A stretch of DNA of 56,513 nucleotides from NCBI GenBank assembly GCA_937135955.1, contig CAKZOB010000068.1, positions 1 through 56,513 on the forward strand, written 5' to 3'. This document shows, piece after piece, positions 1 through 56,513 of this stretch (position 1 is the first letter of the stretch; each line of letters starts with the position of its first letter). A program made the position numbers and the translations under genes. Below the pieces are notes generated by a model. It was given only the letters and a program-made list of their open reading frames with translations, was not told the origin of the DNA and searched no databases. This stretch comes from an uncultured Anaerolineales bacterium. Lineage in GTDB: Bacteria; Chloroflexota; Anaerolineae; Aggregatilineales; Aggregatilineaceae.

Positions 1-987
1 GAGGCCGCTGCCGCATTGGCGGGTGCGCTGGGCGATGCCGGAAACGTGACACTGGTAGTCAGCGCCTACGACTATGTGGACGCTGCCGAGGTTGATCCGC
101 TGATCCTCGCCCTGGTACCGCAGTTGCCGGAAGGCGTGCGTCTGATTCTGAGCACCCGTCAACTGCCTATCGCGCTGCTCAAAGCACCCGCGCTGCATTC
201 GCGCATCGCGCTGGTGCCCGTCAATCCCCACAAGATGATCCTGGACTACGCGCAGCCTACCGACAAGAAAATCCTGGAAGTGCGCGCCCTGGGGCCAGGT
301 CGGGTGTTGATTGACGGACGCCTCATTGATCACTGGGATGGTGTCTTGCCGCGCACGTTGTTCTTCTATTTCGTAGATCGCGGCATGACCACCCGCGACG
401 AGATCTTCCACACCTTCTGGCCAGCGCTCAGCACCCGCGAGGCGACCAACGTCTTTCACGTCACCAAGCGCAAGATCAGCGAGATTCTGGGCACCGACCT
501 GACTGTCTATTGGTCTGGCTTCTACCGCATCTCTCCGGAACTTGAGTTGCACTACGACGTGGTCAAATTTGCCGAAGCCGTGCAGAATGCCGCTGTCGCC
601 GAGGACGACGAAGCGCTACAGTTGCTGCACAATGCCATTGACCTGTATCGCGGCCCGTTCCTGAGCACCATTGAACAGCCCTGGATCGAACAGCGACGTG
701 CTGAGCTGGCTTCCAACTACGCCGAAGCGTTGGCGGTGCTGGCGCGGCTCTATGCCAACCGGCAAAGTCCGCAAGAGGCCCTGGGCTATTTCCTGCGCGC
801 CGCTGCCACCAACCCACAGCGCGAAGACCTGGTGCGTCACATCATGGAGCTATATTACGGGATGGGCCGGCCAGCAGACGCGCTGCAAGCCTACGAGCGA
901 CTCAAAAAAGAATTGCAGCAGACGCTGGGAGTTTCACCCGGCCCCCAAACCGAGAAGCTGGCCGAGACTATTCGCGCCAGCCTGTGA
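1..987 (+). CDS. BTAD-domain transcriptional regulator, C-terminal part (5' truncated)
   Basis: The reading frame is open from the first base, so the gene starts outside the window. The first ~60 residues (LVVSAYDYVDAAE, then a segment ending RLILSTRQLP) resemble the end of a MalT/STAND-type P-loop ATPase, where a hydrophobic strand with Asp is followed by LxxTR. Next comes a winged-helix-like segment (about residues 110-175, with the TTRDEIFHTFWP type of motif) and a C-terminal bacterial transcriptional activator domain of TPR-like helices (about 180-318, containing YRGPFL and ALQAYERLKKEL). Such proteins are large signal-transducing ATPase activators; the target here is unknown. It converges on gyrA with a 35-base gap. 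The family assignment is firm, while the ATPase part is inferred from a fragment. Confidence 0.8.
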   Translation, partial: EAAAALAGALGDAGNVTLVVSAYDYVDAAEVDPLILALVPQLPEGVRLILSTRQLPIALLKAPALHSRIALVPVNPHKMILDYAQPTDKKILEVRALGPGRVLIDGRLIDHWDGVLPRTLFFYFVDRGMTTRDEIFHTFWPALSTREATNVFHVTKRKISEILGTDLTVYWSGFYRISPELELHYDVVKFAEAVQNAAVAEDDEALQLLHNAIDLYRGPFLSTIEQPWIEQRRAELASNYAEALAVLARLYANRQSPQEALGYFLRAAATNPQREDLVRHIMELYYGMGRPADALQAYERLKKELQQTLGVSPGPQTEKLAETIRASL

Positions 988-1022
988 CAGGGGGAGCGCC
1001 AGCAGCGCCCCGCCGTCCGTCA

Positions 1023-3512
1023 CTATGGGCTATCAGTGTTATTAGCGACCGTCGTCGTCTCCGTTGGGAGAGCAGAAAGCGCAATGCGTGGCTCCAGGCG
1101 CACCACAGCGCTTACCACCTCGTTGGCCCGCGACATCGAGATGATGTAGTCGCCTTTGGTGCTGCGCCCTGCCTGCGGAGCCAGGCCCAGGCGCATAGAC
1201 TTAGCCCGACCCCGGTTGGTCACCACCACAATCGTGTCATCAGGACGCCCCACTGTCGCCGCAGCCAGCCCCTGCGCATCCTTGGGCAGTTTCATAGTGA
1301 TCACGCCCTGTCCGCCGCGTCCCTGCACTGGGTATTCGACAACCGGCGTGCTCTTGGCCACACCCGTGTCGGTGCACACCCACACGTTCGCCCGTTCGTC
1401 GGCCACGCCGACACCAACCACCCGATCGCGCTGACCAAGCAGCTTGACCGCTCGCATCCCTCCTGCGCCCAGACCAGTAGGACGCACCTGCTCAACCCCG
1501 AAGCGGATCGCCTGCCCCTGGGCAGTGACCAGCACAACCTGATCGCTCTCTGTCACATACCCCACCCAGACCAACCGATCGGTAGTTTCCACATCCATGA
1601 ACTTAAACGGTTTGGCCATCAGCCCTGGCAGGTCTTCCAGGCGCAGACGTTTGATCTCGCCCAACGTAGTGACAGCTACCAGATACCCCTCCTCCAGGCC
1701 CGGCGGCAGAGACAAGGCACAACTGAGCACGTCCGCCTCGCCCAACGCGCACAGACTGGTATAGGCAGCGCCCTGCTGCGGATCATCGCTCTGCGGCAGC
1801 AGTTTGACCGGCACGGTCGCACACATGCCCTCGGCGGTGAAGAGATAAAGCGTGTGCGTTGTGTTGCTCGCCAACATCGCCAATGGCGCATCTTTGGTCT
1901 CAGCCGTAATGCGCGGCGCAGCGTCAGCGAAGGTCCTGCTGAGCAGACCGCCGGTAGTCAGCGTGACCCACGTATCTTCGTTCGGCCCCAGAAAATCCGC
2001 TGCTTTCACATCGCCCGCTGCGCCAGTGTGAATCACCGTGCGACGCGGATCGGCATAACGATCGCGTATCACCCCTAGTTCGCGCGCCACTTCCATGCGC
2101 ATCATCTTGGGGCTGCTCAGCAGCGCTTCCAGCATCTTGATCAACTGAAGCTTCTCTTTGTATTCCTCTTCGAGCTTGCGCCGCTCCAGGGCCGCCAATC
2201 GCCGCAACTGCATCTGCAGGATCGCCGTTGCCTGTGCGTCGCTGAGATGGAACCGCTTGCACAGGTTGGCATGGGCCGTCTCCACCGTCCGCGACCGCCG
2301 GATTGTATCAATCACCTCGTCCAGGTGATCGAGCGCTGTCAGCAGCCCTTCCAGGATATGCGCCCGTTCGCGCGCCTGCGCCAGGTCGAATTCGCTGCGC
2401 CGCCGCACGACTTCCAGGCGGTGTTCCAGATAGACCCGTAATGCCTGCTTCAGGCTCAAGCGACGCGGTTCGCCATCTACCAGCGCCAGAATGATGATGC
2501 TGAACGTGCTTTCCAGCGGTGTGTACTTGAACAGGTCGGCAATCACTTCCAGCGGGTCAGCGGTGCGCATCACGTCAATCACGATGCGCAGGCCGTTGCG
2601 ATCGCTCTCATCACGCAGATCGGCGATGCCTTCGATCCGGCCCTCGCGCACCAGTTCAGCGATGCGCTCGATCAGGCTGGTCTTGTTGGTCTGGAAAGGA
2701 ATCTCGCTGACGATGATCCGGCTGCGCCCGCGCCCCAGTTCTTCAACATGCAGCTTGGCCCGAATCTTGATCTTGCCACGTCCAGTAGCATAGGCCGCGC
2801 GAAGCTGATCTTCCTCAGAGCCATTGTCGTAGGTATAAACCACGCCGCCTGTCGGAAAATCTGGCCCTTTGATGAACTGCATCAGCTCCGGCACGCCGAT
2901 CTGATCCATGTTCTCCCAGTTTTCGAGCAGGTAGATCAGCGCATTGCACACCTCGCCCAGGTTGTGCGGCGGGATGCTGGTAGACATTCCGACAGCAATC
3001 CCCGACGCGCCGTTGACCAGCAGGTTGGGAATGCTCGCCGGCAAGACTGACGGCTCGCGCAACGTCCCGTCGAAGTTGTCCGCAAAGTCAACCGTGTTGC
3101 GCTCAATATCTACCAACAACTCCTGACCCAGCGCAGTGATCCGCGCCTCTGTGTAACGCATGGCCGCCGGAGCATCACCGTCAATGCTGCCGAAGTTGCC
3201 CTGTCCGTCCACCAGCGTATAGCGCATGGCGAAGTCCTGGGCCATGCGCGTCATCGCCTCGTAGACAGCCATGTCGCCGTGCGGATGATATTTCCCCAGC
3301 ACCTCGCCCACAATGCGAGCGCTCTTCTTGTACGGCGCGTCAGGGCGCAGTCCCATATCGTACATGGCGTACAGAATGCGGCGTTGCACCGGTTTGAGTC
3401 CGTCCCGCGCATCGGGGAGCGCCCGCGCCACGATCACGCTCATGGCGTAGTCCAGATAGGACTCTTGCAACTCCCGGTTGATGTCGCGTTGCCGAATCAT
3501 GCCAATTTCCAT
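1023..3512 (-). CDS. gyrA: DNA gyrase subunit A
   Basis: 829 residues, normal for GyrA, which cuts and religates DNA in the A2B2 gyrase that introduces negative supercoils. The breakage-reunion domain fills the N-terminal ~500 residues; the catalytic tyrosine is Tyr120 in [10 protein letters not shown]. The C-terminal DNA-wrapping beta-pinwheel contains a GyrA box, read here as QGRGGQG (canonical QRRGGKG), which favours gyrase over topoisomerase IV. The quinolone region reads [10 protein letters not shown], so the positions of E. coli Ser83 and Asp87 are Met81 and Glu85. The start is ATG at 3512 ([10 protein letters not shown]); an in-frame Met5 is the alternative. gyrB is not adjacent. A TATAAT promoter and a LexA-like palindrome lie about 100 bases upstream. 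Confidence 0.96.
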
Positions 3513-3605
3513 GGCCGTCTCCTGTGCCGGAATACCTGCGCGGCTGTCAAACGCCGTGTAGTTTAAGAAATCGCCGTCCGTCTGTCAATTCATACTCGCT
3601 GGGCC

Positions 3606-3627
3606 AATCAGAACATGCGTTCTGATT
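3606..3627. promoter_or_regulatory. LexA/SOS-box-like palindrome in the gyrA promoter
   Basis: A perfect inverted repeat with 9-base arms (AATCAGAAC and GTTCTGATT) separated by ATGC. The core GAACATGCGTTC fits the GAAC-N4-GTTC pattern of the LexA (DinR) box of Bacillus and other Gram-positive bacteria. It begins three bases downstream of the minus-strand TATAAT box and so covers the predicted gyrA transcription start, a typical repressor position. That LexA binds here is inference. Confidence 0.55.
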
Positions 3628-3630
3628 ATC

Positions 3631-3659
3631 ATTATAGGGCACTTTTCCCAGCGTTGCCA
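3631..3659 (-). promoter_or_regulatory. gyrA promoter
   Basis: On the minus strand TGGCAA (3659-3654), 17 bases, then a perfect TATAAT (3636-3631). The predicted start near 3624 gives gyrA a leader of about 110 bases. The -35 box is weak and the -10 box is ideal. Confidence 0.6.
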
Positions 3660-3771
3660 GCCCCTATTCTGTTCCTGTACCTCCAGGCGATTCTGCACAG
3701 ATAGAGAATTTCCCCCTCTTCGGCAAAACGAGGTATTGTCACCCACACTGCCGTATAGGGAGTCATTTACC

Positions 3772-4278
3772 ATGCCAGACTTCGCGCATGGACTGCGCAT
3801 TAGTTGCGGAGACAGGCTGATTGATGTGATCCACATCTGGAGTTACCGCCTCAGCCTGGAAGAAGACCCCGATCTGCTCATCGCCTGCCTGGAAGACATA
3901 TTGCCGGAGCTGTTGCGCCTCCTGCAAGACGATCAGACCGACATCGGCCTGCGCGGTGTGATAGCCGAAGCACTCGCCGTTTTCAGCGTCACCATAGAGG
4001 CCCGATCCGCAGCACTGAGACGCGCCCAAGACAGCCGTCTGGCCCGCCTGACCGAACTGCGCACGATCATCATCGACGGCCTTCAACAGTGCTTGGACTA
4101 CAAGACCGCTGTATCTGGCCTAGTGGCAATTGCTAAAGCCCTGTCTGCCCTGACCATGACTCCTGATGTGCAGACGCTGGCCCAGCGAGTTCGCGCCATC
4201 CCTTCTCCAGCCGTGCACAGAAACCTGCCGCCTCACCTGCGCTCACAGCCTGGTACTCACAAAGCAGCAGAGCCATAG
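3772..4278 (+). CDS. Hypothetical helical protein
   Basis: 168 residues from ATG at 3772, which sits behind AGGGAG with a good spacing; a TTG 36 bases upstream is open but has no ribosome site. The protein looks soluble and mostly alpha-helical, with leucine-rich amphipathic stretches reminiscent of HEAT/ARM-type repeats, for example EDILPELLRLLQDD and LDYKTAVSGLVAIAKALSAL. There is no signal peptide, metal site or recognisable catalytic motif. It is transcribed divergently from gyrA and lies 55 bases before the lipoprotein glycosidase gene. I do not recognise the family. Confidence 0.65.
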   Translation: MPDFAHGLRISCGDRLIDVIHIWSYRLSLEEDPDLLIACLEDILPELLRLLQDDQTDIGLRGVIAEALAVFSVTIEARSAALRRAQDSRLARLTELRTIIIDGLQQCLDYKTAVSGLVAIAKALSALTMTPDVQTLAQRVRAIPSPAVHRNLPPHLRSQPGTHKAAEP

Positions 4279-4333
4279 GCGCATTTCCTCGGGTGCGTGA
4301 CGCCTGCACCGCTCTTGTGCTAGACTTTCTGAC

Positions 4334-5860
4334 ATGAACAAACACCATTCCCTGGCCATCTTACTATCGCTTGTATTGCTGGGGCTGGCCGGATTGACTG
4401 CCTGCGGCGAAGAAAAACCGGTGCCTGTCTATGTCACCCCGACTCCGCAGCCGTCGCCCACCGATACCGTCATCCCGCCGACTGCGCCGCCAGATACGCC
4501 GGCCCCCAGCGCCACGCCTGTTGCAATCGCTGCTGGGCCAACAGCCACCTCCACGCTGCCTGGCCCGCCGCTGCCTTTTGGCCCCATCGTAGCACCCACC
4601 ACGCCAGCCTCGCCGCCCCCCACCAGCACGCCCCCCGGCCCCACTCCGGTCGTTCCCTTCGGCCCGATCGTCGGCCCAGGGCATACGCTGGTGCCCACCG
4701 AGACCGCTTTGCCGCCCACACTCGGCCCAGTCCTCATCCCGACATCAATCGCCAGTCCGCCCGGCGTTGCTCTGCGCCGCGATCTGCTAGGGGTGCAGAT
4801 ACACCCTCACATTGACAGCCGCGAGTTCGATCGCGTGCTGGCCTATGCTCAGGGCCTGGGTGTGTCCTGGATTAAGGTTCAGTTCAACTGGTCCGTCCTG
4901 GAGTCCGCACCCGGTCAGTTCACCGAGTTATTCTTCATGCTGCGGCAGTATGTTCAGCAGGCGCACAATCGGGGCTTCCGTGTGTTGGTCAGCGTCGCCA
5001 AAGCGCCGGGTTGGTCGCGCACGCCCGACCCCGACGGTGTGCTGCGCGAGGACGGCCCGCCCAACGACCCGCAGATGCTGGCCAGTTTCCTCACCAATGC
5101 CCTCAACACTATTGGGCGCGATGCCACCGGCGCTCCGTACGTGAGCGCGGTTGAGGTGTGGAACGAGCCGAACCTGCAGCGCGAATGGTACGGGCAGCCG
5201 CTCACCGGCGAAAGCTATATGCGCTATTTCCGCCCCGCCTACACAGCGATCCGGCAATTCTCCCCGCAGACCGTGATCATCACCGCTGGGCCGGCCCCTA
5301 CCGGCGATTCGCACTGGTCAACCAACGACCGCACCTGGCTGCAGCAGCTCTACAACGTGGGCCTGGCGCAGTACGGGGCCGATGTGGCCGTCGGCATTCA
5401 CCCCTACGGCTGGGCCAACCCGCCAGACGCCCGTTGTTGTCACAACCCCAGCCGCGGCTGGGACGATCAGCCGCAGTTCTTCTTTCTCGATACCATCGAG
5501 CAATACCGCCAGATCATGATCGCCAACGGGCACAGCGCCGCGCAACTGTGGCCGACCGAATTCGGCTGGGCCACCTTCGATGGGATGCGCACGAGCGCCG
5601 GTGTCCGTCCCGCCGACCCGCCCGACACGCCCTATTTTGGCTTCATCACGCAGTGGCAGCAGGCCGACTACACGCTGCGCGCCTTGTACCTGGCGCAGGA
5701 ACGCGATTATCTGGGGCCAATGTTCCTGTGGAATCTCAACTTTGCCACCATCCCCGGCGCGGTAGACTACAGCGATCCCCAGACCGCTTACGGCATTCTG
5801 GATAGCACCTGGCAGCCGCGCCCCGTCTACAACCTGATCCAGCAGGCCCCCAAACAGTGA
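4334..5860 (+). CDS. Lipoprotein with clan-A (GH39/GH5-like) glycoside hydrolase domain
   Basis: 508 residues. The N-terminus is a lipoprotein signal with lipobox LTAC, lipid-modified at Cys24. Residues ~30-145 are a Pro/Thr/Ser-rich linker with repeated PFGPIV segments, typical of surface-tethered enzymes. Residues ~150-505 form a (beta/alpha)8 glycosidase-like domain: the acid/base glutamate is in VEVWNEPN (Glu278) and the probable nucleophile in LWPTEFGW (Glu409), the layout of clan GH-A. It would hydrolyse a polysaccharide or glycoside outside the cell; the substrate cannot be read from the sequence. No good ribosome site precedes ATG 4334. A strong hairpin terminator follows 10 bases after the stop. 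Confidence 0.82.
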   Translation: MNKHHSLAILLSLVLLGLAGLTACGEEKPVPVYVTPTPQPSPTDTVIPPTAPPDTPAPSATPVAIAAGPTATSTLPGPPLPFGPIVAPTTPASPPPTSTPPGPTPVVPFGPIVGPGHTLVPTETALPPTLGPVLIPTSIASPPGVALRRDLLGVQIHPHIDSREFDRVLAYAQGLGVSWIKVQFNWSVLESAPGQFTELFFMLRQYVQQAHNRGFRVLVSVAKAPGWSRTPDPDGVLREDGPPNDPQMLASFLTNALNTIGRDATGAPYVSAVEVWNEPNLQREWYGQPLTGESYMRYFRPAYTAIRQFSPQTVIITAGPAPTGDSHWSTNDRTWLQQLYNVGLAQYGADVAVGIHPYGWANPPDARCCHNPSRGWDDQPQFFFLDTIEQYRQIMIANGHSAAQLWPTEFGWATFDGMRTSAGVRPADPPDTPYFGFITQWQQADYTLRALYLAQERDYLGPMFLWNLNFATIPGAVDYSDPQTAYGILDSTWQPRPVYNLIQQAPKQ

Positions 5861-5870
5861 CCGTGCCAAG

Positions 5871-5910
5871 AAAAAGCACCCGCTGCCCCAACCGACAGCG
5901 GGTGCTTTTT
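5871..5910. terminator. Bidirectional intrinsic terminator
   Basis: A perfect 15-base inverted repeat (AAAAAGCACCCGCTG / CAGCGGGTGCTTTTT) around a 10-base loop. It has A runs on one side and T runs on the other, so it can stop transcription of both convergent neighbours, ending at 5860 and 5928. Confidence 0.93.
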
Positions 5911-5927
5911 ACTCCGCTCAGGATATC

Positions 5928-8027
5928 TCAGTCCTGCACCAGGGTCAGGCTGAACGTACCCTGCGTGCCGCCGAAGTTCAGCCCGTAGTGAGTGGCGATG
6001 ATGTAATACGTGCCCGACGACGCCAGCGTCGCTTCCTCGATCACCGAATTGGGGTTTTCCCCAGGGATTACGTCATCGTTGTAGTTTACCTGGATTCCCT
6101 CCGGCGAGATCAGGAAGAGCGCCGGGTCGAGGGTGCCGCCAGTCGCCTCCATGCCGATGGTGACGATGTCTCCCTGCTGCCCTTCGAAGGAATACACAAC
6201 GAAGCGGCGCTGATCGGTAATGCTGCCCGACACCGTCTGCCCATAGCTAATCGGGATGGCGCTGCCCAGGGCCGTCTGGTAATTGAGCGTGCTCGCATTC
6301 GTCATCGAGAAGAAACCGCCCGGCCCGGCGATGGCCGTACCATCCGGCGCGACCGTGAAGGTGATCATATAGCGTGCGTCTGGGCTGATCGGCTGTGAGG
6401 TGTTGATCACTGACTGCCCCTGCACGTTCACCGATAGCCCAAAGTTGACCGGCGTGTTGTCGTTACAGGTGTTCTGATACCACACCTCGACTTCGTACAC
6501 GCCCGGCAACAGGCGGTTGAGCGGCCAGTAAATGTACGATACGGGCGAAGTCGTCGTGTCCACACAACCCACGTTGCCATCCGCCGCCAAGACACCCCCA
6601 CTGGTGATCACCGGCACGTCATCGTACACCGAATCCCCGTTGGGATCGCGCACCAGCAGTTGCAGGTCAGCGTTGGTCGTCCATTCCAGCTTGATTTCGA
6701 TGGAACCCTGCGGCAGAGCCACCCCCGCTGCAGCCTCTGGAGTGGCGGTGGTGGGGGTCGGCGTGCCCGCTGCCGTCTCAGTAGCCGTCAGCGTCAACGT
6801 ATACTCCCCTTCCGTGCCGCCGATGGTTAACGCATAGCGCGTCGCCAGGATGGTGTACGTGCCGTCCACGACCAGATTGCGGCTAATACGCGAGTCCGTC
6901 GTGTCCGCAGCGTCATCGTTGCTGGCCAGAGGCGTCCTATCCGGGCCGAGCAAAACCAGATAGGTGTCCAGGCTGCCAGATTGCGCGCGCATATCAATAT
7001 CCACTGTGGTGCCCGCCGTGCCCTCGAAGGAGTAGGCCTGGGCTGGGCTGCTGTTGGTGATCACACCGGACACGGTGCTGCCTACCGCAATGGGATCGGC
7101 GGTGTTGATTTGATTGGCGAAGACTGCCAGATCAAGGCCAGCGTTGACGCCACCATTGACCAGCGTCCATTCGGCGTTGACATCCAGTTCCAGACGGGCC
7201 AGATACTCCTGGCCAGGGTTGAGCGTCCCGCTAAGGCTCTTGGGATCATCTCCGTTCACAGACGCGGAGAGGGTGAACTGCTGCGACCCAATCGTGCCAC
7301 AGGCGTTCGTGTAATAGATGATGACCTCGTAGCTGCCCGCGGGCACCGTACCGGCAGGCCAGGCAATGGTTTCTGTGGGAGTATTGGCCGTTGCCGCGTC
7401 GCAGTTGGCGTTCACGTCCGCATCGAGCACACCGCCGCTGGGCGCGCCGGGGCTGAAGCGCTGCACCGTCCCGCCCACCGGGTCACGGACTTCGAGATTG
7501 AGGTCAACCGCGGCATTCCAGCTCAGCTCAAAGACAATGCCACCGCTGCCCAGCGTCACCGTCTGTCCGCCCACCTGCTGAATGCCGCTCAGTTGCAGAG
7601 TGAACGAGCCGCTGGCGGTGCCCTCTGCCCCACTGCCGCGCATCACCCAGATATAGAACGTGCCTGAACTGGGCAGTGCAATATCGGCCAGGGCAGCCGT
7701 CGTGGCCGACTCCAGATCGAGGTCTTGGGCAATGACCGAGCCACGCTCGTCCGTGATCAACACCACCGGAGCCAGGTCGGCCACTTCCGTCGTCACGTCT
7801 ACCGTGATGGTGTCCCCCGCGCTGCCCTCCAGGCTGTACACCTGCACGAACCGGTCAGCGCTCAGCGTGCCCGTCACAATGTCGCCCACCGTGATCGGGC
7901 GTCCTGCGTTGCCCTGCGCTGCTGCGGGCACCACCACCGCCAGGGCCAGCGCCAGCACCAGCACGCCCCAGGCTACAAGGCTGGCTCCGCGACTCCACAC
8001 GCAAAAAGAGGGTTTTCCGTCCATCAT
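5928..8027 (-). CDS. Secreted protein with alternating PPC and YfaP/DUF2135-like domains
   Basis: About 699 residues from ATG 8027. This start has GAGGAG 11 bases upstream; the GTG/ATG pair at 8039-8036 sits too close to that site. A signal peptide (hydrophobic VLVLALALAVVVPAAAQ) is followed by five domains in alternation. Pre-peptidase C-terminal (PPC) beta domains carry YSLEGSAGD, YSFEGTAGT and YSFEGQQGD motifs; between them lie two related beta domains with DLNLEVRDP / DLQLLVRDP and GGVLDADVNANC / GGVLAADGNVGC, resembling YfaP/DUF2135. No peptidase domain is present, so it is probably a surface binding or scaffold protein. A Pro/Thr linker separates the two halves. It shares a bidirectional terminator with the glycosidase. 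Confidence 0.8.
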   Translation of the reverse strand: MMDGKPSFCVWSRGASLVAWGVLVLALALAVVVPAAAQGNAGRPITVGDIVTGTLSADRFVQVYSLEGSAGDTITVDVTTEVADLAPVVLITDERGSVIAQDLDLESATTAALADIALPSSGTFYIWVMRGSGAEGTASGSFTLQLSGIQQVGGQTVTLGSGGIVFELSWNAAVDLNLEVRDPVGGTVQRFSPGAPSGGVLDADVNANCDAATANTPTETIAWPAGTVPAGSYEVIIYYTNACGTIGSQQFTLSASVNGDDPKSLSGTLNPGQEYLARLELDVNAEWTLVNGGVNAGLDLAVFANQINTADPIAVGSTVSGVITNSSPAQAYSFEGTAGTTVDIDMRAQSGSLDTYLVLLGPDRTPLASNDDAADTTDSRISRNLVVDGTYTILATRYALTIGGTEGEYTLTLTATETAAGTPTPTTATPEAAAGVALPQGSIEIKLEWTTNADLQLLVRDPNGDSVYDDVPVITSGGVLAADGNVGCVDTTTSPVSYIYWPLNRLLPGVYEVEVWYQNTCNDNTPVNFGLSVNVQGQSVINTSQPISPDARYMITFTVAPDGTAIAGPGGFFSMTNASTLNYQTALGSAIPISYGQTVSGSITDQRRFVVYSFEGQQGDIVTIGMEATGGTLDPALFLISPEGIQVNYNDDVIPGENPNSVIEEATLASSGTYYIIATHYGLNFGGTQGTFSLTLVQD

Positions 8028-8196
8028 AGTCAACATCACTCCTCAATGACGGGCGACAGCAGAGCACTGCCGCTCACATGCCCTTCCAGTGTAGCCAATC
8101 GGCCCGGCAAAGGCAAAGGTTTGTCGCCCTGATTGTCCGCCTCATTGCCCAGTCGTAGGGAAGACGCCCAGAAAAGCCAAAGGGACGCAGAACAGA

Positions 8197-9462
8197 TCAG
8201 CCCGGCCTGACCGGCTGTGGCGTTGCCGCCTGCTCGTACCCCAACACGACAAAGTTGGTAGTGCCCGCTTTCACCGTGATAGTGCGCATCACACGCCGCC
8301 CGTCCACCATCACGCTGATCTCATATTCACCTTCGGGCACGTCGCCAAAGACGAAGTTCTCCTGCCAGCCAGGATCGGGTATCACGTGCCAGTCGCGCCG
8401 CTGACCGGGCTGTTTGGGCTGAATATAGGTCGTGGTCGTCTGCACCACCCGCCCGCGGCGGCTCAGCGTGACCGTGATGTCCTCGACCATCCGCCCATCG
8501 GAACCAGTCACCCGCCCGGCCACCACCCCATGCCCCAAATAGGGAGCAATCCACAACAGAGGGTTGTACACCGAGAAATACTTGTTCTCTCCCAGGCGGA
8601 CTTCCATGTGCACATGTGGCCCGCTGACATCGCCTGTGCCGCCAATCAGACCAATAATATCACCCGCTTCTACATGTTGCCTCTCTTCGACCAGAACGGC
8701 GGCCATGTGTGCGTAGAGCGTGAAAATCTTCTGTCCGCGGAAACCGAAGTCGTGCTCGATGACCACCACATTGCCGTAGGCCGGGTACACGTCAATATCG
8801 CGTGTCTCCAACAATTCGCCACCGTTGCCCGCAAAGACCACCGTTCCCGCCCCGCCAGCCCGAATTGGTTCGCCCACCGGGTTCGGGATGTCTATGCCGT
8901 GATGCACACGCCACTGATTCTGTGGCCCGTCCGAGCCGAAGGTGTAATAGAACAGGCTGGCACTGTTGGCGCTGGCGTCCACCGGGCGCATCAACCAGAA
9001 ATGATCGTTGGCGTGCGGGCTGAGCGGCACCTGTTCCGGCGGCGGCGCGAAACCCAATTCTTCGGGCGTCTCTGGCAACAGGACTCCGGTCGGGCTGGGG
9101 ACAGGCGTCGGCCCGTCAACTTCCAGCGGCGGTTCGGTCGGGCGCGGTGTGACCGTTGGCCAGGGCGTCCCTTTGATCTCCACCGGCTGGAAAATGACCG
9201 CCTCCGTGACCGTAGGAGGCAACGTCGGCGGCACATAGGGTGACATGGCCAGGTCAGGCGTGGTGAACGGCGTGGCCGCAACCGCCAGTTGCGTCTCCAG
9301 CGCCACCTGCCAGTCGGCGGGTGGAGCATCGGCGGGAGTCACCGTCGCTGCTGGCACCGCCACCAGCACCGCCGGCTGACTGTTCTGCCATAGATACAGC
9401 CCCACCAGGCCAGCCAGCACCAGCACGATCAGCAATCCTTGCAGATGGCGGGTGTGTTCCAT
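8197..9462 (-). CDS. M23-family metallopeptidase, membrane-anchored
   Basis: 421 residues. A single N-terminal membrane helix (LLIVLVLAGLVGLYLW) is followed by a long Pro/Thr-rich extracytoplasmic spacer (about 40-150). Next comes an M23/LytM-type endopeptidase domain, with zinc ligands visible in HHGIDIP (HxxxD) and GPHVHMEV (HxH). The C-terminal ~100 residues look like a carboxypeptidase-regulatory or Ig-like beta domain (VAGRVTGSDGRMVEDITVTL). M23 enzymes cleave peptidoglycan cross-bridges or regulate amidases. It lies 55 bases downstream of the propeller gene on the same strand and is probably co-transcribed with it. Confidence 0.88.
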   Translation of the reverse strand: MEHTRHLQGLLIVLVLAGLVGLYLWQNSQPAVLVAVPAATVTPADAPPADWQVALETQLAVAATPFTTPDLAMSPYVPPTLPPTVTEAVIFQPVEIKGTPWPTVTPRPTEPPLEVDGPTPVPSPTGVLLPETPEELGFAPPPEQVPLSPHANDHFWLMRPVDASANSASLFYYTFGSDGPQNQWRVHHGIDIPNPVGEPIRAGGAGTVVFAGNGGELLETRDIDVYPAYGNVVVIEHDFGFRGQKIFTLYAHMAAVLVEERQHVEAGDIIGLIGGTGDVSGPHVHMEVRLGENKYFSVYNPLLWIAPYLGHGVVAGRVTGSDGRMVEDITVTLSRRGRVVQTTTTYIQPKQPGQRRDWHVIPDPGWQENFVFGDVPEGEYEISVMVDGRRVMRTITVKAGTTNFVVLGYEQAATPQPVRPG

Positions 9463-9517
9463 CAGGATTTCGCTCCCATAAAGCGACAGCGTCCAGCAGG
9501 TTGTGTATAGGATACGT

Positions 9518-11689
9518 TCATTGCTGGTCTGGCGGAATGGGCGTCGGCGTGCGGCGCACCACTGGTGTTGGGGTCTCAGTCGGCAGCGGTGGCGGCGGCG
9601 GAATCTGTGTGGCCGCGCTCAGGAATCCCTGCAACTCTTCCGGTGTATACAATTCCAACATGGCCGCTTCCCAACTGAGACCACCTGTCTTGACAAACGT
9701 CCAAAACTGAATTGCGCCGAAGTTGTATTGCCACGTGCGCTGAGCCGGTATGCGCTCCCAGCCGAAATCCTCGGCCAGTTGAGTCAGGTCTACGTAGTAG
9801 CCCGGCGGTGGCTGTGTCTTGAGCCGCCCGCCCTGCTCATAGTCGGTCACGTCACCGCTGGAGCGTGCCGCGAAGTCCCACGGCAGATCGCGCAATGGCT
9901 CACCTAGCGCGCCGTTTTGTGCTTCGGCCACCACCCGCACGAAGACTCGCCAGTACGTGCTGATTTCCTGATCCTCGCGCACCACTTCGATCGGCGCAGG
10001 TGCAGGATTGTAAACCAGGGTCCGGTCAATAGCGAAGGCGCGCCCCGTATAATGCCAGTTTTGACGTGGCTCGCCAGGATCGGGTGGGCGACCCTGCGGC
10101 CAGAATGCATCCTCCAGCGTGCCCAGGAAGTCGTAGCCCACCTTCTCCAGCACCTTGATCCGCAACGCCTCGAAAGAGTCGTTCACCCGGTCCGACAGAT
10201 ACGCCTGTGGCGCTTGCACATTGTTCAACGGGGCCAGGCCGTAGCGACCTGTTGCCTGCAACCGTTCGTTTTCCGTGTAGAGCGCCTGCACCGTAGGGTC
10301 GGGCGGCACCCCGCCGCTGGCCACCAGCGACGCCGGCAGTGCTGCCGCGTTCCAGTGTGGGTCAACCGCGCGATAGGGCAACGTGAGCGCGTCCGTCGCC
10401 GCCCCAAAGCTGCCCACTGTGCCGGTTATCAACTGACTGCGTTGCTGGTAATCGAGCGTGTATAGCACGCTGCCATCGTTGGGTGCCCAGGTCGGCATAC
10501 GCCCTCGTCCCACCAGGATCGGCACCGCTTCAGGTTGCTGAGCGGGTTTGACGTACACCCCTTCGACGCCGTCCACCCGCGCTGTATAGGCAATGCTGCT
10601 GCCGTCGTGACTCCATGCCGGATGGTTCTCGTCCACATCGGGCGTATTGGTCAGGTTGATGGCGCGAGCATCGCCCCCGTCCGCATCCAGGCTCAGGATG
10701 AAGATATCGCGACTGCCCGCCCGCCAGCTAGTGAAAGCGATGTGCCGTCCCCCTGGCCCCCAATCCGGCTCGATGTCAGGCCCAGGGGTGAAGGTCGCGC
10801 GAAAAGCCCCTTCACGGGCAGCACGCTCCGGGTCGGAACTGATGATATAGATATCCAGGTCTTGCGTCTCGTCGTTGTAGCCCTCGTAGGCCAGGAACGC
10901 CCCGTCCGGACTCCAGGTCGGCGCTCCCTCGAACCCTGGCGTGTAGGTTAGGCGCGTTGTTGCCCCGGTGTCTACCCGCATGATGTACAGTTCCCAGTTG
11001 CCGTCACGATGGCTGGCGAACGCCAGGCGCGTGCCGTCTGGCGACCAAGCCGGATCGCGATCGTCAGCAGGGCTGTTGGTCAGGCGCAGAGGGCCGCTCT
11101 CGCCCACATTGATCACCCAGATATCATCCTGGCCGTTCTCGCGCAAGGTGAAGGCCACGCTGCCTCCTGCCCGCAGCGGGTCGGGCAGCGGAGTCGGCGT
11201 CGGCTCAGGAGTCGGGAACAAGGCTGTCGGGAGCGGGGTATCGGCTGCCTGCGGCCAGCCTCCGCCGCTTGCTGGGATTTCTTCTTCGTCCGTGCCCTGA
11301 ACGATCAGCACTGCCAGCAGCACAAGCAGCAACAGGACAGTGAAGGCGCTGAGCGCCCGATTTTGCGCCAGCAGCGGGTCTTTCACCACGGCGGGCTTCA
11401 GTTCCGCTTCGGCAGCGCGCTGAGCCATCAACTCGCGCCGCCCGGTACGCACTGCTCCTGCCTCATAGGCCGCTTCAAGAGGAGGCCGCCCACGGCGGGC
11501 AATTCGCCCGGCGATCCCGCCTATTCCTACCATGACAGCGACAAGCGCCTGCAACACGGTAGTGACCGCCGCCAACAGGGCGCGCAGCAGGCTCGCCGTC
11601 TGGGCTACCAGCGCCATCGCCAGCCATGCACCCACGCGCAGGGCTGCATTGCCCAGCCGGTCGGTGACGCGAAACGCGCGAATCAGCAT
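9518..11689 (-). CDS. Membrane protein with TolB-like beta-propeller and uncharacterised C-terminal domain
   Basis: 723 residues. The N-terminal ~100 residues are cytoplasmic or peripheral, with hydrophobic stretches (LAMALVAQTASLLRALL). A strong membrane helix, FTVLLLLVLLAVLIV, and a Pro-rich linker lead to a TolB/WD40-like propeller (about 175-430) with repeated WSPDGTRLAFAS, WSPDGAFLAYEG, WGPGGRHIAFTS and WSHDGSSIAYTA blades. Residues ~460-710 form a separate alpha/beta domain with the striking motif NWHYTGRAFAIDR, faintly like the SxHxxGxAxD signature of M15 peptidases but without that Asp. The last residues are Pro/Thr-rich. A protein-interaction role at the outer face of the membrane is inferred. 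It is the first gene of a pair with the M23 peptidase. Confidence 0.75.
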   Translation of the reverse strand: MLIRAFRVTDRLGNAALRVGAWLAMALVAQTASLLRALLAAVTTVLQALVAVMVGIGGIAGRIARRGRPPLEAAYEAGAVRTGRRELMAQRAAEAELKPAVVKDPLLAQNRALSAFTVLLLLVLLAVLIVQGTDEEEIPASGGGWPQAADTPLPTALFPTPEPTPTPLPDPLRAGGSVAFTLRENGQDDIWVINVGESGPLRLTNSPADDRDPAWSPDGTRLAFASHRDGNWELYIMRVDTGATTRLTYTPGFEGAPTWSPDGAFLAYEGYNDETQDLDIYIISSDPERAAREGAFRATFTPGPDIEPDWGPGGRHIAFTSWRAGSRDIFILSLDADGGDARAINLTNTPDVDENHPAWSHDGSSIAYTARVDGVEGVYVKPAQQPEAVPILVGRGRMPTWAPNDGSVLYTLDYQQRSQLITGTVGSFGAATDALTLPYRAVDPHWNAAALPASLVASGGVPPDPTVQALYTENERLQATGRYGLAPLNNVQAPQAYLSDRVNDSFEALRIKVLEKVGYDFLGTLEDAFWPQGRPPDPGEPRQNWHYTGRAFAIDRTLVYNPAPAPIEVVREDQEISTYWRVFVRVVAEAQNGALGEPLRDLPWDFAARSSGDVTDYEQGGRLKTQPPPGYYVDLTQLAEDFGWERIPAQRTWQYNFGAIQFWTFVKTGGLSWEAAMLELYTPEELQGFLSAATQIPPPPPLPTETPTPVVRRTPTPIPPDQQ

Positions 11690-11806
11690 CGTCCAGCCCT
11701 AATGGTGTGTGCTACCCCGCCATGCACTGCGGCGATCTTCGCAGATGCCACGTGCGAATTCTACATCCACACCCGCGCCCAAGACAAACAGCTCTGGCTT
11801 TCATTC

Positions 11807-12826
11807 TCACCGCAGCAAGTCCGCCGCAAAAGCGCTCAGCGCCGCCGTGCCGCCCGTGTGCCAGAACAGCACGCGCTGCCCCACGCGAAACTCGCCGCTC
11901 CGCACCAGACCGATTAGTCCGGCCAGCGCGCGCCCTGTGTAAACCGGATCGACCAGAATCCCTTCGGAACGGGCTAGCAGCCGGATCGCCTCGCGCTCCT
12001 GTTCCGTCACCACGGCGTACCCCGCCCCGCAATAACGATCATTGACCAGCACCTGCGCCGGATCGGGTTCCCAGCCCAGCCCCAAGGTGCTCGCTCCGGC
12101 GCGCGCCAGCTCTGTCACTCGCGCAGCCAGCCTGTCCGCCGGCATATCCACGCTGATACCCAGGATACGGGTTGTCGCCAGTTGTCCGCCCAGGTGCGCT
12201 CCCAAGAGCAAGCCCGCCTGCGTGCCGCCCGAACTGCTCGCGAAGACATGGGCGTCGAACCACCCGCGCGGCTCGATCTGTCCTGCCACCTCGCGCATGG
12301 CGTCCACATACCCCAGCAGACCATGCGCATTCGAACCGCCATAGGGAATGACATAGGGACGGTGTCCGGCCTCGCGTAGCGCCCGTTCCACCTGCGCGAT
12401 GGTTTCGGTGTACGGGGCGCGCTCTTCTGTCCAGTGAATCTCCGCCCCCAGCAAATGATCCAGCAACAGGTTGCCGCTCACTTCAGCCGGTGCCACTCCG
12501 CCGGGCGCATATAACACCAGATGCGCCGCCAGACCCAGACTGGCCGCGCCCGCTGCTGTCTGCCGGGCGTGATTGGACTGCGTAGACCCCGCCGTGATCA
12601 CACAATCCGCGCCCGCCTCAACCGCCTGCGCCAACAAAAACTCCAGCTTGCGGACCTTGTTGCCCCCTGTGGCCAATCCCGTCTGGTCGTCACGTTTGAT
12701 GAACAGCGCCGGGCCACCCAGGTAGGCGCTCAGGCGAGGCAATGGCTGAATCGGTGTGGGTAGAAATGCCAGCCGGACGCGCGGCATCCGGTCGAGCGCA
12801 GCAAATGGATCGTGAGCAATAGGCAT
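11807..12826 (-). CDS. D-cysteine desulfhydrase / ACC-deaminase family PLP enzyme
   Basis: 339 residues from ATG 12826 (MPIAHDPFAALDRMPRV). GAGAGG lies 7 bases upstream and overlaps an in-frame TTG that would otherwise add five residues. It is a fold-type II PLP enzyme of the DcyD/ACC deaminase family. The PLP lysine is in GGNKVRKLEF, the cofactor phosphate loop in SSGGTQAG, and SNHARQTAA is the usual substrate-side motif. Family members convert D-cysteine to pyruvate, sulfide and ammonia, or open 1-aminocyclopropane-carboxylate. Sequence reading alone does not separate the two activities, although DcyD-type is commoner in bacteria. The gene is divergent from the NTPase at 12897. Confidence 0.88.
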   Translation of the reverse strand: MPIAHDPFAALDRMPRVRLAFLPTPIQPLPRLSAYLGGPALFIKRDDQTGLATGGNKVRKLEFLLAQAVEAGADCVITAGSTQSNHARQTAAGAASLGLAAHLVLYAPGGVAPAEVSGNLLLDHLLGAEIHWTEERAPYTETIAQVERALREAGHRPYVIPYGGSNAHGLLGYVDAMREVAGQIEPRGWFDAHVFASSSGGTQAGLLLGAHLGGQLATTRILGISVDMPADRLAARVTELARAGASTLGLGWEPDPAQVLVNDRYCGAGYAVVTEQEREAIRLLARSEGILVDPVYTGRALAGLIGLVRSGEFRVGQRVLFWHTGGTAALSAFAADLLR

Positions 12827-12896
12827 AACTGAACCTCTCAAAGGGTGATCGCCTCAGCCAGGCTCAGTATACTGGTGGGCAGTCTGGGCTGCAATA

Positions 12897-13508
12897 ATGG
12901 CGAGCGGAGGCATATTGGCCGACCAGGACTTTATGAATCACGTTTCTCTTCCCGCGCCGGACGAGCGCGGTGCGATCATTCTGCTCAGTGGCAATCGTCG
13001 TAGCGGCAAGACCACCGTTCTGCGGCGAGTACGGCAGACCGCTCAGTCTCAGGGGTTGAGCACAGGGGGGGTCCTGTCCGTCGCCCGTTTCCGCGCAACC
13101 GAAAAAGTGGGCATTGACGTCATGGACGCAGCGACCGGCGTCACGTTCCCTCTGGCGGTGACAGGCACCGCAGGCATCATTCACACAGGGCGCTACAGCT
13201 TCGACCCGGCAGGGATCGCCGCTGGCCTGCGCTTCGCCGAAGCCGGACACACCGCCGACATCTTCTTCGTGGACGAGCTAGGCCCGCTGGAACTGGAGCG
13301 TAACCAGGGCTGGGTCGGTGTGCTGCCACTGATTGCCGCCCGCGCCTTTGGCGTGGCTTTTGTCGTCGTCCGCCCGGAGCTGCTGGCGCTGGCCCGCGCC
13401 CGCCTGGGTCTTCCCGACACCGCGCCCCTGCTACTCGTTGAGCCGTCCACCCGTGACACCCTGGCCGACCGGTTATGCGCGTGGGTGCAGCAGCGTTCTC
13501 GTCGTTAA
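12897..13508 (+). CDS. P-loop NTPase of the THEP1 type
   Basis: 203 residues from ATG 12897. Alternatives are TTG 12915, four bases behind GGAGG, and ATG 12933 (MNHVSLPAP), behind AGGA. The P-loop is GNRRSGKTT (about residues 32-40) and the Walker B strand is DIFFVDELGPLEL. Glycine-rich GGVLSVARF and the overall size match nucleoside-triphosphatases of the THEP1/NTPase_1 family, whose physiological role is uncertain. Its 3' end overlaps the convergent gene at 13505 by four bases. Family assignment is good; function is open. Confidence 0.75.
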   Translation: MASGGILADQDFMNHVSLPAPDERGAIILLSGNRRSGKTTVLRRVRQTAQSQGLSTGGVLSVARFRATEKVGIDVMDAATGVTFPLAVTGTAGIIHTGRYSFDPAGIAAGLRFAEAGHTADIFFVDELGPLELERNQGWVGVLPLIAARAFGVAFVVVRPELLALARARLGLPDTAPLLLVEPSTRDTLADRLCAWVQQRSRR

Positions 13509-13921
13509 TCCCTGCGTTTCGGGAAGATGATCACTGCTTCGCCACGCTCGCGTTTCTTGCGCTCTTCCTCGTCGAGATCGAGCGCCCCTTCCAGTATTGT
13601 GCTGATCAGGCCGACCAGCAACCCGCCCAACACTGCCCAGCCGAAGCCATCTACTTCAAAGCGCCCTCCAGCCAGCGCGTCAGTCACCAGCAGCAGAATG
13701 CCGTTGATGACCAGCGCGAACAGCCCCAGCGTCAGGATGATCAGCGGACAACTGATCACCCAGATCACAGGTTTGAGCACGGCGTTGACCAGCCCAAACA
13801 CCAGCGCGACAACGACCAGCGTCCCTATCCGGTCGTCGCGGATGTGAATCCCTGGCAATACCGCTGCCGTTGCCGCCAACGCCACCGCGTTGACCACCAG
13901 CCGCAAGACGAATGTGCGCAC
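13505..13921 (-). CDS. Small integral membrane protein, YvlD / phage-holin-4-like family
   Basis: 138 residues with four hydrophobic helices (LRLVVNAVALAATAAVL, LVVVALVFGLVNAVL, ISCPLIILTLGLFALVI, FGWAVLGGLLVGLISTIL). The motif VLKPVIWVISCPLIILTLG is the hallmark of the PF04020/COG1950 family, annotated as phage holin family 4 superfamily IV but common in chromosomes without prophage. The C-terminus is charged and cytoplasmic. It lies 21 bases after hypD on the same strand and may be read through from the hyp operon. There is no prophage context, so a lysis role is unlikely. Confidence 0.85.
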   Translation of the reverse strand: MRTFVLRLVVNAVALAATAAVLPGIHIRDDRIGTLVVVALVFGLVNAVLKPVIWVISCPLIILTLGLFALVINGILLLVTDALAGGRFEVDGFGWAVLGGLLVGLISTILEGALDLDEEERKKRERGEAVIIFPKRRD

Positions 13922-13942
13922 GGGCGTTCCTTTCTGCGCAGC

Positions 13943-15040
13943 CTAGACCGCGCGCTCGAACCGACCAAAGTTGTAATAGGCCGCGCACGCCCCCTCAGCG
14001 GAGACCATCGGCGCGCCCAGCGGATGGCGCGGCGTGCACTCGCACCCAAAGGCGGGGCACTCGTTGGGCTTCAGCACACCCTTGAGCACATCACCCGCAC
14101 GGCATAGCGGCGACTCTGTCGCATGAATGTGTGTCACGGCGAACCGTCGCGCCGCATCGAACGCCGCGTATTCCTCGCGCAGACGCCAGCCGCTCTGGGG
14201 GATCAACCCTATTCCACGCCAGTTGCGGTCGCACGGCTCAAAAACCGTGTTGATCAGGTCCATTGCTGGCCGGTTGCCACCCTCCACCACCACTCGCGCG
14301 TAGGCGTTTTCGACAACAGCCCGCCCCTCCTCCAACTGCCGCACGGCCATCAGGATACCCTGGACGATGTCCAGCGGCTCGAAGCCTGTGACCACCATCG
14401 GCACGCGGTATTTCTCGACCAGCGGGTGATATTCCCAGTAGCCCATCACCGCGCACACATGCCCGGCCAACAGAAACCCCTGCACGTCTACGTCCGGCGC
14501 GCTGAGCAATGCATCGAGCACTGGCGGCACCCGCACATGCGACACCAACATCGAGAAGTTGGCGATCCCCTGTTGCCGCGCCTGATAGATCGCCATGGCG
14601 TTGGCCGGGGCGGTCGTCTCGAAGCCAACGCCGAAGAAAACGACCTCTTTGTCCGGATTCTGGCGGGCAATATTCAGGCACTCCAGCGGCGAATAGACCA
14701 CGCGCACGTCGCCGCCATTGGCCTTCACCTGAAACAGGTCGCGTCCAGAACCAGGCACACGCAGCATGTCACCGAAGGAGACCATGATCGTATCTGGCAG
14801 GCTGGCGATGGCGATTGCCTGATCGATCAACTCCAGCGGCGTCACACATACCGGGCACCCTGGCCCGTGAATCATGGTGATCTGCTCCGGCAGCAACTGA
14901 TCAATGCCGTGCCGGATGATCGAATGTGTCTGCCCGCCGCATACTTCCATCAGCCGCCAGGGGCGCGTTGTCACCCGGTGAATCTCGTCCAGAACCTCGC
15001 GCACACGCCGGGCATCGCGGTATTCGGTGATGTATTTCAT
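13943..15040 (-). CDS. hypD: [NiFe]-hydrogenase maturation protein HypD
   Basis: 365 residues, the usual HypD length. HypD is the iron-sulfur scaffold that, with HypC, builds the Fe(CN)2CO group of the hydrogenase active site. Conserved cysteines are visible in [21 protein letters not shown] and the C-terminal 4Fe-4S region (CRAGDVLKG, then [13 protein letters not shown] and GACAAYY). The start is ATG 15040 with GGGAGG nine bases upstream. It is the last hyp gene of the operon and lies 27 bases after hypC. Confidence 0.96.
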
Positions 15041-15067
15041 GCTGCCTGCCTCCCGTCGAACACGGCG

Positions 15068-15334
15068 CTACTGCACCGTTCCATCGCCTGTTTCGCCCAA
15101 CTCTTCGTCCAGCAAGCCGATCTGATTGAATAGCTCCAGCGTCTTTTGGGCTTCGGCCTCGTCAATCAGGTTGAGGGCAAAGCCCACGTGCACGATGGTA
15201 TAGTCGCCCACCTGCGCTTCTGGCACATAGGCCAGGCACGTCTCGCGCACCACCCCGCCGAAGTCCACCCTGCCCATCTTCAGGCCGTTCTGCTCGTAGA
15301 TTTCGATGATTCTCCCAGGAATGCCCAGGCACAT
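15068..15334 (-). CDS. hypC: [NiFe]-hydrogenase maturation chaperone HypC
   Basis: 88 residues when started at ATG 15334, giving MCLGIPGRII. The Met-Cys N-terminus is required in HypC because Cys2 holds the iron ligand complex; the longer in-frame start at 15355 would bury it, and GGAGGCGGAG lies just ahead of 15334. The OB-fold core (GRVDFGGVVRE, GDYTIVHVGFALN) is typical. It transfers the Fe(CN)2CO unit with HypD and chaperones the large hydrogenase subunit. The C-terminal ~12 acidic residues are a small extension. It begins 17 bases after hypF. Confidence 0.96.
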   Translation of the reverse strand: MCLGIPGRIIEIYEQNGLKMGRVDFGGVVRETCLAYVPEAQVGDYTIVHVGFALNLIDEAEAQKTLELFNQIGLLDEELGETGDGTVQ

Positions 15335-15351
15335 GGTCTCCGCCTCCATAC

Positions 15352-17691
15352 TCACGAATTGCAGACGCTGTACGCAGCAATGGCCGCCTGACCCAGCGCC
15401 AAGCCGCCGTCATTGGGCGGCACCAACTGGTGTACCAACACCGTGAAGCCGTCCCGCTCCAGCCTTTGCCGCGCAGCGCGCAGCAGTGTGCTGTTCTGGA
15501 ACACGCCCCCGCTCAATGCCACTGTTCCAATGCCCGTCTCAGCCCGCGCCAGCGCGCACACCGCGCCGATCATCTGCGCCACGCCGTTATGAAAACGTGC
15601 CGAGAGCACAGGCACTGCCACCCCCGCCCGCAGATCGCGCAGCAAGGCCGCGAAGAGCGGCGCGGGGTCAATCTCGAACCCTTCCCCTTGCGCTTGCTGA
15701 ATCGCCAGAGGATAAGCAGCGCGTTCGTCGGGATCGGCTGCCACCTCCAGCCAGATCGCCGCCTGCGCCTCATACGTCACTTCCTGCAATACGCCGGTCA
15801 GCGCCGCCACCGCGTCGAACAGCCGCCCCATGCTGGAAGTGAGCGGCGCGTTGAGCCGTCGCTCCAGTTGCTGGCGCAGGATGGTCTTTTCCTGCGCCGA
15901 CGCGGCACGGACTGGCGGGAGGTCGTCGTCCCAGGGCAGACCAGCGCTCCACAGATGAGCCAGCGCCATGCGGTAGGGGCGCAGCGTCGCCGCATCGCCC
16001 CCTGGCAAAGACACGTAGCGCAGATGGGCAAAGCGCCGGTACTCCCCATAGCCGCCGATCAGAATCTCACCGCCCCAGATCGCGCCATCCGGCCCCAGCC
16101 CCGTCCCGTCGAAAATCACCCCGATGACCGGCTGATCCGGTGCTACCTTATGCTCCGCCAGGCAACTGGCCAGATGCGCATGATGATGCTGCACTGCCAG
16201 GCGACGTTCCGGTCGGCGCAAGGCATAGCGCGTCGCCAGATAGTCCGGATGCAGATCGTGCGCGATCACCTCCGGCTGCACACGGAAGAGCCGCTCCAGA
16301 TGCGCGATGCTGTGCTCATAGGAACGCAGCGCCTCGTAATTGCTCAGGTCGCCGATGTGCTGGCTCATGAACGCGTACCGGTCGCGCACCAGGCAGAAAG
16401 TGTTTTTCAGTTCAGCGCCCGTCGCCAACAACGACGGCGCGTCGAACGGCAGAGGGATCGGATAGGGTGCATATCCCCGCGACCGGCGCAGGGGCATGAT
16501 CCCATTCGCATCTGCCCGCACCACAGAATCATCGCAACGGATATGAATGTCCCGGTTGTGCAGCAGGAAGGCGTCGGCCAGCGCTCCCAACCGCTGTAGC
16601 GCGTCTTCGTTGTCGGTAGCGATCGGCTCCTCGCTGTAGTTACCGCTGGTCATCACCAGTGCGATCGGGAAGTCCGACGCGCGCTCCAGCAACAGATGGT
16701 GTAGCGGTGTATAGGGCAACATGACCCCCAGTTCACGCAGACCTGGTGCAACATCGGGCACAACTGGCCCGCCGGCTCGTAGGGGCAACAGCACAATCGG
16801 TCGCTCTGCCCCCTGTAGCACAGTCACCGCCTCCGCACTGACCTCACACACCGCCCGGACAGCGTCCAGGTCGGGCATCATCACTGCAAAAGGTTTGGCT
16901 GCCCGTCCCTTGCGCGCGCGGAGCGTCTGCACAGCTTGCGCGTTAGTCGCGTCGCACGCCAGATGAAAGCCGCCCACCCCTTTGATCGCCACAATGTATC
17001 CGGCCCGCAACAATGCTCGCGTCGCTGCGAGCGGGTCGGCAGGCAGGGCATCCCATCCCGCCGGTGTGCCCAGCGCCGGACTGGGCAACAATTCCAACTG
17101 CGGCCCACATACCGGACAGGCGTTGGGCTGCGCGTGAAAGCGGCGATCCAGCGGATCGTCATACTCTCGCTGGCACTGCGGGCACATGGTGAACGATGCC
17201 ATGGTCGTCTGAGGCCGGTCATAGGGGATACCCCGAATGATCGTGAAGCGCGGCCCGCAGTTGGTGCAGTTGGTAAAAGGATAGCGGTAACGCCGGTCAG
17301 CCGGGTCGAAGACCTCGGCCAGGCAGTCATCGCATGTTGCTACATCGGGCGAGATCGGCTGATAGGCTCCCTCCACCGCCTGGCTGTGCTGAATCTCGAA
17401 GCGCGTGTAGCCGTTGGCAGGGATCGCCTGCACAGTCATCGCCTCAATGCGCGACAACGGCGGCGCTTCGGCGCGGATCGCAGCCACGAAGGCATCCAAC
17501 GCCTCGCCTGTCCCCTCGACTTCGATCTCAACCCCTGCCGACGTGTTGCGCACCCAGCCACACAGACCATGGCGCAGCGCCAGCGTGTAGATAAAGGGAC
17601 GAAAGCCAACGCCCTGCACCACACCGCTGATATGAATGCGCCGGGCGGATACATCAGAAGTGCTCACGCTATTTCGCCGCGCCTCGCCCAT
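15352..17691 (-). CDS. hypF: Carbamoyltransferase HypF
   Basis: 779 residues. HypF uses carbamoyl phosphate and ATP to make the thiocarbamate on HypE, the source of the cyanide ligands. The domains are an N-terminal acylphosphatase (GVVQGVGFRPF), two zinc-finger motifs (CDDCLAEV with NCTNCGPR; MCPQCQREY with NACPVCGP), a YrdC-like nucleotide domain (IKGVGGFHLACDA), and a C-terminal Kae1-like domain (HHHAHLASCLAEH, VALSGGVFQN). ATG 17691 overlaps the end of hypB by 23 bases. GTG 17667, one base after the hypB stop, gives MSTSDVSARR and is a credible alternative start. All key motifs are intact. Confidence 0.95.
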   Translation of the reverse strand: MGEARRNSVSTSDVSARRIHISGVVQGVGFRPFIYTLALRHGLCGWVRNTSAGVEIEVEGTGEALDAFVAAIRAEAPPLSRIEAMTVQAIPANGYTRFEIQHSQAVEGAYQPISPDVATCDDCLAEVFDPADRRYRYPFTNCTNCGPRFTIIRGIPYDRPQTTMASFTMCPQCQREYDDPLDRRFHAQPNACPVCGPQLELLPSPALGTPAGWDALPADPLAATRALLRAGYIVAIKGVGGFHLACDATNAQAVQTLRARKGRAAKPFAVMMPDLDAVRAVCEVSAEAVTVLQGAERPIVLLPLRAGGPVVPDVAPGLRELGVMLPYTPLHHLLLERASDFPIALVMTSGNYSEEPIATDNEDALQRLGALADAFLLHNRDIHIRCDDSVVRADANGIMPLRRSRGYAPYPIPLPFDAPSLLATGAELKNTFCLVRDRYAFMSQHIGDLSNYEALRSYEHSIAHLERLFRVQPEVIAHDLHPDYLATRYALRRPERRLAVQHHHAHLASCLAEHKVAPDQPVIGVIFDGTGLGPDGAIWGGEILIGGYGEYRRFAHLRYVSLPGGDAATLRPYRMALAHLWSAGLPWDDDLPPVRAASAQEKTILRQQLERRLNAPLTSSMGRLFDAVAALTGVLQEVTYEAQAAIWLEVAADPDERAAYPLAIQQAQGEGFEIDPAPLFAALLRDLRAGVAVPVLSARFHNGVAQMIGAVCALARAETGIGTVALSGGVFQNSTLLRAARQRLERDGFTVLVHQLVPPNDGGLALGQAAIAAYSVCNS

Positions 17692-18334
17692 TGATCTGTG
17701 CGCGCAACCATGTCAGCCAGGCGTCGAATCCTTCGCCCGTGCGGCAGGAGATCGGCAAGAAAGTCACGCCGGGGTTGAGCGCCTCCACTCCGCGCCGGAA
17801 GTATTCCACGTCGAAGCCCATGTATTCCTGCAAGTCCATCTTGTTCAGCAGCAATACATCCGCCCCGCGGAACATCTGCGGATATTTGTAGGGTTTGTCA
17901 TCGCCCTCTGGCACGCTGGCAATGACCACGTTGAGATGCACGCCCAGCTTGAACGCCGCCGGGCAGATCAGGTTGCCCACGTTCTCGATGATCAGCAGAT
18001 CGAGCGCGTCCAGGTTCAGGGAAGGCAACGCCCGGTAGACCATGTTGGCGTCCAGATGACACTCGCCGCCCGTGTTGATCAGCGAGACAGGGATACCCAT
18101 CCCCGCCAGTTCGCGCAGATCGAGGTCTACGATATCTCCGTCCATCACGCCGATGCGCACCTCGTCCATCAGTGCGCGCACCGTGCGCACGATCACGCTC
18201 GTCTTGCCTCCTCCGGGCGAGGCCATGAAATTAACCGCCAACACCCCTGCCTGATTGAGCCGGCGGTGCACTTCCTCGGCCAGTTGATCGTTAGCATTCA
18301 GGATGTTCTCTACGACCGGAATCTTGTTGCTCAT
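17669..18334 (-). CDS. hypB: Hydrogenase nickel incorporation GTPase HypB
   Basis: 221 residues. HypB is the SIMIBI GTPase that drives nickel insertion together with HypA. The P-loop is SPGGGKTS, the switch/metal region ENVGNLICPA carries the conserved cysteine, and NKMDL is the guanine-specificity motif. There is no histidine-rich nickel-storage stretch and no CCxxC-like N-terminal nickel motif. The start is ATG 18334 with GAGGAA six bases upstream. It lies nine bases after hypA and overlaps the longer hypF start. Confidence 0.95.
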   Translation of the reverse strand: MSNKIPVVENILNANDQLAEEVHRRLNQAGVLAVNFMASPGGGKTSVIVRTVRALMDEVRIGVMDGDIVDLDLRELAGMGIPVSLINTGGECHLDANMVYRALPSLNLDALDLLIIENVGNLICPAAFKLGVHLNVVIASVPEGDDKPYKYPQMFRGADVLLLNKMDLQEYMGFDVEYFRRGVEALNPGVTFLPISCRTGEGFDAWLTWLRAQINGRGAAK

Positions 18335-18343
18335 ACGTTTTCC

Positions 18344-18721
18344 TCAAGGGGTTTGCCCAGGGCCGGGCTGCGGCTCGGCCAGATCAACCTCAATGCTGTC
18401 CAGGTAGAACTCTTCCCCGCCCACCACACTCACCGCGAAACTGCCGCAAGCTGGGCACACGTAATCATTGCGGCCCAGCGCGAACTCATGACCACACTGC
18501 CGGCAACGCAGTTTCGCAGGGACACGCACAAAGTTGAGCCGCGCCTCCTGCGCGATTGTCCCTGCGCTGATGATGTCCCAGTAGAACTGCACCGAGTCAT
18601 CAACAATGCTCGACAGCTCGCCGATCACCAGATTGATCTCGCGGATGCGCACCGCGCCCGCCTGCTGCGCGTGACGCAGGGCAATTTCCAGGATATTCTG
18701 CGTGACGCTCAGTTCATGCAC
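18344..18721 (-). CDS. hypA: Hydrogenase nickel chaperone HypA
   Basis: 125 residues from GTG 18721, giving MHELSVTQNI. This start keeps His2, the nickel ligand of HypA, and is nine bases from AAGGA; the GTG six bases further upstream is too close to that site. The zinc domain has CRQCGHEF and CPACGS. HypA delivers nickel to the hydrogenase precursor with HypB. It is the first gene of the hypABFCD operon. A TATGAT box at 18764-18759 on the minus strand may be its -10. The acidic, Pro-rich C-terminal tail is slightly longer than usual. Confidence 0.95.
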   Translation of the reverse strand: MHELSVTQNILEIALRHAQQAGAVRIREINLVIGELSSIVDDSVQFYWDIISAGTIAQEARLNFVRVPAKLRCRQCGHEFALGRNDYVCPACGSFAVSVVGGEEFYLDSIEVDLAEPQPGPGQTP

Positions 18722-18853
18722 TGGCACGCATCCTTTTTTCTAAACCAGCATCAAGTAAATCATAGCATGGACTGCCGGGGCTTCCAGGTGACAAAAGTGA
18801 GGTCGCTAAGGTGCTTTTGCGCGGAGTCTGGCGCATCGGCAGCGCCGCAAACC

Positions 18854-18994
18854 TCAGAACCCCTGGTAAATCCATTGCGGCGCGTTATCTGTGGTGACGA
18901 TAATCACCAGCACCAGGATCGCGCACAGCAGCAGCGCAAACAGATTCTCGCGGCTGAAGATGTGCCTCAGCAAACTGCGGAACCAGGCCATCAT
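18854..18994 (-). CDS. DltX-like acyl-transfer microprotein (46 residues)
   Basis: A short gene whose ATG overlaps the stop of the acyl-AMP ligase by one base (TGATG), with AGGGGA just upstream, so the two are translationally coupled. The layout is a short basic N-terminus (MMAWFRSLLRHIF), one membrane helix (about residues 18-34, LFALLLCAILVLVIIV), and an outside C-terminus ending DNAPQWIYQGF. DltX microproteins have this same layout and end in a F-x-Y-x-E-F motif whose tyrosine carries D-alanine between DltB and teichoic acid. Here W-I-Y-Q-G-F keeps the tyrosine and the last phenylalanine. Linkage to an AMP ligase, the DltA class, supports the match. Neither a DltB-like MBOAT nor a DltD-like gene is in the window. 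Confidence 0.7.
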   Translation of the reverse strand: MMAWFRSLLRHIFSRENLFALLLCAILVLVIIVTTDNAPQWIYQGF

Positions 18995-20742
18995 CAGTCC
19001 CCTTCCTGAATACCGAGCACCTGCTCCATGAACTTCTTGCGGTTGGCGGCGCGCGCGATCTTCCCGCTGGAAGTCTTGAGCAGCCACTTCGGCCCCACCA
19101 GGTGCACATAGCGCGCCGTCACGTCGGTCGTCTGCACCACGCGGGCGCGAATTTCACGGACGATGCGCCCGTGCTCCTGGGGGTCTTGCGTGTCTACCTC
19201 GCAGACAACTGCAATGTCTTCTGTGCCCAGGTCTTCATTGGGCACACCGAAAGCCACCGTGCGCCCCGGATGCACCCCCTCGATATTGTTGATCGCATTC
19301 TCGATATCCTGGGGATAGATATTCTTGCCGCCGACGATGATCAGGTCTTTCTGCCGCCCAGTGATGTATAACTCTCCATCGGCCAGATATCCCAGATCGC
19401 CCGTGAAATACCACCCATCTTCCAATGCCTTGGCCGTCGCATCGGGGCGACGATAGTAGCCGCTGAGCATACAGTTGCTGCGCAGGGCCACCTCCCCCAC
19501 ATGACGCTCAGGCAGGTCACGGCGGGCAGCATCTACGATGCGAACTTCGGTGTGTGGGATCGGTCGCCCACACGAGACCATCACCACCGTCGGGCCATCG
19601 CTTCCGTCGGACGGGCGCGCGATCCCCTGCTCCATCAACGCTCTGCGGTCAATCACATCCAGGCGCGGGGGGATGCCCAATGCGCTTTGGGTGACGGCAA
19701 AAGTGTTCTCCGCCATGGCATAGCACGTCTGCAAGGCGCGCCCGTCCAGGCCATAGGGCGCGTAGAACTCACCAAAGAGAACATAGCTGTCGTGCCGCAC
19801 CGGCTCAGAACAGTTGATCAATGCCCGCAGACTCGATAGATCAATCCCATCCAGCGCCACTTTGCGGACTCGCGTCGCCATGAAGTTGTAGGCGAAGTTC
19901 GGCAGCCAGCACAACGTACCCCGATAGTCACGAATCGCCCGCAGCAGCACCAACGGATCGCGCACCCAGTGGAAGGGCGAGATCAGCACCAGATGCACCC
20001 CCTGCACAATGGGCATGAGGAAACCAGCAATCAGCCCCATATCGTGATAAAGCGGCAGCCAGCTCACCACGACATCGTCCGGGCGCAGGTTGATCGCCGC
20101 ACTGTAAGCCGCGATCTGATTCAACACCGCACCGTGTGCCAGCATCACCCCTTTCTGCAAGCCGGTGCTGCCAGACGAATGCTGCAAGAAAGCCGTATCC
20201 GTTGGCTGCGATGGCGCGCGCCCCAGGTAATCACTCAGGTTCCCCTCCGGCTCCAATTCCTCAATGTTCAGAATTGCGGCCAGGGTAGAAATTCCTGCCA
20301 GTCTCTCGCGCAGAGCGGGCAGCATGTCCGCATAGGTGATGACTGCCCGCACCTCCGAGAGCGTCACCAGTTGTCGCACGCTCTGGTAATAATGTTCTGG
20401 GTCGAGCTTAGGGGTCAGGAAGGGCATGATCGAGGGGATCGCCCCCAGCAACATCGCCCCCCAGAAAGCGTACAGCACCTCGCCACCGTGCTGCAGCACC
20501 AGCACCACCAGATCGCCCCGCTGCACGCCAACCTTTTCCAGCGCCCGCGCATAGCGGGCCGCCTGTTCAAAAAAGGCGCGACAGCCAATCGTCTGCGTCT
20601 CGTCGGGCTGAATGAGCGTGAGAGCAGTACGATCGGGTACGGTCTCAACCAGATGACGCGCGCAGGCGATCAGGGTATCTGGAATATGATCCAGGCGCAC
20701 AGGCAGGGGAAACTCAAGAGGGGCAGTCGGGGTTATAGTCAT
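18994..20742 (-). CDS. Fatty-acyl-AMP ligase (FAAL-like AMP-forming synthetase)
   Basis: 582 residues of the ANL superfamily. The phosphate loop is HSSGSTGLQKGV (residues ~188-199), followed by WLPLYHDMGLI, the adenine motif CYAMAENTFAV, VSCGRPIPHTEVRIVD, YFTGDLGYL and the C-terminal catalytic lysine in TSSGKIARAAN (Lys561). The HDMGLI and VSCGRP motifs and the size are typical of fatty-acyl-AMP ligases, which activate fatty acids and pass them to a carrier protein rather than to CoA. No carrier domain is fused. It is coupled by a one-base overlap to the DltX-like microprotein. FAAL rather than acyl-CoA ligase is likely but not proven. Confidence 0.88.
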   Translation of the reverse strand: MTITPTAPLEFPLPVRLDHIPDTLIACARHLVETVPDRTALTLIQPDETQTIGCRAFFEQAARYARALEKVGVQRGDLVVLVLQHGGEVLYAFWGAMLLGAIPSIMPFLTPKLDPEHYYQSVRQLVTLSEVRAVITYADMLPALRERLAGISTLAAILNIEELEPEGNLSDYLGRAPSQPTDTAFLQHSSGSTGLQKGVMLAHGAVLNQIAAYSAAINLRPDDVVVSWLPLYHDMGLIAGFLMPIVQGVHLVLISPFHWVRDPLVLLRAIRDYRGTLCWLPNFAYNFMATRVRKVALDGIDLSSLRALINCSEPVRHDSYVLFGEFYAPYGLDGRALQTCYAMAENTFAVTQSALGIPPRLDVIDRRALMEQGIARPSDGSDGPTVVMVSCGRPIPHTEVRIVDAARRDLPERHVGEVALRSNCMLSGYYRRPDATAKALEDGWYFTGDLGYLADGELYITGRQKDLIIVGGKNIYPQDIENAINNIEGVHPGRTVAFGVPNEDLGTEDIAVVCEVDTQDPQEHGRIVREIRARVVQTTDVTARYVHLVGPKWLLKTSSGKIARAANRKKFMEQVLGIQEGD

Positions 20743-20756
20743 CGGAATCAGGGCGC

Positions 20757-20791
20757 ATTATAATCATCTGCGACGTTTCGCGCCGATTATA
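20757..20791 (-). promoter_or_regulatory. Candidate -10 boxes upstream of the acyl-AMP ligase
   Basis: Two perfect TATAAT hexamers on the minus strand, at 20762-20757 and 20791-20786. The nearer is only 14 bases from the ATG at 20742, so its transcript would be almost leaderless. Neither has a recognisable -35 box. Confidence 0.4.
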
Positions 20792-21004
20792 ACCGGTTCC
20801 CAGGCGCTGCCCAGAGCAACCCTGGCAAACTGTCTGATACATTTTGCACGCGACCCTGGTCTGTCGTCCCAACCGGTTCAGCGCATGCTGTAGAATTTGC
20901 CCCGTCTCCTGCCAGTATCCTTAAGGCGAACTGTACCTTTGGTTTTTGGGCGAAAGCGTGTAAGCTAATTCCTGCGCCGAACTGGTGAATTGGGGGACGT
21001 AACC

Positions 21005-22981
21005 ATGAGCCAGGAAGTCAGCGGCATCACCCAGACTCTCTCGCGCGAGCGCTGGAATCAGGCTCGCCGCAAGGCGTTCTGGCAGAAACTCTCCAGCTCG
21101 CTAGGGCTGAGCAAGCAGCCGGTCAATCTGCTGTCGTTCGAAGAGGTGCAGCACAAACTGCGCCTGACGCAGAGTTCCTACCGCGGTCTGCAGCAGGTCG
21201 AATTGGATAAGATCGTCGGCAGTGTCGGGCGCTACCACGACTTCACGCGCACCTTTCTCCCCCTCATCGAGGGTGATCGGGTACGCTGGCAGCGCATCGC
21301 CGAACTCCAGTACGAACAGGGTCTCCCCCCCATCGAACTGTACAAAGTCGGCGAAGCCTACTTCGTCAAAGACGGCAACCATCGCGTCTCCGTTGCCCGC
21401 GAGTTTGGGGCCAAGACCATCGAAGCCTATGTCTGGGAGTATGAGACGCCTGTCGGCGGTCTGTCTGTAACCGCCGGAGACGTTCTCGACGACCTCATCG
21501 TCAAAGCAGAATATCGCGCCTTCCTGGATCGCACCCGCCTCGATCTCAGCCATCCAGAGCAGAACATTGTCCTCACCGAGCCGGGCATGTACCCGGAACT
21601 GGAACTGGAAATCGAGCTTTACCGCCAGAATCTGGAGCGCATTGACGGCGAGCCGCATACCTATCAGCAGGCAGCGGCTGACTGGTACGAGATGGTCTAT
21701 ACCCTGGCGGTAGACATTATCCGCGAGTCCGGCGTCCTGGAGATTTTCCCTGGGCGCACCGAAGCCGATCTCTACGTCTGGGTGACGCGACACCGCAAAG
21801 AACTGGCCGAACAATATGGCGAGACACTACACCTGCGCGACGTAGTGGCTCGCATCGCCGAGCGCCGCCGACGCCCCGCCTTTTGGGAGCGCATTGTCCA
21901 GACGACCACCCGTTCGGTCAAGGCAGTGATGACTACCTTTGCTCCGCCGCCCAGCGCCGCCGAGGAATTCATCATCCCGCCCCGCGACGATGAGCCAATG
22001 GGGCGGCTGCTCGCCTCGTTACAGACTACTGAGCCAGAGATGACCTATCGTGGTGAGCGGGGTGAAGCCTGGCGAGCCTGGCGCAGCGCCCTGCGCGCCA
22101 AGGTTACAGAACTGCTTAACCTGAACTACGTGCCAGCAGATGGCGCGGCAATCGAGATTGTGGAATACACCACCGTCAGCGGCGTCGAGCGCACTAAGCT
22201 GTTGTTGCCAGCCGCCGATGGGTTATCCCTCCCGGCTTATCTGCTCGCTCCTGCTGACCGCGACGGCCCGCTGCCCGGTCTGATCGTCTTTCCCGGACAC
22301 GGCACCATCCGCGAAACCGCGGGTCTGGAAACGGGCCTCCCTCAGGCCAACGCGCTGGCCCTGGCCCAGGTGGGCTATGTCGCGCTCACTTTCGAAGAGC
22401 GCGGCTTCGGTGAACTCGGTCAGGTGGATCACGAGGGGCTGGATAGCGCCGCGCGGCTGCTGGGCCGTACCTGGCTGACTATGATCCTGGAAGACGCCCT
22501 GCGCGCTCTAGACTACCTGCAAAGTCGTTCGGATGTGCAAGCCGACCGCTTGGGAGCCACCGGCCTGGGCCTGGGCGCGGGGTTGGCGCTCTACCTGGCC
22601 GCTCTGGACGAGCGGGTTCGCGCGACGGTCATCCAGAATTATGTGGGCGGCGGTATTGATGTGCTCGCTGTGCGCGGCCACGGCTGCGACTTCGTCCCTG
22701 GGCTGCGCCGCTATGCCGACTTCAGTGATATCGCCCGACTGATCGCTCCTCGCCCCGTGCTTTACGCTTACCCACGAGGACGAGCCACCACACGCATGGC
22801 CCGTATGTGGTTCGACCGCACTCGTCCGCTCTACGAAGCGTTTCGCTGCCCCGATCGAGTGCGTTTTGTCGAGCACGAAGCGGGCACGCGCTACCATTGT
22901 CCGCCTGCCCGTCAGTGGTTCGATCGCTGGCTGGTAGAGGAAGAAGATACCAGCGTCCTGCTGTGGGCCCCCAGAGAATGA
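21005..22981 (+). CDS. ParB/DUF4032-like domain fused to an alpha/beta-hydrolase-fold domain (probably inactive)
   Basis: 658 residues from ATG 21005, with GGGGGA seven bases upstream; an in-frame TTG at 20990 lacks a site. Residues ~40-150 contain a ParB/sulfiredoxin-like core with VKDGNHRVSVAREFGA, as in DUF4032 proteins. A helical middle (about 160-320) follows. From ~385 comes an acetyl-xylan-esterase-like hydrolase domain (SLPAYLLAP, LIVFPGHG, LAALDERVRATV, LIAPRPVL). The nucleophile elbow, usually G-x-S-x-G, reads GLGLG (residues 520-524), so the serine is glycine. The acid and histidine positions also look degenerate. It may be a sensor or binding protein. It converges with the cyclic-di-AMP receptor genes. 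Confidence 0.75.
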   Translation: MSQEVSGITQTLSRERWNQARRKAFWQKLSSSLGLSKQPVNLLSFEEVQHKLRLTQSSYRGLQQVELDKIVGSVGRYHDFTRTFLPLIEGDRVRWQRIAELQYEQGLPPIELYKVGEAYFVKDGNHRVSVAREFGAKTIEAYVWEYETPVGGLSVTAGDVLDDLIVKAEYRAFLDRTRLDLSHPEQNIVLTEPGMYPELELEIELYRQNLERIDGEPHTYQQAAADWYEMVYTLAVDIIRESGVLEIFPGRTEADLYVWVTRHRKELAEQYGETLHLRDVVARIAERRRRPAFWERIVQTTTRSVKAVMTTFAPPPSAAEEFIIPPRDDEPMGRLLASLQTTEPEMTYRGERGEAWRAWRSALRAKVTELLNLNYVPADGAAIEIVEYTTVSGVERTKLLLPAADGLSLPAYLLAPADRDGPLPGLIVFPGHGTIRETAGLETGLPQANALALAQVGYVALTFEERGFGELGQVDHEGLDSAARLLGRTWLTMILEDALRALDYLQSRSDVQADRLGATGLGLGAGLALYLAALDERVRATVIQNYVGGGIDVLAVRGHGCDFVPGLRRYADFSDIARLIAPRPVLYAYPRGRATTRMARMWFDRTRPLYEAFRCPDRVRFVEHEAGTRYHCPPARQWFDRWLVEEEDTSVLLWAPRE

Positions 22982-22992
22982 CCAGTAGGCGG

Positions 22993-23262
22993 TTAGATGG
23001 TCACCATTCGTCCGGCGTTGAGGACAAAGAGGGTCGCGCTATGCTCGTCGGCCTCGGCAGGTGTGGAACAGGTCTGGCGGATGAGTTGCAGCGCCTCGTC
23101 GAGCCGTCCCTCATCAACGCCCACCAACAACGTATCACTGCGCCGCCGCAGAAAACCTCCCAGGCTGCTGAACTCGGTCACCTGGAAACCAGCATCAAGC
23201 AGCCTGCGCAGCAGTGCATCGTGTTCTCTGCGAACCACCACGACGATCAGCTTGGTGCTCAT
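22993..23262 (-). CDS. PII-like cyclic-di-AMP receptor paralogue (degenerate)
   Basis: 89 residues of the DarA/PstA family (PII-like fold that binds cyclic di-AMP). The N-terminal strand KLIVVVVRREHD and the GGFLRRR turn are recognisable. Key ligand residues differ from its neighbour: STGGF is SLGGF and GNTT is SDTL in context, and the connecting loop is about 20 residues shorter. Its ATG overlaps the stop of the upstream paralogue by four bases (ATGA), so the pair is translationally coupled. It probably arose by tandem duplication and may bind another ligand or form mixed trimers; that is inference. Confidence 0.82.
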   Translation of the reverse strand: MSTKLIVVVVRREHDALLRRLLDAGFQVTEFSSLGGFLRRRSDTLLVGVDEGRLDEALQLIRQTCSTPAEADEHSATLFVLNAGRMVTI

Positions 23263-23585
23263 GTCTGCTCGAAATGCTCCACGTCGAGCACGAATACCGT
23301 CGCGCCGCCCACTTCGACTTCCACGAATGCGCCCATCATGGCCGCCGATTCGACCAGGTTAGGGCCAGCAGGGATCAGGCGGGTACGGCGTTCACACGTC
23401 TGCCTGAGAATGCCGATCACTGCATCAACTGCCGTGTCGTCTACCCCACACAACAGAGTGGTGTTGCCCACTCTGAAGAAACCACCTGTGCTGGCCACGC
23501 GCGTCACCCGATAACCAGCCTGAGTCAGCGCGTTGATGGTGCGATCGGCGTCCTGATCCTGCACAACAGCGATAATCAACTTCAT
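23259..23585 (-). CDS. darA: Cyclic-di-AMP receptor, DarA/PstA family
   Basis: 108 residues from ATG 23585 (MKLIIAVVQDQDA); TTG 23591, five bases behind AGGAG, is a possible alternative adding two residues. The conserved binding region YRVTRVASTGGFFRVGNTTLL matches the family pattern T-x-x-x-S/A-T-G-G-F-x-x-x-G-N-T-T that contacts cyclic di-AMP. Family proteins are small trimeric PII-like signal receptors with unknown output. It is the first of two overlapping paralogues and divergent from the glycerate kinase gene. No diadenylate cyclase is in the window. Confidence 0.88.
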   Translation of the reverse strand: MKLIIAVVQDQDADRTINALTQAGYRVTRVASTGGFFRVGNTTLLCGVDDTAVDAVIGILRQTCERRTRLIPAGPNLVESAAMMGAFVEVEVGGATVFVLDVEHFEQT

Positions 23586-23683
23586 GGGCAAGGTCGCTCC
23601 TGTTCGCCCTACATTTTGTCATTACGATACCATATAACAGGCTCGGCTGACAATCTGATCTCCGCGCAGCGAAAGGGAACATC

Positions 23684-25048
23684 ATGCGCTTCTCACAACC
23701 AGACCCCGCCCAAGGCCCGCTCTACCCCCAGGCGTTGGCCGTGCTGGAAGCAGCCCTGGCCGCCGCCGATCCAGCGCAGGCCGTCCACCGGGCGCTGCAT
23801 CGCGAAGGGGATATCCTCTTCGTTGACGACCGCCCTTACGATCTGCGACAGTTTCGTCGCGTCCTGGTCGTCGGCGCGGGCAAGGCGACCGCTCCCATGG
23901 CCCATGCAGTCGAAGGTCTGCTGGGCGATCGTATTACCGCTGGCACGGTCACAGTCAAGTATGGCTATACCGCGCCCACGAGGGTGATTACCGTGCGCGA
24001 AGCCGGTCATCCTATCCCCGACGAAGCTGGCGTCGCCGCCACGCAAGCCATCGCGAACCTCCTGCACGACACCACCGCTGACGACCTGGTTCTGTGCCTG
24101 ATCTCTGGCGGCGGCTCGGCCCTCATGCCCTTGCCTGTGCCGGGCGTCTCGCTGACCGATCTGCAGGCGCTCACCGAAGCTCTGTTGCGTTCTGGCGCGC
24201 CCATTCAGGCGCTGAATACTGTCCGCAAGCACCTGTCCCAGGTAGCCGGCGGACAACTGGCCCGGCTGGCCTATCCGGCCACCGTCGTTGCGTTGATCGT
24301 ATCCGACGTAGTCGGCAGCCCGCTCGATGTGATCGCCTCTGGCCCCACCGTCGCCGATGAGTCCACCTTCGAGCAGGCGTGGCAGGTATTAGAACGCTAC
24401 GGCGTGCTGGAACACATCTCCGCGCCGATCCATCAGCATCTGCAACGTGGTCTCTCCGGTGAGATTCCCGACACCCCCAAGCCCGGCGACCCAGCCCTGG
24501 CGCGCGTACATAACGTCATCGTCACCGACAACGCCCATGCCGCCGCTGCTGCAGTTGACAAAGCGACCGCCCTGGGTTTCAACGCCCTGCTGCTGACCAC
24601 CTATCTGGAAGGCGAAGCGCGCGAGATCGGGCGGGTATTGGCAGCGCTCGCGAAGGAAATCGCCTGGCGCGGGCATCCTTTGCCGCCACCTGCCTGCCTC
24701 ATCGCTGGCGGCGAGACGACGGTCACCGTGCGCGGCCAGGGTACGGGCGGGCGCAACCAGGAAGTAGCTCTATCCGCTGCCCTGGCCATCCAGGACTTGC
24801 CAGGAGTAGTGATCGCCAGCCTGGCCACCGACGGCACCGATGGCCCCACCGACGCCGCCGGGGGCCTGGTAGACGGCCTCACCATCGCCCGCGGTCAGGG
24901 GCGAGGCGCAGACCCCCTCGCCGCCCTGCGCGACAATGACGCCTATCATTTTCTGGAACGGGCGGGGGCGCTGCTGATCACCGGCCCCACCAATACCAAC
25001 GTCAACGATCTGCTGGCTGTCTTCGTCGGCACTCCTGCCCAGAGTTGA
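23684..25048 (+). CDS. Glycerate 2-kinase (MOFRL family)
   Basis: 454 residues, usual for GckA/TtuD-type kinases that phosphorylate D-glycerate to 2-phosphoglycerate with ATP. Family motifs are VLVVGAGKATAPMAHA, REAGHPIPDEAG, CLISGGGSALMPLP, LNTVRKHLSQVAGGQLA, LIVSDVVGSPLDVIASGPT, and the C-terminal MOFRL region with IAGGETTVTVRGQGTGGRNQE, SLATDGTDGPTDAAGG and GPTNTNVNDL. ATG 23684 has AAAGGGA six bases upstream. It links glycerate, from photorespiration-like, serine or tartrate routes, to glycolysis. No pathway partners lie nearby. Confidence 0.94.
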   Translation: MRFSQPDPAQGPLYPQALAVLEAALAAADPAQAVHRALHREGDILFVDDRPYDLRQFRRVLVVGAGKATAPMAHAVEGLLGDRITAGTVTVKYGYTAPTRVITVREAGHPIPDEAGVAATQAIANLLHDTTADDLVLCLISGGGSALMPLPVPGVSLTDLQALTEALLRSGAPIQALNTVRKHLSQVAGGQLARLAYPATVVALIVSDVVGSPLDVIASGPTVADESTFEQAWQVLERYGVLEHISAPIHQHLQRGLSGEIPDTPKPGDPALARVHNVIVTDNAHAAAAAVDKATALGFNALLLTTYLEGEAREIGRVLAALAKEIAWRGHPLPPPACLIAGGETTVTVRGQGTGGRNQEVALSAALAIQDLPGVVIASLATDGTDGPTDAAGGLVDGLTIARGQGRGADPLAALRDNDAYHFLERAGALLITGPTNTNVNDLLAVFVGTPAQS

Positions 25049-25191
25049 GGCGCGTAGCCTAATAGCAGGGCAACCGTCACCAGCGTACTATGCAAGCACC
25101 GCTCGGCAGCAGTAGAATCGAGGTACATACAACAGGTCGGGCGCGACGTTCGACCTCAAACGAGACGGAGTAGCTACTCAAGGGAGGAGCG

Positions 25192-26277
25192 ATGATGAAA
25201 ACAGGAAGGCTGGCGCTGACCCTGGCGCTGGCACTCAGTCTGGCTGGCGTCGCCTTTGCTGCCCTGCAGGGAGTCGCGGTGCTGGCCCAGGGCGACCCAG
25301 GGCCAGGTCTGATCGTATACGCTTCAGATCGTTCCGGTAACTACGAGATTTACGTCCTCAATCCTCAGACGGGCTTGACCGCACAATTGACCAACGAGCC
25401 CGGCAACGATATCGAGCCGCAATGGTCGCCTGACGGGACGTTGATCGTCTTTGCCTCCGACCGCGACGGCGACTACGAGCTGTACGTGATAACCGCCGAA
25501 GGCGAAGACCTGCGTAAGCTGACCAACAACATGGCCGAAGACCGTCAGCCACGCTGGCAGCCAGATGGCGAGAACATTGTCTATGTCTCGGATGTCAATG
25601 GCCAGTGGGATCTTTACATGGTCTCGGCAGACGGGACCATCGTCCGTCAGCTCACCAACGATCCGGCTGACGAGCGCGGGCCTGGCGTACCCGGAACGGG
25701 CGTCCTGCCGCCAGTGGGCACGCCGACGACCGTCGTAATGCCGGTCACGCCGACGCCCATCCTGCCCGACGCAGTGGTCAACGCCAGCACGCTCAACGTG
25801 CGTGCCAACCCTGGAGAAGGAGCAACCATCCTCACCAAGATTCCGCAGGGCACGCAGCTACGTATTCTGGGACGCTACTTCGACAATACCTGGGTCCAGG
25901 TACAACTACCCAACGGCACAGTCGGTTGGGTCTATCGGCCTTTGCTCACCATCAATATTGATCTGACTACAGTGCCGGTGCTCAACGTGCAGTTCATCCC
26001 TCCGCCGCCCACCGCCACGCCAACGGCCACCGTCCCAGCCGTCCCGCAGACCTACATTGACTTCCGCGCCAGCGCCACGGTGATCAACAAGGGCCAGTGC
26101 GTGACCATCGCCTGGGATGTAGAGGGCATCAAGGAAGTGTACTATCAGGGCGTCGGGGTGACCGGTCACGAGAGCCGCCAGGAATGCCCGCAGGCCACCA
26201 CCACCTATCACCTGCGCGTCATCCGGCTGGACAATGTGGAGGACAACCGCTACATCACTGTCACCGTTAACCCGTAA
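25192..26277 (+). CDS. Secreted TolB-like propeller / SH3b protein
   Basis: 361 residues starting at ATG 25192 behind GGGAGGAG. A signal peptide (LALTLALALSLAGVAFA) is followed by a short TolB/WD40-like propeller segment with three blades (YASDRSGNYEIYVLN, FASDRDGDYELYVIT, YVSDVNGQWDLYMVS). After a Pro/Thr linker comes a bacterial SH3 domain (about 195-255, STLNVRANPGEGATIL to GWVYRPLL). A second Pro/Thr linker leads to a C-terminal Ig-like beta domain (YIDFRASATVINKGQCVTIAWDV). Three propeller blades alone cannot close, so the propeller is either partial or oligomeric. A cell-surface role is inferred. A hairpin terminator follows. Confidence 0.82.
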   Translation: MMKTGRLALTLALALSLAGVAFAALQGVAVLAQGDPGPGLIVYASDRSGNYEIYVLNPQTGLTAQLTNEPGNDIEPQWSPDGTLIVFASDRDGDYELYVITAEGEDLRKLTNNMAEDRQPRWQPDGENIVYVSDVNGQWDLYMVSADGTIVRQLTNDPADERGPGVPGTGVLPPVGTPTTVVMPVTPTPILPDAVVNASTLNVRANPGEGATILTKIPQGTQLRILGRYFDNTWVQVQLPNGTVGWVYRPLLTINIDLTTVPVLNVQFIPPPPTATPTATVPAVPQTYIDFRASATVINKGQCVTIAWDVEGIKEVYYQGVGVTGHESRQECPQATTTYHLRVIRLDNVEDNRYITVTVNP

Positions 26278-26304
26278 GCCGATCCTCTCTGCAGCATAAA
26301 GCCA

Positions 26305-26341
26305 CACAGCCCCGTTCATCTTGAGCGGGGCTGTGCCTTTT
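26305..26341. terminator. Intrinsic terminator
   Basis: A perfect 10-base inverted repeat CACAGCCCCG / CGGGGCTGTG with an 11-base loop, followed by CCTTTT on the plus strand. It lies between two convergent genes and ends at the stop codon of the TIR-TPR gene. Confidence 0.85.
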
Positions 26342-28038
26342 CAGCGGGGAACGCTTCTGTCCATGGGAGACAAGGCCCCTCCGTTGGATAGCCGTCGTTG
26401 CCGCAACCGGCGGTAGCTATCCATATCGTCCCGTGCCAGCCGGTCGTCGCCCGGCGCGCCGCGCTGCAGATAGGTCAGGTGTCGGTTGAAATGCGCTTCA
26501 GCATAGTAAGGGTCTATGTGCAGCGCATAAGTGAAATCTGCAATGGCCTCGTCGAACATGCCCAGTTGCTTGTAGGCAATGCCGCGGTTGTGATACACGG
26601 CGGGGTCGTTGGGGTCGAGCTTCATAGCCTGATCGTAGTCGGCCAGGGCTGCATTGAGCCGCCCCAATTCCGAGTGCGCATTACCCCGGTTGTAGAAGGC
26701 CAGCGCGAAATCAGGCTTGAGCTGAATAGCGCGATTGTAGTCAGCGATCGCCTCTTCCAGTTGCCCCAACGCGTGCCTTGCAACGCCGCGATTGTGATAT
26801 GCGGACGGGTTGTCCGGCAACAGACGCACTGCTTCGTCATAATCGGACAGCGCGCGCTCATAGTTGCCCATGGCGTAATACGTATCGGCCCGCGCCAGAT
26901 AGGCCAACCCATCCGCTGGGTTCAGGCGCAACGCCTGATTGAGGTCTTCGATGGCAGGCGAGAAACTGCCCAGCGCGCTGTAAATCGTCCCGCGCCCGCG
27001 ATACGCTTCGGCCAGCGAGTCGTCCAGGCGGATGGCCTGAATGTAGTCTTTCAGCGCGTCCTGCTCGCGGCCCAGAGCCTGATAGGTCTGCCCGCGCAGC
27101 AGGTAACTCCAGGCGTCCGCGGGGTTCAGCAGTATGGCGCGATCCAGGTCCTTGAGCGCTTCTTCGTATTTGCCCTGGCTGTAATAGATCGAGCCGCGCA
27201 TGGCGTGCGCCGGCGTTCCATCGGGATCAAGCTCGATCGCGCGCGTGTAATCGGCCACTGCTTCGTCGGGCTTGCCCAGCAATTCGAACGTCAGGCCCCG
27301 GTCATAATAGGCCGCGGCTTTAGTCGGCGCGTGACGAATCGCTTCCGAAAATGCAACCAGGGCATGGGCATGTTTGCCCTGAATGCGCAACAGCAAGCCC
27401 TGGTTGTAATGCGCCTCGTAGTTGGAACCATCCAGGCGAATTGCCTCGGCGTAGTCTTCCAGCGCCCGCTCATAGTGACCGAGCTTGTGATAACACATGC
27501 CCCGGCTGAAATACATGGCGGCGTTGGTCGGGTCGAGGCTGAGCGCCCGGCTATACATCTTGATGGCGTTGGTATAGTCGAAATTGTCGAAAGCCGCGTT
27601 GCCCTGTTCGAACAACAGCAAAGCCGCCTGTGGGTCGCGCTGCGGAGCCTTGATCCGCGCCATCAACTGACGCAACGCACCGGCATAGTCGCGGCTGAAG
27701 TCCACCACCATCGCGTTTTCCAGTTGATACGGCACAGGCGTGTTGTCCAGGCTGGCAACGATGATCGGTTTGTTCAGCTTGCTGAAATGAATCCACTCGC
27801 TCTCCACTTCGTGCGACTCTTCAGCATAGCGCGACCAGACCAGGACCATGTGTGTAGCCCCAGCCAGCGCACGAGTGATCGCCTGGTTCCAGTGTTGCCC
27901 GTTGGCAATATCGCGCCGGTCGATCCACGCTCCCACGCCGAGCTTGTGCAGATCGTCATAGAGACGCAGCGCGAAAGCTTCGTCCGCATTGGCATAATTG
28001 ATGAAGACCACGGTAGCCGCTTCTGTCATGCTGACCAT
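26341..28038 (-). CDS. TIR-domain protein with TPR repeats
   Basis: 565 residues. Residues ~8-135 form a TIR-like domain: VFINYANADEAFALRLYDDL (strand A and helix A), GAWIDRRDIANGQHW (BB region), MVLVWSRYAEES, and a final S-x-x-V-x-x-E pattern whose Glu81 is where NAD-cleaving TIR domains keep their catalytic glutamate. From ~142 to ~545 there are about 11-12 consecutive TPR units (for example AIKMYSRALSLDPTNAAMYF), a protein-binding superhelix. There is no membrane segment. ATG 28038 and ATG 28029 are both possible starts. It is third in a same-strand cluster after two small anchored proteins. A signalling or stress-defence role is plausible but unproven. Confidence 0.85.
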   Translation of the reverse strand: MVSMTEAATVVFINYANADEAFALRLYDDLHKLGVGAWIDRRDIANGQHWNQAITRALAGATHMVLVWSRYAEESHEVESEWIHFSKLNKPIIVASLDNTPVPYQLENAMVVDFSRDYAGALRQLMARIKAPQRDPQAALLLFEQGNAAFDNFDYTNAIKMYSRALSLDPTNAAMYFSRGMCYHKLGHYERALEDYAEAIRLDGSNYEAHYNQGLLLRIQGKHAHALVAFSEAIRHAPTKAAAYYDRGLTFELLGKPDEAVADYTRAIELDPDGTPAHAMRGSIYYSQGKYEEALKDLDRAILLNPADAWSYLLRGQTYQALGREQDALKDYIQAIRLDDSLAEAYRGRGTIYSALGSFSPAIEDLNQALRLNPADGLAYLARADTYYAMGNYERALSDYDEAVRLLPDNPSAYHNRGVARHALGQLEEAIADYNRAIQLKPDFALAFYNRGNAHSELGRLNAALADYDQAMKLDPNDPAVYHNRGIAYKQLGMFDEAIADFTYALHIDPYYAEAHFNRHLTYLQRGAPGDDRLARDDMDSYRRLRQRRLSNGGALSPMDRSVPR

Positions 28039-28142
28039 TCCATTCTATCTCTGGCGACACCGGAGCCTGCTGCGTTGCGAGTCTGTTGCGCGCCGGCTAC
28101 AGAGTCCCCCTGTCACACTGTAGCACAGACCTGAAAATCGGG

Positions 28143-28622
28143 CTAGAGCACGAAAATGCTGAAGAACAACTCTACGGCCTGGGCGATATCTCCCCACAGC
28201 AGCATCATCAACACCGCCAGCAGGATCAGCCCCACCCGCACCAGCACTTTTTTGGCATCATGGCTGACAAAGAGATGGTACCCCCACGAATTGACCGTCA
28301 GCGCGATTAGGGGCCGGTGCCGCGGCTCCCGCACGGGAGGCGAGCCATAAGAAAACAGCACGTCTCCATCGTATACGACTCGCTCTCGCTCATCCGCTGC
28401 GTCACGATGTGGACTGCGTGTCCGCTCTTCTTCTCGCCAGGGGGGCGTCCGCTCGCCGTTGCCGCGGGCCGTCCAATCAGATGCCGGCATATGTTCCGCC
28501 GGAGGTATTACCAGGTCGTCGGCTTCGATAATCTCTTCCTCCTCATCAGCCCGTGCCACATAGGGCGGCCAGGCCGATGACCTGCGACGAGGATCGCTGG
28601 GTAACAGGCTTGCTGAATCCAT
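28143..28622 (-). CDS. Hypothetical protein with C-terminal membrane helix
   Basis: 159 residues from ATG 28622, with AGGAG eight bases upstream; a GTG two codons before is too close. The first ~100 residues are charged and probably disordered (acidic DEEEEIIEADD, then Arg-rich runs). The C-terminal ~55 residues hold VNSWGYHLFVSHDAKKVLV and one or two membrane helices (LVRVGLILLAVLMMLLW and a hydrophobic end AVELFFSIFVL). No known family was recognised. It lies 24 bases after the gene ending at 28647 and 104 bases before the TIR-TPR gene, all on the minus strand. Confidence 0.6.
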   Translation of the reverse strand: MDSASLLPSDPRRRSSAWPPYVARADEEEEIIEADDLVIPPAEHMPASDWTARGNGERTPPWREEERTRSPHRDAADERERVVYDGDVLFSYGSPPVREPRHRPLIALTVNSWGYHLFVSHDAKKVLVRVGLILLAVLMMLLWGDIAQAVELFFSIFVL

Positions 28623-28646
28623 TGGCACCGCTCCTCGCCACTGGCG

Positions 28647-29216
28647 CTATCCCAACAGCGCAATGAGCGCACCGCACAGAATCGCCAGAGCCGCCAGCCA
28701 TCCTCCTACCGCTGCTGGCACAACAGCGCGACGTGGACAGCCCGCTTGACAGATGCTCACGTTCCCGCGCGCGTCCACACAGACCTGCACCACCCCAGCG
28801 GTAGTCTTGGACGAGCCGCGTACTGGCTTGACGATCCCCACAGTCAGGTTTCGTTCGGCGAAAAAATCAATGGTCGCCAGGTAATGCCCATCAAAACCGC
28901 TGGCGACATCGATCACCCGTCGCCGCTGTTCCTGAGGCGACAGACAGGCAGAGGAAGCCTCCACCGGGGCTGCCTGCGCACGCTGATCTGTCGCAGGCGC
29001 GGTTTCCAACGTGTTCCGGTGAGCCAGAGCCACACGTCGACCCTGGCTACCCCGCATGGCCCTATCCTGCAACAGCCGTTCTCTGGCCGAAGCAGCCGAG
29101 CCTTCTGAAAGAAGTCCTGTAGCGAGACGACGGAATAAAACCATATGGCCCCCCACCAAATCATCTACCCGCTTACCGACTGAAACATCCCCAGGCAGCA
29201 CATGCGCCTGCGGCAT
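28647..29216 (-). CDS. Hypothetical tail-anchored protein
   Basis: Up to 189 residues from ATG 29216. ATG 29144 (MVLFRRLATG), close behind a G-run, would give 165. The N-terminal half is polar and low in recognisable structure. The central section contains RRRVIDVASGFDGHYLATIDFFAERNL-type alpha/beta sequence, followed by VQVCVDARGNVSICQAGCP, three cysteines that might bind metal or form disulfides. A single C-terminal helix (VGGWLAALAILCGALIALLG) anchors the protein. No family was recognised. A consensus promoter lies 180-210 bases upstream. Confidence 0.55.
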   Translation of the reverse strand: MPQAHVLPGDVSVGKRVDDLVGGHMVLFRRLATGLLSEGSAASARERLLQDRAMRGSQGRRVALAHRNTLETAPATDQRAQAAPVEASSACLSPQEQRRRVIDVASGFDGHYLATIDFFAERNLTVGIVKPVRGSSKTTAGVVQVCVDARGNVSICQAGCPRRAVVPAAVGGWLAALAILCGALIALLG

Positions 29217-29399
29217 TCTGTGCCCGCCACCAGAGAAGCGCCTTCGCTGGCTGCTAGGTCAGCCTCTCTTGAGGATGCTCTGGCCCCTTCGTGGTGGGAT
29301 GTGGAAAAGTCCCCCAATGACCCGCTGCTGCTCAAGCAACCAGGTAGGAGTTCATACCATTTTTGAACTTTGATCAAACCCAATTCCCACCTGATTTCT

Positions 29400-29427
29400 A
29401 TTGTAGAGATTCTTGGTAGAAAGTCAA
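29400..29427 (-). promoter_or_regulatory. Sigma-70-type promoter for the anchored-protein / TIR-TPR cluster
   Basis: On the minus strand TTGACT (29427-29422), 16 bases, TACAAT (29405-29400). Both boxes are one base from consensus. The leader to ATG 29216 would be about 180 bases. Confidence 0.65.
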
Positions 29428-29487
29428 TTAAGTCGAAGGTAGACAATATTTGCAGGGCTGTTGTCCGCTAACTCTCCGACAAACATC

Positions 29488-29529
29488 AAAAAAACAATCC
29501 GGCGGTGAGAGATGCCCGCTCACCGCCGG
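29488..29529 (-). terminator. rpoC intrinsic terminator
   Basis: On the minus strand a perfect 11-base stem CCGGCGGTGAG / CTCACCGCCGG with a 9-base loop, then ATTG and a run of seven T. It lies 34 bases after the rpoC stop. Confidence 0.92.
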
Positions 29530-29562
29530 AGTTGTGCTCAGTGTGGCACGCCGTGCCAATGA

Positions 29563-34371
<4,809 letters not shown>

Positions 34372-34689
34372 GGCGTGCCCTCCTGTGCGCTTCGGTTACG
34401 GGTCCTAAACTGGCGTGAGTGCGCTCACATGCAGATTCCGGGTGCAGTCATGTGCCGGCCAGCCCTTTCCGGCAACAAGCAAAAACAGCGCATGAAACGG
34501 TTGTTTCAGCGCTTCCCCATGTTATCCCGCATCATAGGCTGGGGTGAAATCCACTTCGCCGACCTGTTCCGCTCTACCCAACCTGCGGGTCAGTGCAGCA
34601 GGTTTCCTGTTGTACGTCAGATATACCAGAGAAACGTGCCGCGGTGATACTCTGCCTGATCCTCAGGCACCGCTTGTGGCGCGTGCCAA
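34372..34689 (-). other. Long 5' leader of rpoC
   Basis: About 318 untranslated bases between the predicted transcription start and the TTG codon. It holds a hairpin at 34487-34513 (arms AGCGC..GAAAC and GTTTC..GCGCT around GGTT) and the AGGAGG ribosome site at 34379-34384. No upstream open frame with a good ribosome site was found. A regulatory role for the leader is inference. Confidence 0.45.
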
Positions 34690-34695
34690 AGCCTA

Positions 34696-34724
34696 ATTAT
34701 AGCAGACTTATCGTGCTTGTTCAA
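34696..34724 (-). promoter_or_regulatory. rpoC promoter
   Basis: On the minus strand TTGAAC (34724-34719), exactly 17 bases, then a perfect TATAAT (34701-34696). This is the best sigma-70 promoter in the window. Its -35 box overlaps the -35 of the divergent cinA promoter. Confidence 0.82.
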
Positions 34725-34745
34725 TGCCTTTTCCGCAGTTATACT
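34717..34745 (+). promoter_or_regulatory. cinA promoter
   Basis: TTGTTC (34717-34722), 17 bases, TATACT (34740-34745) on the plus strand, about 48 bases before the cinA start. It is back-to-back with the rpoC promoter, sharing -35 sequence. Confidence 0.6.
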
Positions 34746-34793
34746 TCCTGCGCTCCCTATTCACCATGCCCATCTGAGGAGTCTGCCAGTTCC

Positions 34794-35993
34794 ATGAACG
34801 CGGAGATCGTCACCATCGGCACCGAGTTGCTGCTTGGCGAAATCGTTGACACGAATTCGGCCTACATCACCCGTCAGCTACGCGACATCGGTGTCAACGT
34901 CTATTATCTTACCACAGTAGGCGACAACAAAGAGCGTATCGCGGCAGCCATCCGCACCGCCCTGTCGCGCTCCGATGTGGTCATCACTACCGGCGGGCTT
35001 GGCCCTACGGTAGACGACATGACCCGCGAGGGTGTCGCCCTGGCCACCAACCGCCCGCTGGAATTTCGCCCCGACCTGTTTGAACAAATCCGCGAGCGCT
35101 TCGAGCAACTCGGCGCGCCGATGAGCGAAAACAACCGCGTGCAGGCATATATCCCCGCCGGAGCGATCCCCCTCACCAATCGCCTGGGTACCGCGCCGTG
35201 TTTCATCGTCGAAACAGAGCAAGGCACAGTGATCAGCCTGCCCGGTGTCCCCCGCGAGATGAAGGATATGCTCGCCCAGTCAGTGATCCCCTACCTGCGC
35301 GAACGCACGGGTGGCAAAGGTATCATCAAGGCCCGTGTCCTGCGCACCGCTGGCATTGGCGAAAGCATGATTGACGCGCAGATCGCCGACCTGGAAACCT
35401 GGAGCAATCCCACCGTCGGCCTAGCCGCCCACACCGGACAGACCGACATCCGCATCACCGCCCGCGCCGACACCGAGGCCGAGGCCGACGCGCTCATTGC
35501 CCAGGCGGAAGCAATCATTCGCGAGCGCCTGGGACGCTACATCTTCGGCACCGACCGCGACCAACTGGAAGATGTCTTCCTGGCCCTGCTGCGCGAACGC
35601 GGCCTGACCCTGGCAGTCAGCTACACTGGCCCCGCCGACGATTCCTTCGCTCGTCGTTTCCCTGCCAGCGACATCGTCTGCGCCCGTCTTTTCACTCCCA
35701 CCTTGTCCGAGCTACTCACTCGCCTGGGCCTCGATCCCGATAGCCCGCCCGAAACGCTCGATTTCGGGCAACTCGCCCGCCTGGAAGCGCGACACGTGCT
35801 CCAGAGCACCGGCGCGCAGGTCACCATTGCCTATGTCACTGCCGACGTGGGCACTGGCATTGCCGCCGTAATGGGCGAAGGTGAGCGTGTCCGGCGCTAC
35901 AAGTTTGGCGGCGCGCTTGTTGAAGCACCCGCCTGGGCCAGCACCTGGGCGATTGGCATGGCCTGGCAATTGGTGCGCGAGCAGCAGGCATGA
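34794..35993 (+). CDS. cinA: CinA-like protein (MoCF domain plus divergent amidase domain)
   Basis: 399 residues from ATG 34794; GAGGAG lies 12 bases upstream, and the longer open frame has no site. Residues 1-170 are the MoaB/MogA-like COG1058 domain (IVTIGTELLLGEIVDTN, TTGGLGPTVDDMTREGVA, SLPGVPREMKDML), a putative pyrophosphatase of the NMN/ADP-ribose type. The C-terminal nicotinamide-nucleotide amidase domain is unusual. The AESCTGG motif reads AVSYTGPAD, the region around the second active-site tyrosine is missing, and the SGIAGPxGG loop reads GTGIAAVMGEG. So the amidase half is probably inactive or altered. It overlaps the next gene by four bases (ATGA). Confidence 0.88.
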   Translation: MNAEIVTIGTELLLGEIVDTNSAYITRQLRDIGVNVYYLTTVGDNKERIAAAIRTALSRSDVVITTGGLGPTVDDMTREGVALATNRPLEFRPDLFEQIRERFEQLGAPMSENNRVQAYIPAGAIPLTNRLGTAPCFIVETEQGTVISLPGVPREMKDMLAQSVIPYLRERTGGKGIIKARVLRTAGIGESMIDAQIADLETWSNPTVGLAAHTGQTDIRITARADTEAEADALIAQAEAIIRERLGRYIFGTDRDQLEDVFLALLRERGLTLAVSYTGPADDSFARRFPASDIVCARLFTPTLSELLTRLGLDPDSPPETLDFGQLARLEARHVLQSTGAQVTIAYVTADVGTGIAAVMGEGERVRRYKFGGALVEAPAWASTWAIGMAWQLVREQQA

Positions 35994-36616
35994 CTGATCC
36001 TGCCATCCCCGCCTGGCTGACTCTCGCCCTCAGGTTGGCAGACGCTGGCCTGATCCAGTTTGGACGTTTCTCCCAGCCCGACGGCTCGATCTGGCCGGTG
36101 CAGGTACACCTGGACTGGTTGCCTTCCTACCCTGCCTTGCTGCGCGACGTGGCCGCCGCGCTGGCCGATCTGCTTGGCGGCCAGCCCGCCGATCGTCTGC
36201 TGACAACGCCGACGACCATCCCGCTGGGCACGGCGCTCAGCCTGCATACTGGCCTGCCCATGACCTACGCCCGCTGGAGCGCGCCGGATCGCAGCCCGGC
36301 CATCGAAGGGGCCTACGATGTAGGTCATCCCACCGTGTTGCTGTCTGACGTATTAACCGACGCAGAGCACGCGCGACAACTGATCGGGCTGGCCCATCAT
36401 GTCGGTCTTGACGTGCACAGCGTCCTGGTGACTCTCGACCTGGGACTGGGGGCACACAGGCAACTGCAAGCGGAGGGCTATCGGGTCTTACGCCTTATGG
36501 CGCTGCCCGATCTACTCGACTCCCTCGCTGAAAGGGGTCATATCACAACTTCACTGTGTACAGCGCTCCGCCGCTGGCTGGACGATCCGCAGGAATTCGC
36601 AACTGAGAAGCCCTGA
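35990..36616 (+). CDS. Orotate-phosphoribosyltransferase-like protein (degenerate)
   Basis: 208 residues. The overall layout follows bacterial OPRT: LADAGLIQFGRFSQPDGS at the start, then ALSLHTGLPMTYAR, IEGAYDVGHPTVLLSDVLTD. However, the catalytic lysine region after the YAR strand reads WSAPDRSP, and the PRPP loop, normally DDVITTGGS-like, reads SDVLTDAEHA. Phosphoribosyl transfer therefore looks unlikely. It starts inside the cinA stop codon (ATGA overlap), so it is co-translated with cinA. The protein may be a regulatory or nucleotide-binding relative. No other pyr genes are nearby. Confidence 0.68.
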   Translation: MTDPAIPAWLTLALRLADAGLIQFGRFSQPDGSIWPVQVHLDWLPSYPALLRDVAAALADLLGGQPADRLLTTPTTIPLGTALSLHTGLPMTYARWSAPDRSPAIEGAYDVGHPTVLLSDVLTDAEHARQLIGLAHHVGLDVHSVLVTLDLGLGAHRQLQAEGYRVLRLMALPDLLDSLAERGHITTSLCTALRRWLDDPQEFATEKP

Positions 36617-36633
36617 GCGTCCTTCGGTGATAC

Positions 36634-37224
36634 TCAGCGGCGCAGGCCAGCGGCGATCTCTGCTTGGCGGACTTTGTGCAACTCGAAGGCAGCGCGCGAA
36701 AGCAACATCGTCTGGAACTGTCCGTTTGCCCACACATGCTCGACCACAAAGCCCACCTTGCGGGCCATGCGCTGGGCAGGGATGTTGTCCACTGGCATAT
36801 CAATCCGAATGGCCTCGCACGTGTCGGTGGCAAAGAGGGCCTCGGCATATGCCGCCAGTGCTTCGCTGCCGTATCCCTTTCCCCACAGGGACGGCTCACC
36901 AATGATCAGCGCACAGCCCACACAGCCGGGCCGGTCATCGCTGGCAATGTAAAACTCGCCGATAGGGCGCTCGTCCGGTTCGCGCAGACAAATGATGAAA
37001 TGTGTGGTGTACTCCCGCCCATCAATATATCTGCGGAACCAGTTCTCCATGTCCTCGTCGTCATATTGCATACCGGCCTGGTTTCCGCCTGGGTCGGCCA
37101 CCTGGGGATCGTTCCACCACTTTTTCAGGTAGGGTGCATCGGCGCGTGTGGAGGGGCGGATCAACAGTCGTTGGCTCTGCACCCTCTGCGGTACGGGGGG
37201 GAGAGAGTTGTCATTGATCATCAT
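36634..37224 (-). CDS. GNAT N-acetyltransferase, RimJ/RimL-like
   Basis: 196 residues. The RimJ/RimL-type start [24 protein letters not shown] is followed by motif A for acetyl-CoA ([18 protein letters not shown]; the pyrophosphate loop is GKGYGSEA) and motif B ([16 protein letters not shown]). Such enzymes acetylate protein N-termini, aminoglycosides or small amines; the substrate is unknown. Its ATG lies within the last 14 bases of lepA on the same strand, where two tandem ATG codons occur, so it is likely translated from the lepA mRNA. It converges with the OPRT-like gene with a 17-base gap. Confidence 0.86.
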
Positions 37225-39022
37225 CGTCGTCTAGCCTCAGCACAGCCATAAACGCTTCCTGGGGAACCTCGACGTTGCCGATCATCTTCAGGCGTTTCTT
37301 GCCCTTCTTCTGCTTCTCCAGCAGCTTCTTCTTGCGCGTGACATCCCCTCCATAGCACTTGGCCAGCACATCCTTGCGTAGCGCTTTGATGTTGGCCCGG
37401 CTGACCACACGCTTGCCGATCGCCGCCTGGATGGGCACCTCGTACAGTTGGCGCGGGATCAGCCGCTTGAGCTTGGAAACAAGTCGCTGCCCTTTGTGAA
37501 ACGCCTCCGTCTCGTGAACGATCAATGCCAATGCATCTACTGGCTGCTTGTTGACCAGCACCTCCAGCTTCACCAGTTTTTCCGGACGGTAGGTGTCGAA
37601 GTGATAGTCCAGGCTGGCATAGCCCCGCGTGATGGACTTCAACCGATCGTAGAAATCCACGATCAACTCGGCCAGAGGTATCTTGTACTTCAGTTGCACG
37701 CGCTTGGAGTCCAGATACTCCATGCTCACATACTCACCGCGCTTGCTGGTGACCAAATCCATGATCGGGCCGATGAACTCTTCCGGCGTGAAGATCTCAA
37801 TGGACATCCACGGCTCGCGAATCTCAGCAATGGCGCTTTCGTCTGGCAACTCCGAGGGGCTGTGAATGGTGATCATCTCCCCATTGCGCAGCACAACCTG
37901 ATATTCCACACTGGGCGAGGTCGCCACGATGTCCAGACCGTATTCCCGTTCGAGCCGCTCCTGCACGATCTCCATATGGAACAGCCCCAGAAACCCCACC
38001 CGAAAGCCAAAGTTGAGCGCTTGCGAAGTCTCCGGCTGAAACACCAGCGAGGCATCGTTCAGTTGCAGCTTTTCCAGAGCCTCGCGCAGGTCGTTGTAGT
38101 CATCGTTGTCCGAAGGATAGAAACCGGCGAAGACCATCGGCTTGGCCTGCTTGTACCCTGGCAGAGGGACTTCCGCCCCACCCTGTGCCAGGGTGATCGT
38201 GTCACCCACCCGGCACTCGCGCACCGTCTTCAACCCTGTGGCGATATACCCCACCTCTCCCGCCGAGAGCGTCTCGACGGGCTTCATGCCAGGGCTGAAG
38301 ACTCCGATCTCCACTGGCTCCACCAGCGCCCCCGTAGACATCAGGCGCAACATGTCGGTTTTGCGAATGACTCCATCTACCAGGCGCACATAGGCGATCA
38401 CGCCCTTGTAGGAGTCGTAATGGCTGTCGAAGATCAGGGCGCGGACGGGAGCCTGTTCGTCTCCTTTGGGCGGCGGAACGTACTGCACGATGGCTTCCAG
38501 CACCTGTTCGACGTTCTGCCCGGTCTTGGCGCTGACCTGCAGCACATCCGCGGCGTCTATGCCGATCAACTCTTCGATCTCCTGCGCCACTTCATCCGGA
38601 CGGGCCGCGGGCAGGTCAATCTTGTTGACCACGGCCACGATCTCCAGGTCTTGCTCCAGCGCCATATACAGATTCGCCAGGGTCTGCGCCTCGATACCCT
38701 GCGTGGCATCTACCACCAACACTGCCCCTTCGCACGCCTGTAGCGCCCGGCTGACCTCATAAGAGAAGTCTACATGCCCTGGTGTATCAATCAGGTTCAT
38801 CTCATAGACTTCGCCATCTTGGGCGGTGTAGAGCATGCGTACCGCCGACGCCTTGATCGTCACGCCGCGCTCGCGTTCCAGCTCCATGTCGTCGAGCACC
38901 TGCTCTTGCATTTCGCGCTCAGAAATAGTGCCCGTCAACTGGAGCATACGATCTGCCAACGTGCTTTTGCCGTGGTCAATGTGGGCGATGATCGAGAAGT
39001 TGCGAATCTTCGATTTATCCAT
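37211..39022 (-). CDS. lepA: Elongation factor 4 (LepA) GTPase
   Basis: 603 residues from ATG 39022 ([12 protein letters not shown]), the standard LepA length; the open frame continues 53 codons upstream without family similarity. G1 is [10 protein letters not shown]3 is DTPGHVDF and G4 is NKIDLP. The LepA-specific C-terminal domain is present ([61 protein letters not shown]). LepA binds ribosomes and affects initiation and back-translocation. The final residues DDDDDQ are an unusual acidic tip. No clear ribosome site precedes ATG 39022. A TATACT box on the minus strand at about 39087-39082 may be its -10. Confidence 0.96.
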
Positions 39023-39171
39023 GAGCCGGGTTGTTGCGCTGCTGCGCTGATTGGACAAAAAAACGCGCCCCCTGCCCTCCAGTATAGCCGATCTGACTCT
39101 GCTTGGACAGGCGTTTTCGCCCAACACCTGTCCATGCACAGTTCGGCATAGTCTGGGCCACGCCAATCCGC

Positions 39172-39177
39172 TATAAT
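39172..39177 (+). promoter_or_regulatory. Candidate -10 box of the ftsY promoter
   Basis: A perfect TATAAT 73 bases before the ftsY GTG start. The -35 region 17 bases upstream (TAGTCT) is poor. Confidence 0.45.
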
Positions 39178-39250
39178 ACATCGGCCACCTGCACGCTGAG
39201 ATTTCGCAGCGTGGCCCAAACGAGTACTTTCGTGCACAAGGGTAGGACCA

Positions 39251-40162
39251 GTGGCTTCACTACGCGAAGGATTGAAACGCACGCGCCAATCGTTCTTCGG
39301 GCGCATCGCTCAGGCGATCGGCGCGACAGAGATTGACGACGACACCTGGGACGAGGTCGAGGCACTGTTGCTGCAAGCCGACGTCGGCGTGGCCACCACC
39401 ACGCAACTGATCGAGACCATGCGGGGCCGCGTCCGCCGCGAAGGGTTGACCCGCCAGGAACAACTGATCGCCGCGCTCAAGGAAGAATTGCGCAAGCTGT
39501 TGATCGAACCAAAACCGCTCAATCTCAGCGGGCGCGAACTCTCGGTGGTGCTGGTTGCCGGTGTCAACGGGTCCGGCAAGACGACCTCGATCGGCAAGAT
39601 GGCGCACCGCATGCGCCTCAACAACCGCAAGGTCATCCTGGCTGCGGGCGACACTTTCCGCGCTGCCGCTATTGATCAACTCAAGCTATGGGGCGAGCGC
39701 GCCGGCGTGCCAGTTATTGCCGGGCAACCGGGTAGCGACCCCGGTGCTGTAGTGTACGACGCCGTCAGTGCAGCACGGGCGCGCGGCGCAGAAGTGCTGA
39801 TCGTAGACACTGCCGGGCGTCTGCACAGCAACTTCAACCTGATGGCCGAACTGGTCAAGGTGCGCGACGTGTTGCGCAAGGTTGTGCCCGATGCGCCACA
39901 CGAGACACTGTTGGTGCTCGATGGCACTACCGGCCAGAACGCCCTCACCCAGGCCAAGAAATTCCAGGAAGCCATAGACGTGACCGGCGTCATCGTCACC
40001 AAGCTCGATAGCACCGCCAAGGGCGGCATGTTGTTCGCCATCCAGCGAGAACTGGGGCTGCCGGTGCACTACATCGGCATCGGGGAGTCCATTCACGACC
40101 TGGTCTTCTTCAACCCGGCGGCGTTTGTTGATAGTCTGTTCGAAAACGGAAACGAGGAGTAA
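39251..40162 (+). CDS. ftsY: Signal recognition particle receptor FtsY
   Basis: 303 residues from GTG 39251, with AGGA five bases upstream. It is the SRP receptor GTPase that docks ribosome-SRP complexes at the membrane. The NG domain is complete: the N domain helices, G1 [28 protein letters not shown]3 [10 protein letters not shown]4 [10 protein letters not shown], and the closing [12 protein letters not shown]. The acidic A domain of E. coli FtsY is absent, and the N-terminus is a short amphipathic segment ([17 protein letters not shown]) that could bind lipid. prfB follows after six bases and may be co-transcribed. Confidence 0.96.
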
Positions 40163-40168
40163 CCCCCC

Positions 40169-41264
40169 ATGGAAGCCTTGATCAGCCGCCTCAACGAGAT
40201 GCGTCAGACCATCGAAGAACTCATGGAGCGTCTTTGAGGTAGCAGCACAGCAGGTCGAACTGGCCGATCTCGAAGCGCAGACCGCTCAGCCCGATTTTTG
40301 GAACGACCCCGACAATGCCCAACAGACCATGCGCCGCCTCTCTCGACTGCGCGCCGCTGTTGCGCCCTGGCTGACGACCCATCAGCGCCTGCTCGACGCG
40401 CTCGAACTGGCCGAACTCGGCGACGAGAGCATCGCCGCCGACCTGGAAGCCGAAGCCGAAGCCTTGCAAGGCGAAGTAGATCGGCTGGTCTTCCGCGCCA
40501 AGCTCAGCGGCAAATACGACGCCGAAGACGCTTATCTGGCTATTCACGCGGGCGCGGGCGGCACCGACGCCCAGGACTGGGCCGAGATGTTGCTGCGTAT
40601 GTACCTGCGCTGGGCCGAGCGGCGCGGCTTCAAGACGGAGGTCGTCTCCGAAATGCCCGGCGACGAAGCAGGGATCAAGAGCGTCACTGTCTCCATCCAG
40701 GGAGACTATGCCTACGGCTATCTCCGCTCGGAGCGCGGCGTACACCGCCTGGTTCGCCTCAGCCCCTTCGACTCCAATCACCGGCGACATACCTCCTTCT
40801 GTCTGGTCGAGGTCTGGCCAGACGTCCAGGACGAGATCGAGCTGGAAATAGACGAGAAAGACCTGCAAATCGAAACCTTCCGCAGCAGCAGCGCGGGTGG
40901 CCAGAACGTCCAGAAAAACGAGACCGCCGTGCGCATCACTCACCTGCCCACCGGCCTGGTCGTCAGTTGCCAGAACGAGCGCAGCCAGACGCAGAACAAA
41001 GAGCGCGCTCTGCAGGTGCTGAAGATGCGCCTGCTCGACCTGGAACGGCAGAAGCAGGAAGAAGAATTCGCCCAGCTAAAGGGTGAGCACGTCAGCGCTG
41101 CCTGGGGCAATCAGATTCGCTCCTACGTGCTCCACCCCTATCAGCTTGTCAAGGACCTGCGCACCGGCTACGAAACTGGCAATACGCAGGCCGTGTTGGA
41201 TGGCGACCTCGACGCCTTCATGGAAGCCTACCTGGCCGCGACAGTGAGCGCTCAACCTTCCTGA
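40169..41264 (+). CDS. prfB: Peptide chain release factor 2 with programmed +1 frameshift
   Basis: RF2 catalyses peptide release at UGA and UAA. Reading starts at ATG 40169 and meets an in-frame TGA at 40235-40237 after 22 codons. A +1 shift at CTT-TGA continues in the frame from 40236 to 41264, giving 364 residues (E. coli 365). The stop-recognition tripeptide SPF is at 198-200 and the catalytic GGQ at 243-245. The N-terminal helical domain spans both frames. Low RF2 favours shifting, so the factor controls its own synthesis. This is not a broken gene. It lies six bases after ftsY. Confidence 0.96.
40224..40238 (+). promoter_or_regulatory. RF2 programmed frameshift site
   Basis: ATGGAGCGTCTTTGA at 40223-40237: a GGAG Shine-Dalgarno-like element three bases before the slippery CTT codon and the in-frame TGA, followed by G. 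This is the arrangement that drives +1 slippage in RF2 genes. Confidence 0.93.
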
Positions 41265-41293
41265 GCATCCTAACCAATCAGCAGGGAATGGCA

Positions 41294-41327
41294 GGCGGCT
41301 TCCTGGCACAGGGGAGCCGTCTGTTTT
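41294..41327 (+). terminator. Probable prfB terminator
   Basis: A hairpin with arms GGCGGCT (41294-41300) and AGCCGTC (41315-41321, one G-T pair), followed by TGTTTTCTG. It begins 30 bases after the prfB stop. Confidence 0.6.
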
Positions 41328-41421
41328 CTGTGTCGCGCCCTGTTGCATCCTCTGCGGAAGCGACTACACTTGGTTTCAGCATCACCCATTATCCTGCCGC
41401 GCGCCAGATAGGAGATACCCC

Positions 41422-42456
41422 ATGGGTATTCAGCCACCTCCTCTGCAGCAGCAGATCGATCGGCTGCGCAGTGCTTACAACGACGTCCGTCAGGCCGTTG
41501 TGATGGACGATGTCACCAGGAAGCTCAGTTCTGTGACCAGCGAGATCGCGGGCTTGCCCGGTCGGATCGCTGCGCTGCGGAGCAACGGCTACGTCTTTGC
41601 CGGATACCTGGAACGCAAGGCAGGTACCCTGGCCAGCCAGTGGGAACAGATCGATCAGTTGGTGCGCAGCGCCATCTCCGACGAGATCGCCCGCACGCAG
41701 CAGCAGTTCGACGACCTCACCGAGCTATGGAAGAACCTCGAACAACAGACGCACGATCGCAACCGGGCCATCCTCCTGACCCAGATCGAGCGCTCCATCG
41801 CCGCGCTGGACGAAGAAGTCAAGGCTGGGCGGCAGCGCATCGAAGCCATGTACGGCGACGTCCCCTCCAACGTTGCCCAAACCGGGCAGCAGATTCGCCA
41901 GATCGAGGAGTATCTGAAGCTGGCCCAGCAAGCGCAGGTCGCCTGGACGCCTACCGAGCGTCTGTTCAGCGCCGTCAAAGCCAGGTGGCTCAAGGACAAC
42001 AAAGACACGCCCGAAGGCGCACTCTTTCTCACCGACCAGCGCCTGATCTTCGAGCAAAAGGAAAAGGTCGGCGGACGCTTTGGTTTTGGCGGGGAGATGG
42101 TTCAGCAAGAGCTATGGGCCGTCCCGTTGGGCGCGATTGCCCAAGTCCGTCCCGAAGACAAAGGCGTCTTCGGGGGCAAAGACCTGGTGCATCTCACTCT
42201 CAAAGCGGGCGATTACGCCGCCATAACGCTGGAGATCAAAGAGGGAATTGATAGCAAAGCCTACGCTCACCAGCTTAACCGTGCCATCAGCGGTGACATC
42301 GAGAATGAGCGCGCTGTTCCCGCGGATCAGGCACAAGCCGAAGCTATCCGCCAGGCCCCAACCATCTGCCCGACCTGTGGCGCGACTTTGCCGCCTCTGC
42401 TGCGGGGCATGACTGAACTCACCTGCGCCTACTGCGGGACAACCGTGCGCGTATAG
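41422..42456 (+). CDS. Coiled-coil / GRAM-like / zinc-ribbon protein of unknown function
   Basis: 344 residues from ATG 41422, with AGGAG seven bases upstream. Residues ~1-175 are long alpha-helices with coiled-coil character (LQQQIDRLRSAYNDV, QQQFDDLTELWKNLEQQ). Residues ~180-280 look like a PH/GRAM-type beta domain (GALFLTDQRLIFEQKEKVGG, VPLGAIAQVRPEDKG). The C-terminus has a zinc ribbon, CPTCGATLPP with CAYCGTTVRV. There is no membrane segment. The order helical stalk, lipid- or protein-binding domain and zinc ribbon suggests a cytoplasmic adaptor, but I do not recognise the protein. It sits between prfB and yraN. Confidence 0.7.
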   Translation: MGIQPPPLQQQIDRLRSAYNDVRQAVVMDDVTRKLSSVTSEIAGLPGRIAALRSNGYVFAGYLERKAGTLASQWEQIDQLVRSAISDEIARTQQQFDDLTELWKNLEQQTHDRNRAILLTQIERSIAALDEEVKAGRQRIEAMYGDVPSNVAQTGQQIRQIEEYLKLAQQAQVAWTPTERLFSAVKARWLKDNKDTPEGALFLTDQRLIFEQKEKVGGRFGFGGEMVQQELWAVPLGAIAQVRPEDKGVFGGKDLVHLTLKAGDYAAITLEIKEGIDSKAYAHQLNRAISGDIENERAVPADQAQAEAIRQAPTICPTCGATLPPLLRGMTELTCAYCGTTVRV

Positions 42457-42525
42457 GAGACGCTTGCAGGCCGCTGAACGGTACGTCAACTTGACAGCGC
42501 CAGCCAACAGCCGGAGTCCTCAATC

Positions 42526-42900
42526 ATGAGCGATCCCCGTCACACCCTGGGCATACGCGGCGAACGGGCGGTATTGGCCCGCCTGCGTCGTGAAGGCTAT
42601 ACAATCCTGGCCCGCAACTGGCGCCATTCACAGTTGGGCGAACTGGACATTGTGGCCCGTCACGGCGACGAGATCGTCTTTGTGGAAGTGCGCACCCGGC
42701 ACGGCGCTGCCAGACAGGCGCTTGACCGGGCGCTCACCAGCATAGACGAGACCAAACAGGCCCGCCTGCTGGCCCTGGCCCAGGCTTTTCTGGAGGCACA
42801 CGGCCTCCAAAATACGCCTTGGCGCATTGACGTGGCTGCAGTGGCCTGCACCGGCTCGACTATCACCGTATGCCTCCTGACCGATGCTGTGGAGTGGTAG
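42526..42900 (+). CDS. yraN: YraN / UPF0102 family nuclease-fold protein
   Basis: 124 residues, the usual size. The restriction-endonuclease-like core is clear: GIRGERAVLARLRREGYTIL, then GELDIVARHGDEIVFVEVRTR, holding the D-x(n)-E-x-K/R catalytic pattern (Asp in ELDIV, Glu in VEVR). The position usually occupied by lysine is Arg. ATG 42526 begins MSDPRHTLG. The biological role of YraN is unclear; it is often near DNA processing or RNase HII genes. miaA starts one base after the stop. Confidence 0.9.
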   Translation: MSDPRHTLGIRGERAVLARLRREGYTILARNWRHSQLGELDIVARHGDEIVFVEVRTRHGAARQALDRALTSIDETKQARLLALAQAFLEAHGLQNTPWRIDVAAVACTGSTITVCLLTDAVEW

Positions 42901-42901
42901 G

Positions 42902-43894
42902 ATGGTCATCGCTCAGACGCGCCGACCCGCCCCCCAACCCGCCCCGGCCCCTGCTCCATCTGCCGCGCGCGACCCGCTGGTGGTCGTCCTGGGGCCGACA
43001 GCGGTTGGTAAGACCAGCCTGGCCATTCAGATCGCGCTGGCCGTTGAAGGGGAGATCGTCAGCGCGGACAGCCGTCAGGTCTACCGCTACATGGACATCG
43101 GCACCGCCAAGCCCAGCCCGCAGGAACTGGCGACTGTCCCTCACCATCTGATTGACATCGTCACTCCCGATCGTCACTTCACCCTGGCAGAATACCAGCG
43201 CGCCGCCTACCAGACCATCGCTGACATCCTGGCGCGCGATAAAATACCCCTGCTGGTAGGGGGTACCGGCCAGTACCTCACAGCCATCATCGAAGGCTGG
43301 AGCATTCCCGAAGTGCCGCCCGACCCGACCCTGCGCGCCGAACTGGAAGACTTCGCCGCCACACATGGCGCGCGCGCCCTGCACGACCGTCTGCGCGCCG
43401 CCGACCCCGCCGCCGCGGCCCGCATTGACTACCGCAACGTGCGCCGCGTCATCCGCGCCCTGGAAGTCTGGCTGCGCACCGGCACGCCGATCAGCGCGCT
43501 GCAGCGTAAGTCGCCCCCTGCCTATCGTATCTTGCAGATCGGCCTCACCCGTCCCCGCAGCGACCTGTACGCCCGCATTGATGCCCGCATCGAGGAGATG
43601 ATCGCCGCGGGCCTGGAAGACGAAGTGCGTGCTCTGCTTCAGGCAGGCTATACTTGGGAGTGTCCGGCGCTGTCCGGCCTGGGCTATGCTCAGTGGCGAC
43701 CTTATCTTGCCGGCGAGATCACCCTGGAACAGGTGATCCAGGCCATCCAGCGCGAGACACGCGCCTATGCCCGCCGCCAGTACACCTGGTTTCGGGGCCA
43801 CGACACGGGTATCTGCTGGTTCGACCTGTCCCAGACCGCGCCGGAGACGGTGATAGAAACAGTCCGTCGCTGGTTGAGCGACCAAGGAGCTTGA
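42902..43894 (+). CDS. miaA: tRNA dimethylallyltransferase
   Basis: 330 residues from ATG 42902, with GGAG about eight bases upstream inside yraN. MiaA adds a dimethylallyl group to N6 of A37 in tRNAs reading U-starting codons. The motifs are the P-loop GPTAVGKTSLA, SADSRQVYRYMDIGTAKP, VPHHLIDIVTPD, LVGGTGQYLTAI, the tRNA-binding DYRNVRRVIRALEV, LSGLGYAQWRPYLAG and the C-terminal RRQYTWFRG. A Pro/Ala-rich N-terminal extension of ~25 residues precedes the domain. It is tightly coupled to yraN. Confidence 0.96.
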   Translation: MVIAQTRRPAPQPAPAPAPSAARDPLVVVLGPTAVGKTSLAIQIALAVEGEIVSADSRQVYRYMDIGTAKPSPQELATVPHHLIDIVTPDRHFTLAEYQRAAYQTIADILARDKIPLLVGGTGQYLTAIIEGWSIPEVPPDPTLRAELEDFAATHGARALHDRLRAADPAAAARIDYRNVRRVIRALEVWLRTGTPISALQRKSPPAYRILQIGLTRPRSDLYARIDARIEEMIAAGLEDEVRALLQAGYTWECPALSGLGYAQWRPYLAGEITLEQVIQAIQRETRAYARRQYTWFRGHDTGICWFDLSQTAPETVIETVRRWLSDQGA

Positions 43895-43899
43895 GCAAC

Positions 43900-44613
43900 G
43901 TGGAAGAAGGAGGCGGGATTCGCAGCCGCCTGCCCAACACCCGCGCAGGGCTGGCTTTCGTGGCAGCCGTAGCAGTCACGCTAGGGCTGTTCATCCTCCA
44001 ACGCTTTTATTCCCCCCTCACCGATGGCCCACATTGCTCCGATCTCGCCGCTCCCCTGGGCGGTAACAACCGCTCGGTGATCGCCTTCAAGAACGATCAG
44101 CGGGGGGCGCTCGATCTCAAACTGCGCCTGGACAAGGAACAGTTCCGCGCCGGTGAGCCACTCACGCTGCACCTGACCTTCATCAACGAAGGCGGCGGCC
44201 CCATCATCCTACATCTGAACCTGGAAGGGCCGATCCTGACCAGTGATCCCACCGTGGACGGCGTCACCTTTGAGATCACGCGCGTGGGAGCAGGTGCGCC
44301 CATCGCCAATCAGCCTCGCACCTATCAAGCGCCCGTCACCTTCAGCAACCCGGATACCCTGCACCTGCTGGGCGCGCACACCCGTTGTACCGAGACCTAT
44401 TCCTTCAGCCCTGCTGACCTGGCAGCCATCGGCGTGACCGAGGGCGAGTATCGCATCCGCGCCAGCTATCGCAACGACAGTCCCGGCGACCCGCGCCCCA
44501 TCCAGCCCATTGATGCGACCGCTACCCCCTATCCCCAGTACGCCACCTCTCAGGGAGTGTGGGTCGGCGAAACGCGCTCTAACGAGGAACGCTTCGCCAT
44601 CGGCGGACCATGA
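43900..44613 (+). CDS. Membrane-anchored protein with Ig/BsuPI-like beta domain
   Basis: 237 residues from GTG 43900, ten bases after AAGGAG and five bases after the miaA stop. The N-terminus has one membrane helix (LAFVAAVAVTLGLFIL). The outside part starts with a Cys-containing linker and a beta-sandwich resembling the BsuPI-type domain (LRLDKEQFRAGEPLTLHLTF, GGPIILHLNLEGP). The two cysteines in the outer region, in PHCSDLA and HTRCTETYSF, could pair. No enzyme motifs were seen; the function is unknown. It probably shares an mRNA with yraN and miaA, and converges on the permease gene. Confidence 0.7.
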   Translation: MEEGGGIRSRLPNTRAGLAFVAAVAVTLGLFILQRFYSPLTDGPHCSDLAAPLGGNNRSVIAFKNDQRGALDLKLRLDKEQFRAGEPLTLHLTFINEGGGPIILHLNLEGPILTSDPTVDGVTFEITRVGAGAPIANQPRTYQAPVTFSNPDTLHLLGAHTRCTETYSFSPADLAAIGVTEGEYRIRASYRNDSPGDPRPIQPIDATATPYPQYATSQGVWVGETRSNEERFAIGGP

Positions 44614-44623
44614 TCAGGGTCTG

Positions 44624-45421
44624 TCAGCGGTTGGCAGGGTGTTCGGCCAGGGCACCGGCCAGCAGATTGATGGCAAATACGGTCGCGCTGAGCGCCACGC
44701 CAGGGGCCAGCGCCGTCCACGGGGCCGTACGGAACGAGGCCCGCGCGTCAGCCAGCATGATGCCCCAGTCGGGCGCGGAGATGTCACCTCCAAAGCCCAG
44801 GAACATCAGCGCCGCCCCGTTGAGCACCGCCCAACTGAGCGTGACCCCGGCGAAAGCCAACAGCGGCGGAGCGACGGTCGGCACGATATGTCGCCACAGA
44901 ATCGCCGCCGGACGTGCACCGAGTGCGCGCGCTGCTTCCACAAACGGCAGGGCGCGCGCTTCCAGCACGGCGGCGCGGGTCACCCGCGCGTAGGCGGGAA
45001 TGCCCGCCACGCCGACGGCCAGCGCTACCTGCATCACCCCATTGCCCAGCACCGCGATCAGCGCCAACGCCAGAATCAGGTTGGGGAAGGCCAGCAGGGC
45101 GTCCATCACCATCATCAGGGTCGTGTCCAGCCAACGCCCGCCATAGCCCGCTACCAGGCCAATAACCAGACCGGGCAAGAGCGTAATCAACACGGTCAGC
45201 AGGGCCACCCCCAGGGTACGCCGTCCGCCATAGAGCGTGCGGCTGAATACATCGCGCCCCAGCAAATCGGTGCCGAACAGATACTCTCTGGAAGGCGGCG
45301 CTAGTTGATCTGCGGGGACAGCATGCCGCGGATCGTGCGTGGCCAGCCACGGAGCCAGTGCCGACAGCAAGACAGCCCCTGCCAGTATGACGAGCGCCAG
45401 GCGCGAATGTCCGGCGTTCAT
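44624..45421 (-). CDS. ABC importer permease, DppC/OppC/NikC type
   Basis: 265 residues from ATG 45421, nine bases after GGAAGG; a GTG three codons upstream overlaps the previous stop. The N-terminal helix and LFGTDLLGRDVFSRTLYGGR segment are typical of DppC-like proteins. The ATPase-contacting EAA loop is EAARALGARPAAILWRHIVP. About six membrane helices are present. Substrates of the family are peptides, nickel or sugars; none can be read here. It is the last gene of the three-gene transporter operon. Confidence 0.9.
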   Translation of the reverse strand: MNAGHSRLALVILAGAVLLSALAPWLATHDPRHAVPADQLAPPSREYLFGTDLLGRDVFSRTLYGGRRTLGVALLTVLITLLPGLVIGLVAGYGGRWLDTTLMMVMDALLAFPNLILALALIAVLGNGVMQVALAVGVAGIPAYARVTRAAVLEARALPFVEAARALGARPAAILWRHIVPTVAPPLLAFAGVTLSWAVLNGAALMFLGFGGDISAPDWGIMLADARASFRTAPWTALAPGVALSATVFAINLLAGALAEHPANR

Positions 45422-45426
45422 CGCGC

Positions 45427-46350
45427 TCACCCTTCCCTGCGTACGCGCGGGTCTACCTGCGCGTACAACAGATCGGCCACGGCGTTGACCAGGCTATAGG
45501 TCAACGCTGTTAGAGTGACCACCCCTTGAATGACGGGAAAATCGCGGGTGTTGATGGCAGTCAACAGCAACCGTCCCAGGCCCCGCCGCACGAAGATCGT
45601 CTCGGTGATCACGGTGCCGCCCAGCAGGAAGCCCAGTTGCAGCGCGATCACCGCCACGACCGGCAGCAAACCCACCCGCAGAATATGATAGGCCACCTCA
45701 GCTTCCGGCAGACCTTTGGCGCGCGCTGTCTGCACAAAGGGCAGCGTCGCTGCCTCGCGGATGCTGCGCGCCGTCACCTGCGCGATGGCGCCCGCCGTGT
45801 GAAATCCCAGCACCATCACCGGCAGGATCAGATGGCGCGGCCCATCGCCTCCTGTGCCGGGTAACAGGCCCAGCACAACCGTGAACAGGTAAATCGCCAG
45901 CGTCGCCGTCCAGTAGACCGGCGTTGAGAGCGCCAGCGAGGCGAAGGCCTTGGCCAGCCCACCCGCCGCGCTGCGGGGCCACAGCCCGCCCGCCAGCCCC
46001 AGGGACAGCCCCAGCGCGATGCCCACTGTCAATGCGCCCAGTGCCAGGGCCGCCGTTGCCCCCATCTGCTGCCCGATCATCTCCGTCACCGGCTGCCCGC
46101 TGACCAGCGATCGCCCCAAGTCGCCCCGCACAACCCCGCCCACATAGTGTATATACTGCTGCCACAACGGATCAGCCAAACCCAGCCTCTGCCGTTGGGC
46201 AGCGACCTCTGCCTCCGATGCGCCCGCGCGCGCCAGAGTCGCGTCTACCGCGTCTCCCGGCAGGCCGCGCAACACAACAAAAGCGGCGCTCATGGCCAGC
46301 CAGGCCACTACCAGCGCCGCTCCCAGGCGACGGAGCACATACGTAGCCAT
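45427..46350 (-). CDS. ABC importer permease, DppB/OppB/NikB type
   Basis: 307 residues from ATG 46350 (MATYVLRRLGAALVV), the normal DppB start; the longer open frame overlaps the binding-protein gene. Family motifs are GLADPLWQQYIHYVGGVVRGDLGRS, ALSTPVYW and the EAA loop TARAKGLPEAEVAYHILR, followed by TVITETIFVRRGLGRLLLTA. Six helices are expected. It lies 11 bases after the binding-protein gene and five bases before the second permease. No ATPase gene follows. Confidence 0.92.
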   Translation of the reverse strand: MATYVLRRLGAALVVAWLAMSAAFVVLRGLPGDAVDATLARAGASEAEVAAQRQRLGLADPLWQQYIHYVGGVVRGDLGRSLVSGQPVTEMIGQQMGATAALALGALTVGIALGLSLGLAGGLWPRSAAGGLAKAFASLALSTPVYWTATLAIYLFTVVLGLLPGTGGDGPRHLILPVMVLGFHTAGAIAQVTARSIREAATLPFVQTARAKGLPEAEVAYHILRVGLLPVVAVIALQLGFLLGGTVITETIFVRRGLGRLLLTAINTRDFPVIQGVVTLTALTYSLVNAVADLLYAQVDPRVRREG

Positions 46351-46361
46351 AGACCCGTCGG

Positions 46362-48005
46362 TTAACGCACCATCTGCAGATTGCGCAACAGCGGCCACCA
46401 GCCCTGCGCGCTGAAGATCAGTCCATCCAGACGCGCCGTCGAGCCAACCAGATTGACATATTCGCGGATGGGCAGCACTACTGCCTGCTCCATGATTCGC
46501 TGCTGCACCGACATATACAGACCAGCCCGCGTTTCCGCGTCAACCTGCCGCATAGCTTCCTGCAACCAGCCATCCAGTTCCGGGTCGCTGAAGCCCGACC
46601 AGTTGCTGGACGCGCCGGACATGTAGAAACGGTTGAGCAGGCTGGCATCCACGCCGAAATCGTAGAAAGCGATCAGGTTGAAGTCGCCCCGCTGTGCGTA
46701 GTCGCGCAGCAGGGTGGGAAAGTCAGGGACGCGGACCAACTCGACCTCGATGCCGATGTCGCGCCACTGACTCTGAATGAGCTGAGCCACTTCCGGCGTC
46801 TGATTCCACGACGCGAAGACCACCGTCAACCGCAACGGCTCGCCGTCTTTGTCCCAGATGCCGTCCTCGTCGGCATCGCTCCACCCTGCGCCTTGCAACA
46901 GACTCTGCGCAAAAGCCGGGTCAAACGGGTACAGCGTTTCCACAGCAGGATCGTAGTACGACGTGACCGAGGTCAGCGGCCCATAGGCCACTGGCGATTG
47001 TCCCTGAAACACCGCATCCACGATCGCCGTGCGATTCGTCGCGTGCAGCAGCGCCTTGCGCACCGCCACATCGTCGGTTGGCGCGCGCTTCAGGTTGAAG
47101 AAAAACTGTTGCGGCAGACCGGCGATAGGGACACGGAGAATCCGCAATTGGGTATTGCCCAGCAACAGTTCCGCGTCAGTGGGCAGCAACTCGCCGATGA
47201 CCTGCACTTCGCCGCTTTCCAGGGCCAGGCTGCGCGTCGCCGGGTCTTCATAGAAGCGGAATTCCACTGTGTCCACCGACTGCGCGGTCGCCTCCGCGTA
47301 GAACACCGGCCCCCAGGCATAGTCCGGGTTGCGGCGCAGGATGATATGGTCGCCGGGCACAACCTCTTGCAGCATGTACGGCCCAGTGCCGACCTGATGC
47401 CACTGATAGGTGTTCTTGGAGTGCTCTTGCAACGCCTTGGGGCTGGCCATGCCCAGGTAAACCTGGCTCAGGCCGTCCAGCAACGGCGCATACGGCTCGG
47501 AGAAGTGGAGCGTGATCGTGTAGTCGTCGCTGATGGTATAGTTGGTGTATGGCCCCAGGAGTGCCCGCGCCTTGCCCGACCCCAATTCCGGGTTGGTGAT
47601 GCGATCCAGGTTGGCCGCCACTGCCTGGGCATTGAAGGGCGTTCCGTCATGAAACTTGACCCCCCGCTTGAGCGTGAACGTCCAGTTCAGCCCATCGGGC
47701 GACATCTCCCAGCGCTCCGCCAGGCCGGGCACGAAGTCCATCGTCTGCGGATGCCGGTAAACCAGCGTGTCATAGACCGAAAAGAAGGGAATGCCCAGTT
47801 CGTTGGAGATATGAATATGTGGGTCGAAGCCAGACGGATTCAGCGTCAGGCCGTAGACGATGCGGTTACCGTTGTCGGCCTCGTTCTGGTCACCGCGCAG
47901 GGCGATCACTACCACCCCAGCGACCGCCAAGCACAGCACCAATAGTAACACCCCCAACACCCCAGCGCTGACAGGGACTCGACGAAGCGGAGCACGAGTC
48001 AACAC
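46362..48005 (-). CDS. ABC transporter substrate-binding protein, family 5 (peptide/nickel type)
   Basis: 547 residues from GTG 48005, which has a strong AGGAGGAGAG site eight bases upstream; longer in-frame starts lack one. The N-terminal helix (VLGVLLLVLCLAVAGVVVIAL) looks like an uncleaved anchor, as no lipobox is present. The SBP_bac_5 domain has PSGFDPHIHISNE, GLAERWEMSPDGLNWTFTLKRGVKFHDGTPF, VGTGPYMLQE, DVAVRKALLHATNR and the C-terminal lobe. The family binds oligopeptides, nickel chelates or oligosaccharides. It is the first gene of an operon with two permeases. It is not close enough to hyp to claim nickel transport. Confidence 0.92.
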   Translation of the reverse strand: MLTRAPLRRVPVSAGVLGVLLLVLCLAVAGVVVIALRGDQNEADNGNRIVYGLTLNPSGFDPHIHISNELGIPFFSVYDTLVYRHPQTMDFVPGLAERWEMSPDGLNWTFTLKRGVKFHDGTPFNAQAVAANLDRITNPELGSGKARALLGPYTNYTISDDYTITLHFSEPYAPLLDGLSQVYLGMASPKALQEHSKNTYQWHQVGTGPYMLQEVVPGDHIILRRNPDYAWGPVFYAEATAQSVDTVEFRFYEDPATRSLALESGEVQVIGELLPTDAELLLGNTQLRILRVPIAGLPQQFFFNLKRAPTDDVAVRKALLHATNRTAIVDAVFQGQSPVAYGPLTSVTSYYDPAVETLYPFDPAFAQSLLQGAGWSDADEDGIWDKDGEPLRLTVVFASWNQTPEVAQLIQSQWRDIGIEVELVRVPDFPTLLRDYAQRGDFNLIAFYDFGVDASLLNRFYMSGASSNWSGFSDPELDGWLQEAMRQVDAETRAGLYMSVQQRIMEQAVVLPIREYVNLVGSTARLDGLIFSAQGWWPLLRNLQMVR

Positions 48006-48064
48006 GGTACACTCTCCTCCTGTCGTAATACGCATAGAGCTTTTGCACGCGAACTTCTGAGCAA

Positions 48065-48212
48065 GAGTGCACTCACCTCTTGGGGCAGCGGTCTCGAACC
48101 ACAAAGACGTAGAGAGCGCAGAGAAGAAAAACGGCTCACAAAAATGCTGTCTCTCTCCCTGCGACTTCTGTGCTCTCCAGGGTGAATTCTGCCCCCAGAC
48201 TCGAATGCACTC
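48065..48212. repeat. Dispersed repeat with terminal inverted repeats, copy 1
   Basis: Ends in GAGTGCA and TGCACTC, with inner arms TTGGGGCAG (48080-48088) and CTGCCCCCA (48189-48197). The centre has CACAAAGACGTAGAGAGCGC and GCAGAGAAGAAAAA on one side and CTTCTGTGCTCTCC on the other. A related copy lies at 52305-52417. Confidence 0.6.
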
Positions 48213-48303
48213 TCCAAGCAGAGAGCAGTAGGCATAAAGCCCAGGCCAAGATAGAATTGCCTGGGTGTGTGCAAAATGCGTCAGACTGTTTGCTGCAGTT
48301 TGG

Positions 48304-48403
48304 TTTACCTCACCCCCAGCCTTGCTTCGCTCGACTCGCCCCCTCCACGTATATGTTAGGAGAGGCAGCGAGGCGCCCTAACGCCGAGCGGGGATGAGGT
48401 AAA
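48304..48403. repeat. 100-base palindromic repeat, copy 1
   Basis: Perfect 9-base ends TTTACCTCA / TGAGGTAAA, with inner CACCCCCAGCC and CGCTTCGCTCGAC-like sequence. A second copy with the same ends and core is at 56372-56467. It would fold into a long hairpin and carries no gene. Confidence 0.75.
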
Positions 48404-48517
48404 TGCCTCTCTTCAAGCAGTCGCTGACAACCTTTGCACGCACCCAATTACCCTGACCACAGGCGCAACGAGTGTACCATTGCCCTGCGTGGCAATCCAA
48501 AACTGAGGAGCGTAGTC

Positions 48518-49420
48518 GTGTCCTTCGAACCCATGCTGTTCGGGGCCGAAGAAGAAATCGCCGAACCCCGACCCCGGCAACGTGTCTGGCGCACCGCCTG
48601 GTTGGAGGCCATCGCGCTTTTTCTGCTCGCGTTCGCCCTGTATGCCCTGACGGATATTTTGGGGGTACTCTCCACTCGCCCCGCGTCAACGTCCGGGCGC
48701 ATGGGCATCGCCGTCCTGCCCGCATTGCTGTGGCTGTTTCTCTCCTACCGCGCCGAACGCCGCACCCGCCAGCCCCGCCCCCATCTGGTCGCGGTGCTGG
48801 TGCTGGGCGCGCTGGTTGCCAGCGGAGTCGCCCTCCCGCTAGAAGAGCACCTTTTCCAGCCAGAACGCTGGTTGCCCAGCCTGGATTTCTTTGGTCGCCT
48901 GCTCGGCTACGCTACTACAGTCGGTTTCACCGCCGAGTTCCTCAAATATCTGGTGCTACGCCACGCGATCTGGCCCCAGCATATCGGCCAGCGTCTGGAC
49001 GGCATCGCCTACGGGCTAGCCGTAGCGGTGGGTTTCGCCACTGTGCTGTCACTGCGCTATGCCCTGCTCACTGAAGCCACACTGGCCGCCACAGCCTTGC
49101 GCGTGGCAAGCATCACCCTGCCGCACCTGGCCGGTAGCGTGATAGTGGGCTTCTTCCTGGCCGAATTGTGGATCGGGCGGACGGCGATCTTATGGCTGCC
49201 CGCCGGACTCATCCTGGCCGCCCTGATCAGCGGCGCGCATTACGCTTTCCGGGCCATTGCCATCGTCGGCAGCCCTGGGGTTGGCAGCACTGGTAGTTCT
49301 CCGCTGCTGGGCCTGCTGCTGGCCGCCGGTTTCGCCGCAGCGACCTTTGCGCTCTTCGCCTTCATCATCACCAGCGCCGACGCCCGCGCGGCCCTGGCGC
49401 TCAGCCGACGCCTGCCATGA
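48518..49420 (+). CDS. PrsW-like multi-helix membrane protein
   Basis: 301 residues from GTG 48518, with GAGGAG eight bases upstream. It has about eight membrane helices. The region FTAEFLKYLVLRHAIW, then RLDGIAYGLAVAVGFATVLSLRY, follows PrsW-family proteases, where EExxK and later ENxxY motifs supply the active site. Here EE is AE (Glu and Lys kept) and the second Glu is Leu. The histidine in LPHLAGSVIVGFFLA is present. So it is a relative of intramembrane metalloproteases, perhaps not active. It overlaps the next gene by four bases (ATGA) and heads a three-gene operon with a serine protease. Confidence 0.7.
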   Translation: MSFEPMLFGAEEEIAEPRPRQRVWRTAWLEAIALFLLAFALYALTDILGVLSTRPASTSGRMGIAVLPALLWLFLSYRAERRTRQPRPHLVAVLVLGALVASGVALPLEEHLFQPERWLPSLDFFGRLLGYATTVGFTAEFLKYLVLRHAIWPQHIGQRLDGIAYGLAVAVGFATVLSLRYALLTEATLAATALRVASITLPHLAGSVIVGFFLAELWIGRTAILWLPAGLILAALISGAHYAFRAIAIVGSPGVGSTGSSPLLGLLLAAGFAAATFALFAFIITSADARAALALSRRLP

Positions 49421-50019
49421 GCAACTTCACGTCCTTTGAACCGTCGCCGCCGCTCAACCGGGTGCAGCGCTGGAATATCTATCTGGCCCTGGTCACCGCT
49501 GTGATCGTGCTCGGCCTGGGCCTGACCATGCGCAACACCGCACTGACCGCCACTCAGCCCTTTGAGAACCTGGAAGCAGGGGTGCGCGCCCAGGTACCCC
49601 GCGGCTGGCTGATTGACACCGCCGGGCCGGATTTCGTCATCCGCGCCCAGGACCCGGACGCGCTGCCCTTCAAGACCCTGTTACAAATCTCCGTCCTGCC
49701 CATCGGGCCGGACGCCACGCCGAACAAGGTGCTCGATCTCCTCACCATGGAACGGGCGGCGCGTTTCCCGGCCTACCGCGAACTGCTGCGCGCCGATCAG
49801 ACCGTGCGCGGCGAACCCGCCAAGCGCATGGAATATGTCTACACCCAGGACGAGCGCAATCCCTTCCAGGCGACTGTCTCATTGGTGATTCAAGGCGTGG
49901 ACGTAGTCGTGCTGCGGCGCGGCCAGGCGGTGATCATCACCTATCGCGAAGAGCGCAGCGCCTTCACCGACCATCTCTATTACTTCGAAAACCTGCTGCA
50001 GACCGTGGAGATCTTCTGA
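49417..50019 (+). CDS. Membrane-anchored protein, PsbP-like fold suspected
   Basis: 200 residues. A short cytoplasmic N-terminus and one helix (LALVTAVIVLGLGLTM) lead to an outside domain of ~150 residues with the feel of PsbP/Mog1-type proteins (VRAQVPRGWLIDTAGPDFVIRAQ, RGEPAKRMEYVYTQD, VDVVVLRRGQAVIITYREE, LYYFENLLQTVEIF). It is joined to both neighbours by overlapping stop and start codons (four bases upstream, one base downstream), so all three are probably made together. It may serve the downstream protease as a partner; that is inference. Confidence 0.68.
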   Translation: MSNFTSFEPSPPLNRVQRWNIYLALVTAVIVLGLGLTMRNTALTATQPFENLEAGVRAQVPRGWLIDTAGPDFVIRAQDPDALPFKTLLQISVLPIGPDATPNKVLDLLTMERAARFPAYRELLRADQTVRGEPAKRMEYVYTQDERNPFQATVSLVIQGVDVVVLRRGQAVIITYREERSAFTDHLYYFENLLQTVEIF

Positions 50020-52286
50020 TGTCCCGCCTGTCGCTCCGTCTGCCAGTTGTGCTAGCCCTGGTGACAACGCTGATTGTCTCACAGATCGCGCTGCTGAAGG
50101 CGCAGGACGACGAACCGCTCCCACCCGCGCCCGTCGAACTCAACGAGGAGGTCATCAAACGCGCCACGGTCTTCGTCATGCAGACCTACCAGAGCCGCGG
50201 GCAGCCGGTCATCTCGTGCGTTGGATCGGGCACGCTGGTCAGCGCCGACGGGCTGATCCTCACCAACGCTCACAATGTCTTGCCCAGCGAGACCTGTCGT
50301 TCCGACACCATCGTCGTCGCCATCACCGTGCGCCTCGACGAACCGCCCATCCCCACCTATGCCGCGGAAATTGTCGAGGCCAGCCGCGGCCTCGACCTGG
50401 CTGTGCTGCGCATCACACAGCATCTCGATGGGCGAATCATCGAGCCGGGCACGCTGCAACTGCCCTTCGTCGAATTAGGCGATTCCCAACAGGTCTCCCT
50501 GGACGACACGATCTCTGTCGTCGGCTATCCTGACTTCGGCGACGCGCCGGTCGAGGTGACGCGCGGGACAGTGAGCGGTTTCACCGCCGAGGCACGCGCA
50601 GGCAACCGCGCCTGGATTCGCACCAGCGCCACCATCCCTGGCACCATGAGCGGCGGCGGCGCTTACAATCGCCAGGGACGGCTGATCGGCATCCCCACCA
50701 TCGCCCCCGCCCGCGTCGGAGGCGTGACTGTAGACTGTCGCATCATCCAGGACTCAAACGGTGACGGGCGCGCCGACGCCAACGATCAGTGCGTCCCCGT
50801 GGGGGGGTTCATCAGCGCCTTGCGTCCGTCACATCTGGCGCGCGGCCTGGTGCGCGCGGCTACGCTGGGCATCAGCCGGGGACAGGAATACCCGCGCACC
50901 CTGCCGCCGTTGCCTGCTGACCCGCCGCGCTTCAGCCGTCTGTTCTTCACCACGCGCATCAACGAGGCGGGCATTCCGGCCAACGTAGTTACCGCTGTAC
51001 CCACCGGCACAACCAGCCTCTACCTGGTATTCGACTACGACAACATGGTAGACGGCATGGTCTATGAGTTGCGCGTGACAGTGGATGACGTGCCCAGCGC
51101 CAGTCACAGCCTGCCCCCCACCGCCTGGAGCGGTGGCGAACGCGGCACCTGGTACATCGGCAGTTCGGGCACCCCCTGGGAAAACGGCCTGTATAGCTTC
51201 CGCCTTTTCATCGAAGGTCGCGAAGCAGCCAGCCAGAACCTGATCATCGGCGGCGGCCCGCGCGAGACGCCACAGTTCAGCGACATCGTCTTCGGCTTTC
51301 CCGACGCAGACGGCAACCTGACCGGCACCAGCTACGTGTTGCCAGAAGGCAGCGCGGTGCAGGCGCGTTTCAATTACCGCTTCATGACGCCCGGCCTCAC
51401 CTGGAGCTATATCTGGTATTTCGAGGGAGCCGAAATCCTGCGCGACACGCAGCCCTGGCAGGGCGAAGCGCAGGGTATATGGGTGATGCCCGCCGCCGGT
51501 GAGTTCCTGCCCGGCCAGTATCGGCTGGAGCTTTACATCGAAAATGCCCTCAGCGCCACCGCCGACTTCATTGTTGCAGGCGGCGCGCAGGCGACCGGCC
51601 CCCTTGTCTTCAGCGAATTTCGCTTCACCACAGAGCAGATAGACGGCGTGCCTACCGGCCCGGTCCGTGCCGACTTTCCGGCAGGGATCGCACAGCTCTA
51701 TGCCTTTTTCAACTGGCGTCTGCTGGCCCAGGGCACGCCCTGGACACGCCGCTGGCTGGTGGACGGAGACATCCTGTTTGAGATCACCGAACCCTGGGGC
51801 GCTCCGCCTGATGGCGAGAACTACTATCTGGGCCTGGACAGCCTGACCACCCTGCCCGACGGTACCTATGAGGTCGAGTTGCTTGTCGGCAACATCGTGC
51901 TGGGCAGAGCCAGTGCCAAAGTAGGGCTGGGACAATTGCCAGTCGGCGTGTTCGCCAGCGCCGAAGGGGTGCTGATGAGCGGGCGCATCACCGACGCTGA
52001 GACCGGCGCGGGCGTCCCTGGCGTGATGTTTATCGTGCTCAAACCCGAATTCAGCGTCGAAGACTTTACGTGGAACCAGGCGCAGGTGCTTGACCTGGCC
52101 CTGGCCGACAACGAGGGACGTTTCCAGATCGCCACCTTGCTGCCACGTGGCACAGCCGAAGAACCTGCGCTGTACAGCATTCTGGTTCGTGCGGCAGGCT
52201 ACTTGCCCCTCAGCGCAGATGGGATTATTGTTACCGATAGCACGGCCAGCCCGGTCGAGATCAACGTAGCGCTCAGCCGCAACTGA
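50019..52286 (+). CDS. Secreted trypsin-like serine protease with C-terminal beta domains
   Basis: 755 residues. A signal peptide or anchor (VVLALVTTLIVSQIALL) precedes an S1/HtrA-type protease domain (about 40-290). The catalytic triad is His85 (LTNAHNV), Asp126 (GLDLAVLRI) and Ser211 (IPGTMSGGGAYN); the usual GNSGG reads TMSGG. There is a TSP3-like calcium segment, DSNGDGRADANDQC, near 245-258. After it, without a PDZ domain, are repeated beta domains of ~110 residues (each with an F-x-F/Y start and SYIWYFEG or RRWLVDG). The C-terminal domain (MSGRITDAETGAGVPGVMF) is a carboxypeptidase-regulatory-like fold. ATG overlaps the preceding stop by one base (TGATG). Confidence 0.88.
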   Translation: MSRLSLRLPVVLALVTTLIVSQIALLKAQDDEPLPPAPVELNEEVIKRATVFVMQTYQSRGQPVISCVGSGTLVSADGLILTNAHNVLPSETCRSDTIVVAITVRLDEPPIPTYAAEIVEASRGLDLAVLRITQHLDGRIIEPGTLQLPFVELGDSQQVSLDDTISVVGYPDFGDAPVEVTRGTVSGFTAEARAGNRAWIRTSATIPGTMSGGGAYNRQGRLIGIPTIAPARVGGVTVDCRIIQDSNGDGRADANDQCVPVGGFISALRPSHLARGLVRAATLGISRGQEYPRTLPPLPADPPRFSRLFFTTRINEAGIPANVVTAVPTGTTSLYLVFDYDNMVDGMVYELRVTVDDVPSASHSLPPTAWSGGERGTWYIGSSGTPWENGLYSFRLFIEGREAASQNLIIGGGPRETPQFSDIVFGFPDADGNLTGTSYVLPEGSAVQARFNYRFMTPGLTWSYIWYFEGAEILRDTQPWQGEAQGIWVMPAAGEFLPGQYRLELYIENALSATADFIVAGGAQATGPLVFSEFRFTTEQIDGVPTGPVRADFPAGIAQLYAFFNWRLLAQGTPWTRRWLVDGDILFEITEPWGAPPDGENYYLGLDSLTTLPDGTYEVELLVGNIVLGRASAKVGLGQLPVGVFASAEGVLMSGRITDAETGAGVPGVMFIVLKPEFSVEDFTWNQAQVLDLALADNEGRFQIATLLPRGTAEEPALYSILVRAAGYLPLSADGIIVTDSTASPVEINVALSRN

Positions 52287-52304
52287 GCGACGCGCGCGTT
52301 CGCG

Positions 52305-52417
52305 TTTTGGGGCAGTGATCTGGAATCGCGGGGGCACAGAGGAGAAAAAAGAAGAATGAAAGACTCTGTGTCCCCCTCTGTGACCTGTGTGCATTCTGTG
52401 ATGAATTTTGCCCCAAA
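52305..52417. repeat. Dispersed repeat with terminal inverted repeats, copy 2
   Basis: Inner arms TTTGGGGCA (52306-52314) and TGCCCCAAA (52409-52417) are perfect. The centre has GGGGCACAGAGGAGAAAAAA on one side and CTCTGTGTCCCCCTCTGTG on the other. It matches the organisation of the repeat at 48065-48212. The copies lie on either side of the three-gene protease operon. Confidence 0.6.
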
Positions 52418-52549
52418 TGCAAATGTACTCAGCGGCAGGCCGGGCTTGAGATGCGCCAGCACAGCCGCTATACTCCACTGATAAGAGCAGGAAGCAGAGT
52501 ACCCCTGAATGGCGCGCAATTACCCAGACATGTTTCGAGGTGAGGGGTT

Positions 52550-53212
52550 ATGTCAAACACAACCGACAAGCCTGTCCTGATCATTCACGAGGGTGAACGC
52601 GCGGGCCAGCGCTGGGTCATGCGCGAAGATGAACTGGTAATCGGGCGCGGCGCAGAATGCGACCTGGTCCTGCCAGAACGCCAGGTCTCGCGCGAACATA
52701 TCCGCATCTTCCGCGAAGGCGACACCTACTATCTGGAAGACCTGGATAGCAAGAACGGCACCTGGGTCAATGGGCGGCAAATCAAGAACACCCGCGTTCC
52801 CCTCAAGGACGGCGACGAAATACAGATCGCCCTGGTAGTCAAGATCACCTTCGTCGGCTCAGAAGCAACCGCCCCTCTCTTCATGGATGAATTGCCCCAC
52901 TCCCTGGGCCGCTTGCAGATCAACCGCGACTCCCGCCGAGTCTTCATCAATGGCATCGAGGTAGACCCGCCTCTCAGTCTGCCTCAGTATCGGCTGCTCG
53001 AACTGCTCTACGACAGCGCCGGAGCGGTACGCACTCGCGACGAAGTGATCGAAGCCGTCTGGCCCGATGCGGTAGGCGAAGGTGTCAGCGAACAGGCCAT
53101 TGACGCGCTGGTGCGCCGTCTGCGCGACCGGCTGGCCGAAATTGACCCGCATCATCAGTACATCGTGACGGTGCGCGGGCACGGTTTTCGGCTGGACAAT
53201 CCGCTCGACTGA
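52550..53212 (+). CDS. FHA domain fused to OmpR-type winged-helix DNA-binding domain
   Basis: 220 residues. ATG 52550 lies behind GAGGTGAGGGG. Residues ~10-100 form a forkhead-associated domain that binds phosphothreonine: LVIGRGAECDLVLPERQVSREHIRI and DLDSKNGTWVNGRQI have the conserved Gly-Arg, Ser-x-x-His and Asn-Gly residues. Residues ~118-218 form an OmpR/PhoB-type winged helix (LPQYRLLELLYDSAGAVRTRDEVIEAVWPD, VSEQAIDALVRRLRDRL, YIVTVRGHGFRL). There is no receiver domain, so the DNA-binding part is probably controlled by a Ser/Thr kinase rather than a histidine kinase. It lies upstream of the pilin-lectin gene on the same strand. The targets are unknown. Confidence 0.9.
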   Translation: MSNTTDKPVLIIHEGERAGQRWVMREDELVIGRGAECDLVLPERQVSREHIRIFREGDTYYLEDLDSKNGTWVNGRQIKNTRVPLKDGDEIQIALVVKITFVGSEATAPLFMDELPHSLGRLQINRDSRRVFINGIEVDPPLSLPQYRLLELLYDSAGAVRTRDEVIEAVWPDAVGEGVSEQAIDALVRRLRDRLAEIDPHHQYIVTVRGHGFRLDNPLD

Positions 53213-53409
53213 GCCAATCCGTTCGTTGCCGCCATCTCATTCCCATCCTTCACACCCCAGCCCTGCCTGCCAGGTTGCAGCGTACGAGGTTGGCTGCTGC
53301 GGCCTGTCATGATTCCTGCACAAATTCCGCACGCCCCTTTGATCCGTCTTCAATTTGCCCTTGTTATGATGCAGGATGAAAGATCAGGTCACGCTGGAGG
53401 GTTGTCAGA

Positions 53410-54201
53410 ATGGCACGCTTCGTTCGTCTGGGTCACAAGGCTTCGCAAAGAGGACAGGGGCTGGTTGAGTACGCACTGCTGCTGGCGCTGGTCGGTCTGA
53501 CAGGCACTATAGCGCTCACTGCAACTGGCACTTCGCTCAAAGAAGCTTACGACAATGTGGTGACCGCCCTGAATGGGGACGTGCCCATCGTGGAGCAGGG
53601 ACAGATACCTGACGACCAGGATAGCGGCAAAGCGCTGAGGACAGACCTCGACAACGACGGGGTCCCTGATACCGCCGACAACTGCCCCAAGGGCGCCAAT
53701 CCTGACCAGCATGACGCCGACCTGGACGGGTCGGGCGATGTGTGCGATTTCACCCACTACGTCAACATTGGCAGTTCCACCGTCTTCAAGGATGGTCAGG
53801 GCAGTGTTTGGTTGGCCGAATATGGGCTGACATCCAAAGGCAAGATATACCGCAAGACATTCGCCGGCCAGGAAATTGCAGGTACCGATCTGGACTTCAT
53901 CTACCAGAGCATGGCCTATGCCAGCAAACAGCTCGACTGGCAGACATCCGGTCTACCCAACGGCACCTATACGGTCACGCTGCACTTCACGGAGGCCGAC
54001 GCAAAGCACCCCAGCACTTTCCACATCAAGGTGCAGAGGAAAATGGTGCAGCAGCGTTTCACACCTTTTGCAGGGCAGACCTTCGTCGCCTACACAGTGA
54101 CCACTACCGCCGAAGTCACTGACGGCACGCTCCTGGTAGAGCTGCTGCCGGTTAAGAACTATCCCAGCCTGTGCGGCGTCTCGCTTACGCTCGCTTCATA
54201 A
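53410..54201 (+). CDS. Flp-type pilin fused to thrombospondin-3 repeat and malectin-like domain
   Basis: 263 residues from ATG 53410, with GGAGG nine bases upstream. Residues 1-55 are a Flp/type IVb prepilin: RGQGLVEYALLLALVGL, with probable cleavage after Gly15, Glu at +5 and Tyr at +6 of the mature form. Residues ~78-113 form a thrombospondin type-3 calcium repeat (DLDNDGVPDTADNC, DADLDGSGDVCD). Residues ~117-263 resemble malectin, a carbohydrate-binding fold (YVNIGSSTVFKDGQGSVW, then LPNGTYTVTLHFTEAD). It could sit in or at the tip of a Tad-type pilus and bind sugars; that is inference. No tad genes are in the window. It follows the FHA regulator after 197 bases. Confidence 0.82.
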   Translation: MARFVRLGHKASQRGQGLVEYALLLALVGLTGTIALTATGTSLKEAYDNVVTALNGDVPIVEQGQIPDDQDSGKALRTDLDNDGVPDTADNCPKGANPDQHDADLDGSGDVCDFTHYVNIGSSTVFKDGQGSVWLAEYGLTSKGKIYRKTFAGQEIAGTDLDFIYQSMAYASKQLDWQTSGLPNGTYTVTLHFTEADAKHPSTFHIKVQRKMVQQRFTPFAGQTFVAYTVTTTAEVTDGTLLVELLPVKNYPSLCGVSLTLAS

Positions 54202-54221
54202 GTCTGGCGGGGGGGAAGCCA

Positions 54222-54256
54222 GGCACAAGGGTGAGTCAGGCACTTGCCCTTGTGCC
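54222..54256. terminator. Terminator hairpin between convergent genes
   Basis: A perfect 10-base inverted repeat GGCACAAGGG / CCCTTGTGCC with a 15-base loop, extended by CCA/TGG around one bulge. The following T content (GGTTCTCTTG) is weak. It lies between the pilin-lectin and amidohydrolase stops. Confidence 0.7.
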
Positions 54257-54282
54257 CTGGTTCTCTTGTCAGCAATCCGCTT

Positions 54283-56262
54283 CTAGCACAGATCAACGTA
54301 TTCCATGCGCACCCGCTCCGCCGGAGAGATGCCTAACACCTCGTTGAGAATCTCCGCCGTCAGCGCCGCCTTGTATTCGGCGTCGCGCTGCGACCAGGTG
54401 CGCGACTTGATTTCGATATACCGATGCTCGGCCTTGGGCATCATGATCTGATCTAGATTGACGTAAAACAGCACGCCCTTGTAGAGCACATGCCAGCGCA
54501 GGCGATCTTTGTGTACCTCGCATTCTCGATGCGCTTTGAAATACTCGCGATAGAAGCGCAGCGGGCGATCCGCTGGCGCGATGAAGCGCGAATGCGAGAG
54601 CAACACCGCCTCATCGAACTCGCGCGCCTTGTCGGGGATGGTGTAGGTCAGGCGAGTGCGCACTGAGACCGGTTCGCCCCCTTCGCCAATGAAATCATCT
54701 TCGCGATAGCGCACCCGGCCTTGATCTTCGTCGTCGAACAGGAAATAAGTATCGTACTGCCGGTAATGATGGTGCTTGACCACCTGCACTGCTGGATTCT
54801 GCAGCAGACGGGCGATCAGGGCCTCGCCGTCGCCTTGTACAATAGCTTTCACCTGGATTTCAAAACTCTCTTCTTGCTGCAGGCCACCGATCGCCACCAG
54901 CTTATTGAGCACATTGCCTTCGCGGGCGATCAGGAAAGCGTCCATCCGTCGCGCGTATTCCTCAGCCTGCTGCTGGATAGCGAGCTCGTCCAGCGTGAGC
55001 AACGCCCGGTCGCGCATCAACCAGCGCCCGTTGACCATCACATGCTGCACATCCGCCGCCTGCCCTGCATACACAATCTGCGAGTAGATCGCGTTGGGAT
55101 CGCGCTCGAAACGCGGCGTATTGTGCACCGGCTGATGATCCAGCACGATCAGGTCGGCGCGCTTACCCGGCTCCAGGCTGCCAGTCAGGCTGCCCAGCCC
55201 CAGCGCCTCGGCTCCCCAGCGCGTTGCCATCAACAGTGCTTCTCTGGCGGGCAGCACCTCCGGGTCGAAGGTCGCGCCTTTTGCCAGCAGCGCCGCCAGC
55301 CGCATTTCCTCGAACATATCCAGGTCGTTGTTGCTGGCCGCGCCATCCGTGCCGATGCTCAGTCGCACGCCCCGTTCGAGCATTTCCTTGACTGGCGCAA
55401 TGCCGCTGGCCAGCTTCAGGTTGCTAGTGGGGTTATGGGCGACCGCCACCCCGTGTTGGACCAGCAGCCGAATCTGCTCAGTATCAACGTGCGCGCAGTG
55501 CGCGGCGATCGTCCGGGCGCGGAAGACTCCCAATTCAGCCACGCGGCTGACCACCTTCTTCTCGAACTCGGCCCAACTTTCTTCGGCCTCCTGACGGGTC
55601 TCCAGGATGTGAATCTGCAGCGGGACGTTGTAGGACAGGGCCAGCTCAGCACACGCCTGCAGAATCTCGTCGGTGCAGGTATACGGCGCGTGCGGCGCAA
55701 CGGAGGGCACGATCAGCGGATGATCGCGCCACTCTTCGATGAAATGCCGGGTATAGGCCAGGCTCTGTTCATAACTCTCAGCGTCGGGGGTAGGAAATTT
55801 CATCACCGTCTGTCCGCATACCCCTCGCAGACCGGCTTCTGCCGTCGCCGCTGCCACGTCCGCCTCGTAATAGTACATGTCGGCGAAAAGAGTTGTGCCG
55901 CCGCGAATCATCTCGGCGCAAGATAGTTGCGTGCCCAGCCGCACGAACTCCGGGCTGACGAATTCGCGCTCGACCGGCATCATGTAGCCCATGAGCCACA
56001 CGTCCAGGCGCAGGTCGTCAGCCATGGCCCGCAGCAGCGACATGGGCATGTGCGTATGCGCGTTGACCATGCCCGGCATGATGATCTGCCCCCGGCAATC
56101 CACCTCGTGCTCGGCCCGATACTGCGCGCGTACGGCTTCCTGCGGCCCAACCGCGACGATGCTATCTCCGCGTATGGCAACCGCGCCGGGTGCGAAGGTA
56201 TCCAGGTGTTGGTTCATGGTCAACACCGTGCCGCCGAATAGAAGCGTATCAACGTGTTGCAT
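54283..56262 (-). CDS. SAH/MTA-deaminase-like amidohydrolase fused to a CYTH-like domain
   Basis: 659 residues, about 220 more than a usual MtaD/SsnA amidohydrolase. Residues 1-430 are the metal-dependent amidohydrolase: NAHTHMPM (His69, His71), VAPHAPYTC (His191), LQIHILETRQEAEES (His218), AAHCAHVD and SIGTDGAASNNDLDMFEEMR (Asp306), as in enzymes deaminating S-adenosylhomocysteine or 5'-methylthioadenosine. After a helical link, residues ~465-659 look like a CYTH tunnel domain (FEIQVKAI, RVRYREDD, VRTRLTYT, HRYIEIKSRTWSQRDAEY), which usually binds triphosphates and metal; its ExExK start reads ExQxK. ATG 56262 has AAAGGA seven bases upstream. The fusion is unusual. Confidence 0.82.
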   Translation of the reverse strand: MQHVDTLLFGGTVLTMNQHLDTFAPGAVAIRGDSIVAVGPQEAVRAQYRAEHEVDCRGQIIMPGMVNAHTHMPMSLLRAMADDLRLDVWLMGYMMPVEREFVSPEFVRLGTQLSCAEMIRGGTTLFADMYYYEADVAAATAEAGLRGVCGQTVMKFPTPDAESYEQSLAYTRHFIEEWRDHPLIVPSVAPHAPYTCTDEILQACAELALSYNVPLQIHILETRQEAEESWAEFEKKVVSRVAELGVFRARTIAAHCAHVDTEQIRLLVQHGVAVAHNPTSNLKLASGIAPVKEMLERGVRLSIGTDGAASNNDLDMFEEMRLAALLAKGATFDPEVLPAREALLMATRWGAEALGLGSLTGSLEPGKRADLIVLDHQPVHNTPRFERDPNAIYSQIVYAGQAADVQHVMVNGRWLMRDRALLTLDELAIQQQAEEYARRMDAFLIAREGNVLNKLVAIGGLQQEESFEIQVKAIVQGDGEALIARLLQNPAVQVVKHHHYRQYDTYFLFDDEDQGRVRYREDDFIGEGGEPVSVRTRLTYTIPDKAREFDEAVLLSHSRFIAPADRPLRFYREYFKAHRECEVHKDRLRWHVLYKGVLFYVNLDQIMMPKAEHRYIEIKSRTWSQRDAEYKAALTAEILNEVLGISPAERVRMEYVDLC

Positions 56263-56294
56263 GATTGCCGTCCTTTCAGGGTAGAATTCTGTTC

Positions 56295-56300
56295 ATTATA
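56295..56300 (-). promoter_or_regulatory. Candidate -10 box of the amidohydrolase gene
   Basis: A perfect TATAAT on the minus strand 32 bases before the ATG at 56262. The matching -35 position (CTCACA) is weak. Confidence 0.45.
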
Positions 56301-56371
56301 ACCTGATTTCCGGGCTATGTGAGCGTTTTTCGCCTGCAGGGTGCGCGGGATTGCATCAAACCGCTTGCCGC

Positions 56372-56467
56372 TTTACCTCACCCCCAGCCTCGCTACGCTC
56401 GGCTTGCCCCCTCTCCGACGCGGGGAGGGGGCACGAGGCGCGCCAGCGCCGAGTGGGGGTGAGGTCA
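56372..56467. repeat. Palindromic repeat, copy 2
   Basis: Arms ACCTCACCCCC (56375-56385) and GGGGGTGAGGT (56455-56465) are perfect, with inner CGCTACGCTCGGC and CGCGCCAGCGCCGAG. Ends and core match the copy at 48304-48403. It carries no gene. Confidence 0.78.
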
Positions 56468-56513
56468 ACCAGAAGATCCCACCTGAGCTTACTTCTGCCC
56501 ATGGTTCTGCTGG

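Follow-up and report, generated by a model that had tools for sequence, protein, structure and literature searches.

A tyrosine-tailed microprotein encoded beside a FAAL-type ligase is a probable acyl shuttle of a Dlt-like MBOAT-SGNH system in Anaerolineae

The window, by which we mean the whole 56,513-nucleotide stretch of DNA analysed here, is one contig (C68) of a 4.28-Mb genome from an uncultured Anaerolineales bacterium. On its minus strand it carries a ligase gene that runs into a very short second gene, with the following features:

18994-20742, minus strand: FAAL-type acyl-AMP ligase of 582 aa (Pfam AMP-binding, 198 bits; best PDB matches are FAALs)
18854-18994, minus strand: single-helix microprotein of 46 aa, the proposed acyl shuttle, with homologues in relatives
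18857-18874, minus strand: codons of the C-terminal hexapeptide W-I-Y-Q-G-F, with the Tyr codon at 18866-18868
18994-18996, minus strand: ligase stop within TGATG, its last base also opening the microprotein start codon (read from the sequence)

At the junction the minus strand reads ...GGG GAC TGATG ATG GCC..., with one base common to the ligase stop TGA (18996-18994) and the microprotein ATG (18994-18992). The small gene, whose stop lies at 18856-18854, encodes MMAWFRSLLRHIFSRENLFALLLCAILVLVIIVTTDNAPQWIYQGF (46 aa), a protein that is basic at its N-terminus, contains a single hydrophobic stretch and ends in APQWIYQGF. Both the junction and the translation agree with the preliminary description of this locus, which had pointed to a 46-residue, single-helix product ending in W-I-Y-Q-G-F, with an ATG that overlaps the ligase stop by one base. 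The overlap holds for the window, but in that exact form it is not general: among 11 loci of relatives with a ligase directly in front, the microprotein starts between -8 and about +130 bases relative to the end of the ligase stop.

Searches of the PDB by sequence returned FAALs as the best matches of the ligase (3pbk at 240.9 bits and 3kxw at 240.5 bits), whereas Listeria DltA (locus L201) gives 50 bits at 22% identity. The alignment with 3pbk covers the C-terminal half without large gaps. Among the best 25 of 109 NCBIfam matches, fatty-acid and acyl-AMP ligases rank on top, all of them below their cut-offs, with PRK09192 scoring 378.8 bits against a cut-off of 600. Judged by sequence, the ligase is FAAL-like and not DltA-like, which favours the earlier proposal that a fatty-acid-activating enzyme takes the place of DltA. 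FAALs carry a FAAL-specific insertion and usually have PKS or NRPS partners. The window's ligase resembles them in sequence, in its closest solved structures and in having an ACP nearby in relatives: an ACP precedes the matched FAAL part by 13-133 bp in at least 26 of 80 relatives' loci, a count that is a lower bound, as the search pattern missed the ACP of loci L012 and L133. Unlike FAALs in their usual PKS or NRPS setting, however, the ligase clade of the window is linked to an MBOAT-SGNH set.

Homologues of the microprotein were found by tblastn in 34 of the 80 relatives' loci, the window not counted. In Leptolinea sp. HRD-7, where microprotein and MBOAT genes are carried by a plasmid, the homologue stands directly before the MBOAT gene and bears the annotation hypothetical protein. 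For conservation, we compared the final 36 codons across all loci examined, which gave 89 distinct nucleotide sequences. Tyr at position -4 is kept in 88 of the 89 gene ends, as are Gln(-3) in 88, Gly(-2) in 87 and Phe(-1) in 87, so the alignment of the last six residues proposed in the preliminary description finds both the tyrosine and the final phenylalanine conserved. The endings are WIYQGF (84), FIYQGF (2), WIYQGY (1) and WIYQNF (1), and the 89th copy, from L038, is frame-shifted; the first tail position (-6) is correspondingly Trp in 86, Phe in 2 and frame-shifted in 1. Synonymous codons are mixed within the tail (TAT 56 and TAC 32; CAG 54 and CAA 34; all four Gly codons), the ratio of mean pN to mean pS, uncorrected and over 3828 pairs, is 0.38, and pN is smaller than pS in 98.9% of these pairs. 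On these codon comparisons the microprotein is under purifying selection. The two FIYQGF endings (L141 and L145) represent a natural exchange of Trp and Phe at the first tail position, which ties the WIYQGF tail to the FXYXXF shuttle motif of DltX and PatA.

In relatives the microprotein belongs to a compact gene cluster. It abuts the start of an MBOAT gene homologous to that of the window's genome in 22 of the 34 microprotein loci and lies just after a ligase in 11; in L038, the frame-shifted copy sits 0.2-0.3 kb before the MBOAT. One locus (L042) brings all parts together within about 6 kb, in the order microprotein-MBOAT-SGNH-lipoprotein-ACP-FAAL, and in four genomes (G030, G035, G040 and G024) a divergent ACP-FAAL pair stands beside microprotein-MBOAT. 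Every one of the 18 genomes in the window's family (G000-G017) has the ligase directly upstream of the microprotein, and the family therefore has a rearranged version: its cluster is split, with FAAL and microprotein together and MBOAT-SGNH and ACP elsewhere. A search of relatives for the ligase-microprotein pair, as had been suggested, thus recovers it at 11 loci, but outside the window's family the usual neighbour is the MBOAT. Among the loci with genes listed, we noticed in passing no polymer-synthesis gene regularly beside the cluster.

Beyond the microprotein, the window continues with hypA-hypB-hypF, and by eye hyp-like genes also come after the microprotein in L003, L006 and L007. A role of the microprotein in hydrogenase maturation was considered and dropped, because its neighbour outside the window's family is an MBOAT gene.

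The preliminary description placed the carrier protein, the MBOAT and the SGNH partner outside the window, and searches of the whole genome located candidates for each on other contigs. The genome holds a single MBOAT match, of 472 aa, whose closest solved structures by sequence are DltB (6bug and 8jem, 160 bits). Its sole NCBIfam match is TIGR04091 (DltB), at 226 bits with the cut-off of 375 not reached. An SGNH-type gene of 396 aa starts 3 bases after it, and its product shows a GDSS block of the SGNH type and, towards the C-terminus, a His block; its Pfam GDSL match is below the cut-off, and it had no PDB sequence match at E<=1. Two carrier proteins are present, one on C60 (general PF00550) and one on C41 (found with a profile of the relatives' operon ACPs). 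The latter is a stand-alone ACP that scores 75 bits with the operon-ACP profile and has a DSFS attachment site; it adjoins a solute-binding lipoprotein gene, not the ligase. In four relatives (G001, G004, G005 and G015), an ACP of this type adjoins a fused-tail MBOAT. MBOAT-SGNH, ACP and the ligase-microprotein pair lie on separate contigs (C23, C41 and C68, respectively), and the evidence for their linkage comes for this reason from relatives rather than from the window's genome.

MBOATs from the loci examined (81 rows, duplicate loci included) fall into distinct groups by their C-termini. Of 56 rows scoring at least 290 bits, which we refer to as clade MBOATs, 5 are cut by the end of the locus, and none of the other 51 has the tail motif. 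The window genome's MBOAT is likewise without an FXYXXF sequence at its own C-terminus, the trait of PatA and AlgI; it ends in FVRLWRW, with no fused shuttle tail. All 21 rows at 140-227 bits, by contrast, end in [FP]-[ILV]-Y-x-x-F (FIYFQF, FVYQGF and others). The remaining 4 rows are two archaeal MBOATs without a tail and two fragments. These counts, drawn from sequence comparison, show the free microprotein and the tail-less MBOAT to be complementary. In a tree of 51 of the 73 distinct MBOATs, 24 clade MBOATs, a few of which have no adjacent microprotein, lie on one side of a branch (support 97/88); they join two DltB sequences (98/88), apart from 23 fused ones (93/83), in a deep order made less certain by the greater length of the fused proteins, long branches and differences in composition.

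Structure models were made for the MBOAT and SGNH proteins of L012, which are 55% and 58% identical to those of the window's genome. The MBOAT model (16-row alignment, pLDDT 87) matches DltB best (6bug, Z 26.3, rmsd 4.2 over 387 residues), followed by human MBOAT7 (Z 20.6). Both MBOAT histidine motifs align with those of DltB, and the histidines concerned, H344 and H391 in the numbering of the window genome's protein, are invariant in 18 sequences. The SGNH model (pLDDT 86.8) combines a helix near the N-terminus (14-38) with an SGNH domain that matches CgnD (8a2n, Z 15.3), TesA (14.7) and DltD (7dxm, 14.2; rmsd 5.3 over 281 residues), and Foldseek ranks other SGNH proteins before DltD. Many SGNH enzymes score on a par with DltD, so the fold is not a specific pointer to it. 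Ser105 and His361 are invariant in 18 SGNH sequences. The Gly that SGNH enzymes have at the fifth position behind their block II Asn is found, by eye, in none of the 18, and in the same sequences the canonical Asp three residues before the His is absent while an acidic or amide residue sits four before it. Other residues stand at these positions, so the alignment read in this way is no more than suggestive. Of the partners to be sought in the genome, then, a DltB-like MBOAT and a stand-alone ACP were recovered as envisaged, and the search for a DltD/SGNH protein succeeded in part: an SGNH-type gene lies beside the MBOAT, but its likeness to DltD is slight in sequence (7.8 bits between the SGNH profile and Listeria DltD) and shared with other SGNH proteins in fold.

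We surveyed 400 genomes drawn evenly from Chloroflexota, the window's own included, with thresholds of E<=1e-5 for the microprotein, E<=1e-80 for the MBOAT clade and E<=1e-180 for the FAAL clade; the MBOAT threshold was picked after fused-tail MBOATs had been seen to score 227 bits or less. The microprotein was found in 34 genomes and the clade MBOAT in 34, and these are the identical genomes. Microprotein and MBOAT genes share a strand and are at most 100 bp apart in 30 of them, the other four being G000, G184, G388 and G411. The FAAL clade occurs in 32 genomes, namely 31 of the 34 (it is absent from G095, G184 and G216) and G264, which has neither microprotein nor clade MBOAT. One stop each interrupts the microprotein frame of G184 and the MBOAT frame of G216. 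All positives belong to the window's class, and since these genomes are related, the 34 co-occurrences are not independent events.

Among the 41 nearest relatives, 35 have the microprotein. In 25 of these it is accompanied by a clade MBOAT (at least 290 bits), and in 2 the MBOAT is a contig-edge fragment beside an SGNH gene; the other 8, all within the window's family of 18, are without a clade MBOAT. Where the microprotein is missing (6 genomes), a clade MBOAT is missing too, and SGNH matches do not exceed 21 bits. The ligase-microprotein pair, for which the preliminary description predicted an MBOAT in the same genome, is thus accompanied by MBOAT and SGNH genes in 10 of the 18 family genomes (2 of them with the contig-edge fragment), but not by a clade MBOAT in the other 8. 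A search with PF03062 finds no MBOAT in four of these (G002, G013, G016 and G017; completeness 73-96%), and in the other four (G005, G009, G014 and G015) it finds seven MBOATs, of which 6 have a fused tail and one is cut by the contig end. Several of these 8 assemblies are drafts in many fragments; G005, however, is 99% complete in 70 contigs and yet without a clade MBOAT, so a real loss is possible in some of these genomes. Conversely, clade MBOAT-SGNH pairs in L139, L140, L143 and L144, each a second such pair of its genome, have no adjacent microprotein in the stretch read, and the genomes concerned have the microprotein elsewhere.

A 2025 paper (PMC12148441), in the sections drawn on here, describes how DltB passes D-Ala from DltC to the DltX tyrosine, from which it reaches DltD and the polymer, and how PatA uses acetyl-CoA to acetylate the tyrosine of its own tail, with the acetylated tail peptide able to serve PatB as donor. 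The FXYXXF shuttle motif is described there for DltX and PatA, and in those sections the non-Dlt MBOAT/SGNH pathways are presented as lacking a microprotein and a carrier protein, relying instead on acyl-CoA and a fused tail (PMC12148441). With Dlt, the Anaerolineae system shares a separate one-helix microprotein of 46-48 residues ending in [F/W]-I-Y-x-x-F (Listeria DltX, in L201, ends in KFIYNEF), an MBOAT without a tail motif of its own, and the presence of an AMP ligase, a carrier protein and a membrane-anchored SGNH protein; its MBOAT is 29% identical to Listeria DltB (L201, 143 bits). It differs from Dlt in its FAAL-like ligase, in an operon ACP profile that barely matches DltC (18.6 bits for Listeria DltC), in a microprotein that in nearly all copies carries Trp in place of the Phe of DltX, in an SGNH protein not recognisable as DltD by sequence, and in a gene order other than dltXABCD; we have seen it in Anaerolineae. 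With PatA/PatB and AlgI-type systems, as presented in the same sections (PMC12148441), it shares MBOAT, SGNH protein and Tyr hexapeptide, but here a protein of its own carries the hexapeptide, and acyl-ACP seems to be the donor. Taken together, the comparison suggests a system that works like Dlt but is not Dlt.

The microprotein itself gave no meaningful match in Pfam, NCBIfam, PADLOC or PDB searches. Pfam DltX (PF12459) is absent from the matches of 4 microprotein homologues at E<=10, and its search of the window's whole genome gave one 12-bit match elsewhere, against a cut-off of 25 that 2 of 14 control genomes exceed. Aligned with Listeria DltX (L201), the microprotein is 23% identical over 35 residues and in register to the last, with E 2.8 (not significant). 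Because Pfam DltX does not match it, the earlier term DltX-like stands for layout and tail and lapses as a statement about family.

We consider it quite probable that the microprotein is an acyl shuttle within an MBOAT-SGNH system. The FAAL would adenylate a carboxylic acid (a fatty acid being the likeliest) and load it onto the stand-alone ACP; the DltB-like MBOAT would carry the acyl group from the ACP across the membrane to the Tyr of WIYQGF, by analogy with DltX and PatA; from the loaded tail, the group would pass to the membrane-anchored SGNH protein, whose serine would accept it, and this protein would in turn esterify a hydroxyl of an envelope component. Genome comparison establishes which parts exist, that they are conserved and linked in relatives, and that microprotein and MBOAT tail complement each other, and the clusters of MBOAT, SGNH, ACP and FAAL genes in relatives support, at the genomic level, the acyl-transfer system with a ligase other than DltA that had been suggested for this locus. 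That the group moved is a fatty acyl, as the ligase family indicates, is the somewhat better bet. The main competitor keeps the shuttle and overlaps with this explanation in all but the acyl group: the ligase may activate a short, hydroxy, aromatic or amino acid instead. A FAAL-like sequence does not fix the substrate, the NCBIfam cut-offs of named FAALs such as PRK09192 are unreached, and DltB, the closest solved relative of the MBOAT, moves a small group; on the other hand, the nearest solved relatives of the ligase are FAALs and its similarity to DltA is low, and on balance we regard a non-fatty acid as unlikely, though a serious contender.

In the window's family the microprotein could have become an anchor or regulator of the ligase, with its MBOAT role confined to other lineages, as the FAAL directly before it in all 18 genomes and the lack of a clade MBOAT in 8 might suggest. 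But conservation of the tail is no less strict in this family than in others, and the other 10 genomes keep MBOAT and SGNH genes, so such a change of function seems improbable. Still more doubtful is a divergent true Dlt system, its ligase recruited for D-alanine, that D-alanylates a polymer: the types of parts and the tail are the same, and the MBOAT groups with DltB in structure match and tree, but the ligase is FAAL-like, the microprotein goes unmatched by Pfam DltX, and DltC scores poorly with the operon ACP profile. Small ORFs are frequent in the window, according to the ORF list, as would suit a chance or untranslated frame; purifying selection, the near-invariant Tyr, co-occurrence with the clade MBOAT in 34 of 400 genomes and the homologue annotated before an MBOAT in Leptolinea sp. 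HRD-7 already contradict this idea, to which we give almost no credence.

If the shuttle reading is correct, Anaerolineae bacteria probably attach a fatty-acid-like group to a surface component, and bacteria would move fatty acyl groups outward by a tyrosine relay, not only acetyl or D-alanyl groups. A separate microprotein and ACP together with a fatty-acid-type ligase would break the rule, as given in the sections of PMC12148441 used here, that this arrangement serves D-alanylation only. A full-text search of the open-licence literature gave no publication joining FAAL with MBOAT, or MBOAT-SGNH with Anaerolineae or Chloroflexi. The system offers a lead on envelope modification in Anaerolineae, and its parts are small and defined enough for reconstitution. 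Tentatively, and with less than even confidence, we picture a general class of split acyl shuttles in Anaerolineae and Woesearchaeota, in which FAAL and ACP would supply a fatty acyl group, an MBOAT would pass it to a free Tyr-tailed microprotein and an SGNH protein would lipidate a surface polymer, with DUF5989 maybe a third version for another group. The microprotein of Woesearchaeota archaea is a different one, ending in LVYFPT, and most of the DUF5989 microproteins read here end in FIYxxF.

Two Woesearchaeota loci hold an archaeal counterpart of the FAAL-microprotein-MBOAT system:

L053, 8000-11662: archaeal gene set, Woesearchaeota
L057, 5845-9496: archaeal gene set, Woesearchaeota

In each, a one-helix microprotein comes first, followed by an MBOAT that has no tail, a gene judged AcpS-like by eye, a short frame resembling an ACP and, last, a FAAL relative. 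Their microprotein differs from that of the Anaerolineae, ending in SPDLVYFPT. The same two loci encode a further one-helix microprotein, of Pfam family DUF5989, which is also found in Chloroflexota:

L053, 17865-18029: DUF5989 microprotein, archaeal locus
L057, 15563-15727: DUF5989 microprotein, archaeal locus
G000 (the window's own genome), contig C73, 25441-25584: DUF5989 microprotein
L192-L199: DUF5989 microproteins, eight Chloroflexota loci

The C-terminus FIYALF is common to both archaeal proteins and L194; the other Chloroflexota ends read are MIYTLF, FIYTIF (n = 2) and FIYPLI (n = 2), so that six of the eight loci are covered (all but L195 and L198). DUF5989 proteins look like further tyrosine-shuttle microproteins; a literature search of open-licence full texts found no paper that mentions DUF5989 by name.

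Carrier proteins also occur beside MBOATs that bear the tyrosine motif at their own C-terminus. An ACP adjoins such a fused-tail MBOAT (tails FVYQGF, FVYGGF) in L121, L123, L124 and L136, and in L070 (10001-13431) a FAAL, a frame resembling an ACP and an MBOAT with a fused tail are consecutive. A carrier protein is apparently possible in fused-tail systems too, which runs against the published generalisation that non-Dlt MBOAT-SGNH pathways lack both microprotein and carrier protein (PMC12148441).

A small lipoprotein, possibly an extra component of the system, lies upstream of the microprotein in 22 of the 73 loci with sufficient upstream sequence, duplicates included (e.g., L042, L044, L025, L011, L055 and L200); none of the 22 belongs to the window's family. 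Five sequences read span 120-150 residues, and one weakly matches DUF4440. L200 is plasmid-borne:

L200 (AP024711.1), 7754-9353: microprotein and MBOAT, Leptolinea sp. HRD-7

Both genes, on a 212-kb plasmid, are annotated as hypothetical proteins, and the surrounding 17-kb stretch gave no convincing match to SGNH, ACP or FAAL. In L020 (3315-9427), four SGNH paralogues flank a single pair of microprotein and MBOAT, an arrangement suggestive of several acceptors or sites.

Downstream of the window's microprotein, on the same strand, lie hydrogenase-maturation genes:

15352-18727, minus strand: hypA, hypB and hypF

Gene order in L003, L006 and L007 is similar by eye, and thus the ligase-microprotein pair precedes the hydrogenase-maturation cluster in the window's family.
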